The notes below the pieces were generated by a model. It searched no databases, was not told the DNA's origin, and worked only from the letters and a program-made list of their open reading frames with translations. DNA of 64,000 nt, taken from NCBI GenBank assembly GCA_014193115.1, contig BJHQ01000007.1:159729-223728 (forward strand), given 5' to 3'. The DNA is from Planctomycetota bacterium. GTDB taxonomy: Bacteria > Planctomycetota > UBA11346. The number at the start of each line of letters is the position of its first letter. Position 1 is the first letter of the stretch. The translations under genes and the position numbers were made by a program. Positions 1 through 64,000 of the stretch are shown piece by piece.

Positions 1-1434
1 GGCAAGCTCACTGGGGACTGCCGGCGCAGAGGCGATCACCACATCGCGACGCAGCTGCCACAGCCCCGGGGCCGGAGTCGCCGGCGGCCAGAGCGGCGCC
101 GGTGCGATGTGGACGGCGCATGGCGCACCCAGCCAGGTTCCGAGGTTTCCATCCTCCCGCGCCGTCACCAGCGGCAGGCCCGCCGGCAGCAACGCCGTCA
201 ACGCGGTATCCGCGCCGGGCAGGCACCAGCGACGGGCGGTCCAAGTCCCGGCATCCAGCGTCAGCCAGCCGGCGAATCCTCCCGGTGGCGAGCGCACTTC
301 GATGCGCAGGCGGGTCGGCTCATCAAGGTCGAGCTGCCAAGCACCAGGGCCAAAGCACGCGATCGCCTGATCGTCACTGGCGATCACGCTTGGCGACCAA
401 GCCGGCAATTGCGCCAGTTCCGCGGCGGTCGCCGCGGGTACCGGCCAGCCGTGGGCGATGAGCCACGGCGACAGGTCGGCGCCCAGGGCCAAGGACCAGT
501 GGTTGGCCAAGGCTGCCACCTTGCCGGCGTCACCATCGGCGGAGTGCTCGGCCCGGGCCAGGGCGCAGGCGCGGCGGACCACATCGGCGCCGACCAGGCC
601 AGCCAGCTCAAGGAGCAAGCCGCCTTGGGCATCGGCGCTGAGGGATTCAGGCTCCGCGGCGCCTGGTTCGGAGCCGGCGATGGCCGACCACGGACGGCCC
701 AATGCCGCCCATCCGGCCTGGCGGCGGCGTGCAGCGCCAGCCAAAGCCGATTCGGGTGGAAGCCCCTCGGTGCGATCGCCCTCCCGGGCGAACACCGGCA
801 GCAGGTAGCCTTCGACGAAAGCGGTCCAAGCATGGGCCGGCTCGGGCCCGACGAACCACCGTGAGCTGAACCGCGTGCCCGCCACCACGTCGGCATTGTG
901 GGCCAGTTCGTGGGCCACCGCCGCATCCCAGCGGGCGGGATCGGATAGGGCGAGATCAAGCAGATGCGGGCGCAATTCTATGCCGGCGGATCCGACCCGT
1001 CCCAGGCCATCATGATCACGGGGCAAGGTGTTGGCCAGGCCGGCGACCTCGGGAACGATCGCCAGATCGACGGTCGACTGGACCGCACCAGGCACTAATC
1101 CGGTCAATTCGCGCAGCCGGGCCAAGGTCAGCGAGCACCGATCGGCCAGTTCCCGGGCCTGGTCGAGGCCGATGCGTGCGAGGTCGGCCTCGCTGAACAG
1201 CAGTCTGACTCCGGCGCTGGGCACCGGATGCAGCCGCCATATGACCAGCGGATCGCTCAGCGAGGCCACCACGACCAGTCCTGATCCCGCTGGCGCCAAG
1301 GTCTCTGCCGCCGCCGGTGCATCGCCGGCGACCACGTGCGAACCAATCACGGCCGCAGCCGCGATGGTCAGCGGGGCCGCCGCCAAGGCGGCGGCCAGGA
1401 ACGTGGAACCAGGGACGGCGGAACGCACTGACAT
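1..1434 (-). CDS. Membrane-anchored/secreted zincin-like metallopeptidase-like protein (C-terminus off left edge)
   Basis: Reverse-strand frame open from ATG at 1434 to base 1: MSVRSAVPGSTFLAAALAAAPLTIAAAAVIGSHVV... with an N-terminal hydrophobic segment and HELAH (HExxH) at about 898-912. Absent from the ORF track because no stop lies in the window. Confidence 0.7.
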   Translation of the reverse strand, partial: MSVRSAVPGSTFLAAALAAAPLTIAAAAVIGSHVVAGDAPAAAETLAPAGSGLVVVASLSDPLVIWRLHPVPSAGVRLLFSEADLARIGLDQARELADRCSLTLARLRELTGLVPGAVQSTVDLAIVPEVAGLANTLPRDHDGLGRVGSAGIELRPHLLDLALSDPARWDAAVAHELAHNADVVAGTRFSSRWFVGPEPAHAWTAFVEGYLLPVFAREGDRTEGLPPESALAGAARRRQAGWAALGRPWSAIAGSEPGAAEPESLSADAQGGLLLELAGLVGADVVRRACALARAEHSADGDAGKVAALANHWSLALGADLSPWLIAHGWPVPAATAAELAQLPAWSPSVIASDDQAIACFGPGAWQLDLDEPTRLRIEVRSPPGGFAGWLTLDAGTWTARRWCLPGADTALTALLPAGLPLVTAREDGNLGTWLGAPCAVHIAPAPLWPPATPAPGLWQLRRDVVIASAPAVPSELA

Positions 1435-1580
1435 GTCAGAAGATGAAATATGGCATCGCCCAGCCGGCTGGCAACGGCGCCTGCGGAGCATTGCACCGGC
1501 CTGGCTGGTCACCGTCCCACAGACCGCCTTCCGATGAATTCCAGCTCGACCCGAGCGCCAAACGACCGATACTGCCCACT

Positions 1581-1946
1581 ATGGTGGAGCTTCCGCCGGT
1601 ACTGCCTGCACCTGAGACTGGCGAGCGTTCGCCGGGCGATGGCAATTTCTACCAGCGTCAACCGAAGAAACCGCCGCTGCCCGCACCCGATCAACCGCCG
1701 CCGCCCCAGCCGCCGCCGCTGCCGCTCCAGCGACCGGATCCATTGGCTCCTCTGGTCGAGGAGCTCGATCGCCAGCGCGCCACCGCGGAACCCGAGCTGG
1801 CCGACGACGAGAGCAGCGCTCAACGCAAGGCCACCGCCCTGGCTGCCTATCGTGACAGCGCCCTCCACAGCATCCTGATCGAGCCGAAACCTGTGCCGAC
1901 CTCTGAGCCAGAGACGGTCCCTGGCCACCTGGACAAACCGGCATAG
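1581..1946 (+). CDS. Proline-rich hypothetical protein (start uncertain)
   Basis: Frame encodes MVELPPVLPAPETGERSPGDGNFYQRQPKKPPLPAPDQPPPPQPPP...; low complexity; ends just before rnpB. Confidence 0.4.
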   Translation: MVELPPVLPAPETGERSPGDGNFYQRQPKKPPLPAPDQPPPPQPPPLPLQRPDPLAPLVEELDRQRATAEPELADDESSAQRKATALAAYRDSALHSILIEPKPVPTSEPETVPGHLDKPA

Positions 1947-1954
1947 GATGTTTC

Positions 1955-2322
1955 CTGCTGCCTGACGGCCGCGTCCGCCGGGTTCCCGGCGGCCGAGGAA
2001 AGTCCGGGCTCCGCAGGGCATGGTGGCTGCCAAATGCAGCCGGCTTCCGTGGCGGGAGGCTAGGGAAAGTGCAACAGAAAACAGACCGCCTCGCCCGCGG
2101 GCGCAAGCCCCTGGGTGCGGTAAGGGCGAAACGGTGGGGTAAGAGCCCACCGCGGGAACCGTAAGGCGACCGGCACGGCAAACCCCACCAGGAGCAAGCC
2201 CAGACCGCGCGTGGTGCTGCCCGCACCGCTTTGTGAAGCGCGAATCGGGTGCTAGAGGGCCGGCGGCAACGCCGGACCTGAGAGAAATGGCCGTCCACGA
2301 CAGGACCCGGCTTATGGCAGTC
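1955..2322 (+). ncRNA. rnpB: RNase P RNA component, bacterial type A-like
   Basis: Conserved blocks GAGGAAAGTCCGGGCTCC, GGGTAAGAGCCCACCG, GGCAAACCCCACC-GGAGCAAG and AGAGAAATGGCCGTCCACGACAGGACCCGGCTTA in the right order; terminal ctgcc/ggcag pairing. Confidence 0.95.
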
Positions 2323-2440
2323 ACCGACCACCCACACCTCCGGCGCAAGCCGGAGGTGCGGTCGATTCCTGCCCCAGACCGGCTCACGGGTTGCCAATCG
2401 CCGCCGCGCCGCGACCGTTCCGCCTCCCGCGGAGCGAGCG

Positions 2441-3865
2441 ATGCCGACCAAGATCCTGCTGCCCAAATTCGGACAGACGGTCGAAACCAGCGAGATCAAC
2501 CATTGGGCCGTCAAGGAAGGCGATGCCATCCGCAAAGGCCAGGTCGTGTGCGAGATCGCCACCGACAAGAGCTCGTTGGAGGTCGAAAGCCAATACGAAG
2601 GCACCTTGCTGAAAATCCTGCTCGCTCCGGGCAAGCAGGTGCCGGTCGGCTGCGTCATGGCGGTGCTCGGCGCGCCAGGTGAAACGCTGAGCGATGCCTT
2701 CGTGGCCGAGTGCCTGGCCAGCCAGGCGGCAGGCCCGGCGGCTGCGACTCCTGCCGAAGCCACGCCAGCCCCAGCGCCCAAGCCAGCCCCGGTTGCTCCA
2801 GCGGCAGCCCCGGTTTCCGTTGCTCCAGCGCCAACGCCGAAACCAGCGGCCGCGCCTAAACTTGAGGCCGTTCCTAAACCAGCGGCGAAACCAGCCGGCC
2901 GCCTGTTCATCTCACCCCGGGCCAAGCGCCTCGCCGAACGCCGGCTGGTGCCGGTCGCCCTGCTCACCGGCAGCGGCGAAAACGGACGGATCGTCGAAGC
3001 CGATGTCCAGGCCTATGTCGACGCCGCTGGCGCGGTCACGCCCGCGGCCCGGGCGGTGGCCTACGCTCGTGGATTCGACCTGCGCCAGGTGAAGCGCATC
3101 GGTGAACGGATCAGCGTCGAGGATCTCGTCCAGCTCGCCGTGGCCGCTGCCCCGGCAAAACCGAAGAAAGCCGAGAAACCACCGCTGGCTGAATTGAGCG
3201 CACGGACCGAGAAACCGAGCCCGATGCGCCGCGTGATCGCGGCGAACATGGTCCAGTCCGCCAGCACCATCCCGGCCTTCCAGCTTGAAGTGACGGTGGA
3301 TGCGGCCTCGCTGATCGCACGTCGCGAGGCCGACAAGGCGGCCGGGCTCAAAGTCAGCTTCGGCGACTACATCGCCCGGGCAGTGGCCTTGGCGATCCGC
3401 CGTTTCCCGGCCTTCGCCGCGACCTGGACCGATGGCGGAATCGTCTATCGCGACCGGATCAACATCGGTTTCGCGGTGGCCGTCCCTGGCGGGCTGGTGG
3501 TGCCGGTGGCCCGGGACTGCGACTTGGTTTCGCCGGCCGACATCGCCACCCAATCCGTCGCCTTGGTCGAGAAAGCCCGGACCGGCAAACTCGCCCCCGA
3601 GGACTACACCGGCGCGGTGTTCACCCTGAGCAACCTCGGCGCCATGCCGGTGGACCGCTTCGTCGCCATCGTCCCGCCCGGCCAGAGCGGGATCATCGCC
3701 ATCGGCCGGATCCGAGATGAGGTCGCCGTGAAGAGCGGCGGCTTCTTCGCCGCCAAGCTGATGAGCCTGACCCTGTCCGCCGACCACCGCTACATCGACG
3801 GCGCCGACGGCGCGGCGTTCATGAAAGAGGTGAAGGAATTGCTGGAAGACGCAGCGGGGCTGTAA
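2441..3865 (+). CDS. Dihydrolipoamide acyltransferase (E2) of a 2-oxoacid dehydrogenase complex
   Basis: N-terminal lipoyl domain with DKSSLEVES, Pro/Ala linker, E3-binding domain (ISPRAKRLAE), catalytic domain ending LSADHRYIDGADGAAFM. Confidence 0.93.
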   Translation: MPTKILLPKFGQTVETSEINHWAVKEGDAIRKGQVVCEIATDKSSLEVESQYEGTLLKILLAPGKQVPVGCVMAVLGAPGETLSDAFVAECLASQAAGPAAATPAEATPAPAPKPAPVAPAAAPVSVAPAPTPKPAAAPKLEAVPKPAAKPAGRLFISPRAKRLAERRLVPVALLTGSGENGRIVEADVQAYVDAAGAVTPAARAVAYARGFDLRQVKRIGERISVEDLVQLAVAAAPAKPKKAEKPPLAELSARTEKPSPMRRVIAANMVQSASTIPAFQLEVTVDAASLIARREADKAAGLKVSFGDYIARAVALAIRRFPAFAATWTDGGIVYRDRINIGFAVAVPGGLVVPVARDCDLVSPADIATQSVALVEKARTGKLAPEDYTGAVFTLSNLGAMPVDRFVAIVPPGQSGIIAIGRIRDEVAVKSGGFFAAKLMSLTLSADHRYIDGADGAAFMKEVKELLEDAAGL

Positions 3866-3879
3866 ATCGCGGACTGGGC

Positions 3880-4332
3880 TCAGCCGCGAGCCCAGTCATC
3901 TAAGGTGATGACCGCGACCTCAGAGCGGTAGCGTTCCACCATGCGGGCATCGTCGGTGACCAGCGTGCGCCGGCTGACCTTGGCGTGGGCGACCTGCCCG
4001 GCGTCATACAGGCTGCGTCCTGCGGGCCGGAGACGAGCAAGCACGTCCATCCACGCAACCAGCCAACGGTCGTCCTCAATCAGCAGGAGACCGATTCGGG
4101 CACGAAATCTTGCCAGATTATCGAGCGCATCATCCATCGCCATTTCGAACCCATTGGCGGTCAAGGGACGGGTCGCCGTCGCAATGAATTCCCGCATGGT
4201 TTGAGTGGACATGGCAAAGTCACGATCCGATGTGATCAAGGCACGAGCAATTCCGTGGCCCTTCCGGGTGTCATCGGTAGCAGACAATAGCACGGTGGTG
4301 TCAAGCAGCAGGGCGCGATCACGCATCGTCAT
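3880..4332 (-). CDS. PIN-domain toxin (VapC/FitB-like)
   Basis: LLLDTTVLLSATDD..., central acidic residues, VTDDARMVERY near the C-terminus; overlaps an upstream RHH-type antitoxin. Confidence 0.8.
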   Translation of the reverse strand: MTMRDRALLLDTTVLLSATDDTRKGHGIARALITSDRDFAMSTQTMREFIATATRPLTANGFEMAMDDALDNLARFRARIGLLLIEDDRWLVAWMDVLARLRPAGRSLYDAGQVAHAKVSRRTLVTDDARMVERYRSEVAVITLDDWARG

Positions 4333-4558
4333 AAGCGGCGTTGACTTCGTCTCTGGTGACAGGTCCGGTGCGTCCGCTGGAGACGGTCTTGAATCCCGAC
4401 CAATCCATCGCCGGCTTCTGTTCGGTCGCTGCTGCTAGCAAAATCGCCCGAACTTCGGCTTCAAGCGATCGTCCATGGGCTTTTGCTTGGTGATGCAAAC
4501 GGTCCTTCACCCATGGTTCAAGGCGGCGCACGAGCAGGCTGGTATGGGCGGTCTTCAT
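4319..4558 (-). CDS. FitA/VapB-like antitoxin
   Basis: LLVRRLEPWVKDRLHHQAKAHGRSLEAEVRAILLAA resembles FitA-type ribbon-helix-helix antitoxins; 14-bp overlap with the PIN gene. Confidence 0.78.
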   Translation of the reverse strand: MKTAHTSLLVRRLEPWVKDRLHHQAKAHGRSLEAEVRAILLAAATEQKPAMDWSGFKTVSSGRTGPVTRDEVNAAYDDA

Positions 4559-4635
4559 GGCAGGCTTGCTCGGATGATATCACTCAGTGATGTCACCACA
4601 ATCCCGGCGCAATCGGCTACGCTTCCCAGACTTCC

Positions 4636-6345
4636 ATGCGGCTGAGCCCCCTTCCCGCCCTGCGCTGGTTCCCGCTGTCGGCGCCGGTCCTGCGCGCCGA
4701 CGTCGTGGCCGGTCTGACCGTGGGCCTGCTCTGCGTGCCCCAGGCGATGGCCTATGCCCAGCTGGCGGGAATGCCTGCGTTTTATGGGCTCTATGCCGCC
4801 ATCGTCCCGGCCATCGTCGGAGCGCTGTTTGGTTGGTGCGGGCAACTCCAGACCGGACCGGTGGCGATGACATCGATGGTCACCGCGGCGGTCCTCGCGC
4901 CATTCGCCTTGGCGGGCAGCCCGCATTATGTCGAGCTCGCCGTGCTGCTCGGCCTGCTGGTCGGGCTTATCCGGCTGGCCCTCGGCCTATGCCACGGGAG
5001 TTTCCTGCTCAACGTCATCAGCCATCCGGTGGTCCTCGGCTTCACTTCAGCCGCCGGGCTGATCATCGCCGGCAGCCAGATCCACGAGGTCTTCGGCCTG
5101 CCCGCAGCGCCACGCACGGGGACCTTCCTATGGGATGAATGGCAAGTGGTCAGCCAGCTCGGCCAGGCCCGGATCGATACCGTAGCCTTCGCCGTGACCA
5201 GCTTCGGGCTGCTGCTGTGGATGCAGCGATGGAAGCCGCTGCCGGCGGCGCTGGTGGTGTCCAGCGTAGCCACCGTCGTCGCTTGGCTCACCGGCTATGC
5301 CGCCTCGGGTGGACACGTGATCGGAGCGGTGCCCCACAGCTTGCCGCCGCTGACCATCCCAGCCTGGGATTGGGCCATCGTGGCCGACCTGCTGCCCGGC
5401 GCCGTGCTGGTCACGGTGGTCGGCTTCCTGGAGGTGCTCAGCGCCAGCAAGACCGCTGCTGCTCGCACCCGTCAGGCGATCAACCTCGACCAGGAACTGG
5501 TTGGTCAAGGATTGGCGGGCATCGCCGGATCGTTTACCGGCGCCTTTCCGGTCAGCGGTTCGCTGTCCCGTTCCGCTGTGAACCTTGATGCCGGCGCAGG
5601 CACTGGGATATCGGCCATCGTCACCGGCCTGTTCGTGCTCGCGGTGCTGCTGCTGGCGGCGCCGCTGCTGTACCATCTGCCGGTGGCGGTGCTGGCCGCG
5701 GTGATCCTGGCCGCGGTCCTCAGCCTGATCGACCTGGGCGCGCTCAATCGCGCCTGGCGGGTGAACCGCCACGATGGCCTGACCGGATGGACGACGTTCA
5801 TCGCGACGTTGGTCTTGGCACCCAATCTGGTGGCCGGCTTCGCCATCGGCGCGTCGCTGGCGATGGTGCTGCTGCTGGTCCGGATGATGCGGCCGCGGGT
5901 GGTGGTAGTGGCCCGGGCCGGCGACGGGACCTGGCGCGATGCCCATCGCCATGGCTTGGCCATGCGCGACGATCTCGTCCTGATCCGCCTCGACGGCCGG
6001 CTGAGTTTCGTCAATGTCGCCCACGTCGAGGAATCGGTGCTGGAGATCCTGTCTCGTTTCCCCCGGATGCGGGCGCTGGTGCTGTCCGGCGATGGCCTGA
6101 ATGAGCTCGACGCCAGCGGCGAGGATCTCCTGCGCCGGCTCCACGATCGACTCGGCGAACTTGGCGCTGTACTGGCGATGTGCGGCCTGAAGGCCCAGAT
6201 CACCGACACCCTGTCCCGCAGCGGGCTCGACCAGGTGATCGGCGCCGAACAGATCTACCGGTCCGAGGACGCCGCCCTGGTCGCTCTCGAACAGCGCTTG
6301 GGTCTCGACCAGACCCAGCCTGGTTTCGAGCAGGCGGCACCGTAG
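4636..6345 (+). CDS. SulP-family anion transporter with STAS domain
   Basis: LRADVVAGLTVGLLCVPQAMAYAQLAGMPAFYGLYAAIVPAIVGALFG; multiple TM segments; C-terminal STAS region (LVLIRLDGRLSFVNVAHVEESVLEI). Confidence 0.93.
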   Translation: MRLSPLPALRWFPLSAPVLRADVVAGLTVGLLCVPQAMAYAQLAGMPAFYGLYAAIVPAIVGALFGWCGQLQTGPVAMTSMVTAAVLAPFALAGSPHYVELAVLLGLLVGLIRLALGLCHGSFLLNVISHPVVLGFTSAAGLIIAGSQIHEVFGLPAAPRTGTFLWDEWQVVSQLGQARIDTVAFAVTSFGLLLWMQRWKPLPAALVVSSVATVVAWLTGYAASGGHVIGAVPHSLPPLTIPAWDWAIVADLLPGAVLVTVVGFLEVLSASKTAAARTRQAINLDQELVGQGLAGIAGSFTGAFPVSGSLSRSAVNLDAGAGTGISAIVTGLFVLAVLLLAAPLLYHLPVAVLAAVILAAVLSLIDLGALNRAWRVNRHDGLTGWTTFIATLVLAPNLVAGFAIGASLAMVLLLVRMMRPRVVVVARAGDGTWRDAHRHGLAMRDDLVLIRLDGRLSFVNVAHVEESVLEILSRFPRMRALVLSGDGLNELDASGEDLLRRLHDRLGELGAVLAMCGLKAQITDTLSRSGLDQVIGAEQIYRSEDAALVALEQRLGLDQTQPGFEQAAP

Positions 6346-6349
6346 ATGA

Positions 6350-6680
6350 AAGCGCCGAGGGCTCCGGGCTGGGAGCACCTGGGAGCGCCGAGGGCTCCGG
6401 GCTGGGAGCACCTGGGAGCGCCGAGCGCCAGCTCGGCCTGGTTGGGCCTGCACTTGCCACGCGGCTGGTGCTGGCTGGCCGCACGGAGTGCGGCGCTCCG
6501 GGCTGGCTTCACGTGGGAACGACGAGCGCTCCGGGGGTTCGCCTGGGAACGACGAGCGCTCCGGGGGTTCGCCTGGGGGCGCCGAGCGCCAGCTCGGCTT
6601 GGTGGGCCTGAACTTGCCACGCGGCTGGTGCCCACTGGCCGCACGGAGTGCGCTCCGGGCTGGGCGCTCCCAGGATGGAC
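6350..6680. repeat. Intergenic tandem and duplicated repeats
   Basis: 33-bp unit agcgccgagggctccgggctgggagcacctggg x2, 30-bp unit aacgacgagcgctccgggggttcgcctggg x2, and a duplicated block ccgagcgccagctcgg...ttgccacgcggctggtg...ctggccgcacggagtgcg. Confidence 0.9.
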
Positions 6681-6709
6681 GTGGCGGCATCCCCATCACG
6701 ATTCCACGC

Positions 6710-7294
6710 ATGTTCACCGGGATCATCCAGCACGTCGGCCAGATCGTGTCGGCGGAGCACACCCCAGGCGGCAGCCGGTTGGTCATCGCCACCGGGCCGC
6801 TGGCAGCGTCACTGGCCCTCGGCGACAGCTTGGCCTGTGACGGCATCTGCCTGACCGTCGCCGATGAATCCAGCGATTCCGCGACGTTTTCAGTCAGTCC
6901 CGAGACCGTGCGCAAGACCACCATCGCCACCTGGGCCAAGGGCCGACGGATCAACCTCGAACCTGCCCTGCGTCTCGGTGACCGTCTCGGCGGCCATCTG
7001 GTCAGCGGTCACGTCGATGGGGTCGGCGAGGTGCTCGCACGGGTGGTCGAGGGCGACAGCGAGCGCTTCACCATCCGCCTGCCGGCCACCGTGAAAGTCG
7101 TGGAAAAAGGCTCGCTGGCGGTGGACGGCATCTCGCTGACCACCTGGGATTGCCGAGCCGATGCCGCGTCGATCGCGGTCATCCCGCATACCCTCGCCCA
7201 TACCACCCTGGGCGATCGCCAGCCCGGCGACCCGGTCAATCTGGAGCAGGACCAGATCGGACGGTGGGTCGAGCGCCTGCTGGGCTCGCGATGA
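6710..7294 (+). CDS. ribE: Riboflavin synthase alpha chain
   Basis: MFTGIIQHVGQIVS..., GDSLACDGICLTV, GHLVSGHVDGVGEV, LAVDGISLT; two lumazine-binding repeats. Confidence 0.95.
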   Translation: MFTGIIQHVGQIVSAEHTPGGSRLVIATGPLAASLALGDSLACDGICLTVADESSDSATFSVSPETVRKTTIATWAKGRRINLEPALRLGDRLGGHLVSGHVDGVGEVLARVVEGDSERFTIRLPATVKVVEKGSLAVDGISLTTWDCRADAASIAVIPHTLAHTTLGDRQPGDPVNLEQDQIGRWVERLLGSR

Positions 7295-8013
7295 ACGCGG
7301 TGTGGCATCTCTGCCGCCGCGATCTGGTGGCGGCCTTCGCATCGCCACTGGCGTGGCTGGTGCTGGCGGCATGGGGATTCCTGACCGGGATGATGCTTGC
7401 CCTGACCGTGTGGTCGGTGGTCGGGCGCACCGCCGATTCACCGCTGTATGTCGGGGTGCTGAGCACCGGATTCACGCTGCTCATCGTGCTCGCCCCGGCG
7501 CTGTCGATGAGCGCCTTCGCCGGCGAGCGCCAGCAGGGCACCATGGCTCTGTTGATGACCGTCCCGGTCGGCGATGGAGCTCTGGTCGCGGGCAAGGCGC
7601 TGGCGGTGTTCCTGGTCATGGTGTCGCTGATTGCGGCGCTGATCCCGCACCTGATCGCCGTGGCCCTGGTCAGCGGGCTGGCGCCGGGCCAGCTCGTCGC
7701 CGGGCTGCTCGGCCTGGTGCTGGCTGCTGCTGCGGCGGCGAGCCTGGGCACCTGGATCAGCCTGCTGGTCGAGGCGCCGGTGACGGCCTACGTGCTGACT
7801 TTCGGCGTGATCGTCGTGCTGGTGCTGGTCGGAGCCCTGCCGCCTGACGGGGTGTTCGGCCCGCTGGCCCAGGGCCTCGGACTGGGTCCGCGCATCGCAC
7901 CATTCCTGGCCGGTCGGATCGAGCTCGGCTGCGTTGCGTATTTCCTGGCGCTGACCGCCGGCGGACTGGTCCTGGCGCGCAGCGTCCTGACCGCGCGGAG
8001 GCTGGAAGGATGA
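7291..8013 (+). CDS. ABC-type transport permease, GldF-like
   Basis: ATGA overlap with ribE; six-helix ABC-2 permease pattern with GERQQGTMALLMTVPV. Confidence 0.78.
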   Translation: MNAVWHLCRRDLVAAFASPLAWLVLAAWGFLTGMMLALTVWSVVGRTADSPLYVGVLSTGFTLLIVLAPALSMSAFAGERQQGTMALLMTVPVGDGALVAGKALAVFLVMVSLIAALIPHLIAVALVSGLAPGQLVAGLLGLVLAAAAAASLGTWISLLVEAPVTAYVLTFGVIVVLVLVGALPPDGVFGPLAQGLGLGPRIAPFLAGRIELGCVAYFLALTAGGLVLARSVLTARRLEG

Positions 8014-9527
8014 GCGGTTCGCGCTGGTGGCGGAAACTCGGCATCCTCGGTGCTGGAACCGCAGCGACCCTGGCGGCGCTGCTCCTGGCGGTGGCCGCCG
8101 CAGACCGCAGCCGGATCGTCTGGGATCAGTCTGCCGATCACCGGTTCTCCCTCGATCCGGCGCTGGTCCGATTGGTCGAGGCCCAGGTCGAACCGGTGCG
8201 CCTGGTCGCGATCTGGGATCAACCCGTCGATGCCGTGCTGGGCGATGTGACGGCGCTGTGCCGACGGGCGGTGGACCGCAGTCCGTCCCTGAGCTGGCAG
8301 CGCATTGATCCGGAGCTGCACAAACCGCTGCTCGCCGAGTTCGAAGCCGAACACGGCCCGGCCGCCGCACCGGCGCTGTGGCTGCTGCGCGGAAAACGCA
8401 GTTTCCGCATCCCGGTGACGTTCGGGCTGCGCCGGGTGCTCCAGCGCGAGCTGGGCGGCGCGCTGGCGACCCTCGCGGATCCCAACCCGCCGTTGGCCTT
8501 GGTGCTGCATGGTCACGGTGAACTCCGTCCGGACGGTGGCGAGCTGGACGGCGCCCAACGCTTCCTGCGTGGTCTGACCTTGGCTGGTTGGCGGGTGGCG
8601 CTGGCCGAGGTCGGACGCAGCTCGCTTCCGCCCGCCAGCCTGGTGATCGTGCCCGGTCCCACCGCTCCGTTGGGCGAACGGGATCTGGCGGAGCTCACCG
8701 CCCATGCCCGTGACGGCGGCGGCATCCTGGTGCTGGCTGACGACCGGCTGCCTGCTGACCTGCACACCTGGCTGCGCCGCCGCGGACTGACCCTCGGACC
8801 GCCGCCAGCGGGAGGGCTCGACGCCATGCTTGCCGGCAACGCCGGCAACGACCCGCCACCGATCGCGCGCAGCCTCGGCCACCATCGCGCCGGACAAGAA
8901 GCCGCATTTCCCCATCAGAATCTGCTGCTCAGCGAGGCCTGCCTGCGTCCGCATCCGGCGCTCGGCGGCCTGGGCGAACGCGGTGTGAGCCTGCTCTCGC
9001 CGTTCACCGTGCCGGTGCTGGCGGTGGACCCGGCGCTGGTCGCGACCTTGCCGGAAGCGACCCGCGCCCGCTGGCAGGCCAGCGGAGCGCTGCCCGCGAC
9101 CGCGGCGGCGCTGTTCACCACCTGGCCGGGCGACGCCTGGATGCAGCTGCGTGCCGCGGTGCTGCGTTTGCCTGAGCAACTCGATCCGAACGAGAGCCTG
9201 CCGTTGGCAGCGGTCGCCGAATATCCCGCCGACCCGGCCAGCGCCCGGAGCGGCCTGGGCTGCCGGATCGCCGTGTGGGGCAGCCGTCAGGCGGCCAGCG
9301 ACGGCGTGCTCGCCCTGGCCGAGTTCGCCAACGGCGAGGCGTTGTCGGCGATGGCCGCGTGGGCTGGCCGACGGGCCGCTCCGGCCGACATCCCACCGGC
9401 GGAGATCGCCCAATTCCAGGTCAAGGCCAGCGAAGGATTCCTGATCTTTCTGCTCGCTGCGGTCGGCGTCGCCGTGCCCTGCTGCTTCATCGGCGTCGCC
9501 ATGTTGTTGTGGTGGGATCGGCGCTGA
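8010..9527 (+). CDS. GldG-like ABC transporter-associated protein
   Basis: N-terminal TM, DQSADHRFSLDPALVRLV, HGHGELRPDG, DGGGILVLADD, C-terminal TM; translationally coupled to the permease. Confidence 0.75.
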   Translation: MSGSRWWRKLGILGAGTAATLAALLLAVAAADRSRIVWDQSADHRFSLDPALVRLVEAQVEPVRLVAIWDQPVDAVLGDVTALCRRAVDRSPSLSWQRIDPELHKPLLAEFEAEHGPAAAPALWLLRGKRSFRIPVTFGLRRVLQRELGGALATLADPNPPLALVLHGHGELRPDGGELDGAQRFLRGLTLAGWRVALAEVGRSSLPPASLVIVPGPTAPLGERDLAELTAHARDGGGILVLADDRLPADLHTWLRRRGLTLGPPPAGGLDAMLAGNAGNDPPPIARSLGHHRAGQEAAFPHQNLLLSEACLRPHPALGGLGERGVSLLSPFTVPVLAVDPALVATLPEATRARWQASGALPATAAALFTTWPGDAWMQLRAAVLRLPEQLDPNESLPLAAVAEYPADPASARSGLGCRIAVWGSRQAASDGVLALAEFANGEALSAMAAWAGRRAAPADIPPAEIAQFQVKASEGFLIFLLAAVGVAVPCCFIGVAMLLWWDRR

Positions 9528-9541
9528 GCGCCGCCTGCTCA

Positions 9542-9814
9542 TCAACCGCCGACGATCGGCTTGCCACGCCGCGGTTTCCAGCCCCACGGGCACTGCCGAC
9601 AGGCTTTTTCGCAGCAATAACCACGGGCCAGGCACAAATCGCGCTGGGGATTGCCGTGATCCAGCGACCCCGGCACACCGGCCGCGACCCGGACCTCGGC
9701 GGCGGCTATCTCGGCCAAGGTCGGCTGGGGCTTGCCCAAGGCGCGTTTGACCGCGCTTTTCACGATCTGCTTCCAGCGCCGCCAGCGCGTGCCCAGGGTC
9801 ATCGGCGTCGCCAT
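9542..9814 (-). CDS. Small Cys-rich protein (four-Cys C-terminal motif)
   Basis: MATPMTLGTRWRRWKQIVKSAVKRALGKPQ...CLARGYCCEKACRQCPWGW. Confidence 0.6.
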   Translation of the reverse strand: MATPMTLGTRWRRWKQIVKSAVKRALGKPQPTLAEIAAAEVRVAAGVPGSLDHGNPQRDLCLARGYCCEKACRQCPWGWKPRRGKPIVGG

Positions 9815-9937
9815 GGGACGAGATCAACCAGCCCAGCAGACCGGTCAAGCAGGGTTCTGGGCCGGTCTGGACGCCCGCGTGTACAAGGTCGCCACGAAGG
9901 TCCCCACAAGCGGCAGCCGTACGACGTAACTCCGTCT

Positions 9938-11215
9938 ATGCGCATCGCAGTGATCGGCTCCGGGATCAGCGGCCTGGTGGTCGGCTGGCGGCTGCACCGC
10001 CACTGCGATCTCTCGGTGTTCGAAGCAGGCAGCCACATCGGCGGCCATGTCAACACGGTTCCCGTGCGGTTCAGCGATGGCCGGCCTGAACTGGCCAGAC
10101 CCCATGACCGCGCCTCGATTCCCGTCGATACCGGTTTCATCGTCCACAATCCGGTGAACTACCCGCTGCTCTGCCGGGTCTTTGCGACCCTCGGGGTCGC
10201 TACCCAACCGAGCGAGATGTCCTTTTCGGTGGCCTGCTCGCGCAGCGGTGTCGAATGGGCTGGCAATTCCCTGGCCAGCGTGTTCGCCCAACCGGGCAAT
10301 CTGCTGTCGCCAGGCTTCTGGTCGATGCTCCGCGGCATCGTGCGCTTCAATGCCCAGGCCCGCAGCCGATTGCTCGCCGAAGGAAACGAGGATCTGCCGC
10401 TGGGCGAATTCCTCACCAGCGCCGGGATCAGCCGGCGCGCGATCGAGCATTACGTCATCCCCATCGGCTCGGCGATCTGGTCGGCCCCGGCCGCACGGAT
10501 CCTGGAATTCCCGGCCCGGCGGTTCGCCAGCTTCCTGGCCAATCACGGCATGCTCCAGATCGGCGCCGACCGGCCGGAATGGCGGACCGTGGTCGGCGGG
10601 TCGTGGCGCTACGTGAAGGCCATCACCAAGGACTGGAGCGACCGCATCCGCCTCGACACGCCGGTGCGCCGGGTGCGGCGGCTGCCAGACGGCGTCGAAG
10701 TCGTCAGCGACCAAGGTCCAGAGCGATTCGATCGGGTGGTCTTCGCCTGCCACAGCGATCAGGCCCTGGCCTTGCTCGAATCGCCCCACGACGCCGAACG
10801 AACGGTGCTGGAGGCGCTGCCCTATCAAGCCAATCCGGCGGCTCTGCATCACGACGAACGGCTGATGCCGAAGCAGCGCATCGCCTGGTCGGCGTGGAAC
10901 CACCGGGTCGGCGATGGCGACGCGGCCGTGGTGACGTACTGGATGAACCGGCTCCAGCGCTTCACCGCGCCACGACCGTTGCTGGTCACCTTGAACGCCG
11001 AGGCCCGGATCGAGCGCGAGCGGATCATCTACGAGACCACCTACCACCACCCGCGGTTCACCACTGGCGCCGCTGCTGCCCAAGGCCAGCGGCGGGCGAT
11101 CAGCGGCGCCGACCATATCCATTATTGCGGAGCGTATTGGGGGAATGGCTTCCATGAGGACGGCTGCGCCAGCGGTCTCGCAGTGGCGGCTGAGCTGGGG
11201 CAGCCCTGGCCATGA
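9938..11215 (+). CDS. FAD-dependent amine-oxidase-like oxidoreductase
   Basis: MRIAVIGSGISGLVVGWRLHRHCDLSVFEAGSHIGGHVNTV (Rossmann FAD motif); C-terminal HYCGAYWGNGFHEDGCASGL. Confidence 0.9.
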   Translation: MRIAVIGSGISGLVVGWRLHRHCDLSVFEAGSHIGGHVNTVPVRFSDGRPELARPHDRASIPVDTGFIVHNPVNYPLLCRVFATLGVATQPSEMSFSVACSRSGVEWAGNSLASVFAQPGNLLSPGFWSMLRGIVRFNAQARSRLLAEGNEDLPLGEFLTSAGISRRAIEHYVIPIGSAIWSAPAARILEFPARRFASFLANHGMLQIGADRPEWRTVVGGSWRYVKAITKDWSDRIRLDTPVRRVRRLPDGVEVVSDQGPERFDRVVFACHSDQALALLESPHDAERTVLEALPYQANPAALHHDERLMPKQRIAWSAWNHRVGDGDAAVVTYWMNRLQRFTAPRPLLVTLNAEARIERERIIYETTYHHPRFTTGAAAAQGQRRAISGADHIHYCGAYWGNGFHEDGCASGLAVAAELGQPWP

Positions 11216-12069
11216 GCCGTCCTGCCCCCGACTCGGCGCCAGCGCAGCCATCGTCGGCGCTCTACCTGGGCTGGGTCCGCCATCGCCGAACCAGCGAGGT
11301 GCGCCACGGGTTCCGCCTGCCGATCTTCTACGGATATTTCGACCTCGCCGAGGTGCCCAGGATCTTCCGGCTGCATCCCTGGTGGCGACGTGAGCTGCCC
11401 GCACCGGTCAGCTGGCGGCGTGGGGATCTGTTGCGCGCGCCAGGCGATCTCGCCGACGCGGTGCGCGATCTGGTCGCGCAGCGCACCGGCCTTCGCCCAG
11501 AAGGTCCGATCCGGGTCCTCACCCACCTGCGGACCTGGGGATATGTCTTCAATCCGGTGACGTTCTATTATTGCTTCGATCAGGCAGGCGGCTTGTCCGC
11601 GATCGTTGCCGACATCACCAACACGCCCTGGGGCGAACGCCACGCCTATGTCCTCAGCGGCAGAGGGAACCGGATCAGCGGGACCTTTGCCAAGCAATTC
11701 CACATCTCGCCATTCCAGGGCATGGACCAGCGGTACCGCTGGCGGTTCACCAATCCGGAGCGCGACCTGGCCATCCACATGATCACGGAACAAGCCGGCC
11801 GGTCTGTGTTCGATGCCACCTTGGCGCTGCGTCGGCAGCCGATCACTGCGAATTCCCTTGGTCGGATCCTGTGGCGCTATCCCCACATCACTTTGCTGAC
11901 CATCGCCGCCATCCACTGGCAGGCGCTGCGCCTGTGGTGGAAGGGAGCCCGCTATCATCCGCATCCCCTCCCGAACACGGCGCCAGCGCATCAGGCGGTG
12001 GACCGGTCCGGGCCATTAACCATCCAGTCGGCACCCCGAGCTATCACGTCGAGTCCTGCTTATGAATGA
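11212..12069 (+). CDS. DUF1365 family protein
   Basis: Overlaps the oxidoreductase; SALYLGWVRHRRTSEVRHGFRLPIFYGYFDL, GYVFNPVTFYYCFDQ. Confidence 0.88.
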   Translation: MSRPAPDSAPAQPSSALYLGWVRHRRTSEVRHGFRLPIFYGYFDLAEVPRIFRLHPWWRRELPAPVSWRRGDLLRAPGDLADAVRDLVAQRTGLRPEGPIRVLTHLRTWGYVFNPVTFYYCFDQAGGLSAIVADITNTPWGERHAYVLSGRGNRISGTFAKQFHISPFQGMDQRYRWRFTNPERDLAIHMITEQAGRSVFDATLALRRQPITANSLGRILWRYPHITLLTIAAIHWQALRLWWKGARYHPHPLPNTAPAHQAVDRSGPLTIQSAPRAITSSPAYE

Positions 12070-13432
12070 CTTCGCGCACCACAGCAACTCTTCCGGCGGT
12101 ACTGCTGTCTCGGCCGCTCCGCTCGGTGCGGAGGTCCAGCGTCATCGCTTCGCCGGCCCGGTGGCGCGCACTTCGGCAGCTGCCGCTCCGTTCGCAGGTG
12201 TTCAGCTGCTCGACGGCTGGCTGGCCCAGGTCGCCGGATCCCTCGCCAGGAGCGGCATCGACCGCCGCCTGCGTCGCCTAGCGGCTGGCCGGCTGACCGT
12301 GATCGAATCCGGCCGACCCAGAACCTTTGGCAAACCTGACGCCGAGCTGTCAGCCACTGTGACCATCCACGATCCTCGCTTCCACAGCGCGCTGGCCTTC
12401 GGCGGTACGGTCGGAGCCGGCGAAAGCTACGCCGCTGGCTGGTGGTCCACCGACGATCTGGTGTCTCTGATCCGCCTGCTCGCCCGGGACCAGTCAGCCT
12501 TCGCCGACCTCAACAGCGGGTTCAGCCGGCTGAGCGGCCCGCTGCGCTCGCTGCGCCACCGGCTGCGTCCCAACCACCGCGCCGGAGCCCGCGCCAACAT
12601 CGCCGCGCACTACGATCTTTCCAATGATTTTTATGCCTTGTGGCTTGATCCGACCCTCAGCTATTCGGCCTGCGTCTTCGCTTCGCCGGACGCCACGCTG
12701 GAGTCCGCGGCGCTGCGCAAGCTCGACCAGATCGGCGACCGGCTGGGGCTGCGAGCCGAGCATCATCTGGTCGAGATCGGCACCGGCTGGGGCGGGCTGG
12801 CCATCCATCTCGCCCGCCGTCACGGCTGCCGGGTGACCACCACCACGATCAGCGCGGCCCAGCATGCCGAGGCCACCGCCCGGGTGCGTGCTGCCGGTCT
12901 GGGCAACCTGGTGACGGTGCTCGATGCCGATTACCGCGATCTGCCTGGGCGCTGCCAGCCGGCCGACCGGCTGGTGTCGGTGGAGATGATCGAAGCCATC
13001 GGCCACGCCCAGTACCCGACGTTTTTCGCCACCTGCCAACGGTTGCTGAAACCAGATGGCCTGGCCCTGGTCCAGGCCATCACCATCCCCGAACGCTGGT
13101 ATGCCGCCGCCCGGGACAGCGTGGATTTCATCAAGGCCCACATTTTTCCAGGTTGCAACATCCCATCCCTTGGCGCCCTCAATCTCGCCATGGCCCGGTC
13201 CAGCGATCTGAACCTGATCGCGCTGCATGATCTGACCGCCGACTACGCCACGACCCTGCGCCACTGGCGGACCCGGTTCCTCGCCCGGTGGGACGACATC
13301 GCCGCCCTTGGATTCGATCAACGCTTCCGCCGGTTGTGGGAATTCTACCTGGCGTACTGCGAAGCCGGATTCCGCGAGCGCTCCATCGGTGACGCCCAGC
13401 TGGTGCTCGCCCGGCCGAGGTGGCAGTCGTGA
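12062..13432 (+). CDS. Cyclopropane-fatty-acyl-phospholipid synthase family methyltransferase
   Basis: NIAAHYDLSNDFYALWLDPTLSYSACVF, VEIGTGWGGLAIHLA, SVEMIEAIGHAQYPTFF. Confidence 0.92.
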   Translation: MNDFAHHSNSSGGTAVSAAPLGAEVQRHRFAGPVARTSAAAAPFAGVQLLDGWLAQVAGSLARSGIDRRLRRLAAGRLTVIESGRPRTFGKPDAELSATVTIHDPRFHSALAFGGTVGAGESYAAGWWSTDDLVSLIRLLARDQSAFADLNSGFSRLSGPLRSLRHRLRPNHRAGARANIAAHYDLSNDFYALWLDPTLSYSACVFASPDATLESAALRKLDQIGDRLGLRAEHHLVEIGTGWGGLAIHLARRHGCRVTTTTISAAQHAEATARVRAAGLGNLVTVLDADYRDLPGRCQPADRLVSVEMIEAIGHAQYPTFFATCQRLLKPDGLALVQAITIPERWYAAARDSVDFIKAHIFPGCNIPSLGALNLAMARSSDLNLIALHDLTADYATTLRHWRTRFLARWDDIAALGFDQRFRRLWEFYLAYCEAGFRERSIGDAQLVLARPRWQS

Positions 13433-14226
13433 CCCTGCTGGCCCAAGCGGCGTGGATCCTGGCCTTCGCGTCACTGCTCATGGTGGTGCTCTGGGAACTC
13501 CAGCGACGCTTGAAAGATGCCGCGCTGGTCGATGCCGGTTGGGCCCTGGCGCTGGGCGCCTCGGCGGTGTTCGTCGCTGCCAGCGGGACTGGACATCCGC
13601 TGAACCGCCTGCTCATCGCGGTCCTTGGCGGGCTGTGGGGACTGCGGCTCGGACTGCACCTGCTGCACGATCGGGTGCTGTCCACGGCCGGCGAAGACGG
13701 ACGGTACCAGGCGATGCGGCGGGCCATGGGCAGCCGGGCCCAGCTCGGATTCTTCGGTTTTTTCCAGCTCCAAGCCGCGGCCGTCGCTGTCCTGGCGATG
13801 CCCTTCGCCCTGGTCGCGGCCAATCCGGTGTGGTCGTGGCCGCTGGCGATTGCGGCGATCACGCTGTGGTTGGTATCAATCATCGGCGAAGCCGTCGCCG
13901 ACCGGCAACTCGCCGACTTCCGCAAGGATCCCGCCATGCGCGGCCAAGTCTGCCAGATCGGTCTGTGGCGCTATTCGCGCCATCCCAACTATTTCTTCGA
14001 ATGGCTGCATTGGTGGGCCTACGCGGTGGTCGCCGCAGGAAACCCCGCGTGGTGGGGCTGGCTCGGCTTCGCCGCACCGCCGCTGATGCTGGTCCTGTTG
14101 CTCAAGGTCTCGGGAATCCCCTTCACCGAGCAGCAGGCGCTGCGCTCCCGGGGCGCGGCCTATGCCCGTTATCAGCGCACCACCAGCGCCTTTTTCCCGT
14201 GGTTCCCCAGACCGGAGGCCCCATGA
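13420..14226 (+). CDS. DUF1295 family membrane protein
   Basis: Polytopic; RYSRHPNYFFEWLHWWAYAVVA, typical of DUF1295/steroid-reductase-like proteins. GTG start; exact start uncertain. Confidence 0.88.
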   Translation: MAVVTLLAQAAWILAFASLLMVVLWELQRRLKDAALVDAGWALALGASAVFVAASGTGHPLNRLLIAVLGGLWGLRLGLHLLHDRVLSTAGEDGRYQAMRRAMGSRAQLGFFGFFQLQAAAVAVLAMPFALVAANPVWSWPLAIAAITLWLVSIIGEAVADRQLADFRKDPAMRGQVCQIGLWRYSRHPNYFFEWLHWWAYAVVAAGNPAWWGWLGFAAPPLMLVLLLKVSGIPFTEQQALRSRGAAYARYQRTTSAFFPWFPRPEAP

Positions 14227-15293
14227 CCGCCCTTGCCTTGCCCACGCCGCAACCGCTCATCGTCCGTGAACCGCTTGGCATCCGCCTGGCCGAAGGCGGT
14301 TGGCTGCCTGATGCGGTGATCCGGCTCGGCATCCGCCGACTGCTCGCCGAGCGGATCGCGATGCTCGAAGCCGGCGGACCCGGCGCGGCCGCAGAGCGCG
14401 AATCGGCGTTGGTGGCCGAGATGCATGCTGGACCACCAGTGGCCCATCAGGCCACGGCCAATGCCCAGCATTATGAAGTGCCGGCAAGCTTCTACGCCAC
14501 CTGTCTTGGCCCGCACCGGAAATATTCCAGCTGCTTCTGGGATGATTCGACCACCACCTTGGCTGAGGCCGAAGCGCGGGCGCTGGCGCTCAGCGCCGAA
14601 CACGCGCATCTGGCCGACGGCCAGCGGATTCTTGAACTCGGATGCGGTTGGGGATCGCTGGCGCTCTGGATGGCCCAGCAATACCCGAAGTCCCGAATCA
14701 TGGCGGTGTCCAACAGCCGGTCTCAAAAGGTCCACATCGATGGCGAAGCCGCGCGTCGCGGACTCAGCAACCTGACGGTGGTGACCGCCGATCTCGCCAC
14801 CTTCGATCCCGGCGAGCGTTTTGATCGGGTGGTGTCGGTGGAATGCTTCGAGCACCTGCGTGGCTGGCCCGAGTTGTTCCGCCGGGTTGCGCGCTGGCTG
14901 CGCGATGATGGCCGGTTCTTCCTTCACGTCTTCACCCATCGCCACAGTTCCTACTGGTTTCCCAGCGCTGGTTCCGGCGACTGGATGGGGCGGCATTTCT
15001 TCACCGGCGGACTGATGCCGGCCGATACCCTGGCCCCGCGATTGCAGGAGCACTTGCGCCTGGACGGCTGGTGGCGCTGGGATGGCACCCACTACGCCCG
15101 AACCGCCGAGGCCTGGCTCAGGAATCTCGACGCCCAGCGCAGCGCAGCCCTCGCCACCCTCGCCGGCGGACCCACGGAGCCCGCCATCCTGGTCAACCGC
15201 TGGCGGATGTTCTTCCTGGCCTGCGCCGAGCTGTGGGCCTTCCGCCAGGGCCGGGAATGGATGGTCAGCCACTACGGTTTCACTCGCCGATAG
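14223..15293 (+). CDS. Second Cfa-like SAM-dependent methyltransferase
   Basis: NAQHYEVPASFYATCLGPHRKYSSCFWDD, LELGCGWGSLALWMAQQYP, SVECFEHLRGWPELF. Confidence 0.9.
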   Translation: MTALALPTPQPLIVREPLGIRLAEGGWLPDAVIRLGIRRLLAERIAMLEAGGPGAAAERESALVAEMHAGPPVAHQATANAQHYEVPASFYATCLGPHRKYSSCFWDDSTTTLAEAEARALALSAEHAHLADGQRILELGCGWGSLALWMAQQYPKSRIMAVSNSRSQKVHIDGEAARRGLSNLTVVTADLATFDPGERFDRVVSVECFEHLRGWPELFRRVARWLRDDGRFFLHVFTHRHSSYWFPSAGSGDWMGRHFFTGGLMPADTLAPRLQEHLRLDGWWRWDGTHYARTAEAWLRNLDAQRSAALATLAGGPTEPAILVNRWRMFFLACAELWAFRQGREWMVSHYGFTRR

Positions 15294-15347
15294 GAATCGC
15301 ATCGGCCGGGTCCTCAGGTCCGGCCGCGACCACCCGATACTGGATGC

Positions 15348-16403
15348 ATGCGCATTGCCGCTTCGTCGCTTCATCTCGCCTCGGGCTATGCGGCGATCGA
15401 AAAGCGGCGCCAGGCGCTGACCGTGCAAACCCGTTCAGCGCAGCCGAACCCGCCGCCTCGGCCGGAGCCAGCCCAGTGGCCTGGCTCCTTCCGGGCGTTG
15501 CCGCCGCTTCACGGGAAGCGTGCAGCACCAGGATTTTCCTTGCAGCCTCCGCCGCCGGAAGCGAAGCGCTCTGACGCGACCCAGCTCTCGTTCGAGCCCA
15601 ATGCCAAGCAGCAGACCATCCTGACCATGCTCGAAAAGATGTTCGGGGTGAAGTTCAAGCGGATGGACTCGATCAAGATCCACGAATCCTCTGTCAGTGT
15701 CGAGGCCCATGCGGTAAACGCCTCGGCCACTGCGGTGGCTGGCGGAAATCCTGCGTCAGGCGGAGGAATCGCCCTCGATTACCAGGAATCCTACCTGAAA
15801 GCCGAAGCAGCGGCGCTGTCCGCCGAAGGCGTGGTCGAAACCGAAGACGGACGGAAACTGCAGTTTTCCTTCTCGTATGCCGCGGTGGCAGCGGTGCAGG
15901 TGGATCGGTCCGCCAGCCTGCGCACCGGCAGCTTCACCGACCCGCTGGTCCTCGACCTGGGCGGCGGCGTGGGGTTCGGAACCGATCCCTGGAACTTCGA
16001 TCTGGATGGCAATGGCACCAGCAAGGCGCTGCGCAGCCTGCTGCCAGGCTCGACCTTCCTGGCCCATGACCGCAACGACGACGGCGCGATCAATGACGGC
16101 CGGGAATTGTTCGGCCCGCGCTCTGGTGATGGGTTCGGCGAGCTGGCCCAGCTCGATGCCGACCGCAATGGTTGGATCGACGAATCCGATCCCGGATTCT
16201 CCCAGCTCCGGCTGTGGGACGGCAACCATCCCCCATCGCTGCTGCTCGACCTCGACATCGGCGCTATCGCCACGGGTAGGGCACCGTTCACCCTCGACCA
16301 CCGCCAAGGAGCCGACTTGATCGCCCGCAGCCGACAGGCTGGCATGTACCTGCGCCAGGACGGCACACCGGGAGCAGTCCGCCAAATCGATTACGCCGCC
16401 TGA
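15348..16403 (+). CDS. Hypothetical protein with EF-hand-like Ca-binding motifs
   Basis: DLDGNGTSKAL, HDRNDDGAINDGRELFGPRSGDGFGELAQLDADRNGWIDESDPGFSQLRLW. Confidence 0.75.
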   Translation: MRIAASSLHLASGYAAIEKRRQALTVQTRSAQPNPPPRPEPAQWPGSFRALPPLHGKRAAPGFSLQPPPPEAKRSDATQLSFEPNAKQQTILTMLEKMFGVKFKRMDSIKIHESSVSVEAHAVNASATAVAGGNPASGGGIALDYQESYLKAEAAALSAEGVVETEDGRKLQFSFSYAAVAAVQVDRSASLRTGSFTDPLVLDLGGGVGFGTDPWNFDLDGNGTSKALRSLLPGSTFLAHDRNDDGAINDGRELFGPRSGDGFGELAQLDADRNGWIDESDPGFSQLRLWDGNHPPSLLLDLDIGAIATGRAPFTLDHRQGADLIARSRQAGMYLRQDGTPGAVRQIDYAA

Positions 16404-16440
16404 AGCAGCCTTTTCACGGCCTCATCGCAGGGCTCACGCG

Positions 16441-19000
16441 TGAGTTCCGCAGAAGGGTCCCCCGAGCGAAGCAAGTAGAGAAGGGCCACAAAATAACAAA
16501 ATAAAAGGGGTCCCGAGCGAAGCGAGCGGGGGAATAGCGGAATAAAAGGGGTCCCCGGAGCGGAGCGAGCGGGGAAGGCCACCCGAGGAGCGGTGGGCGG
16601 ATAGAATCGGCGCAGCCGATCCGCCCACGTTTTCCGAAGGAAAACGAGCGACGACCAAGGCCGGGGGCACGGGGGGCGAAGCCCACCGAAACAAAAGGGG
16701 TCCCCGGAGCGGAGCGAGCGGGGAAGGCCACCCGAGGAGCGGTGGGCGGATAGAATCGGCGCAGCCGATCCGCCCACGTTTTCCGAAGGAAAACGAGCGA
16801 CGACCAAGGCCGGGGGCACGGGGGGCGAAGCCCACCGAAACAAAAGGGGTCCCCGGAGCGGAGCGAGCGGGGAAGGCCACCCGAGGAGCGGTGGGCGGAT
16901 AGAATCGGCGCAGCCGATCCGCCCACGTTTTCCGAAGGAAAACGAGCGACGACCAAGGCCGGGGGCACGGGGGGCGAAGCCCACCGAAACAAAAGGGGTC
17001 CCCGGAGCGGAGCGAGCGGGGAAGGCCACCCGAGGAGCGGTGGGCGGATAGAATCGGCGCAGCCGATCCGCCCACGTTTTCCGAAGGAAAACGAGCGACG
17101 ACCAAGGCCGGGGGCACGGGGGGCGAAGCCCACCGAAACAAAAGGGGTCCCCGGAGCGGAGCGAGCGGGGAAGGCCACCCGAGGAGCGGTGGGCGGATAG
17201 AATCGGCGCAGCCGATCCGCCCACGTTTTCCGAAGGAAAACGAGCGACGACCAAGGCCGGGGGCACGGGGGGCGAAGCCCACCGAAACAAAAGGGGTCCC
17301 CGGAGCGGAGCGAGCGGGGAAGGCCACCCGAGGAGCGGTGGGCGGATAGAATCGGCGCAGCCGATCCGCCCACGTTTTCCGAAGGAAAACGAGCGACGAC
17401 CAAGGCCGGGGGCACGGGGGGCGAAGCCCACCGAAACAAAAGGGGTCCCCGGAGCGGAGCGAGCGGGGAAGGCCGCCCGAGGAGCGGTGGGCGGATAGAA
17501 TCGGCGCAGCCGAGCCGTCCACGTTTTCATCTGCGAAGCAGATGAAAATGAGCGACGAGCAAGGCCAGGGGCCACGGGGGGCGAAGCCCACCGAAACAAA
17601 AGGGGTCCCCGGAGCGGAGCGAGCGGGGAAGGCCGCCCGAGGAGCGGTGGGCGGATACAATCGGCGCAGCCGATCCGCCCACGTTTTCCGAAGGAAAACG
17701 AGCGACGACCAAGGCCGGGGGCACGGGGGGCGAAGCCCACCGAAACAAAAGGGGTCCCCGGAGCGGAGCGAGCGGGGAAGGCTGCCAGAGGAGCGGTGGG
17801 CGGATAGAATCGGCGCAGCCGAGCCGTCCACGTTTTCATCTGCGAAGCAGATGAAAATGAGCGACGACCAAGGCCAGGGGCCACGGGGGGCGAAGCCCAC
17901 CGAAACAAAAGGGGTCCCCGGAGCGGAGCGAGCGGGGAAGGCCGCCCGAGGAGCGGTGGGCGGATACAATCGGCGCAGCCGATCCGCCCACGTTTTCCGA
18001 AGGAAAACGAGCGACGACCAAGGCCGGGGGCACGGGGGGCGAAGCCCACCGAAACAAAAGGGGTCCCCGGAGCGGAGCGAGCGGGGAAGGCTGCCAGAGG
18101 AGCGGTGGGCGGATAGAATCGGCGCAGCCGAGCCGTCCACGTTTTCATCTGCGAAGCAGATGAAAATGAGCGACGACCAAGGCCAGGGGCCACGGGGGGC
18201 GAAGCCCACCGAAACAAAAGGGGTCCCCGGAGCGGAGCGAGCGGGGAAGGCCGCCCGAGGAGCGGTGGGCGGATACAATCGGCGCAGCCGATCCGCCCAC
18301 GTTTTCCGAAGGAAAACGAGCGACGACCAAGGCCGGGGGCCACGGGGGGCGAAGCCCACCGAAACAAAAGGGGTCCCCCGAGCGAAGCGAGCGGGGAAGG
18401 CCGCCCGAGGAGCGGTGGGCGGATAGAATCGGCGCAGCCGATCCGCCCACGTTTTCATCTGCGAAGCAGATGAAAATGAGCGACGACCAAGGCCAGGGGG
18501 CACGGGGGGCGAAGCCCACCGAAACAAAAGGGGTCCCCCGAGCAAAGCGAGCGGGGAAGGCCGGCAGAGGAGCGGTGGGCGGATAGAATCGGCGCAGCCG
18601 AGCCGTCCACGTTTTCATCTGCGAAGCAGATGAAAATGAGCGACGACCAAGGCCAGGGGGCACGGGGGCGAAGCCCACCGAAACAAAAGTAGTCCCCCGA
18701 GCGAAGCGAGCGGGGAAGGCCGCCAGAGGAGCGGTGGGCGGATAGAATCGGCGCAGCCGAGCCGTCCACGTTTTCATCTGCGAAGCAGATGAAAATGAGC
18801 GACGACCAAGGCCAGGGGGCACGGGGGCGAAGCCCACCGAAACAAAAGTAGTCCCCCCGAGCGAAGCGAGCGGGGAAGCCCACCGGAATAACGAAACAAA
18901 AGGGGTCCCCCGAGCGAAGCGAGCGGGGAAGGCCGCCAGAGGAGAGGTGGGCGGATACAATCGGCGCAGCCGATCCGCCCACGTTTTCCGAAGGAAAACG
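16441..19000. repeat. Tandem array of hairpin-rich units, two size classes (149 bp A, ~160 bp B)
   Basis: The phase marker cggagcgagc/cgaagcgagc recurs at 16561, 16710, 16859, 17008, 17157, 17306, 17455 (spacing 149), then 17615, 17764, 17924, 18073, 18233, 18383, 18543, 18702, 18862 (alternating ~160 and ~149, then three ~160 units), followed by truncated units. Confidence 0.97.
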
Positions 19001-19017
19001 TGCGACGACCAGGCCGG

Positions 19018-19108
19018 GGGGCAGGGCCAAAGGCCCGCGGGGGCGAAAGCCCCCATGAAAAAACGGACAGGGCCAAAGGCCCGTGGGGCGAAAGCCCCCA
19101 TGAAAAAA
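19018..19108. repeat. Two copies of a double-hairpin element
   Basis: agggccaaaggcccgYgggg(g)cgaaagcccccatgaaaaaa occurs twice in tandem between the array and the tRNA. Confidence 0.85.
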
Positions 19109-19110
19109 AG

Positions 19111-19195
19111 TGCCCGGGAGAGGACTCGAACCTCCACGACCTTAACGGCCGCTAGGACCTGAACCTAGTGCGTCTGCCAATTCCGCCACCCGGGC
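19111..19195 (-). tRNA. tRNA-Leu, anticodon CAG
   Basis: Reverse strand GCCCGGGTGGCGGAATTGGCAGACGCACTAGGTTCAGGTCCTAGCGGCCGTTAAGGTCGTGGAGGTTCGAGTCCTCTCCCGGGCA: 7-bp acceptor stem, CTAGG-TTCAGGT-CCTAG anticodon arm, long variable arm, GGTTCGAGTCC T-arm. Confidence 0.96.
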
Positions 19196-19318
19196 TGGTG
19201 AACGTGGGCAGGCATCCTAGGGTCGGTCTATGACTTGCAAGTCGGTCCTTGCCGCGCCCCGGAGCGGTCGCGATTTCCGCATAAAATGCACCGGTTTTGT
19301 GTCATCTGGGCTGCCGCG

Positions 19319-19990
19319 ATGAAAATCCGTCCTCCCCCTGACCTGGTCCATTGGGTACTCAATACGTTGACCGACTCGTGGACGTATCACGTCTTCGGTG
19401 GTCAGCATGTCATCGATGCGATCCGGATGAGCCCGACCGGTTCGGTGGTGTGCTGCTTGTGGCACCAGAGCCTGCCCCACGTGGTCGGCGCCCATCCGCG
19501 GTCCTTGAAAATCGCGGCGCTGGTCAGCCTCTCGGGCGATGGAGCAATCATTGCCGATCATATGCACCGGATCGGTATCCGCACGGTGCGCGGCTCATCG
19601 GCCCGGGGCGCGGTCCGGGCCGTGCGCGAACTGACCGAATGCATCGATGATGGCTGGCTCTTGGCGATCACGGTCGATGGGCCCAAGGGACCGAGGAAAA
19701 TTCCCAAGTCAGGGGCGATCGAACTGGCGCGCCGGCACGGCCTGCCGTTGGTGCCGATCGCGGCGCGTGCGTCCCGGGAAATGTTCTTCCGCAGCTGGGA
19801 TCGCTTCCGCCTGCCGCTGCCGCGGGCCCACATCGCGATGATCTATGGCAAGCCGATCTGCTATCCGTCCGCGGAACCCAGCGCTGATGAGCTCGAATCG
19901 CGACGCAGGGAACTGGCCCGGCAGATCGGACTGTTGGAAGACCGCGCCGATTCCTTGGCCGGTCAGACCCGCGGCGGGCCACGGCGGTAG
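19319..19990 (+). CDS. DUF374 family lysophospholipid acyltransferase-like protein
   Basis: LWHQSLPHVVGAH, VSLSGDGAIIADHMHRIGIRTVRGSSARGAVRAVREL, ITVDGPKGPRKIPKSGAIELARRHGLPLVPIA. Confidence 0.88.
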   Translation: MKIRPPPDLVHWVLNTLTDSWTYHVFGGQHVIDAIRMSPTGSVVCCLWHQSLPHVVGAHPRSLKIAALVSLSGDGAIIADHMHRIGIRTVRGSSARGAVRAVRELTECIDDGWLLAITVDGPKGPRKIPKSGAIELARRHGLPLVPIAARASREMFFRSWDRFRLPLPRAHIAMIYGKPICYPSAEPSADELESRRRELARQIGLLEDRADSLAGQTRGGPRR

Positions 19991-20155
19991 AGCCCGAAAA
20001 ACGCAGTTGGGAAACTGGAGGGTCGGAGGAAGATCCACCCGCACCCGGTGGGTTTTCCAGCCAGCGGAGATTATCCTCGGTTTTTCCTTGGCGTTTTGAC
20101 GCCTTGGCGGTTCATCTGCCTTTTTGAGGTAGCATGGTCGATTCGTCGAACCTGG

Positions 20156-21394
20156 TCACCGGGATCCGGATTCGCGTTGGCCCGCCTGCCGCATCAGCTC
20201 GCCCGCGATCGCCTCGATCGGCAAGACCCGGTCGACGCAGCCGAGCTTGATCGCCTCCATGGGCATGCCGAATACCACGCAGGTCGCCTCGTCCTGAGCG
20301 ATGGTGGAGGCTCCCGCGTCATGCATCAGCTTCATCCCATCGGCGCCGTCGCGACCCATGCCGGTCAGCAGGACACCGATGGCGTGCGGTCCAGCGGCCT
20401 TGGCGACGCTTTCAAACAAGCGGTTGACGGCGGGTTTATGCAAGCCCAGGCGGGGTCCGTCTTCGAGCCCGGCCCGCCACCCCTGGCCCGAGCGCTCGAT
20501 CACCAGATGGCGGTCGCCAGGGGCGATCAGGACCCTGCCGGGGACGATGGCATCGCCTTGTTCTGCTTCTTTGACCTCAACGGCGCACAGGCTGGCCAGG
20601 CGCTGGGCCAGCGAGGCGGTGAAGCGCGGCGGCATATGCTGGACGATGACCACGCCGGGAGCGCCGGCTGGCAGCGCGGTGAGGATGGTTTCCAGGGCAG
20701 TGACCCCGCCGGTGGATGAACCGATGGCCACCAATGGCGAATGGGGACGGACCGCGGTCCCCGTCGCCTGGGGAGCCAGCGCACGGACGGCGGTCTGGCG
20801 ATCGCTGATGGAACGGACGGCGGCCTGGCGATCGCTGATGGAACGGACAGCGGTCTGGCGGTCGCTCGCGGAGCGCCCTGCCGGTTCGCTGCCCGGACGC
20901 CTGGCTGGCTCACTGCCCGGACGCCTGGCCGGCTCACTGCCCGGACGCCTGGCCGGCTCACTGCCGGTGCGTCCAACCGGACTTTGCCGAGGGAGGCGCA
21001 AGCGGGCCAGGCTGGCGGCGCGCACGGCGTGCACCAGGCGGGCCTGAAAAATGTCGGCGTCCTGCTCAAGGCCGGCCTTGTCCAGAACCTCGATCGCCCC
21101 GGCGGCCAGGGCCTCTTGGGCCTGATCAGAGCCCAGCGCGGTGAATTCGCTGATCACCACGGTCGGGATGGGATGCACCGGCATCAAAATGCGTAAAAAC
21201 GCCAGCCCTGTCATGCGCGGCAGATCGAGGTCGAGGGTCAAGACATCGGGCGCAAGGTGGACGATCTGATCGCGGGCCACGAACGGATCCGGGGCCGTAC
21301 CGACCACCTGGAATCCCGGCTGGCGGTCAAGGCAGTCGGTGAGCATCCGGCGGATGACCGCCGAGTCGTCGATGACCAGGATGCGGACGGTCAT
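20156..21394 (-). CDS. cheB: Chemotaxis response regulator protein-glutamate methylesterase
   Basis: REC domain MTVRILVIDDSAVIRRMLTDCL; catalytic domain VAIGSSTGGVTALETIL, VQHMPPRFTASLAQRL, LLTGMGRDGADGMKLMHDAGA. Confidence 0.95.
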   Translation of the reverse strand: MTVRILVIDDSAVIRRMLTDCLDRQPGFQVVGTAPDPFVARDQIVHLAPDVLTLDLDLPRMTGLAFLRILMPVHPIPTVVISEFTALGSDQAQEALAAGAIEVLDKAGLEQDADIFQARLVHAVRAASLARLRLPRQSPVGRTGSEPARRPGSEPARRPGSEPARRPGSEPAGRSASDRQTAVRSISDRQAAVRSISDRQTAVRALAPQATGTAVRPHSPLVAIGSSTGGVTALETILTALPAGAPGVVIVQHMPPRFTASLAQRLASLCAVEVKEAEQGDAIVPGRVLIAPGDRHLVIERSGQGWRAGLEDGPRLGLHKPAVNRLFESVAKAAGPHAIGVLLTGMGRDGADGMKLMHDAGASTIAQDEATCVVFGMPMEAIKLGCVDRVLPIEAIAGELMRQAGQRESGSR

Positions 21395-22200
21395 TTCCGG
21401 AAAGCCGCCGGAGCGATCGAGGCCAGTGGATGGCGCAGACCGCTCAGGCTTTCGGCGGCGCCGATCAGCAGCAGACCGCCCGGACGAAGCAGCCGGACGC
21501 ATTCATCGAGCAGCGCCTGGCGCACCTCGATCGGGAAATAGATCATGACATTCCGGCAGAAGATCACGTCCAGCGGCCCGCGCATGGGGAAGGGCGGACG
21601 ATTGAGGTTGAGGCGGTTGACGGTCAGCATCCGGCGCAAGTCGGGGCTGGCCTGGACCTGCCCGCCAAGGGCGGCGAAATACTTGCGGCGGAGATCAGCC
21701 GCCACCGGCTCGACTGCCCGCAGGTCATAGATGCCGGCACGGCAGGCCTCCAGCACCCGGGTGCTGATGTCGGTGCACAGGATCGCGCAATCGTGGGCAG
21801 CGGCGCCGTTCTCAGCCATGAGGATGGCCAGGGTGTAGGCCTCCATCCCGGTGGAGGCCGCCGCTGACCACAGGCGGAAGCGCCTTTGGCCTGCGCCCAA
21901 CCAGGCGCGCACCGCCTGGTCGCACAGCTGGAATGCCCGTGGTTCACGCCAAAAACTGGTGGTATTGGTGCTGATGGCGTCCAACAACTGGACCAGTTCG
22001 TCGCCATCCTGGTCGAGCAGCCGCAGGTAGTCCGCGAGGACAGTGGTGCCGGTGGCGCGCAGGCGCCGGGTCACCCGGGCTGCCACCAGGGCTTGTTTGC
22101 CGTCGCCCAGCTCGATCCCCAGGCGATGCCGCACCAGGGTGCGCAATGCCTGGTAACCAGCAGCATCGACCGCCGGCGGGCCGACGCTCGACCCGATCAT
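21391..22200 (-). CDS. cheR: Chemotaxis protein methyltransferase
   Basis: ISTNTTSFWREPRAFQLC, RLWSAAASTGMEAYTLAI, DVIFCRNVMIYFP, LLLIGAAESLSGL. Confidence 0.95.
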   Translation of the reverse strand: MIGSSVGPPAVDAAGYQALRTLVRHRLGIELGDGKQALVAARVTRRLRATGTTVLADYLRLLDQDGDELVQLLDAISTNTTSFWREPRAFQLCDQAVRAWLGAGQRRFRLWSAAASTGMEAYTLAILMAENGAAAHDCAILCTDISTRVLEACRAGIYDLRAVEPVAADLRRKYFAALGGQVQASPDLRRMLTVNRLNLNRPPFPMRGPLDVIFCRNVMIYFPIEVRQALLDECVRLLRPGGLLLIGAAESLSGLRHPLASIAPAAFRK

Positions 22201-22733
22201 CCGCTGGCCGCTTGGGCGGCGCCCAGATCGGCGGTGGACAGGGCCTTTTCGATGTCGAGCAGGACCACCACTTTGCCGCCGACTTTGCCCATGCCGACGA
22301 TGCAGGCGGAATCGATCCCGGTGCCCATGGCCGGAGCCGGTTCAATGTCGGTGGCGGGGATGTTCTGGACCTCGTTCACCAGATCGACCACCGCCCCCAG
22401 GATCAAGGTCTGGCCGGCGGTTGCCGAGCTGGCCGTGGCCGTCATCTGGACCACGACGATGCACGACCGCTTGCCGTCGATCCCCCGGGGCAATCCGAGC
22501 TTGAGGCGGAGATCGATGACCGGGATGACCCGGCCACGCAGGTTGATCACCCCGCGCAGCCAGTCCGGCATGCGCGGCACCGGCGTGATGTCGAGCAGGC
22601 CGATGATCTCCTGGATCTTGAGGATCGGGATGGCGAAGCGCTCGGCCGCCAGGGTGAAGGCCAGGTATTTGTCGGCGGCGCTGCGGGTTGTGCGGGCGCG
22701 GACCGCGGCGGCGGTGTGGGCGAGCGGCGGCAT
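22197..22733 (-). CDS. cheW: Chemotaxis coupling protein
   Basis: YLAFTLAAERFAIPILKIQEIIG, MPDWLRGVINLRGRVIPVIDLRLKLGLP. Confidence 0.95.
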   Translation of the reverse strand: MPPLAHTAAAVRARTTRSAADKYLAFTLAAERFAIPILKIQEIIGLLDITPVPRMPDWLRGVINLRGRVIPVIDLRLKLGLPRGIDGKRSCIVVVQMTATASSATAGQTLILGAVVDLVNEVQNIPATDIEPAPAMGTGIDSACIVGMGKVGGKVVVLLDIEKALSTADLGAAQAASG

Positions 22734-22736
22734 GGT

Positions 22737-24494
22737 TCAGAATTTCGAGAAATCGCCCTGCTGATCCGCCGATTCCTCGGCAGTCAGGGGAATGATCTGG
22801 GACGGCTTGCGTGGGGCAGCGCTCTGGGATGGGCGGGGCGGCGGGGCGGCACGCTGGGTAGCAGGTGGGACCTGGCGCAGCGACTGCGTGGAGCGCTGAG
22901 ACGGCGGCGGGGCCGGTCGTTGGGTGCTGGCTGTCGGCCTGGGCGGGGCGGCGGCGGGTATCGCCGTTGCGGCTTCGGATCCACGGACCTGGGTGCCTTC
23001 GACCACCACCCGCACCTGATCGACCGAACGCTGCAGTTCGGCTGACTGGGCCATCAGTTCCTCGCTGGCGGCCGCGCTCTGCTCGGCGCTGGCGGCATTT
23101 TCCTGAGTGACTTTGTCGATCTGCGAAACCGCTGCGTTGATCTGCTCGACTCCGCGGGCCTGCTCGTCGCTGGCTTCGGCAACCTCGGCCGACAACTGGC
23201 TGACCTTTTTCGCGGCAACCACCAATTTCTGGAAGGACTCAACCATCTCGCGGTCGAGGGTCCGGGCGACAGACTCCTGGACCTGGCGCGACGAGGCCAG
23301 GACCCGTTCCGAGTTGGCCTTGGCCTCTTTCATCAGGGCGGCGGTGTTGCGAGCCTCGTCGGTGCTGCGCGCCGCCAGGTTGCGGACTTCGTCAGCCACA
23401 ACAGCGAAACCCATGCCTGCCTCACCAGCCCGGGCCGCCTCGACCGCAGCGTTCAGGGCCAGCAGATTGGTCTGAAAGGCGATCTCATCGATGGTCTCGA
23501 CCACCGCCGTGGTCTTGTCGGTGCTGGCGCGGATGGCCTCGACCGCGGTCATCAGGTCGGCCAATTGCCGAGCCATGTCCTGGGCGGCCCGGCGGGCTGC
23601 GTGTTCGCCGAGTTCGCTGGCGCCGGCCGCCTCGCCGGCCAGGGTCTTGGCCTGGCGAGCGTTCTCGGCGTTCTGCCGGCAGGTGGCCGACAGTTCTTCC
23701 AACGATGAAGTCGTTTCTTCCAGGCTCGCGGCCTGCTCGCTAGCGCCGGCAGCGATGCGCTGGGCGCTTTCCGAAACCTGATTGGCGGCTGAGCTGACCT
23801 GGTCGGCTCCATTGGTCAGGTCGGCCATGCCGCGGCTGACCGGGATGGTGATCGACCGGGCGAGCAGCCAGGACCCGCCCAGGACCAGCACCGCCGCGCC
23901 CAGGCTGAAAAATTCCAGCAGACGTTGGCCGAAGACATCCTGCTCGGCGATGAGTTTTTCGCGATCTTTCAGGCGCTGGTTGAGCGCCTGGACGATGACG
24001 TCGATGTGGGCTCGATGCGCATCATAGATCGGCTTGATCTCGCCGATCAGAATCGCCCCAGCGGCATTGGCGTCCATCCCGCCTTCGACTCCAGGGATCA
24101 GCTTGTCTCGGATCAGGGCCAGGATCTGCGCGCCTGTGTCTTTGGCTTGTTTGGCCTCGCCACGGATCTGGCCGGCATAGGCGTGGTGGCCCAACCACAC
24201 GTCCCAGCGATCGGTGAATTCCTTTTCAAGCTTTTTAAAGTGCTCTTTATACTGCTGGCGTTGGTCCGGCTTGCTGTCCGGATACAGATGGCCGATCAGG
24301 TAGGCCTCGACGACAAAGGCCGGCGATGGATGGACATCGGCCAGGAAGATATTGTCATCCATGACCTCGACGAAGGTCGGACTGTTGATCTTGGAATGGT
24401 CATAGATCAACCAACCTGTCGCTGCCACAGTGAGGACGCAGATAGTGGAGAAGATCGCCAGGATGGCGAGGCGGCCGCGGATGCCCATGGTCAT
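22737..24494 (-). CDS. Methyl-accepting chemotaxis protein
   Basis: Two TM segments; signalling hairpin [43 protein letters not shown]; Pro-rich C-terminal tail. Confidence 0.95.
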
Positions 24495-24539
24495 GGTGAT
24501 TCCTTTGGTGCTTTCAGTTGGTCGGAAAACGACAGTAGA

Positions 24540-25577
24540 TCAGGTGGGAGCGAGAGGTTGGACGATGGTAGATGCAGCGCGATGTAGAATCGGCAGCAAG
24601 ACAGCCCGGGCGGCTGAAAGTCCCTGATGAATTGCCAGGGATTCCTTGTCGATCACCGCCACCGCTCCGGCCGCCAGCAGTTTCCCTTCCAGGTCGCTGC
24701 CGGTCTTGGCCACCGTGGACACGATGACTGTGGGAATCGGCTTGAATTGCATGATCTTGCGCAAAAAAGCGAGACCGTCGAGACGCGGCATGATGACATC
24801 CAGGCAGAGTACATCGGGATCCTCGGCCAGGATCTGCTCACGGGCCTGGAAGGCGTCTTCGGCCTCACCGACCACCTCAAGTCGGGGATCTCCGGCGATG
24901 GCCGCAACCAGCACCCGCCGGACCGTGGCCGAATCGTCCACCACTAGGACGCGGATCTTGCGGCGGGCCAGATCATCGCGTCGTTGGCTGGCCGCCGACG
25001 CTTCGATCAGGGAACAGCGGATCGCGCCGTTGCCGGTATCGAAGTCGAGCTTGCGGCCGCGGCTGCCGCCGGTGTCCTCGCCAGCCACCTGGATTTTTGC
25101 GGCCTCTAAACTGACATAAGCCTGTTCGATGTTGCGCTGGCCGATGTCCCCGGCCCCTGATCCCAAAGCCCCGACCACTGCGCCGCCACCATAGATCCGG
25201 GCCTTGCAGCGTGCCAGATCACTGCCGGCCAGCCGCGCCAGGTTGAGCAGTTGGGCGATGGCCTGGTCGCCGCATTTTCCCGGAGCCAGCCGGGTGCCGT
25301 TGGCGTTGGGGACCATGAAGTGGTTCAGCCCGCCCCACTTGCGCAACGGATCGAACACCGCCACCGCCACGCAGGAGCCGAGCAACGTCGAGAGCATCGA
25401 CGGCTCGCGGACGAAGGCCATTTCACCGGGCAGAAGAAAAGTCCGGCGCAGGTCGCCGTTGACTGGACTGGTCGAAGCAAGACTCGGCGGCCTGACGGCC
25501 GGGCTCGGGGGCCGGATGGCCAGACTCGGCGGCCTGACGGACGGGCTTGGCGGCGGTAGATGCTGCGGCGTGTCCAT
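24540..25577 (-). CDS. cheD: CheD glutamine deamidase fused to a CheB-type receiver domain
   Basis: CheD part: STLLGSCVAVAVFDPLRKWGGLNHFMVP...KARIYGGGAVVG; C-terminal receiver: IRVLVVDDSATVRRVLVAAIAGDPRLEVVGEAED...DVLCLDVIMPRLDGLAFLRKI, no methylesterase domain after it. Confidence 0.92.
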   Translation of the reverse strand: MDTPQHLPPPSPSVRPPSLAIRPPSPAVRPPSLASTSPVNGDLRRTFLLPGEMAFVREPSMLSTLLGSCVAVAVFDPLRKWGGLNHFMVPNANGTRLAPGKCGDQAIAQLLNLARLAGSDLARCKARIYGGGAVVGALGSGAGDIGQRNIEQAYVSLEAAKIQVAGEDTGGSRGRKLDFDTGNGAIRCSLIEASAASQRRDDLARRKIRVLVVDDSATVRRVLVAAIAGDPRLEVVGEAEDAFQAREQILAEDPDVLCLDVIMPRLDGLAFLRKIMQFKPIPTVIVSTVAKTGSDLEGKLLAAGAVAVIDKESLAIHQGLSAARAVLLPILHRAASTIVQPLAPT

Positions 25578-25582
25578 GGAAT

Positions 25583-27700
25583 TCAGGCCGCCACTTCGTT
25601 TTGGAACAGGTCGACATCCAGGACCAGGGCCAGGCTGCCATCGCCGAGCAGGGCCGAGCCGGTGATCAGCTCAGCCCCGGAAGGCAGGCCGGCCATCGGC
25701 CGCAGGACAACCTTTTGCACACCCAACACGCCATCGACCACCAGCGCCAGTTTTCGGCGGTTGGCCGACACCGCCACCAGCACCTGGCTGCGCTGGTCCC
25801 AATCGTGGCCTTGGCGATTCAGGACTTCGATCCCGGACAGCACCGGCATGAGGTCACCGCGCCGCTGGATGCAGCGCCCGCGACCGACCACGCGCTGCAA
25901 ATCCCCTGGAATGGCCTTGAAGGTCTCGAGCACCCGTTCGAGGGGGATGGCGAAAATCCGGTTGCCGATCTTGACCAGATACCCGGGCATGATCTGGGTC
26001 GTGACGCTCTTGGGGATGCGGATGGTGATCGTGGTGCCCTGACCGGCGACCGTGGCCACCTGGATTCCACCGCCGGATTCGTCGATGGCCCGGCGGACCA
26101 CGTCCATGCCCACGCCGCGGCCGCTGATCTCGGTGACCTCTTTGGCCGTGGACACCCCCGGAGCAAAGATGAAATCGACGATGTCCTGCTCGGACATGGC
26201 GATACCGGGTTGGGCGATGCCGAGGCTTTCGGCCTTGTTGCGGATGGCTGCCAGGTCGATGCCCTTGCCATCGTCGGCGATGGTGATGGTGACCATGCGG
26301 TCGGTGGTGGCGGCGCTGATCCGCACCAGACCCTGGGCCGGTTTTCCAGCGGCCTCGCGGGCGACCGGGGCTTCGATGCCATGATCGGCGGCATTGCGGG
26401 CGATGTGGGTCAGGGGTGCGTCCAGCAGTTCGATCAGGCTCTTATCCACCACCAGATCCTCGCCTTCGAGCACCACCAGGATGTCTTTGCCCCGGAACTG
26501 GGCGACATCCCGGACCAGCCGCGGAACCTTGTTCAACAGCGGCCGGATCGGCACCTGGCGCAGGGCCATGATCCCCCGTTGCAGGCGGTTGGACACGGTG
26601 GCGAAGGTTTCATTGGCTCGGCGCAGGCTTTTCGCCATGGGCCGGGTGTCGGGGTCGGCGGCTAAGCGTTTGTGCAGGTGGGCGTACATGTCGCCCACCA
26701 CCAACAGTTCGCCGACTTGATCGAGGAAAGCATCGACGGTGGCCTCGGCCACCCGCATGCTCTTAGGGCCGGACTCGGTTTTAGCCTCGCGGCTGGTCGC
26801 TTCGCTGCGCGGCCTGCTGCCTTCGCTACGCGGGCTGGTGTCTTCGCTGCGCGGGCGGCGATTGGTGCTCGTGAGCGCTGAAACCGCCGACACCACAGCG
26901 GTTTCCTGCTTCAATTTGGGGATACGCTCACGCAGGTAGCTGATGAGCAGCGAATCGAATCCAACAGTCGGGTGGAATGCGTTGAATCCCTCGATCATTT
27001 CAGCAACGATTACGGCATCATCGGGCGATGCATGGGACTTGAGGTCAGCAAGAATCCTGGCGACCTCCGTACCGGCACCATCGTCGACCCGCCCGGCAGC
27101 CACCGCATCGATGACCGCGGTGAGTCGGCCAAGAGGACCTATTTCAGCCAACGGGTCGCCATGGGATTTTTGCCCACCGCTGGCAATCAGGGCCTGGCGG
27201 ATCCGGGCCAGGGCCGCCTTGGCGTCGTCGGGCAGGTGTGCCGAGTTGGCCTCCACCAGGACCAGATCGGCAAGCACACTGCTGCTACCGGCAGTTTGGG
27301 TGGGAAGGTCGCGTAAACGGGTCAGCAAGAGGTCGAAGCCTGCCTGATCGGGCGGATCGATGGCTCCGGATTTGAGGCCGGCGACCAGGACTCTCAGGAC
27401 ATCGAGCCCTTCGAGCAGGGCATCGGTGACCTGGCGGGAGGCCGGCATGTGGCCCTTGCGCACCTGATCGAGCACATTTTCCAGATCATGGGCGAGGTTC
27501 TTGACCGCCATGAAGCCGAAGAAAGCGGCATTACCCTTCAGGCTGTGGACTGCCCGGAAGATCGCATTGACCGGTTCGAGGTCGCCGGGGCGGGCCTCCA
27601 TCTCGACAAATCGGCGGTCGAGTCCGTCGAGGGATTCCTTGGCCTCGTCCAAGAATCCAGCGAGCAGTTCGGGATCGGCGCTGAGGTCGAAGGCGCTCAT
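25583..27700 (-). CDS. cheA: Chemotaxis histidine kinase
   Basis: Hpt motif AVHSLKGNAAFFGF; ATP-binding HIARNAADHGIE, FIFAPGVSTAKEVTEISGRGVGMDVV; CheW-like C-terminus. Confidence 0.96.
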   Translation of the reverse strand: MSAFDLSADPELLAGFLDEAKESLDGLDRRFVEMEARPGDLEPVNAIFRAVHSLKGNAAFFGFMAVKNLAHDLENVLDQVRKGHMPASRQVTDALLEGLDVLRVLVAGLKSGAIDPPDQAGFDLLLTRLRDLPTQTAGSSSVLADLVLVEANSAHLPDDAKAALARIRQALIASGGQKSHGDPLAEIGPLGRLTAVIDAVAAGRVDDGAGTEVARILADLKSHASPDDAVIVAEMIEGFNAFHPTVGFDSLLISYLRERIPKLKQETAVVSAVSALTSTNRRPRSEDTSPRSEGSRPRSEATSREAKTESGPKSMRVAEATVDAFLDQVGELLVVGDMYAHLHKRLAADPDTRPMAKSLRRANETFATVSNRLQRGIMALRQVPIRPLLNKVPRLVRDVAQFRGKDILVVLEGEDLVVDKSLIELLDAPLTHIARNAADHGIEAPVAREAAGKPAQGLVRISAATTDRMVTITIADDGKGIDLAAIRNKAESLGIAQPGIAMSEQDIVDFIFAPGVSTAKEVTEISGRGVGMDVVRRAIDESGGGIQVATVAGQGTTITIRIPKSVTTQIMPGYLVKIGNRIFAIPLERVLETFKAIPGDLQRVVGRGRCIQRRGDLMPVLSGIEVLNRQGHDWDQRSQVLVAVSANRRKLALVVDGVLGVQKVVLRPMAGLPSGAELITGSALLGDGSLALVLDVDLFQNEVAA

Positions 27701-28221
27701 GGCAGCGGAACCAACTGGTCGGTCGGCAACAGGAAATCAGTGAGCGGTCCAGGCGACTCTGGAACCGGCGTCTGCGCTGCGTGCGGCTCTACCGCGGTCG
27801 TCCCAGAGGGCTTGCGGCGGCGGCTGACCGAAGCCAGACGGTCGAGCCAGCCGCGCAGGACGACCTCGGCTTGGGCCACCGCCTGGGCCAGGATCTCAGG
27901 ATCAAGGATTGGCTTCGACACGAAACTGAACGCTCCCAGTTTCAGGACATCAAGCACGGTCGAGACCTCATCGTGGGAGGTCAGGACGATGGCCCGGATC
28001 AGCGGGTGCTGATCGCGCAAAATACGCAGCAGATCATAGCCGTCTCGTCCCGGCATCTCGATGTCGGTGAGCACGATATGGACATGGCGGGCGCCCAGCA
28101 CGGCGAGGGCTTCCTCTACTCCGGAAGCGGTGGCGACCTCGTAGCCCCAGGCACGCAGATGGGCGCCAACAAGCTTTCGAATCAAGGTATCATCATCCAC
28201 CACCAGGATGGTCGTCGGCAT
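27697..28221 (-). CDS. CheY-like response regulator with C-terminal extension
   Basis: TTILVVDDDTLIRKLVGAHL...HIVLTDIEMPGRDGYDLLRIL; ATGA overlap with cheA. Confidence 0.92.
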   Translation of the reverse strand: MPTTILVVDDDTLIRKLVGAHLRAWGYEVATASGVEEALAVLGARHVHIVLTDIEMPGRDGYDLLRILRDQHPLIRAIVLTSHDEVSTVLDVLKLGAFSFVSKPILDPEILAQAVAQAEVVLRGWLDRLASVSRRRKPSGTTAVEPHAAQTPVPESPGPLTDFLLPTDQLVPLP

Positions 28222-28362
28222 GTGTAGTGGTTACCTTGCAATTGCATCGTGCGCAATCCGCAGAACCGCCTTTGTCGAAGGTTTATGCTGGCGTTCCGAA
28301 AGCAGTGACTTGGATTTGCCAGTTGACCCGGGATGGGGTATCGTGTCGCGGAGATCACATCC

Positions 28363-28938
28363 ATGCGAACCGTCATCATTCCCCTGCTCAGCTTCGGCCT
28401 GCTGACGGCCGCCGATCCGGCGGCCATCGCCCAGGCGCTGGCCGCCAGCACAGCCAACGACCGAGCCAAAACCTGGGTGACGGTCAACGGCCTGGCCCTG
28501 ATGACCGACCCAACCATCGTCGCCGCAGTTTCTGCTCAGAATGCCCGGAAAATCCCCATAGCCGAGATCCAGCGGATCGATGGCGAATGGCAGAAAGCCG
28601 AAAGCCCCCTACCAATCATGGGCGAATTGAAAACCAACGCCGCGGCCAAGATCCTGGTTGCTCTGGCGGCCAAGCATCCGGTTTTGGCCGAGGCTTTCGT
28701 CATGGACAACCAGGGCGCCAACGTGGCGATGATCGACGCCACCAGCGATTACTGGCAAGGTGATGAGGCCAAGTGGCAGAACTCCTTCAAGGGCGGTGCC
28801 GGCGGAGTCGATGTCGGCAAGGAAAAACTCGATAAATCCACCAACAAAGTGCTGCAACAGGTGTCGCTGCCGGTGCTGGCCAGTGATGGCACGGTGATTG
28901 GCGCGATCACCTTGGGCATCTCGGTCGGCGGCCCGTGA
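28363..28938 (+). CDS. Stand-alone secreted Cache/PDC-like sensor domain protein
   Basis: Signal peptide [51 protein letters not shown]...[18 protein letters not shown] resembles extracellular Cache/PDC domains. Confidence 0.65.
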
Positions 28939-30458
28939 ATCTACGCCAGGGACTGCTGCTGTCCGTCCTGCCCGGGGTGCTCGGCCTGATCCTGGTGGCG
29001 GCGGGAGCCTCGTTGGTGGTCTCCAGGCTTTCCGGTGCCTTCCAAGAGGCCGTGCGCACCCAGGTCGGCCCTTTGGTGAAAAGCGACGTCCCGGCTCTGG
29101 TCGGGCTGCTCGGCGAACGCGACGCCCTCGCCCGCTTCGACGCGGCGGTCCATCGCGCAGTGATCGCCGAGAAACGTGCCTTGTCGGCAGATGAAGAGGA
29201 ATATCCGGCGATCGCTGCGCTCCACGCCCAGGCGGTCGACCAGCTAAAAGTGCCGGCCCGGGTCGAGCAGGCCTTCATCGCCTGGCGGGAACGATCGCGC
29301 AAAGTGGTCAGCGACGCCAAGGACCCGGCCCTGCTCGCCTTCGCCAGGAAATCCAGCGAGGTCGGCTCGGCCTTTGAGCAATTCACCAAGCTGCAGAAGT
29401 CGATCGACGCTGCCGTGACCGAACTCGAACGACGAGCCGCCAGCGGAGTCGCGGACGCCGCCGCCCGCGGTAGCCAGGTCGGCGGGCTCGCCGGCGCGAC
29501 CGCCAGCGAAAGCGACCAAGCTCGACGCCTGCTGTGGTGGCTGGCCTCGATGTCGCTGATCGTGGCCGTGGTCACCGCCATCCTGGTCGGCCGGCTGCTG
29601 ATCCGCCGTCTCGGGACCGCCGCCGACCAGGTGGCGAAGACTGCTGAGGAAATCGATACCGCCGCTGGCACCGTGGCCGGTACCAGCTCGGATCTGGCTG
29701 CGGCCACCTCGAGCCAGGCAGCAGTGATCCAAGAGACCACCGTGGCCATCGGGGAGCTGGCCGCGCGGGCAACCGACAGCGCCACCGCCGCCAAAGCCCT
29801 CCTCGACGTGGTGACCGCCGCTGCTGCCGCCGGGGCTGGAGCCAGGTCCTCTACGGCGACTGCGCTGAGCAACCTGACCACCCACATGGGCCACCTGAGA
29901 CAACGTGCGGATGCGATCCGCGCCGCTGCCGGCCGCGCCCGGGTAGTCTCCGAAACTATCGATGATCTGGCCTTCCAGACCAATTTGCTGGCACTGAACG
30001 CCGCCATCGAAGCGGCCCGGGCCGGAGAGGCCGGGGCCGGCTTCGCTGTGGTGGCCGACGAGGTCCGCAACCTGGCGGCTCGCTCCGCCGAGGAATCTTC
30101 CAGTTCAGGCCAGGTCCTGGCAGCCGTGGACACCGAAGCCGCCGCCATCACCACCGCCATCGCCGATCTGGTGGCCTGGATCGAACGCGATCTGGTCCAA
30201 GTGGTGGACCAGGCCCTGGCCGGAGGCGAGGCCGCCGCCAGCCGGGCCGCCACCGATACCCGCACCGCCCTCGCCGGAGCCGAGTCCCAGGCCCATGCGG
30301 TGAGCGAGATCGCCGCCGCGGTGACCACTATGGACAGCGAAATCCAGCGCGCCGCCGCCACCGCCGAAACCACCGCCGCTGCGGCCGATCAGTTGCATCA
30401 GCACAGTCAGGCCCTGGCCGCCGCTACCGCAGGCATCCGCGCCGTGGTGCGTTACTGA
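28935..30458 (+). CDS. Methyl-accepting chemotaxis protein
   Basis: GTG start overlapping the upstream stop; two TM segments; [47 protein letters not shown]. Confidence 0.93.
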
Positions 30459-30560
30459 GTTGTTTATAGGAGACAGCGCCGGGCTTGGCTCGCCAGCCTG
30501 GTGAACCTGCTGTGAGATGTTTCTCGATTCACACCGCACATGAAAGAAAGGCTTTTCGTT

Positions 30561-30986
30561 ATGAATCCTGTAACTATCATATATGCAAGTTCAGCAGTTA
30601 CCAGAATGACAGATCATCAGTTGGCAGACATTCTGAGAGTAAGTGTGAAAAATAATCAGAGGGACAACATTACGGGCATACTTGTTTATAAAGAGGGAAA
30701 TTTCATGCAGGTCTTGGAAGGCGATGAAGACATGGTTGGTAAAACTCACGCTAAAATTCTCGCTGACCCAAGACATAAGGGCGTGATTACCCTCATCAGG
30801 AAGCCGATAAAAAACAGGGTATTTAACACCTGGGCAATGGGATTTAAGAATGCCGATAAATTATCTATAGATGAGAAGAAACATTGTAGTGATTTTTTGG
30901 ATAGACCGCTCACAGATGACAAATACGTTAAAGATCCAAGTATTGCAATACGGCTACTTTTGACGTTCAATAATTCTATTCGGTAA
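30561..30986 (+). CDS. BLUF-domain blue-light sensor protein
   Basis: MNPVTIIYASSAVTRMTDHQLADILRVSVKNNQRDNITGILVYKEGNFMQVLEGDEDMV...RVFNTWAMGFK retains the BLUF Tyr, Asn, Gln (FMQVLEG) and Trp/Met (WAMGF) positions. Confidence 0.92.
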   Translation: MNPVTIIYASSAVTRMTDHQLADILRVSVKNNQRDNITGILVYKEGNFMQVLEGDEDMVGKTHAKILADPRHKGVITLIRKPIKNRVFNTWAMGFKNADKLSIDEKKHCSDFLDRPLTDDKYVKDPSIAIRLLLTFNNSIR

Positions 30987-31230
30987 GCCGATATCTTACC
31001 ATACACCGTATCGGACCGAGCGTCTTTTCTTTTCTTGATGACCGCATGTATTTAGATCTTTCCTGCTTGGCAAAATCACACCGGCCGGCCCGGTAATTTC
31101 TCACAATGGAAATGCACCAAGGGAAACCGCCGGTCCAGCGGAGCGATTCACTCCGTGCATGCGGCGGCGTCTTCGACCTTCGGCCACGTTGCGGCTGTTG
31201 CCTGAGGCCGCCGATGCCAAGCATCCGGCC

Positions 31231-32079
31231 ATGGCTGAACGCGTCGCATTCCTCGTCCTCGACATCGAGACCGTGGCCGATGGCCGGCTGGTCCAGCGGG
31301 TGCGCCTGCCCGACCAGCCCGAGCTGTCGCCGGCCGCCGCTGTCGCCGCCCATCGCCAGCAGTTGCTGGAATCGTCGAACGGACGCAGCGATTTCGTGCC
31401 ACATACCTTCCAGGTGCCGGTGTCGGTGGCGGTGGCCAAAATTGCCGCTGATCATTCCCTGATCGAATTGAAGACCCTCGACCGGCCGCGTTTCCGGCCC
31501 CAGGTCATCACCCGCACGTTTTGGCGCGGCTGGGAAAAACTCGGCATGCCGACGCTGGTGACCTTCAACGGGCGGTTCTTCGATCTGCCGGTGATGGAAC
31601 TCGCCGCTTTCCGCTATGGCATTTCGGTGCCCGACTGGTTCGGTGGCAAAGGCTACGATGCGCCGCGCAACCGCTTCAACCAGAAGGCCCATCTCGACCT
31701 GCAAGATCTGCTGGGCAATTCCGGCGCCGTGCACATGAATGGCGGACTGAACCTGTGCGCACAGTTGCTTGGCAAGCCGGGCAAGATGGGAACCAAAGGC
31801 GACATGGTCCAGGAATTATGGGAAAAAGGCGAGCACCTGCGGATCGACGACTATTGCCAGTGCGATGTGCTCGACACCTATTTCACCTTTTTGCGCTGCC
31901 TGGTGATCCAGGGAACGATTTCTCTCGATCGCGAGCATGAGCTGGTCGATCAGGCCAAGCGCTGGATCGAGCTGCAATCCCAAGTCAATCCGGCGCTGGC
32001 TGAATACCTCCGCCATTTCCGCCACTGGCAGCCCCACGGCGACGACGATGACCCGTTCGTCAGCCGCCACGACGGCTGA
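31231..32079 (+). CDS. PolB-like 3'-5' exonuclease (DEDD family)
   Basis: FLVLDIETVADG, LVTFNGRFFDLPVMELAAFRYGI, HLDLQDLLGNSG, DDYCQCDVLDTYFTFLR. Confidence 0.88.
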   Translation: MAERVAFLVLDIETVADGRLVQRVRLPDQPELSPAAAVAAHRQQLLESSNGRSDFVPHTFQVPVSVAVAKIAADHSLIELKTLDRPRFRPQVITRTFWRGWEKLGMPTLVTFNGRFFDLPVMELAAFRYGISVPDWFGGKGYDAPRNRFNQKAHLDLQDLLGNSGAVHMNGGLNLCAQLLGKPGKMGTKGDMVQELWEKGEHLRIDDYCQCDVLDTYFTFLRCLVIQGTISLDREHELVDQAKRWIELQSQVNPALAEYLRHFRHWQPHGDDDDPFVSRHDG

Positions 32080-32169
32080 CGAGGGAAAAATACCGCGGCC
32101 AGAGCGGTGCTCGCGAGCCGCATCGTCGGCCATCGCGTGTCCACGAGTCCCGTTGTATGCTCGCCCGCG

Positions 32170-32955
32170 ATGGCCGTCCCCTTACGCATCACCACGGTCG
32201 GCATGTCGCCCACCGATGCCGCTGCGCTGCGCGCCGCGGTTGGCGCTTCGCCGCGCCGCGATGTCGCCTCGGTGGTGGCTGCCGAAATGTCCGGAGCGGT
32301 CGATGCGGTGGTCGCCGACGCTGGACTGCCTGAAGACGAACTGCGCAAGCTGCTGGCCGGCGCTGAAGCGCCGCCGGTGGTGCTGCTCGCTGGAATCGAC
32401 GAAGGCTGGATCGTCGCCCGGATGTTGCGCGCTGGTGCCTTCGATTGGATCGACCGCTCGCGGGTGCTAGAAGACGCCGCCCGGGTCGTGCGTCGGGCCT
32501 TCGAACGCTGCGAATCCGAACGGCGCAGGCGCTCGGCCAATGTCATGCTCGAACAGGTGGCCAGCGAGCAGGCCCGTCTGGTCCAGGAAGGCACCAACCG
32601 CTGGCTCAAGGTCCGCGATGCCCTCGACCGCGAGGTCGCCAGCCATCGCCGGGCCCAGTCGCAGCTTGCGATTGAACGCACCCTGCTCCGCACCGTGGTC
32701 GACAATCTGCCCGACCTGGTCTATGCAAAAGACCTCGAAAGCCGGTTCGTCCTCGCCAACCGCGCCGTCGCCGAACTGATGGGGGCGGAAAGCCCCGACG
32801 ACGTTGCCGGGCGCAGCGACCTCGATTACTACCCTGCCCTGGTGGAGCGCGCCGCCCGTTCCGCCCACCCCAGCTGGGAACCCGCCCCGCGGCTTGCCCG
32901 ACTCGATGCCGCGCTCGCCATCAGCCTGCCGGTCCTCGACGGAATCCCACCATGA
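32170..32955 (+). CDS. Degenerate receiver - coiled coil - PAS protein without output domain
   Basis: N-terminal receiver-like fold lacking the acidic pair and the conserved Lys; coiled coil; PAS core LRTVVDNLPDLVYAKDLESRFVLANRAVAELMG. Confidence 0.7.
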   Translation: MAVPLRITTVGMSPTDAAALRAAVGASPRRDVASVVAAEMSGAVDAVVADAGLPEDELRKLLAGAEAPPVVLLAGIDEGWIVARMLRAGAFDWIDRSRVLEDAARVVRRAFERCESERRRRSANVMLEQVASEQARLVQEGTNRWLKVRDALDREVASHRRAQSQLAIERTLLRTVVDNLPDLVYAKDLESRFVLANRAVAELMGAESPDDVAGRSDLDYYPALVERAARSAHPSWEPAPRLARLDAALAISLPVLDGIPP

Positions 32956-34331
32956 CCGATCCCGTTCCAGAGCCTCTGCGCTGTCTGCTGGTCGAAGACA
33001 ATCCGGCCGATGTGGCGATCGTCGCCGCCCAGTTGGCCAGCGTCGATCCGGGAGCGGTGCGGCTCGATATCGCCGGAAGCCTTGAGGATGCGATCGACCG
33101 CGTCGGCAAGGGCAGGCCTGATGTGCTGCTGCTCGACCTGTCGCTGCCCGACAGCGATGGACTCGATACGTTCATCTCGCTCCACCTGCGCTGCCCGTTG
33201 GTGCCGGTGGTGGTGCTCTCTGGCGTCGAAGCGCCCGACACGGTCATGCACTGCGTGCGGATGGGCGCCCAGGACTTCCTGGTCAAGGGCCGTTTCACGC
33301 CCCAGACGTTGCTGAGATCCCTGCAATTCGCCATCGAACGGTCGCGTCTGGCGCAGCGCATGGAAAGCGGCGCCGAGACCGCGACCATCCACGAGCTGGT
33401 GCCGTTGATCCCCGGCCTGCCGCTCTTGCCCCTCGAATCCGCCACCCGCCCGCCGGAACCGCGCCGGCCCGGTTCGACCGGCACCGGCGTCGTCGCCACC
33501 GCCACCCGGTTCTCGCTCACCACCGGGTTGGGCAGCGGCGGCATGTGCGACGTGGTCCTGGCCCATCAGCACAACCTCGGCCGGGATGTGGCGGTGAAAT
33601 TCCTGCGCGCCGACTTGGCCGACCCCAAGCACCTGGCCCAATTCCAGGCCGAGGCCAGGGTCACCGCCTGGCTCGAACATCCGAACATCATCCCGGTCTA
33701 TGATCTCGGCGACCATTTTTTCGTCATGCGCCGGATCCAGGGCATGACCCTGTCAAAGCTGATCCAGCACCGCCGCACCCCCGCCGATCTGCCGTTCTTC
33801 GTCGAGGTCCTGCTCAAGGTCAGCGACGCCGTGGCCTTCGCCCACAGCCGCGGCGTCATCCACCGCGACATCAAACCCGAGAACATCATGGTCGGTGAGT
33901 TCGGCGAGGTCCTGCTCATGGACTGGGGCCTGTCGCTGACCTTCGCCACCGTGCCCGATGGGCTGGTGCGGGCCATGCCCATGCCCACCGAGCCGCGCGA
34001 CGTGTGCTCGGGCACCCTGGCCTTCCTGCCCCCCGAGATCGCCTGGGCCGACCTGCCCCGGGTCGGTCCCGCCACCGACCTGTTCCTGCTCGGAGCCACG
34101 CTCTACACCGTCATGGCCGGCAAGGCGCCGTACGATTTCAACAATAATTCCGACTCCTTGGCAGCCGCCGCCCACACCCGCTACCAACCGCTGGATCCAA
34201 CCGACGCGATGTCGCCTCCCGAGCTGGTGGACACCCAGCAACGGGCGATGTCGGCCGACCCGGAACATCGCGGCACCGTCCAAGCCTTCGCCGCCGCCTT
34301 GCGCGGCTGGCTGCACGGCGGCGGCGGGTAG
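32952..34331 (+). CDS. Receiver domain - Ser/Thr protein kinase fusion
   Basis: REC: CLLVEDNPADVAIVAAQL...VLLLDLSLPDSDGLDTF...DFLVKG. Kinase: GLGSGGMCDVVLA, DVAVKFL, GVIHRDIKPENIMVG, LLMDWGLSL. Confidence 0.92.
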   Translation: MTDPVPEPLRCLLVEDNPADVAIVAAQLASVDPGAVRLDIAGSLEDAIDRVGKGRPDVLLLDLSLPDSDGLDTFISLHLRCPLVPVVVLSGVEAPDTVMHCVRMGAQDFLVKGRFTPQTLLRSLQFAIERSRLAQRMESGAETATIHELVPLIPGLPLLPLESATRPPEPRRPGSTGTGVVATATRFSLTTGLGSGGMCDVVLAHQHNLGRDVAVKFLRADLADPKHLAQFQAEARVTAWLEHPNIIPVYDLGDHFFVMRRIQGMTLSKLIQHRRTPADLPFFVEVLLKVSDAVAFAHSRGVIHRDIKPENIMVGEFGEVLLMDWGLSLTFATVPDGLVRAMPMPTEPRDVCSGTLAFLPPEIAWADLPRVGPATDLFLLGATLYTVMAGKAPYDFNNNSDSLAAAAHTRYQPLDPTDAMSPPELVDTQQRAMSADPEHRGTVQAFAAALRGWLHGGGG

Positions 34332-34512
34332 TCCGGAGCGCTGGCCGATCGCCAAGACGGCACACCGTCAACACGTGGCGGCTCTCTCGGTTCAGCTGAT
34401 TCTGCCAGGATCAACCAGTCCATTCCGGTCGGCATCCTGCATCGCCTTCCGACCTGGTCCGGCGTAAACTATCCACATCGGTCCGGTCCGGATCGATCTG
34501 CCGGTCCTGCCC

Positions 34513-35868
34513 ATGATCGCTCGGAGACACGACTTGGAGCGACCCATGACCTCTGCCGCACGAACCCGTCCCACACCGGCAGATGCGCAGACGCCTTGCC
34601 GCATGCTGGGCTCGGGCCTGCTCGTCCCGGCGCCGCAGCTGCCGCCCAAACCGGCGTGGCAAGGGATGCTCGCCTATGTCGCTGATCTTCAGAAACGCTC
34701 CCTGCGTCCCGCCGAGCCACCGTTCCGCCGGCCGTGGTTGGAGATCGGGCCAGGCTATTGCTACGGTCCGGCCTTCGGCCACTTCGATATCGTGCATGAG
34801 GTCCTCGATCTGGTGGCCGAATCCCCTGACATCGCCCGTGACCAGATGCTCAACCAATTGGATTTGCAGCGCCCAGACGGCACCATCCCGTTCTGCTGGA
34901 TGGGCGAGAACCCAGCCCGTACCTGGGTTCCACCAGGCCAGCCGATGGCAGATCGGCTGGCGGCGGCCGGCACCTTCCCGCCGTTGTGGCCGGTGGGCGT
35001 CGATGCCTGCCTGGCCCTGCAACCCGACGAGGAGTTGCTCACCACCGCCTACGCTGCCCTGACCCGCCTGCTTGGCTGGTTCGCGACCAACCGCCAGCTG
35101 CCTGATGGCAGTTATTTCTATGCCGACATCTTCAACGATCATCGGTGGGAAAGCGGCATGGACATGGGCATCCGCTTCGCCAAGCCACCAGCCCAGCCGG
35201 CCGGCTGCGTCGATGCCACCAGCCACGTCTCGTGGTGCCATCAGTTCGCTGCGCGCTGGGCGTCGCAACTCGGCAAAGATCCCGGGCCGCACCAGCAGGC
35301 CGCCGCTGAGGCCAACGCGTACATCCAGCGCAATCTGTACTGCGCCGAGACTGCTTGGTTCCACGACGCCTGGACGGTGGGCGATCCGGCCCGACGGCAT
35401 TGGGCATTCGAAGGCATGTGGGCCTTGGTGGCCGGAGCGGCAAGTCCTGCCCAAGCGGCGGCGGCGCTGACCGGCAGCCTGCTCGATCCCCAGCGGTTCA
35501 ACACGCCGCATCCGATCGCCACGGTGGCAGCTTCCGATCCGGCCTTCGAGCTACGGATGCTGTGCGGACCGGCCTGGAACAGCTTCACGTTGTGGTCGAC
35601 GGAAGCCTGTCTGCGCTATGGCCACGCCGCCGGTGCCCGTGAATTGCTGGAAAAATCCTTGGACCGCACCGCCATCCAGTTCGCCCGCACCGGTACCGTG
35701 TGGGAGTTCTACCATCCCTTCGGCGGCGAACCCGAGAGCCTGGTGCGCAAGCCCGGCCGGGCGATCAAGGGACCGAGCCGGGATTATCTCGCCCACAATC
35801 CGTTGCGGGCGATGTACCGGCTATGGGCAGGCCTGACGGATGCCGCCACGCCGGGCACCGCAGCCTAA
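34513..35868 (+). CDS. MGH1-like glycoside hydrolase/trehalase-like (alpha/alpha)6 protein
   Basis: RPWLEIGPGYCYGPAFGHFDIVHEVLDL, IFNDHRWESGMDMGIRF, LCGPAWNSFTLWSTEACLRYG, TVWEFYHPFGGEPESL. Confidence 0.75.
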   Translation: MIARRHDLERPMTSAARTRPTPADAQTPCRMLGSGLLVPAPQLPPKPAWQGMLAYVADLQKRSLRPAEPPFRRPWLEIGPGYCYGPAFGHFDIVHEVLDLVAESPDIARDQMLNQLDLQRPDGTIPFCWMGENPARTWVPPGQPMADRLAAAGTFPPLWPVGVDACLALQPDEELLTTAYAALTRLLGWFATNRQLPDGSYFYADIFNDHRWESGMDMGIRFAKPPAQPAGCVDATSHVSWCHQFAARWASQLGKDPGPHQQAAAEANAYIQRNLYCAETAWFHDAWTVGDPARRHWAFEGMWALVAGAASPAQAAAALTGSLLDPQRFNTPHPIATVAASDPAFELRMLCGPAWNSFTLWSTEACLRYGHAAGARELLEKSLDRTAIQFARTGTVWEFYHPFGGEPESLVRKPGRAIKGPSRDYLAHNPLRAMYRLWAGLTDAATPGTAA

Positions 35869-36043
35869 GCAATCCGACCGACCGGGCAGGCGCAGATGGC
35901 GCCGGGCAGTCGCAGACAGCGCCGAGGACAGACCGATCGCGGTCCTGCCGCTGACGCCGGAATCTGCCTCCCGAGGACGTTTTCCGGAGCATCCTCCAAG
36001 ACGACACCGGACAACGTCGCCAGGTCCCGGGAGTAAGACGGCC

Positions 36044-39000
36044 ATGAGACGTTCCCTTCCTTTCCTCCTCATCGCCTGCGCGGCCCGGATCGTTGCGGGC
36101 GAACCCTTGGCCGAGGCCCAGGAAGGGCTGCGCAACCTCCTCTCCCTGCGCGAAAAGGCCATCGCCCAACTGCCCAAGGATGCCCGCGAACTGCGTCTCA
36201 GCCTGGAAGGCGCCGCGGACCGGGACGATGCAGAGGTCGTTCTGCGTCAACGCGCCGGATCGTGGACCGGCGGTTACGCCCAGGTGCCTGGCTGGGCCCA
36301 GGCGACCATGCCGGAATGGCGTCGGTATTACCTGGGGAACCGCAGCGATGCGAACTGGCGCGATGGTTTGCCGTTCGCGGTCGATGCCGGCGGACTGGCC
36401 TGGAGCGACACCGCGGTGACCGGCGATCTGGTGGTGACCTATCGCTATGACACGCCGGAAGCGGTCCGGGTGCCGGCTGGCAAAATGGTGAACTTTTGGG
36501 ACCGTTTCGTGTCGAGCGGCAATACGGTCGAACGCAAAGTCATTCATCGCATCGACGCAGCCATCGTACCTGATGCCTGGCTGGTCGAACTGGTGCTTGA
36601 AGACGGTGTCACCTGGCCGGTCAAACCGCGCGCTAGCAAGCCCAAGAACGCCACCGGCGACGCCGAGAAAGATGCGAAAGCGGCGGCGGCCCAGGCCGCC
36701 CAGCGCGAGGCGAGAGCCGCTGCGGAAGCCCAAGCCACGTCGCGATTCATCACCAAGATCGAAACGCCGGCCCCGCCTGCCGTCCCAGAAGAAGCCAATG
36801 CGCCAACCCGGGTGCCGGTGGTGCTGCGCCTGCGCCTGCCGAGCGGACCGACCACCCCGGTGCGGGCGGTGACCCCGCTGTGGCTGGCCGGTTTCCATGA
36901 GGCAGATGCGTCGGGTCTGGTGCTCAAGGGTACGAAATTGACCGGCACGTTGACGGTGTACCTGCACCAGGACGGCTGGTCGCCGTGGGGCGGCGGAAAG
37001 AATTGGCAGGTGCAGCCGACGCCGGCGACCTATCGCATCGATGCCGATCTGGCCGGCGGCGCGATCACCGGCACCTATGCCGCCCAAGGCGTTCCCACCG
37101 ACCTGACCTTGAGCAGCCAGAGCTATGGTGTCACCGCCATGCCCAATCCCTTGGGCAGCTGGAACGGCCGGATCATGGGCCGGGCCGGACGGCTGGTGGC
37201 CGGCCGCCATGGCACCACCGGCGATCTCGGATCAAGCGCCGGTGCGGTGCTCGGTTCGGTCGAGATCGCGGGCAGTCCAGGACCGGCGCCCGCCGTGCCC
37301 AGCGATGTGGTGGGCTGCGCCCTGGCCGCCGAATCGGTGCTGGCCGATCTGCGTGCTCTGGCCCTGATCCAGGCCAATCCCGGATTCGCCTGGCATCGCG
37401 CCCGGGTGCAGGCCGACTTGGCCCGCACCGATTGGACCGTGGCCGATCCGGCCGCCGCAGCAGGTTGGATCAGCCGCAGCGCGCGTTGGTACGCAGCGGC
37501 TCCCGCCCCGTTGCCGCCTGCACTGCCCGAAGCGGGCAGTGACAGCCTGTCGCTGGGATCGGCCTCGTGCGCTGGGGTCCTGCCCGCCACTGGCTGGCAC
37601 CACCTGGCAACCTGGCAGGTGTCGGATCTCCTCCAGCTGCGTCCAGGGATCGAGCAGGACTCCTGTCCGTTCCCTGATGTGGTCCCCGCCGGTCTGCCGC
37701 TGCTCCAGGATGCCGACCGCCTGGGCTGCCGCCGGCTGAATCCTGATCGCCGCGAGTGGAGCATCCTGACCCCGCCCGGACCGACCGTGCTCCTGCCCCG
37801 GGCCGACGCTCCGATTTTTCCCCGCTATTCCGGCAAGGTGTTTATCGCTGCGGGAACCTTCCAGCTCGACCGCCAGGGACCAGTGCGTTTCGCCTTGGAC
37901 GCCGCGGATCAGGCGCAGGTCTACCTCGATGGCCGGCTGGTATGGGCGGCGCCAGTCCGGTCCTACCGCACCCGGCCTGGCGGTCGCCAGATCGTGACCG
38001 TGGATCTCGCAGCTGGCGACCACCAGGTGGTGGTGCGCAACCACCAGGAACGGATCTCGCCCTGGTTCCAGTTCGCACTGAGCCGAGACGCGGCTCAGGC
38101 CGGTCCGGCGGCCAAGCCCGTGGCGGCCGTTGTCGATCCGCGCGATGCGGTGGGCGAACCGCCGGTGTCCTGGGATCTCGCCCGGGACACCGCCTGGCGC
38201 CTGCCTGAACTCGCGGGCACATCGGCCCCGCTGGCGCTGGGCGGCTTGCTGTATGTGCCGACCCTGGGCCGGCTGCACGCGGTGGATCCCGCCACCGGCA
38301 CGGTGCGCTGGTCGAAGGATCTCGGCGCCGCTCCGCCCGCCGACCAGGCCAAGTCGGACAAGAGCGACCGGCCTCGGCCGATCGCGTACGACGGCGCTGT
38401 CATCGCCGCCAATCCGCTGGATGGTTCGGTGCTGCGCTGCAATCCAGATGGCTCGGTAGCGTGGACCGCTGCGTCCGGTCTGGGCGTTGGCGTGCTCCAC
38501 CGGCTCGGCGATCGGATCATCGCCGAAGGCCGCCAGCTCGACGCGAAGGAGGCGAACGCGGTGGGCGTGGTCGCCCTCGATGCCGCCACTGGCGCCATCG
38601 CCGGCCGCTGGGACCTGCGCGGCGGAGTCGGTGCCGGAGCCCAGGGCGCCGGCAGCATCTCCTCAGGAGGCTTCGACGCTTCGCTGACCGCGGTGATCCA
38701 GCTACGGAGCGAAAAACGCCTGCATGGCGTGTATCTGAGTTCCGCCGGCATCCTGATCGACGTGCTCGACGGCGGCGGCATGCGTCTGCTCGATGTCGAT
38801 TGGCCCGGCCAATGGGACGATGGCCTGTCGCGCTACAACGGCGTGCTGGTCACCCGTTCGACCGTGACTGCCGACGGGGCCGACCTGGTACTGGCCTCGC
38901 AAATGGGCGTGCATCTGGTGACCTTCTGGCCAGGACCGGACGGCCGGCTGGCCTATGGCCCGCGCTGGATGGCCGGGGGACAGAACTCCGGACATGGTGG

Positions 39001-40753
39001 GTTCACCGCCCGGGCGGCGATCGATGGCAACCTGATCTTCGTGTGGAACGTGATCGTCAGCCACGGACCGCACTGCCCGGATGCCTATGTCGAGTGCTGC
39101 GCCTATGACCGCGCCACCGGCCGGGTGCTGATCCGCCAGAACCGCCTCCATCCGGGATTGGCCCGCGGCGGTCCGACCACAGTGCAGGGCGGACGTTTGT
39201 ACCTGTGCGAACCCGGCGCCGAGCCTTTCGTCTTTGCCAAGCTGGGACGCATCACCGTGCTGTCGGCCACCGCCGATCTGCCGGTGCTCGGCGGCGGCGA
39301 TCTCGATCCGCGGTCCAGGGAGCCACTGGTGGTCGGCGGTCGCTTGATCGTCAGATCCCCCGAAGGCCTGTACGCGATCGCACGCAAGGATGAGCAGCGC
39401 CAGCTCGCAGCGCGGGTCGTGCTCGACCGCCTCGGCCTGCCGCCGGTCCCCGATCTGGCGCCGCTGCTCAGCGCCCTGGACCGCGTCCCAGTCGGCGCCG
39501 ACCTGCCGGTGACCATCCTCGCCGATGGGCTGGCTCCAACCCGTTGGCTCGGGCTCGGGCCGATGGCGACGCCGCCGTCCAATCCGCTGGCTCTGGTGCC
39601 TGGCGCGCCTGGCGCGCCGACCTGGCGTCCCTTGGCCCGCAACGAGGCTTGGCGCGATCCGCCGCTGTACCATCGGCAAAATGAATTGCAGGGCACTGGC
39701 GACATCGTGCCGACCTTCACCGGGCACCTCGATCCGGCGAGCTGCGCCAGCGCCACCGCCAGCGGTCTGTTTTATGCCTTGCTCGACAACCAGCGCGAAC
39801 GCCTGGTCGTACCGCGGATGAAAGGCCCCGGCCTCACCCTGTGGGTTTCGGGCCGCAAACTCCTCGCCGGCGAGGCGGTGCGCCTGGCTCCGGGATTGCA
39901 TCCCGTGCTGGTCCAAGTCGATCCGCCCTGGTTCGCCCAGACCACGGTCAAACCGTTCCCGCCAGTCGATGTGGCCAAAGGCCTCGCGGCCGGCCTGCTG
40001 ACCTCGGTCTGGCCAGGCGAATGGAAGGTTGCCGGCCCGATCAGCGCCGATGTGCCGCCGCTTGATGGCGCCCAGCTGACCTCGGTTCCAGCCGAGGAGC
40101 TGGCCGTCGGCCAAGCCGTGGTGCGGGTGCACCCGGTGCCCGATCCCGATCACCGGCTGCGCCTGACCCGCCTGGTCGACCTCGCTCCAGGCCAACCCTT
40201 CGACTTCAAGGACCAGCCGGCCACGGTGGTCATCGGCCACCCGGTCAGCGCCTACGCCTTCACCACCATCACGGTTCCAACCGATGGCGTCCTTTATGGC
40301 ACAGCAGCGGTCGACTGGCACATGCGTTGGTTCGTCGACGGCCGGCCGGCCTATGCCACCTTGGCAACGGGCAATGGCGGCGACCCGGAACAGATCGGCA
40401 TGCATCCGTTTTCGATCCCGGTCACCGCTGGAAAGCACGTGGTCTGCGTCGAATTGAAGCCGGGATCCAAAGGCTGGCAGCTGCGCGCCGACTTGGCGTT
40501 CAGCGCCAAAACCCTCGACGAACTGTCCGCGATCCGGGTCGAATCCAAGATCAAGCCTATGCCGCCCGACCTGCGCCTCGACCCGGCCTTCGCCGATCTG
40601 CCGCTATCGAGCGAACGGATGGCAGTTTGGCTGCGCAACGCCAAGCCGCTTCGCGAGTTGCTGCAATCGATCGTGAAGGATCTTCCGGGAACCAAGGAAG
40701 CGGGCGAAGCCAAGACCGCCCTCGCCACGTTGGATGCGGCGCAAGGGAAGTAA
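36044..40753 (+). CDS. Giant secreted protein with PQQ-like beta-propeller repeats
   Basis: Signal peptide MRRSLPFLLIACAARIVAG; propeller repeats GGLLYVPTLGRLHAVDPATGTVRWSKDLG, GVVALDAATGAIAGRWDLRGG; flanking beta-rich regions (VRFALDAADQAQVYLDGRLVWAAPV). Confidence 0.8.
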   Translation: MRRSLPFLLIACAARIVAGEPLAEAQEGLRNLLSLREKAIAQLPKDARELRLSLEGAADRDDAEVVLRQRAGSWTGGYAQVPGWAQATMPEWRRYYLGNRSDANWRDGLPFAVDAGGLAWSDTAVTGDLVVTYRYDTPEAVRVPAGKMVNFWDRFVSSGNTVERKVIHRIDAAIVPDAWLVELVLEDGVTWPVKPRASKPKNATGDAEKDAKAAAAQAAQREARAAAEAQATSRFITKIETPAPPAVPEEANAPTRVPVVLRLRLPSGPTTPVRAVTPLWLAGFHEADASGLVLKGTKLTGTLTVYLHQDGWSPWGGGKNWQVQPTPATYRIDADLAGGAITGTYAAQGVPTDLTLSSQSYGVTAMPNPLGSWNGRIMGRAGRLVAGRHGTTGDLGSSAGAVLGSVEIAGSPGPAPAVPSDVVGCALAAESVLADLRALALIQANPGFAWHRARVQADLARTDWTVADPAAAAGWISRSARWYAAAPAPLPPALPEAGSDSLSLGSASCAGVLPATGWHHLATWQVSDLLQLRPGIEQDSCPFPDVVPAGLPLLQDADRLGCRRLNPDRREWSILTPPGPTVLLPRADAPIFPRYSGKVFIAAGTFQLDRQGPVRFALDAADQAQVYLDGRLVWAAPVRSYRTRPGGRQIVTVDLAAGDHQVVVRNHQERISPWFQFALSRDAAQAGPAAKPVAAVVDPRDAVGEPPVSWDLARDTAWRLPELAGTSAPLALGGLLYVPTLGRLHAVDPATGTVRWSKDLGAAPPADQAKSDKSDRPRPIAYDGAVIAANPLDGSVLRCNPDGSVAWTAASGLGVGVLHRLGDRIIAEGRQLDAKEANAVGVVALDAATGAIAGRWDLRGGVGAGAQGAGSISSGGFDASLTAVIQLRSEKRLHGVYLSSAGILIDVLDGGGMRLLDVDWPGQWDDGLSRYNGVLVTRSTVTADGADLVLASQMGVHLVTFWPGPDGRLAYGPRWMAGGQNSGHGGFTARAAIDGNLIFVWNVIVSHGPHCPDAYVECCAYDRATGRVLIRQNRLHPGLARGGPTTVQGGRLYLCEPGAEPFVFAKLGRITVLSATADLPVLGGGDLDPRSREPLVVGGRLIVRSPEGLYAIARKDEQRQLAARVVLDRLGLPPVPDLAPLLSALDRVPVGADLPVTILADGLAPTRWLGLGPMATPPSNPLALVPGAPGAPTWRPLARNEAWRDPPLYHRQNELQGTGDIVPTFTGHLDPASCASATASGLFYALLDNQRERLVVPRMKGPGLTLWVSGRKLLAGEAVRLAPGLHPVLVQVDPPWFAQTTVKPFPPVDVAKGLAAGLLTSVWPGEWKVAGPISADVPPLDGAQLTSVPAEELAVGQAVVRVHPVPDPDHRLRLTRLVDLAPGQPFDFKDQPATVVIGHPVSAYAFTTITVPTDGVLYGTAAVDWHMRWFVDGRPAYATLATGNGGDPEQIGMHPFSIPVTAGKHVVCVELKPGSKGWQLRADLAFSAKTLDELSAIRVESKIKPMPPDLRLDPAFADLPLSSERMAVWLRNAKPLRELLQSIVKDLPGTKEAGEAKTALATLDAAQGK

Positions 40754-40995
40754 GGACTCGCGCAACAACCAGACGCGCATTTCGGAGCGGCGATGAAGGC
40801 ATCGCCGCACCGGGATCTGCGCTAGTGACGAGCGCACCATGCAGGTCAGAGATGCATGACCTCGGTCTGGCGTCCCGTCGTTTCCTTGGCGTCTTCGCGG
40901 TTCATCTGCTGTTTCAAGGTTGAGACTCAAGACAAAGAGCGTTCGATTCCGCATCGGTTGCGCGGCCGGGATCGGGCCGGTAATCCGCATGCCAG

Positions 40996-43900
40996 GTGAT
41001 CAGTCAACTTCTTCCGGAGCGCCGCCTGGCTGGTCGTTACCTGGTTGGGGCAACGCTGGGGGCGGGCGGTTTCGGCGAGGTCTGCGCCGGGATCGACCAG
41101 CGGTCAGGGTCCAAGGTCGCGATCAAGCGGCTGCTGCGCCTCGACCCCAAACGCTTGCTGCTGTTCAAGCGCGAATTCCGCCAGCTCGCTGACATCCACC
41201 ACCAGAATCTGCTGCGCTACATCGAGCTGATCGAGGAGCAGGGCGACTGGTACCTGATCATGGAATACATCGCCGGCACGGTGCTGCTGCCGTGGCTGCG
41301 CGCTGGCGAGGCCAGGATCCCCGATCTGCCGATCAGCTTCGATTTCGCTCCGACCTCAACCGTTGGCAGCGCGGTCATCCGGACTGGAACCACGACGGTG
41401 ATCGACCGGGCAGACCGGACCAGTCCGCAGCAGGTGTCCTATCCGCCCTTGCCTCCGCGCCGCTTAGAGCGCCTGCTGGGATTGCTGCCGCAATGGGTTT
41501 CCGCGCTCACCCACCTGCATTCCTCCGGCTTCATCCACTGCGATCTGACGCCGCGCAACCTGATGGTCGATGCCGATGGGCGGCTGGTCGTGCTCGATTT
41601 CGGTCTCGCCCAGCCACGCAAACGCGATCCCGCCGCCGCGCCCCAGGTCATGGGCACGGTGAGCTACATGGCCCCGGAACAGATCTGCGGCGAAGACGTC
41701 GGCCCTGCCGCCGACTGGTACGGGGTCGGTTCGGTGCTGTTCGAGGCGCTGACCGGTCGGGTCCCGTTCATCGGAACGTCCAACGAGGTCAGCCAACGCA
41801 AACTCGACCAGCCTGCCCCCGATCCACGTTCGATCTGCTCGGGGATTCCTGATGATTTGGCTGAGCTGGTGGTGGCACTGCTGGCCACTGCACCAGCCGA
41901 CCGGCCGACCGATGCGGCCCGACGCCTGCTCAGCCTGACCCGATCCGGACTGCGATCCGGACCCGGCCTGACGGTGCCTCCGCTGCCATCATCGCCCTTC
42001 GTCGGGCGCAGGGAGCAGATCAGCCGGCTCACGGCCAGGATCCGCGGCGATCACGCTGGGGTCGTGCTGCTCCACGGCCCGTCCGGCATCGGCAAGAGCG
42101 ACCTGCTGCGCCACGCCTGCGAACGCGGCGGGGACGACCGGTCGGTGTTCCTGCGCAGCCGCTGCTACCAGCACGAATCGCTGCCGTTCAAAGGTCTGGA
42201 TGGGCTGATCGATGCCGTGGCCGACCACATGAAGGACAGCGGCGCGGCGGCGGTCGAGGATCTCGTGCTGCTCAGCCTGCTATTCCCGACCTTGCGCCGG
42301 GTGGTTTCCGGCTCGCTGGCCGTCGCTGGCGATCCACGCGAATGGCGCCGCCGCGCCTTCCGCGCCCTGCGCGACCTGTTCGCCGCCTGGACCCGGTTGT
42401 ATCCCGAACTGCGCTACGTGCTGGTGATCGACGACATCCAGTGGAGCGACCAGGACAGCATCGCGGCGCTGATCGGGATGCTCGCGCCTCCGTCGCCGCC
42501 ACCGGTGCTGATGCTGCTCTCGGCCCGGACCGACGACGACCAGGGTCGGGCCGCCCAGCTGATCAGAGACGCCTTCGCCGAGGCCGGTATCACGGTCGAG
42601 GACCTGCCGGTCCAGGAGCTCGATGCCGAGGCCCTGGGCCAGCTCGCGACCCAGCTCGATCCCGACGCGGACCCGGGCAAGATCGCCAGCTGGTGCCGCG
42701 ATGCCGGCGGAAGCCCGCTGATGCTGCGCGAGATCGTGGCCGCCAATCGGCTCGGCGGTGCCGCGGGAGCGAGCTTGACCGACCTGCTCGGCCTGCGCCT
42801 GGCCGCCTTGCCGCCACGGGAACGCCGGCTGGTCGAAGCGGTCGCCATCGCCGGCAGTCCGCAGCCGATCAGCACCCTCAGCCGCGTGCTCAGCGCCCCG
42901 GACGATCTGATCGCCTGCGCCCACCGCCTTGATTCCGCCCGGCTGCTGCGCTGGCGCGGCGGAGTCGAACTCGGCCTGCATCACGACAAGATCGGCGAAA
43001 CCGCCATCAGCCTGCTCAGCCCGGCCCACCGCCGCGACAGCCACGTCCGTTTCGCCGAGGTCCTCGCCGAACAGGGCGATGCGGCCTCCGACGCGGTGTT
43101 CGAGCACTGGATGGCTGCCGACCGTCCCGAGCGGGCCTTAGGGCCGGGCATGCAGGCGGCGGCCCACGCCGAGCGGACCTTCGCTTTCGGACGGGCGGCC
43201 GAGCTGTTCGCGCGGCTCGATGCCCTGGTCGATCCCGGGGAGCGGCCAGGACTGCGTCGGCGTCAGGCCGAGGCCCTGGCCAACGCCGGCCGGGGCACCG
43301 CCGCGGCGCGGCTCTATGCCGGCCTGGCTGCCGATCCGAGCGTACCCGACCGATCCCAGCTCCGCCGCCTGGCTGCATTCCATTTCCTGCGCAGCGGCTC
43401 GGTCCTCGATGGTCTGAGCAATGCCCGCGAGGCGCTGGCCGCGGCTGGTGAGCGCTGGATCGGCCATCCGGGATGGGCGGTGGCGCGGATCATCTGGGCC
43501 CGGTTGGGCCTGCGCCTGCGCGGCTACCGGTTCGAGGAACGGCTGGACGACCCGCCGCTGCGGGTGGCCGAACGGGCTGATGCGCTGTGGTCGTTGTCGC
43601 GGGCCTTGGCTCCGGTCGATACCCTGCGCGCGGTCGAGCTGCACCTGCGCCATCTGCCGGAAATCCTCGCCCACGGCGACCTGCCGCGGGTGGTGCGGGC
43701 GATCGCCTGGGAGGCGATGCTGCTGTCGACCGAAAGCACCTCTCAACGCGCCACCGCCCAGGCGCTCCTCGGCCGGGCGCACATGCTCGCCGATCGCCTG
43801 GGTCGACCGCGGGTGCTGGCCGAGGTCGTCGCCGCCCGGTCGTATTGTGCCCGGTTCGACGGCCACCTTGACGAGGCCCTGAACCTGGCGTCATCGAGCA

Positions 43901-44658
43901 TCGACATCTACCGCTCCAGGTGCCAGGACATCGCCTGGGAGATCGGTTCGATCCTGGTGTGGTGCCGTTTTCCAGCCCTGGCCTGGAGCGGCCGGCTGGC
44001 CGAGCTCCGCCGGGAATGCGATGAGGCAGAGCGCGAGTTCGAAGGCTATGGCGACCGCTACACCCTGGTGACGCTGCGCGCCGGCCTGCTGCCATGGTTG
44101 CTGCTCGCCGAAGGCCGTCCTGACGACTCTGCGCGCTCGATCGCCGCCGCCCGGGCCGACTGGACCGCCGATGGCTGGCACCTCCAGCACCTGCTCGCCG
44201 GCCTGTCGAGCGTCCGGCTGGCGCTGTACCGCGGGGACCATGTCAGCGCGCTTGCTGAAATCGCCCAGATCTGGCCGCGCATGCGCAGCTCAGGTCAGGT
44301 GTTCAACCAGTGGTACCACGCCGACGCGCTGCTGCTCCACGGCAATGCCGCGCTGCGGGCTGGCGATCACCGATTGGCATCGCGCTTAGCCAGGCAGCTG
44401 GCCAACGTCGGCCATCCCTGGGCGAAGACCCATGCAGCGGTCATGCAGGCAGGAGCCCAGGCTCAAGCGGGAGACACGAACAAGCAGCAACGCCTGCGGG
44501 AGGCCGCCGCAGCCTATGACCAGGCTGGCCTGGCGATGTACGCTGCGGCGGCCCGGCTCGGAGCGGATCCTGCCGATGCGGCAGCTACCGCGGCGCTTAC
44601 CGTCATGGGCGTGGCTGATCCGCAGCGCTGGACGGCGACGCTGTTGCCACTTCATTGA
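40996..44658 (+). CDS. Ser/Thr protein kinase - AAA/NTPase - TPR-like regulator
   Basis: GTG start; [47 protein letters not shown]-loop [33 protein letters not shown]. Confidence 0.9.
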
Positions 44659-44875
44659 GCATTCCCGAGGCGAGCTGGAGCTACACGTTCCGGAGCGGCG
44701 ATGCCCCCATCGCCGGCGCGACGCAGGTGCGAAAACCTCAACAATGCAGTTGAATCAATATGTCTCCAAAGAAAAACCCGGGGAAAGCTTCGCTGGCTCA
44801 ACGACCAACCAGGTGCGAATGGATCTTCCCCACTCCTTCCACCACTTGGTACTTGGCAGCTCACCAGGGAAAATC

Positions 44876-46525
44876 CTAGGCGAGTTTAGGCCCGCCTTTG
44901 CCCGGAGCTGCTGCCACTGGCTTTGGCCGTCGATTCGCCAACGCACCGACCCTGACTCCGAGCTGGTGCATGCCGAGCAGGACCGCGATCCCGCCGATCA
45001 GCCCGGTCACGAGCGCGGCCGGCGGGAACAGCAGGATCAGTCCGGTGGCGGCGACCAGCAACAGCACGCCGACGACCAGACCAGCCACACCGAGGCAGAC
45101 CGCGCCCATCAGCGCCTGGCGCCAGGCGTGCAGGGCGTGCTTGTATTCGAGGGTGTAGCCGCGCTCTTGCAGCCAGGGGCCGGCGGCGCCTTCTGGCAGG
45201 TCGAATGGCCGGCGGACATAGCCGTCGCGCCAGCTCGCCATCAGCGCGTCGCCAGCTTTGCTCACCGACTGCCTGAACGCCGGTCCAACCACCGGCACGA
45301 GATGGATGAACCAGTATTTCGCCCAGTAATACCAGCGCAGCCCGGTCATCGCCACCCGATAGCCGATCGATACCACTGACCTTCCAGGCAGTCCATCGGG
45401 CAGGATCATCGCAGCGTGGGTGGGACCGATCAGATCGACGATGATCAGCCGGGGCAGGTCCTTGCGCAGCGCTGGCGGCAGGTAATCGCGCAGGAACTGC
45501 TCCAAGGTGCGGGTCAGGCGCTTGCCCATCACGCTTTCGCCGACCACGGCCGGATCGCTCTGCACCAGAGCGAACAGGGCTTCGCTCTCGGCCCACGAGG
45601 TCGGCAGCAGCTTCGCTTCGATCCCCATCAGGTAGCCAATCACCCGCCACGCATGGGCGAACGCCTCGCGTTCTTTCTGGCTCAGGATGCAGCCCCAGCG
45701 CTCCAGGCCGCGCGGGATGAGCAGTCCGAACGTGAGCAGGGTGTAGACCAGATCGGCCTGGTTCACCGGAACGCCGCGCTCCTCGGTGTTCCAGGACGCC
45801 GGGTCGAAACCGCGGTGCCGTCCGAATCCGGAAACACCTTGGCCGAGCAGCATCTGGCGCATGCCGGCGTGGAGCAGGCGGACCTTGCGGGCCGCGATCA
45901 GCCCACCGCCCCACAGCCAGCGCCTGGCGACCGTTCCTTGCTGGCCGGAGCGATCGACATCGCTGGGATCGGCCGCCGACCAATCGTTCATGGCCAGTGC
46001 GCTGCGCGGCGGGAACGGCAGGGGCCGGTCCTCCAGGACTTGCAGACCACCGGATTCCATCACCGCGTCGAGCATCAGGCCGGTTTCGTAGATGCGCTGA
46101 TAGATGTACTTGTGCTGGCCGAGCTTGCCCGAGTCGTACAAGGCCGGGATGCCGTTCTTGATCAGATAGCAAGATGGCAGGCTGGCGCCGTAGAGCACGC
46201 CGATGATCGCGACCTGGTTGGCTTCCCAGACCGCGTTGGCGAGGCGCAGCTGGTCCGGATCGACCCAGTCCGGGGCCGGGCAGGGATCGAAATAGTCGAG
46301 ATACTTTTCCGGCATCTCGTCCATCGCCTGGGCCAGATGGGTGCCACGGGCCAAGGCCAGCTCGGGCTGGCTGGTCAGCCGGTCGGCGATCGCCAGCATC
46401 TGCGTCCAGTCGCGCCGACCGCTTGGGCTGGTCAAAATCTGCTGGGCGATGTCATCGACCGGCGGATCGCCGACCTGGCGGGCGGCATGCAATTCATCGA
46501 GGGACCAGCGGCGGGTGGCAGGCAT
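44876..46525 (-). CDS. MpaB/Lcp-like (DUF2236) oxygenase family protein
   Basis: MRQMLLGQGVSGFGRHRGFDPASWNTEERGVPVNQADLVYTLLTFG; YLMGIEAKLLPTSWAE; C-terminal TM segments. Confidence 0.7.
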   Translation of the reverse strand: MPATRRWSLDELHAARQVGDPPVDDIAQQILTSPSGRRDWTQMLAIADRLTSQPELALARGTHLAQAMDEMPEKYLDYFDPCPAPDWVDPDQLRLANAVWEANQVAIIGVLYGASLPSCYLIKNGIPALYDSGKLGQHKYIYQRIYETGLMLDAVMESGGLQVLEDRPLPFPPRSALAMNDWSAADPSDVDRSGQQGTVARRWLWGGGLIAARKVRLLHAGMRQMLLGQGVSGFGRHRGFDPASWNTEERGVPVNQADLVYTLLTFGLLIPRGLERWGCILSQKEREAFAHAWRVIGYLMGIEAKLLPTSWAESEALFALVQSDPAVVGESVMGKRLTRTLEQFLRDYLPPALRKDLPRLIIVDLIGPTHAAMILPDGLPGRSVVSIGYRVAMTGLRWYYWAKYWFIHLVPVVGPAFRQSVSKAGDALMASWRDGYVRRPFDLPEGAAGPWLQERGYTLEYKHALHAWRQALMGAVCLGVAGLVVGVLLLVAATGLILLFPPAALVTGLIGGIAVLLGMHQLGVRVGALANRRPKPVAAAPGKGGPKLA

Positions 46526-46794
46526 GGAAGATTCCCGATGGCCTACCTACGAACTGGCTCCTATCCTGGCAATGGCCCAGCGAAGATGGCTCGGCTTCTG
46601 GCGCTCGAACAAGTCATTGGACCGCCAAGTCGCCAGAACACCAAGGGGCGCTGCCCTGAAACCCAGCATCCCGCGAGGGAAGCTCCTGCCGGGTCCAGCA
46701 GTCGGGGCAGCCCCGCCAGCATCTGCAGACCAGCGAGCGCTACCTGTTCCACGGATCAGGCAGCAGTTGCTCCTGAACCAGTTCGGGGGTATCA

Positions 46795-49722
46795 ATGATC
46801 ATCCCCATGTCTCCTGATGCGGCCGCCGGCCAGGCAGAAGTCATTGCAGGGCGCTACGTCCCCGGACGCGAGATCGGTCGCGGTGCCACCGGCCGGGTGC
46901 TGGCGGCCTGGGATCAGCAGCTCGGACGCGAAGTCGCCCTCAAAATCCTCGATCCCAAGCTGAGCCGAAATGCCGAGGTGGTGGATCGGTTCGACCAGGA
47001 GGTGCGGATCACCGCCAGTCTGGTCCACCCAGGCGTGGTGGCGGTGCATGAGTCGGCGATCACCCCTGATGGCTGCCGCTGCTATGTGATGTCCCTGGCC
47101 CAGGGCAGGACGCTGGAGCATCGCCTCGAAGAATTGCGCAGCAGCCCCGATTCGTGGGCGGTCTTCCCGCTGGTCGATCGGCTGACCTTGTTCCTGAAGC
47201 TGCTCGATCTGATCGGCTATGCCCACTCGAAGGACGTGGTCCACCGCGATCTGAAGCCCGCCAACATCATCATCGGTGATTATGGCGAACTGTGGGTGCT
47301 CGATTGGGGCCTGGCCCGGACCCTGCGTCCCGCCGCCGAGGAGGCCGAGCGGACCTTCGACGATTTGTTCGCTGCCAAATCCTTGCCCGCCAAGGCCGAG
47401 GCCGCCACGATCATCATGGGCGAGGCCATCGATGCCATCGAAGTGGTCGAGCCGGCCGGACCCCATCCGCCATCGACCCGGGTCACCACCACGCCGGTGG
47501 CCCGTTCCGGTCGGCACGAACGCAGCCGCAGTCAGCGCATCCGCAGCACCCAGTTCGGCCAGGTCATGGGCTCGCCAGCGTACATGTCGCCGGAGCAGGC
47601 CCGCGGCCAGGCCGGTCTGGCCGATGCGCGCAGCGACATCTATTCCCTCGGCGTCATCCTGGTCGAGCTGCTCACCCTGCGCACCCCGAACGAGCTGGAA
47701 GGCGAGGAGCCGGTGGTGTCGCTGATCGCCCGGGTGCGCGAAGGCCGACGGAAAAAGCTGGAGGATCACTGGCCGGAGGCCCCCGGACCGCTCAAGGTGA
47801 TCAGCGAATGGGCGTTGGCCCTCGACATCCAGGACCGCTATCCCGACTGCACGGTGTTCGCACAGGATCTGCGGACCCTGCTGCTCCAACTGTCGGCCAG
47901 CTATGCCGAGCTGGAACGCCAGCGACTGGCCAAGGAACGCGAAGGCGCCTGGCTGCCGGTGGGCAGCTGGGATTTCGCTGCCTCGAACGATCCAGGGCCG
48001 TTCAGCATCCCGTCGCTGGCGATCCATGCCGAAAGCGTCGGGCAGGTCAGCCATCCTGAACTCGGCGGCATGCTGCTGGGCGGCTACGGCCTCCAGGTCT
48101 ATCCGCTGGCGGTCACCCCGGGCGAGGATGTCCGCCTGACCGTGTCCCTCGACCTGCGCAAAGGCCACGAGGTCTGGATCTTCGTCCGCGGCATCCCGCC
48201 GGCTCCGGCCTACCAGTTCCGCCTCGGCGCCTATGGCGGCCGGTGGTTGGCGATCTGTCGTGGCGAAGGCCGCAGCAGCACAATCAAAGCCGAATTCCTG
48301 ACCTTGCTGCCGTTGGTCAGGCAAGGCTCCGAAGCCCGGCGCAGCGAAGGCCGCAACCGGATCCTGATGATCGAGGCGGTCGGCTCGCAGCTGTCGTTCG
48401 CGGTCGATGGCGGCACCCCGCTGACCATCCGCGATGTCTATCCGGTGGGCTCCGATGGCGGCATCCATCTGGCTATTGCGACCTGGCACAGCCAGGCCCT
48501 GATCCATCGCCTGACCGTCGAGAGCCGGCGCAGCCCCTTGCTGGTCCCGAGCCATGTGATCGGCAATGAACTGCTCCGTCGCGGCCTGGAGCAGGCTGCC
48601 ATCGCCCACTACCGGAGATGCCTAGAAGAGCACCCGGATGGCGAGCACGCCGTGGAGCCGGCCTTCATGCTCTGCCTGGCGCTGATCCAAGCCGGACAGC
48701 TCGCTGCCGCCGAAGAGGGCCTGCGCACCTTCCTGACCAGGTACCTGGACCATCCCCTCGCCCGGGATGGCATCTTCGAACTCGCCCGCCTCCGCCTCAG
48801 CGGCGATGCCGAGCACGGCTTGGCCAAGGCCGTGCGCGAGATCATGGCCTGGCAGGAAGCTGACGACGTGGTTCGCACCCGGTTCTCGATCTGGGTCGGC
48901 GACCTGCTCGAACGCCGGGCCTTGGAACACGGCCCCGACCAATCCCTGGAGACCGATCTGGAACTGATGCGCGGCTTCATCCGCGGATCTCCGGACGAAA
49001 ACGAGCTGATCTCCACCCTCGGCACCCGCATCGGGTCGGCCCTGGGCCGCTACTCAGCGCTGCTGGTCGATCGCGAAGATGCCGCCGGCCTCTCGGCCTT
49101 GTCCAAATGCGAACAGCGGCTGCACGACCTGGGTTATAGCCTCACTCCCCGTCGCCACCGGTTGCACGCTGATTACCTGCGCCTGGCCCGTGAACTGGGC
49201 AGCGCCAACGACCCGACCACCACCATTCTGATCATCGGACGGGGCGAAGGACTCAGCACCGCCCAATCGGATTTCGTTCGCGACTGCCTGGCCCTCGCCG
49301 CATTGGGCTGCAGTGAGCAAATCCTCGATGCGCTGGCCGGCGAGGACATCACCCCGATCGAACGGGTGGTGCGGGCGACCCTGCATCTGCGCCAAGGCGA
49401 ATCCGAGGCCGCCCACGCCGACCTGGAGGTCTGCTTCCGCCTGACCGATGTGCTCGAAACCGAACGGACCTCTCTGGGCGTGCTGTTCGCCGCGCGGCTC
49501 GGCTGCTTCGGTCTGGGCTACCTGCCGTGGGAACTGGTCGCCGACGGCCTGCGCGCTGCGGTGGACATGAACCTGGCCGCCCCGCTGAAAGCCCTGGCCG
49601 CCTGGCTGGCCGAGAATCTCGGCCACCGCGACGACGCCCTGACGCTTTACAAGGAACTGAGCGAAGAGGGCTGCCGCTTTGTGCTGATCGGCAAGATGGG
49701 CCAGGAACGGCTGACAGAATAA
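46795..49722 (+). CDS. Ser/Thr protein kinase with long activation-segment insert and C-terminal TPR-like region
   Basis: EIGRGATGRVLAAWD, VALKIL, DVVHRDLKPANIIIGDYGELWVLDWGLAR, MGSPAYMSPEQARGQ. Confidence 0.92.
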   Translation: MIIPMSPDAAAGQAEVIAGRYVPGREIGRGATGRVLAAWDQQLGREVALKILDPKLSRNAEVVDRFDQEVRITASLVHPGVVAVHESAITPDGCRCYVMSLAQGRTLEHRLEELRSSPDSWAVFPLVDRLTLFLKLLDLIGYAHSKDVVHRDLKPANIIIGDYGELWVLDWGLARTLRPAAEEAERTFDDLFAAKSLPAKAEAATIIMGEAIDAIEVVEPAGPHPPSTRVTTTPVARSGRHERSRSQRIRSTQFGQVMGSPAYMSPEQARGQAGLADARSDIYSLGVILVELLTLRTPNELEGEEPVVSLIARVREGRRKKLEDHWPEAPGPLKVISEWALALDIQDRYPDCTVFAQDLRTLLLQLSASYAELERQRLAKEREGAWLPVGSWDFAASNDPGPFSIPSLAIHAESVGQVSHPELGGMLLGGYGLQVYPLAVTPGEDVRLTVSLDLRKGHEVWIFVRGIPPAPAYQFRLGAYGGRWLAICRGEGRSSTIKAEFLTLLPLVRQGSEARRSEGRNRILMIEAVGSQLSFAVDGGTPLTIRDVYPVGSDGGIHLAIATWHSQALIHRLTVESRRSPLLVPSHVIGNELLRRGLEQAAIAHYRRCLEEHPDGEHAVEPAFMLCLALIQAGQLAAAEEGLRTFLTRYLDHPLARDGIFELARLRLSGDAEHGLAKAVREIMAWQEADDVVRTRFSIWVGDLLERRALEHGPDQSLETDLELMRGFIRGSPDENELISTLGTRIGSALGRYSALLVDREDAAGLSALSKCEQRLHDLGYSLTPRRHRLHADYLRLARELGSANDPTTTILIIGRGEGLSTAQSDFVRDCLALAALGCSEQILDALAGEDITPIERVVRATLHLRQGESEAAHADLEVCFRLTDVLETERTSLGVLFAARLGCFGLGYLPWELVADGLRAAVDMNLAAPLKALAAWLAENLGHRDDALTLYKELSEEGCRFVLIGKMGQERLTE

Positions 49723-49867
49723 CCGCTGACCCGCAGCGCGGAATCTTCCGGCGGCCTGCGCAGCTGGGTATCCGCCTGCACCGCTGGGTATCCGCATGCA
49801 CAGCTGGGAATCTGCCAGAGCCGGCCACGCCGCGTTGCCACGGGGTGAAGTCATCCATCGTCAGGTC

Positions 49868-52261
49868 ATGACCACCACGACCGCACGCCGCGTGCTGCTG
49901 AGCCCAGCCGAACCCGGACCACTGCCAACGGACGCGAATGTCTGGCGGCGCGGCCGCTGGCTGGCCCGGTGGTTGCAGCTTCCCCGCGGGGCTCAGCCGC
50001 CCTGCGTCGCGGCCTACCGGTTGCAGATCACTTGCGCCGAGGCCGCCACGATCCGCGTCCATCTCAGCGCCGATGAGCGCTTCCGGCTGTTCGTGGATGG
50101 GGCCGCAATCCTGGTTGGTCCGGAGCGCGGCGATTCCAGCAATTGGCGGTTCCACACGGTCGACATCGACCTTGGACCGGGGGACCACTGGATCGCCGCC
50201 CAGATCTGGAGCCTGGGAGCGAAACGGGCTTACTCGCAGGCGACCGCCGCGCCGGGGTTCATCCTCGACGCCGATGGCCGTTGGCATGATCGCCTGGCCA
50301 CGGGCGTTGCTGCGTGGCAGTGCCGCCTGCTCGATGCGTTCGCCTTTGAAGACCAGCCCGACGGGCTGTTCACCGGTGCCCGCGCCGTGGTCGACGGCAC
50401 CCGCATGGCCTGGGGATGGGAGCTGGGGGCCGGCGACGGCTTCGTTCCGGCCGAGCCAGGAGGTTACGGCTATTCGGCCCGGTCCGGCGTGGGGTTTGAA
50501 CCACCGGTGCTGACCCCGGCGCGGTTACCGCCCCAAGTCGATGAACGGCTCGGCAACGGGACCGCGGTGCTGGTCGATGCCCTGGGCGATCGTGACGGCC
50601 GAGCCGTCGCTGATCCTGCCAAGGATCGCCCCGAAGAACGGTCGGCGTGGCAGGCCTGGCTTGATGGCCGGTCCCCATTGGAGCTTCCGGCCGGAAGCAT
50701 CAGGCGATGCCTGATCGACTTCGGAACCTATCGCTGCGTCTGGCCGGTGCTGCATGCTGCCGGCAGCGGCGGCCAGGTGCGGCTGCGTTTCACCGAAGCA
50801 CTTTTCCAAGCTGGCGAGCGCGATCCGTTCCTGGGCAAGGACAAAGGCGACCGCCGGGACTGGCAGGGAAAATACCTGCGTGGTCAAGGTCCGGTGTGGC
50901 GGACGGCGCCAGGAGCGGTGCGCATCTACGAGACGCTCGATTGGGAATGCGGTCGTTACCTGGAGATCGTCGCTGCGGCCGGCACGGCGCCGCTCCGGCT
51001 CGAACGGCTGGTCCAGCGCTCCACAGGATATCCTTTCAGCGATGACGGCTCCTTCGCCTGCGATGATCCGCGGTTGGATCAGCTGCGGACGCTGGCGGTG
51101 CGGACCATGCGCGTGGGCACCCACGAGACTTATTGCGATTGCCCATATTACGAACGGCTGCAATACGTTGGCGATACCCGGCTGGAAGTGTTGGTCACGT
51201 ACTGCATGCAGCTCGACGATCGTCTGCCCCGCCAGGCCATCGACGCATTCGCCGTCAGCCGCCTGGCCAATGGTCTGGTCCACAGCCGGGCCCCGGCCCG
51301 CGGCGTTCAGGTCATTCCGCCCTTCGCTTTGTGGTGGATCCACATGCTCGCCGATCACGCCCAGTGGCGGAACGATCCGGCGTATGTCGCCAGCCATCTG
51401 CCCGTCGCCCGCGGGGTGATCGACGCCTGGTGGGCATGGCGAAACCGCGACGGACTGATCGAAACGCCAGACGGGTGGAATTTCGTCGACTGGGTGCCCG
51501 AGTGGTCCAGCGGCATGCCGGCTGGCGCCGATCGCGGAGTTTCAGCCATCCTCAATTGGCACTTCGTCTGGACCTTGGACCTGGCCGCAAAGCTAGAGGA
51601 TTCCCTGGGCGACCCGGAGACCGCCGCGCTGTATCGGCGGCGCGCTGCTGCGCTCGTGGCCGCCTTGGAGCCATGCTGGGACGAAGCCCGTGGCCGCTGG
51701 CGGGACGCGCCGGGCAGCGATGTCTCCAGCGAGCACGTCCAATGCTTGGCGTTGTTGTCTGGTCGGCTCGACGGCGTGCGTGCCAGCCGCACCACGACCA
51801 GTCTGTTGGATGACGGCGACCTGGCCCGAACCACCATCTATTTCACCCATTATCTTTTCGAAGCCTACCGCCTGATCGGCCGTCCCGACCGGTTCTTCGA
51901 CCGCCTGGGCCTGTGGCATGATTTGGCCGAGCGCGGGCTGACGACCACGCCGGAAACGCCGGAGCCATCACGCAGCGATTGCCATCCGTGGGGCGCCCAT
52001 CCGCTCTACCATTTCGCCGCGGGAGTCGCCGGCATCCGTCCTGATTCCCTGGGATTCGCCTCGGTCGCGATCCATCCCCAGCCCGGACCGCTGCGCTGGC
52101 TGTCGGCGCAGGTGCCGCATCCGGCGGGATCGATCATCCTGGAACTGGAGCGTTCCGCCGACGGGCGCTGGCGCGGGCGGGTCGCGGCCCCGGTGCCGCT
52201 GCGGACGCCAGGCGGTGCGCTTCCGGCTGGCGACCACGCGGTGGAGTGGCGCCTGGACTGA
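49868..52261 (+). CDS. Alpha-L-rhamnosidase-like glycoside hydrolase (GH78-type)
   Basis: IRVHLSADERFRLFVDG; THETYCDCPYYERLQYVGDTRLEVLVTY; DGWNFVDWVPEWSSGMP; CHPWGAHPLYHF. Confidence 0.85.
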   Translation: MTTTTARRVLLSPAEPGPLPTDANVWRRGRWLARWLQLPRGAQPPCVAAYRLQITCAEAATIRVHLSADERFRLFVDGAAILVGPERGDSSNWRFHTVDIDLGPGDHWIAAQIWSLGAKRAYSQATAAPGFILDADGRWHDRLATGVAAWQCRLLDAFAFEDQPDGLFTGARAVVDGTRMAWGWELGAGDGFVPAEPGGYGYSARSGVGFEPPVLTPARLPPQVDERLGNGTAVLVDALGDRDGRAVADPAKDRPEERSAWQAWLDGRSPLELPAGSIRRCLIDFGTYRCVWPVLHAAGSGGQVRLRFTEALFQAGERDPFLGKDKGDRRDWQGKYLRGQGPVWRTAPGAVRIYETLDWECGRYLEIVAAAGTAPLRLERLVQRSTGYPFSDDGSFACDDPRLDQLRTLAVRTMRVGTHETYCDCPYYERLQYVGDTRLEVLVTYCMQLDDRLPRQAIDAFAVSRLANGLVHSRAPARGVQVIPPFALWWIHMLADHAQWRNDPAYVASHLPVARGVIDAWWAWRNRDGLIETPDGWNFVDWVPEWSSGMPAGADRGVSAILNWHFVWTLDLAAKLEDSLGDPETAALYRRRAAALVAALEPCWDEARGRWRDAPGSDVSSEHVQCLALLSGRLDGVRASRTTTSLLDDGDLARTTIYFTHYLFEAYRLIGRPDRFFDRLGLWHDLAERGLTTTPETPEPSRSDCHPWGAHPLYHFAAGVAGIRPDSLGFASVAIHPQPGPLRWLSAQVPHPAGSIILELERSADGRWRGRVAAPVPLRTPGGALPAGDHAVEWRLD

Positions 52262-52333
52262 ACCCGGCCAGGAGCGACACCTGCCGCGACACCACCAGCC
52301 ATCGGCCGCGCCGATCCCACTGGAGCCCCTACC

Positions 52334-53248
52334 ATGCCCGTGCCCGCCACTGCCACCGATCACACCGCCGGCATCCGCTTCTTCGAGTACACCAGCGCCG
52401 CCGATCCGCGGTTGCCGGCAGTGCCGTATGCGGTCCTGCCAGCCGACCAGCACGCTCCTGGGCCGACCCGGAACATCGTCTGGGATCTCAGCGATCGCCT
52501 CGGCTGCCCGTGGCCAGCGACCACACCCGGACTGCTCGCCGGCTTCCTGCGCATCAACGCGGGCGAAACCATCGCTGCCCAGAGCGAGGCCACCTCGCAC
52601 CTGTATTATGTCATCCGCGGCTCCGGCCGGTCGCGCTACGCTGGCGGTGAGATCGCCTGGGCGGATGGCGACCTGTTCACGCTGCCATCAAGCAAGAGCC
52701 TTCAGCATCAGGCCGAGCGCGACGCCGCGCTGTACTACGTCCACGATCAGCCGCTGCTGTCGTATTTGGGCGCGACCGCCGCTGCGCCACGGTTCAGTCC
52801 GGCGTTGTACCGGCGCGATCGGCTGCTGGCGGAGATCGCCCGGGTCCGGGCGGAGCCTGGAGCGGCAAACCGCAACCGCATGGGCGTGATCCTCGGCCAC
52901 GCCGATACCCTGCTGACCATGACCGCGACCCATACGCTGTGGGCGCTGTTCAATGTGCTGCCGGCCAAGGCCGTGCAAAAACCCCACCGCCACAATTCAG
53001 TGGCCCTCGACCTGTGCCTGTCGGCTGAGCCAGGGACCTATACGCTGATCGCCAAGGAGATCGACCCTTCGGGCAACCTGATCGATCCGCAACGCGCTGA
53101 CTGGTTGCCCGGCACGGCCTTCGTCACCCCGCCCGGTTTATGGCATTCGCACCACAACGAATCCGGCACCGACGCCATGGTGTTGCCGATCCAAGACGCC
53201 GGCCTGCACACCTGGCTGCGAACCCTCGACATCCGATTCGCGCGCTGA
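52334..53248 (+). CDS. Cupin-domain protein
   Basis: Two cupin-like segments: AQSEATSHLYYVIRGSGRSRYAGGEIAWADGDLFTLP and KPHRHNSVALDLCLS...TPPGLWHSHHNES. Confidence 0.8.
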   Translation: MPVPATATDHTAGIRFFEYTSAADPRLPAVPYAVLPADQHAPGPTRNIVWDLSDRLGCPWPATTPGLLAGFLRINAGETIAAQSEATSHLYYVIRGSGRSRYAGGEIAWADGDLFTLPSSKSLQHQAERDAALYYVHDQPLLSYLGATAAAPRFSPALYRRDRLLAEIARVRAEPGAANRNRMGVILGHADTLLTMTATHTLWALFNVLPAKAVQKPHRHNSVALDLCLSAEPGTYTLIAKEIDPSGNLIDPQRADWLPGTAFVTPPGLWHSHHNESGTDAMVLPIQDAGLHTWLRTLDIRFAR

Positions 53249-53361
53249 TCCGTTGCGACGGATTGACCTCGCTAAGCAGTTCGGCCTAGGCTTTGACCGC
53301 AGCACGGCCATGGGTAGGTCTACCCGACCACCTTTCCGCCCACCGCGCAGGACCCCAGGCC

Positions 53362-55305
53362 ATGTCCGACCTCCATCCCGTCATCGACCGCGTCCGCCAA
53401 GGAGCCCATGTCGCCGGATTGGCCGAATACCAGGCGATGTACGACCGGTCGATCCGGGATCCGAACGGCTTCTGGGGCGACATGGCGAAACGGTTCCTGC
53501 ATTGGAAGCGGCCTTTCGACCAGGTGATGGACGTGGATTTCCGCGATGGTTATCATGCCTGGTTCGGCGGCGGTCAGCTCAACGTGTCCGAGAACTGCCT
53601 CGACCGGCACCTGGCCACCCGCGGCGACCAGGCCGCGATCATCTGGGAATCGGACACGCCTGGTGAAGTCCGTCGGCTGACCTACCGCGAGGTCCATCGC
53701 GAAACCTGCCGGGTGGCCAACGTGCTCAAAAGCCGCGGCGTGCGCAAAGGCGATCGGGTCGCGATCTATCTGCCGATGGTGCCCGAAGCCGCCATCGCGA
53801 TGCTCGCCTGCGCCCGCCTGGGTGCGGTGCATTCGGTGGTCTTCGGCGGATTCTCTGCAGAATCCCTGCGCGATCGGATCCTCGACAGCGACTGCCGGGT
53901 GCTGATCACCGCCGATGAGGGCCGACGCGGCGGCAAATCGGTGCCGCTCAAGGCCACCGCCGACGCCGCCCTCGCCCACTGTCCCAACGTCAACACCGTG
54001 CTGGTCCTGCGCCGCACCGGTGGCGCCGTGACGATGAAGGACGGTCGCGATTTCTGGTGGCACGAACAGGTCGCCAGCCGCCGTCCGTACTGCCCGGCGG
54101 TGCCGGTCGACAGCGAAGATCTGCTGTTCCTGCTCTACACCTCGGGCTCGACCGGAAAGCCGAAGGGCATCGCCCACAGCACTGCCGGGTACCTGCTCTA
54201 CACCGCGATCACCCACCATTACGTGTTCGATTACCGGCCTGGCGATGTGTTCGCCTGCATGGCCGACGTTGGCTGGGTCACCGGCCACAGCTACGTGGTT
54301 TACGGCCCGCTGTGCAACGGCGGGACCTCGTTCATGTTCGAGGGTATTCCCACGTATCCTGACTCAGGCCGGTACTGGGACATGGTCCAACGCCATCGCA
54401 TCACCCAGTTTTATACTGCGCCGACGGCGATCCGGGCGATCATGCGTGATGGCGACGGACCGGTGAAGCAGTTCGACCGCAGCAGCCTGCGGGTGCTGGG
54501 CAGCGTCGGAGAGCCGATCAATCCCGAAGCCTGGAGGTGGTACTACGAGGTCGTGGGCGAGTCGCGGTGCGCAATCGTCGACACCTTCTGGCAGACCGAG
54601 ACCGGCGGCCACATGATCACGCCGCTGCCGGGTGCGACCGCACTGAAACCGGGCAGTGCCACCCTGCCGTTCTTCGGCGTCGAACCGAAAATCCTGGATG
54701 AAAAAGGCGTGGAGCTGGTCGGCAATGACGTGACCGGCGTTCTGGTGTTCAGCCGTGGCTGGCCAGGCATCGCCCGGACCATCTACGGCGACCACCAGCG
54801 CTACCTGGACACCTACTTCAGGCCGTTTCCTGGCCACTATTTCACCGGCGACGGCTGCCGGCGCGACGCCGACGGCTATTATTGGATCACCGGTCGAGTC
54901 GATGACGTCATCAATGTCAGCGGCCATCGCCTGGGCACTGCCGAGGTCGAAAGCGCCTTGGTCGCCCATCACGCCGTGGCCGAAGCCGCCGTCGTCGGCT
55001 ATCCCCACGAGATCAAAGGCCAGGGCATCTTCGCCTATGTGATCCTGAAATCCGGGTTCACCGAATCTGCCGAGCTGCTCGGCCAGCTCAAGCAATCGTG
55101 CCGCCACCACATCGGCCCGATCGCCACGCCTGACAAGATCCTGATCGCGCCAGGTCTGCCCAAGACCCGCAGCGGCAAGATCATGCGCCGCATCCTGCGC
55201 AAGGTCGCCGCCCAGGAGACCGGAAATCTCGGTGACATCTCGACTCTCGCCGATCCAGCGGTGGTCGATCAGCTGATCGCCAAGCGAGCTGAGATCGGCG
55301 CCTGA
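53362..55305 (+). CDS. acs: Acetyl-CoA synthetase
   Basis: [116 protein letters not shown]. Confidence 0.96.
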
Positions 55306-55340
55306 AACGAACCGCCGTGTTCCTCAGCGGTTCGGCGGGA

Positions 55341-56264
55341 TCACAGCACCAGCGCCAGCAGGTAAGCCACTGGCGCGGCGATGATCAGGGCGTCGGCCAG
55401 GTCGAGCCAACCTCCGAAGCCCGGCACCAGCGTGCCGCTGTCTTTGACTGACGCATCGCGTTTCAAGGCGCTTTCGACCAGATCACCGGCGACTCCCATC
55501 GGGCCGAGGATCAGGCCCCAGACCAGGGGTTGCCACCACCCGTTGAACGGTGAAGCGCCAAGTCCCCACACGAACAGCGCGGTGAACAGATAGGTCCCGC
55601 CCACCGCGCCGACGAAACTGAAGGCGAAACCTTCCCAGGTCTTTCCGGGGGAGATCAGCGGCGACAGGCGATGGCGGCCAAAGGCCCGGCCTCCGAAATA
55701 AGCCGCGATGTCGCCGAATTTCACCGTCGCCAGCAGGACGAGCAGGAGCATGCCGCCGCGGTTGGCGGGTTCGGCCTGGGCCAGATAATAACCAGGGGCA
55801 GCATCGAGCAGCGCCAGCCGCTCAAGCAAGTTGAATGAAACCCCAAGGTACAACATACCAAACGTCGTCGCCCCAAGGCTGGCGATGAATTGCTCGGTGG
55901 CATAGCGCTGCATCTGGGCCAAGGCGGTCCAGAACATGCCCAGCCCGAGCAGCAGCGGCACCACTGGCGATGCAGCCAATCGCTCCCGGGCGGCGCCTGC
56001 ATGCTCGGGGCACCACCACGGATCGTGCAGATGCGCCTCAAACACCAGGCCCACCGCGACAACGACCAACGGCGCCAATCGAGCGTGGACCGCGCGATTG
56101 ACCGTCAGGCGGCGGAACTCCCGGGCAGCCAGGATCACCGCCCCGACACCCAGGACCAAGGCCCCCCAGTGCCGGTCGCTGATGGCGTCCCAGGTCAGGA
56201 CGACGAGCAGGACGGACCCGATCAGGGAGCCGAAGACCAGGCGTTGGCGCAATTCGACGCGCAT
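55341..56264 (-). CDS. cdsA: Phosphatidate cytidylyltransferase
   Basis: Polytopic; KFGDIAAYFGGRAFGRHRLSPLISPGKTWEGFAFSFVGAVGG, GDLVESALKRDASVKDSGTLVPGFGGWLDLADALIIAAP. Confidence 0.93.
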   Translation of the reverse strand: MRVELRQRLVFGSLIGSVLLVVLTWDAISDRHWGALVLGVGAVILAAREFRRLTVNRAVHARLAPLVVVAVGLVFEAHLHDPWWCPEHAGAARERLAASPVVPLLLGLGMFWTALAQMQRYATEQFIASLGATTFGMLYLGVSFNLLERLALLDAAPGYYLAQAEPANRGGMLLLVLLATVKFGDIAAYFGGRAFGRHRLSPLISPGKTWEGFAFSFVGAVGGTYLFTALFVWGLGASPFNGWWQPLVWGLILGPMGVAGDLVESALKRDASVKDSGTLVPGFGGWLDLADALIIAAPVAYLLALVL

Positions 56265-56455
56265 GGCGGAGCATGGCGCTACTCAACGCCGAAGAAATGC
56301 CAGAGGGCTCGCTTTCCCAATCGGAATCCGCGGCATCGCGGATCCAGGCCGCCTTGACGCCCCCTCGCCGCGCGACTAAGACGCGATCGGTGATGCGGGA
56401 GTCCCGCCCACCCGATGGTTCCGGTCGTTGCCGGAACGGCTGCTGAGGAGCTCTG

Positions 56456-57391
56456 GTGGAGACCGAGATCGAGCGCCTGCGCAAAAAGGTCGAGAACTTC
56501 CCCTCGGCTTCCAGCTACAACCGGCTCGCGGAGCTGGCTCGGATGGCTGGCGACCATGCCGAAGCCGAGCGTGCCTGCCGGCGTTGCATCAAGGAATTCC
56601 CGCGCAACGGCCAGGCCTATCTGATCCTGGCGGAAATGGCCTTGGCCGGCAGCAAGCGCGACGAGGCGGTCCAGCTGGTCGGCACCGCCATCGAAAAAGA
56701 CCCGCGCAGCTACACCGCCCACAAGATGATGGCGGATTTCCTGATCCAGGATGGCAACCTGCCCCAGGCCCTGGCCCACCTGCGCCAAATTCTGACCTTC
56801 AAACCGGGCGATCCGGTCATTACCCAACGGGTGGCGGAACTCGATAAGAACGCGCCTCCCGGCCAACCCAAGACGCAAACCATCACCAAGCCGGCTGGCA
56901 CCGGTCCGGCGAAACCATCCGCCCCCGGCCCAGCGCCAGCCAGCGGAAACAGCCCGCCGCAAGCGGCTCCGACCCCGGCCCCCGGTTCCGGGTCCCGCCC
57001 TGCGGTGTCGCCCATTGTCGGCGCCGTTCCGGTGATCAAACGCCCGCCCCGCGGCCCGGTCCTGGATCCCCTGTGCGCCGAAGCTGGAGTGGTCGGTGCC
57101 TTGGTGGCAGACGCCAGCGGGCGGGCGGTTTTGGCCAAGAATCTCAAGCCGGAGCAAGAGGAAATCCTGGCGGCGCTAGCCGCTGAGCTGGGCAAAGCCG
57201 GCCAGTCGGCCCTGGCCGCCATCGGCCAGTCCAAGACGGCGACAGTGGTCTTGTCCGCGGCCAACGGCCAGGTCCTGCGTTTCGCCCGCGACCAAGGCAT
57301 GGCGGTGGTCATCTTGGCCAATCCCGGTATCCGTCCGGCCATGCTCGAACTTCGCGCCCGCCAGGCGCTCATCGACCTGGGAGCCGGCTAA
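56456..57391 (+). CDS. TPR - Roadblock/LC7-like protein
   Basis: TPR helices (YNRLAELARMAGDHAEAERACRRCIKEFPRNGQAYLILAEMAL), Pro/Ala linker, then GVVGALVADASGRAVLAKNL... Roadblock-like domain. Confidence 0.72.
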   Translation: METEIERLRKKVENFPSASSYNRLAELARMAGDHAEAERACRRCIKEFPRNGQAYLILAEMALAGSKRDEAVQLVGTAIEKDPRSYTAHKMMADFLIQDGNLPQALAHLRQILTFKPGDPVITQRVAELDKNAPPGQPKTQTITKPAGTGPAKPSAPGPAPASGNSPPQAAPTPAPGSGSRPAVSPIVGAVPVIKRPPRGPVLDPLCAEAGVVGALVADASGRAVLAKNLKPEQEEILAALAAELGKAGQSALAAIGQSKTATVVLSAANGQVLRFARDQGMAVVILANPGIRPAMLELRARQALIDLGAG

Positions 57392-57739
57392 ATGGATGAA
57401 ATCCTGGTCCAGCTCAACCGCGTCCGCGGAGTCGGAGGCTCGCTGCTCTGCTCCGCCGATGGCCTGCCGATCGCCACCGCCTTGCGCGAAGGAGCGGATG
57501 AATCCCGGCTCGCCGCCGCGGTGGCGTCGTTGGTCGAATCCGCCAGCCGGATGGCCAGCATGCTCCAGCTCGGATCCGTCGCGAGCACCGCCGCCACCAG
57601 CGACACCGGCAGCATCCTGCTGCTCGCCGCCGGCAACGCCTATCTGGTCATCGTAGCCGATCCGGCAGCGAATCTCGCCCTGCTCCAACTCGAGGCCAAA
57701 CCATTTGTCGAGCGGATCGCCCAGCGGCTGTCGCTCTGA
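57392..57739 (+). CDS. Roadblock/LC7 (MglB-like) protein
   Basis: MDEILVQLNRVRGVGGSLLCSADGLPIATAL...GSILLLAAGNAYLVIVADPAANLALL; ATG abuts the previous TAA. Confidence 0.82.
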   Translation: MDEILVQLNRVRGVGGSLLCSADGLPIATALREGADESRLAAAVASLVESASRMASMLQLGSVASTAATSDTGSILLLAAGNAYLVIVADPAANLALLQLEAKPFVERIAQRLSL

Positions 57740-57769
57740 CACCCAGTCCCCAACGCCCCGGATACCCAC

Positions 57770-59035
57770 ATGGTCCAGATCAATTTCGGACAGCGCGAAG
57801 TGAGCTGCAAGGTGGTTTTCTATGGCCCGGGCATGTCGGGCAAGACGACCAACCTGGAAATCATCCATAAGAAGGCTCCAAAGGACGCGGTCGGCGAAAT
57901 GGTCTCCATCGCGACCGAGACCGATCGCACCCTGTACTTCGATTTCCTGCCCTTGGACCTCGGCCAGGTCGCCGGCATGCGGACCAAGTTCCAGCTCTAT
58001 ACCGTGCCCGGGCAAATCTATTACAACGCCACCCGCAAACTGGTGCTGCAAGGCGTCGATGGGGTGATCTTCGTCGCCGACAGCAATCCTGACAAGATGG
58101 CCGAAAATCTGGAATCGCTCCAGAACCTGCGCGATAACCTTGCTGAGATGAACCTGAAGCTGGATGACCTGCCGCTGGTCCTGCAATACAACAAGCGCGA
58201 TCTGCCGAATGCGCTGTCCGTCGAAGACATGAACGCCCGGATGAACCCGATGGGGGTGCCGATCCACGAGGCTTGCGCCCGGGATGGGAAAGGCGTCTTC
58301 GCCACCTTGAAGGAAGTCAGCCGGCTGGTCATCGAAAAGCTGAACAAGGATCACGCCCCGCCGGTCAATCGCCGCCGTACCGGCGGCAACCTGACCCCCC
58401 AGCGCACCCCGGTGGTCAGTCCCCAGGCGGCCCATGCCCCGACCCCCGGCCCGCTGCAGGCAGCCGCCCCAGCGCCGGCCGCCCCGCCAGCACGGCCTGC
58501 GGCGGCGCCAGCTCCGGCCTGGACCCCGCCAAAGGCACCTGCGCCGGCTCCCGCGCTTCGGCCAGCTGCGCCGGCTCCGGCAGACGAGATGTCGGCACGC
58601 GACAAGCATCTCGCCAAGGCCAAGCCGCAGCCGCTGGCAGCCGCCGCGAAATCGCCGGCCACCGCCGCCACCGAAGGCGCGATGACCGAGCCGAACCTGA
58701 AGAAGTATAAACAGCAAACTCAGGGTGGCGGACCGTTCCAGAAATTCCTGTTGCTCGCCCTGCTCATCGTTTCGCTGCTGGTGGTCGCACTGTTGCTGGT
58801 CCTGTTCGTCCAGCCGGTCCGAGCCCTGCTGCCGCTGAGCGTCCAACAGATGCTGACTGGACCGGCACCGCAGGCGCCGATTCCGGTCCAACCGCCGGCG
58901 AAGGCCGAGCCAGCGCCACCGGCAGGCAAAGCGCCGGAGGCTGCTCCGGCTGAGGCCAAGCCCAAGCCGGAAGAGCCGAAGGCGGGGCAGCCAGCCGAAG
59001 CCGCTAAACCCGCTCCCCCTGCCGAAGGCCACTGA
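57770..59035 (+). CDS. MglA-like small GTPase with C-terminal Pro/Ala linker and transmembrane tail
   Basis: CKVVFYGPGMSGKTTNLEIIHKK, TLYFDFLPLDLG, FQLYTVPGQIYYNATRKLVLQGVDGVIFVADS, LQYNKRDLPN; TM segment FLLLALLIVSLLVVALLLVLFV (about 58740-58810). Confidence 0.93.
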   Translation: MVQINFGQREVSCKVVFYGPGMSGKTTNLEIIHKKAPKDAVGEMVSIATETDRTLYFDFLPLDLGQVAGMRTKFQLYTVPGQIYYNATRKLVLQGVDGVIFVADSNPDKMAENLESLQNLRDNLAEMNLKLDDLPLVLQYNKRDLPNALSVEDMNARMNPMGVPIHEACARDGKGVFATLKEVSRLVIEKLNKDHAPPVNRRRTGGNLTPQRTPVVSPQAAHAPTPGPLQAAAPAPAAPPARPAAAPAPAWTPPKAPAPAPALRPAAPAPADEMSARDKHLAKAKPQPLAAAAKSPATAATEGAMTEPNLKKYKQQTQGGGPFQKFLLLALLIVSLLVVALLLVLFVQPVRALLPLSVQQMLTGPAPQAPIPVQPPAKAEPAPPAGKAPEAAPAEAKPKPEEPKAGQPAEAAKPAPPAEGH

Positions 59036-59037
59036 AC

Positions 59038-59562
59038 ATGGTCAGCGACAATGAGGCCCTGCGCCTGCGCCGGTTGGTCTTCTACGCGAAGGATATCGAC
59101 CAGATCAATGCCGCGTTGCTCGCCTTCGTGAAGAAATCGAATGCGCAGAGCGTGGTGGTGATCGACCAGGAAGGCCACATGGTCGCCCGCCAGGGCTTCC
59201 GCCAGGCGGGCAGTGACCCGTCGACCTTGGCGGCGCTGGTCGCAGGCAGTTTCGCCAGCACCCGGCAGGTGGCGAAGCAGCTCGGTGAATCCGATTTCCG
59301 CGTGATGTCCCATCAGGGTCCGCAGCAGTCCATCCACATCACCCTGCTCGGCACGCGCACGCTCCAGGTTGCGGTATTCAGCAGCCAAATCAAACCCGGC
59401 ATGATCCAGGTGCTGTGCGGAGAACTGGCCAAGCAGCTCGAAGCCCTGCTCGATTCCGCGGCGAACCGCGCCCCGTCGGTCGATGATCCATCGACCAAGC
59501 TCGGCGACAAGTTCACCTCCGAGATGAAGAATCAGCTCGACAATCTGTTCGGGGACCTCTGA
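59038..59562 (+). CDS. Roadblock/LC7-like protein
   Basis: DIDQINAALLAFVKKSNAQSVVVIDQEGHMVARQG...SIHITLLGTRTLQVAVFSSQIKPGMIQVLC; 2 nt after the GTPase stop. Confidence 0.75.
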   Translation: MVSDNEALRLRRLVFYAKDIDQINAALLAFVKKSNAQSVVVIDQEGHMVARQGFRQAGSDPSTLAALVAGSFASTRQVAKQLGESDFRVMSHQGPQQSIHITLLGTRTLQVAVFSSQIKPGMIQVLCGELAKQLEALLDSAANRAPSVDDPSTKLGDKFTSEMKNQLDNLFGDL

Positions 59563-59681
59563 CCAGCCGCGGTCATGAGCAGGTCATGACCGTCCGGTTC
59601 AGAGCTCATCTGTTCGGCATGTCGGCAGTCCGGCCGGGGCGCTCCCCCTGGTCTGGCGACGGATCGGCCTAAGTTGCCGCC

Positions 59682-64000: not shown

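Follow-up and report, generated by a model that had tools for sequence, protein, structure and literature searches.

A leash-bearing MglA-type GTPase of Planctomycetota with a predicted membrane anchor

We analysed a 64,000-nucleotide stretch of a Planctomycetota genome (contig BJHQ01000007.1; hereafter the window) in which one gene, mglA-TM, encodes an MglA-type GTPase that appears to be tethered to the membrane by a long flexible leash and a single transmembrane (TM) helix. Judged from sequence, tethered MglA is real and phylum-wide in the Planctomycetota, and we regard the tethering of the window protein itself as nearly certain. Our best overall explanation, to which we assign a probability of roughly 0.7, is a membrane-tethered MglA switch that would be regulated by Roadblock proteins and would exert an envelope output through TPR and PATAN partners.

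The GTPase domain

mglA-TM is an ATG-start open reading frame of 421 codons at positions 57770..59035 (+ strand) with whole-protein matches to MglA structures. Its G domain, delimited by MglA homology and motifs, comprises aa 1-193 (57770..58348, +) and contains the P-loop GPGMSGKTTN (aa 19-28), the G2 motif DRT (aa 52-54), the G3 motif TVPGQ (aa 78-82) and NKRD (aa 141-144). When the product was compared with the PDB, MglA of Thermus thermophilus (3t12) matched aa 2-193 with an E value of 1.7e-75 and MglA of Myxococcus xanthus (6h17) matched at 7.4e-72, both over the full domain. The best PDB matches of the fold predicted by AlphaFold2 were MglA throughout, in a model built from a 17-sequence alignment in which the G domain is only moderately confident. 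Among 12 relatives, the key residues of the P-loop, the G2 Arg, TVPGQ and NKRD are invariant or nearly so; both TVPGQ and R53, the intrinsic Arg finger beside the conserved Thr of G2, are invariant in the aligned relatives. The initial annotation had described an MglA core followed by ~220 extra residues, to be set against a canonical MglA of ~195. These figures agree well with the 228 residues that we measured beyond the region of homology and with the Myxococcota orthologues, which are 195-196 residues long and have no tail.

Group 1 MglA proteins are characterized by an Arg next to the G2 Thr, TVPGQ in G3 (GTPGQ in Groups 2-5) and a coupled MglB homologue (PMC4316618). The window protein has the G2 Arg, TVPGQ and an adjoining MglB homologue (59038-59562), and by the published sequence criteria (Arg in G2, TVPGQ in G3; PMC4316618) it belongs to Group 1 and its active site is intact, although its length falls outside the 150-240 aa of single-domain Group 1 proteins. 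The 240-aa limit is a filter and not a biological criterion. Since proteins of >240 aa were excluded from the 2014 census of prokaryotic Ras-like GTPases by Wuichet and Sogaard-Andersen, the main text of which makes no mention of Planctomycetes (PMC4316618), the long-tailed MglA class was probably missed there.

The tail

The Pro/Ala linker, hydrophobic helix and second Pro/Ala/Glu/Lys segment of the initial annotation were all recovered by composition, hydropathy and AlphaFold2. The flexible linker (aa 194-325, about 130 aa; 58349..58744, +) contains 34 A and 28 P in 126 residues, carries a basic RRRT patch (aa 201-204) near its start and has, over most of its length, low pLDDT and no secondary structure. 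An alignment of 15 family members showed the linker to be variable overall, with conserved islands of consensus (K/R)HLxKxKPPxL and, before the TM helix, GxTDPxLKRYQ; in the window protein these read KHLAKAKP (aa 279-286; 58604..58627, +) and TEPNLKKYK (aa 306-314; 58685..58711, +), the latter overlapping a predicted helix at aa 308-316. The TM helix FLLLALLIVSLLVVALLLVLF spans aa 326-346 (58745..58807, +). Its hydropathy peak is 3.47 (Kyte-Doolittle, 19-residue window), against a maximum of 2.67 when the tail was shuffled 20,000 times, and AlphaFold2 placed a single tail helix at aa 322-346 (pLDDT 83-91), the rest of the tail being of low confidence. Beyond the membrane lie 75 residues rich in P/A/E/K/Q (aa 347-421; 58808..59032, +), predicted to be periplasmic, in which a third conserved island, FVxxVRxLLPxxxQ, directly follows the helix and gives way to a variable P/A/E/K-rich stretch.

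From hydropathy, flank charge and the AlphaFold model we infer that the G domain lies in the cytosol and the C-terminus in the periplasm; the net charge is +3 on the N side of the helix and +1 on the C side, a modest difference. In strictly tail-anchored proteins the TM is no more than about 30 residues away from the C-terminus, and there is no N-terminal signal. With 75 residues after its helix, the window protein is thus predicted to be single-pass N-in and not strictly tail-anchored.

Two other identities for the tail were considered and rejected. A Pfam search of the window protein gave no family match outside the G domain, which discards a known second Pfam domain, and a PEP-CTERM-like sorting signal is incompatible with a protein that starts with a cytosolic GTPase domain and has no preceding signal peptide.

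In this high-GC DNA long spurious frames stay open (a 618-aa antisense ORF overlaps mglA-TM), and the tail could on that account be taken for a product of frameshift, misassembly or chance, or for a stretch that is not translated. We give this reading practically no credence. At least 15 family members keep the TM helix and its motifs, and 67 of 71 proteins sampled across the phylum keep the helix; the remaining five reading frames across the tail reach a hydropathy peak of at most 1.6; the GC content of the TM segment by codon position is 0.68/0.12/0.88, and the segments of the tail differ as expected of a real reading frame; and the MglB-like gene begins 3 bases past the mglA-TM stop codon. 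On conservation, hydropathy and codon composition we reject an origin of the tail by frameshift, fusion or chance frame.

Conservation in the family and the phylum

A search of homologues for the same tail, proposed in the initial annotation, found it in relatives, and the tail-less close homologues with signs of a frameshift or fusion artefact that would have spoken against it did not turn up. A TM helix and 30-122 following residues are present in 15/15 complete full-tail proteins of the window protein's family, itself counted, a figure that leaves out several members running off contig ends and two that stop early. These two, L013 (220 aa) and L018 (328 aa), end before the TM and have no anchor; they lie on MAG contigs, with no frameshift demonstrated.

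Planctomycetota dominate overwhelmingly among the closest named relatives, the named planctomycete hits being without exception MAGs or records of uncultured organisms, and 117 of 250 sampled Planctomycetota genomes contain a match at E 1e-50 or better. From this sample we fetched 73 new proteins, 71 of them complete. A C-terminal TM was found in 67 of the 71, with a hydropathy peak of at least 1.9 in 65 and of 1.5-1.9 in two. Outside the window family the linker measures 84-301 residues, and the helix that follows it is separated from the C-terminus by a median of 5 residues; most of the other Planctomycetota orthologues are tail-anchored in the strict sense. In 60 of 66 TM tails the N flank is at least as positively charged as the C flank, which fits an N-in topology. 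Among the four proteins scored as TM-less, L201 is itself frameshifted and its TM sits in another frame; the other three (L217, L219 and L221) come from one 9.5 Mb genome, and the C-terminus of L217 is a basic amphipathic tip.

That genome (G074, one 9.5 Mb contig) yielded 22 MglA candidates at first look and encodes at least four MglA-type proteins (L217, L219, L220 and L221) whose tails differ, with a TM in one and basic tips in others; operon-type MglAs without a TM are among its proteins. As amphipathic tips occur in some members, we reject the TM as a strict marker of Planctomycetota. The quick tree (193 columns) is too weakly supported to speak for or against a single phylum-wide origin of the tail; it implies at least 6 state changes.

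The source genome contains a second MglA-like protein, of 1136 aa and 41% identity (L051:2731-6138; G000:C1, about 363,700-367,100). Its MglA domain is followed by a CxxC pair resembling a zinc ribbon and by a degenerate protein-kinase domain; a TM helix comes next, and the C-terminal part beyond it is long. The kinase domain matches Pfam Pkinase at 4.7e-12, beginning with position 55 of the profile, has HGW at the expected HRD and is probably a pseudokinase. Open frames of 1,000-1,470 aa at matching MglA hits in related genomes suggest that proteins of this type are widespread.

Amphipathic tips as an alternative anchor

Zixibacteria orthologues retain the operon and the long leash but have no TM, and the same holds for one record that bears the label Ignavibacterium. 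Instead, the last residues of 10 of 11 Zixibacteria-type tails form a basic amphipathic tip, for example KKKRGFFKRLFGIK. A MinD-like tip (GFFKRLFG) closes the long disordered MglA tail at loci L070, L094, L100, L103, L105, L110, L111, L113, L121 and L122. The Zixibacteria-type tip is nearly identical to the tip EKKGFLKRLFGG of Escherichia coli MinD, whose end reads EEEKKGFLKRLFGG in the genome record, and thus resembles C-terminal membrane-targeting sequences of the MinD/FtsA type, whereas the window protein itself would be anchored by a TM helix. MinD is an ATPase unrelated to MglA, and its membrane binding depends on dimerisation. Its tip is an amphipathic membrane-binding helix that targets the protein to the membrane (PMC6803595).

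A tip pattern, composed after the tip sequences had been viewed, was run on the 4,035 ORFs of the fetched loci and matched 14, of which 13 are tip-bearing MglAs, including three from Chitinispirillia/Chitinivibrionales; it matched none of 20,000 shuffled tails. Comparable basic amphipathic tips were seen in TM-less Planctomycetota, namely L036 (KSKGFVGFLKGLFGK) and L042 and L112 (LF(K/R)KFKKFLDEKNK). Fibrobacter orthologues have a long tail in which neither a TM nor a MinD-like tip was found; a leash thus need not come with an obvious anchor, which counts against tethering. In these Fibrobacter tails (L076, L079, L099 and other loci) a conserved end, DDEIELRPYVPKKK, recurs together with RMPTFGR motifs, with no recognisable membrane anchor. 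The tail of a Nitrospinota MglA (L092:6001-7224) seems to be folded and helical instead of a disordered leash; by eye, it recalls the N-domain of SurA-type chaperones.

The exchange of a TM helix for an amphipathic tip at the same leash position is the strongest argument for tethering as a selected property, and the interchangeable anchors suggest that membrane tethering has been under selection. The membrane-tethered MglA of the initial annotation is in this way well supported by sequence beyond the window, by a TM in nearly all Planctomycetota orthologues and by an amphipathic tip in most TM-less lineages.

Operon and genome context

mglA-TM follows a 311-aa TPR-Roadblock protein gene (56456..57391, +; Pfam TPR and Robl_LC7) and a 115-aa Roadblock protein gene (57392..57739, +; Pfam Robl_LC7, 2e-14), both conserved neighbours, and precedes a gene for a 174-aa MglB-like Roadblock protein (59038..59562, +) that matches the M. 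xanthus MglB structure 6izw at 6.8e-19. The tip of this protein reads ...QLDNLFGDL, and it aligns with M. xanthus MglB through the C-terminal ...DNLF stretch, where MglB has its Ct-helix region. The C-terminal helix of MglB binds MglA and regulates nucleotide exchange (PMC6785124). With the exception of L142, the order TPR-Roadblock, Roadblock, MglA, MglB was found in nearly every Planctomycetota contig of sufficient length, and it is also found in Zixibacteria. The three Roadblock genes found in the source genome all lie inside this operon.

Downstream, a 1198-aa PATAN(DUF4388)-TPR-TM-PQQ-propeller protein is encoded at 59682..63278 (+), with its TM at 61077-61145. This gene is conserved in the phylum as the usual neighbour of the operon, either downstream or upstream. 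In Planctomycetota the PATAN partner is long, includes a PQQ domain and in most cases is also predicted to have a TM, whereas the Zixibacteria version has about 400 residues and neither feature.

No gene joins the operon to pili, and the PilB and PilT homologues are located elsewhere in the genome: five PilT-family proteins over the cut-off and three full-length PilB/GspE-like ATPases below the curated cut-off. Flagellin and chemotaxis genes are also present. The window has CheW-domain genes at 22233-25981 (-), upstream of the MglA operon by about 32 kb, with frames of 179 aa and 717 aa, the latter CheA-sized.

Discussion

We propose that a Group 1-type MglA, catalytically competent to judge by its motifs, would be tethered at all times to the cytoplasmic membrane, on its inner side. 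A flexible Pro/Ala leash, about 130 residues long, would connect the cytosolic G domain to the single TM helix that fixes it, and in the window family about 75 further residues would reach into the periplasm. Resident at the membrane, the leashed GTPase would sample partners close to it. Its nucleotide state would be set by the Roadblock proteins of the operon, a regulation that we consider very probable, with the adjoining MglB homologue probably acting as GAP and as the regulator that carries the helix. The three Roadblock proteins bring to mind the GAP that MglB and RomY jointly form in M. xanthus (PMC9481161). GTP-bound MglA would then recruit or activate an envelope machine through TPR/PATAN partners, type IV pili being the best guess. 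We infer the GAP pairing and the output, as well as the effect on dynamics discussed below.

The PilT-family and PilB-like proteins of the genome make pili the leading candidate output. The Group 1 MglA of M. xanthus acts on T4aP by recruiting the TPR protein SgmX and, through it, PilB (PMC11580455). That the tethered switch acts on type IV pili or surface motility is nonetheless a tentative idea, to which we give slightly under even odds. The switch might instead run another process at the envelope, for instance secretion, assembly of the envelope or selection of the division site, and we take this for a possibility of some weight, though well short of even. The operon has no motility gene, membership of Group 1 does not by itself dictate the output, and the PilB/GspE-like ATPases, flagellins and chemotaxis genes leave pili as one among several candidates. 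Against it stand the T4aP as the target of M. xanthus Group 1 MglA via SgmX and PilB, and the PATAN and TPR proteins of the conserved neighbourhood, since such proteins are among the candidates considered with the Myxococcus T4aP regulator SopA (PMC11580455).

The TM could also serve mainly for transmembrane signalling, the periplasmic segment of 30-122 residues sensing or binding the cell wall or the neighbour's PQQ propeller and the G domain reporting it. The family-specific FVxxVRxLLPxxxQ motif and long C-terminal segment agree with such a role, as does the neighbouring PATAN-TPR protein, which likewise spans the membrane and has its PQQ propeller on the far side. However, elsewhere in the phylum the protein ends about 5 residues past the TM, the Zixibacteria tip does not cross the membrane, and the segment past the conserved stub is of low complexity and variable; we think this role unlikely and favor tethering as the main task of the helix.

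A single-pass membrane protein may still diffuse laterally and gather at a pole. Anchoring would plausibly do away with the exchange between cytosol and pole that depends on the bound nucleotide, and a switch unable to leave the membrane would have to be controlled by a change of partner and lateral capture rather than by recruitment from the cytosol to the pole. Tethering may, as a hypothesis, alter polarity switching.

With MglA/MglB of M. xanthus and T. thermophilus the system shares the full G domain, the P-loop, G2 Arg, TVPGQ and NKRD, and the adjacent MglB-like gene. It differs in the 228-residue tail with its TM helix, which the known, tail-less MglAs of about 195 residues lack, and in the two further Roadblock genes and the PATAN-TPR-TM-PQQ gene of the operon. 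Actinobacterial conservons (Cvn) also bring a GTPase and Roadblock proteins together at a membrane complex, but their GTPases belong to Group 2, with no G2 Arg and GTPGQ in G3, and the membrane-spanning partner is the kinase CvnA and not the GTPase (PMC4316618). Our search of the open-access literature returned no report of a membrane-anchored MglA or of MglA in Planctomycetota.

Eukaryotic Ras and Rab consist of a small GTPase, a hypervariable flexible region and a lipid or polybasic anchor at the tip. The tethered MglAs share the succession of GTPase, variable leash and tip anchor, a resemblance of plan and not of descent; their anchor is a protein helix instead of a lipid, and their leash is much longer (84-301 residues). 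We see an even chance that a Ras-like plan evolved in bacteria for MglA, with an exchangeable tip anchor and a membrane-resident hub in place of a cytosolic pole-to-pole shuttle. The anchors would then be a TM in most Planctomycetota and MinD-like or polybasic tips in Zixibacteria, Chitinispirillia-type Fibrobacterota and some Planctomycetota, and the hub would be served by several Roadblock regulators and the membrane-spanning PATAN-TPR-PQQ partner.

MglA is the main model for the bacterial use of Ras-like switches, and the model assumes a soluble GTPase that is drawn to the pole. A large bacterial group appears to hold MglA at the membrane by a leash with interchangeable anchors, in a plan that resembles how eukaryotic Ras is held, and these proteins are natural variants for asking which parts of MglA control need cytosolic diffusion.
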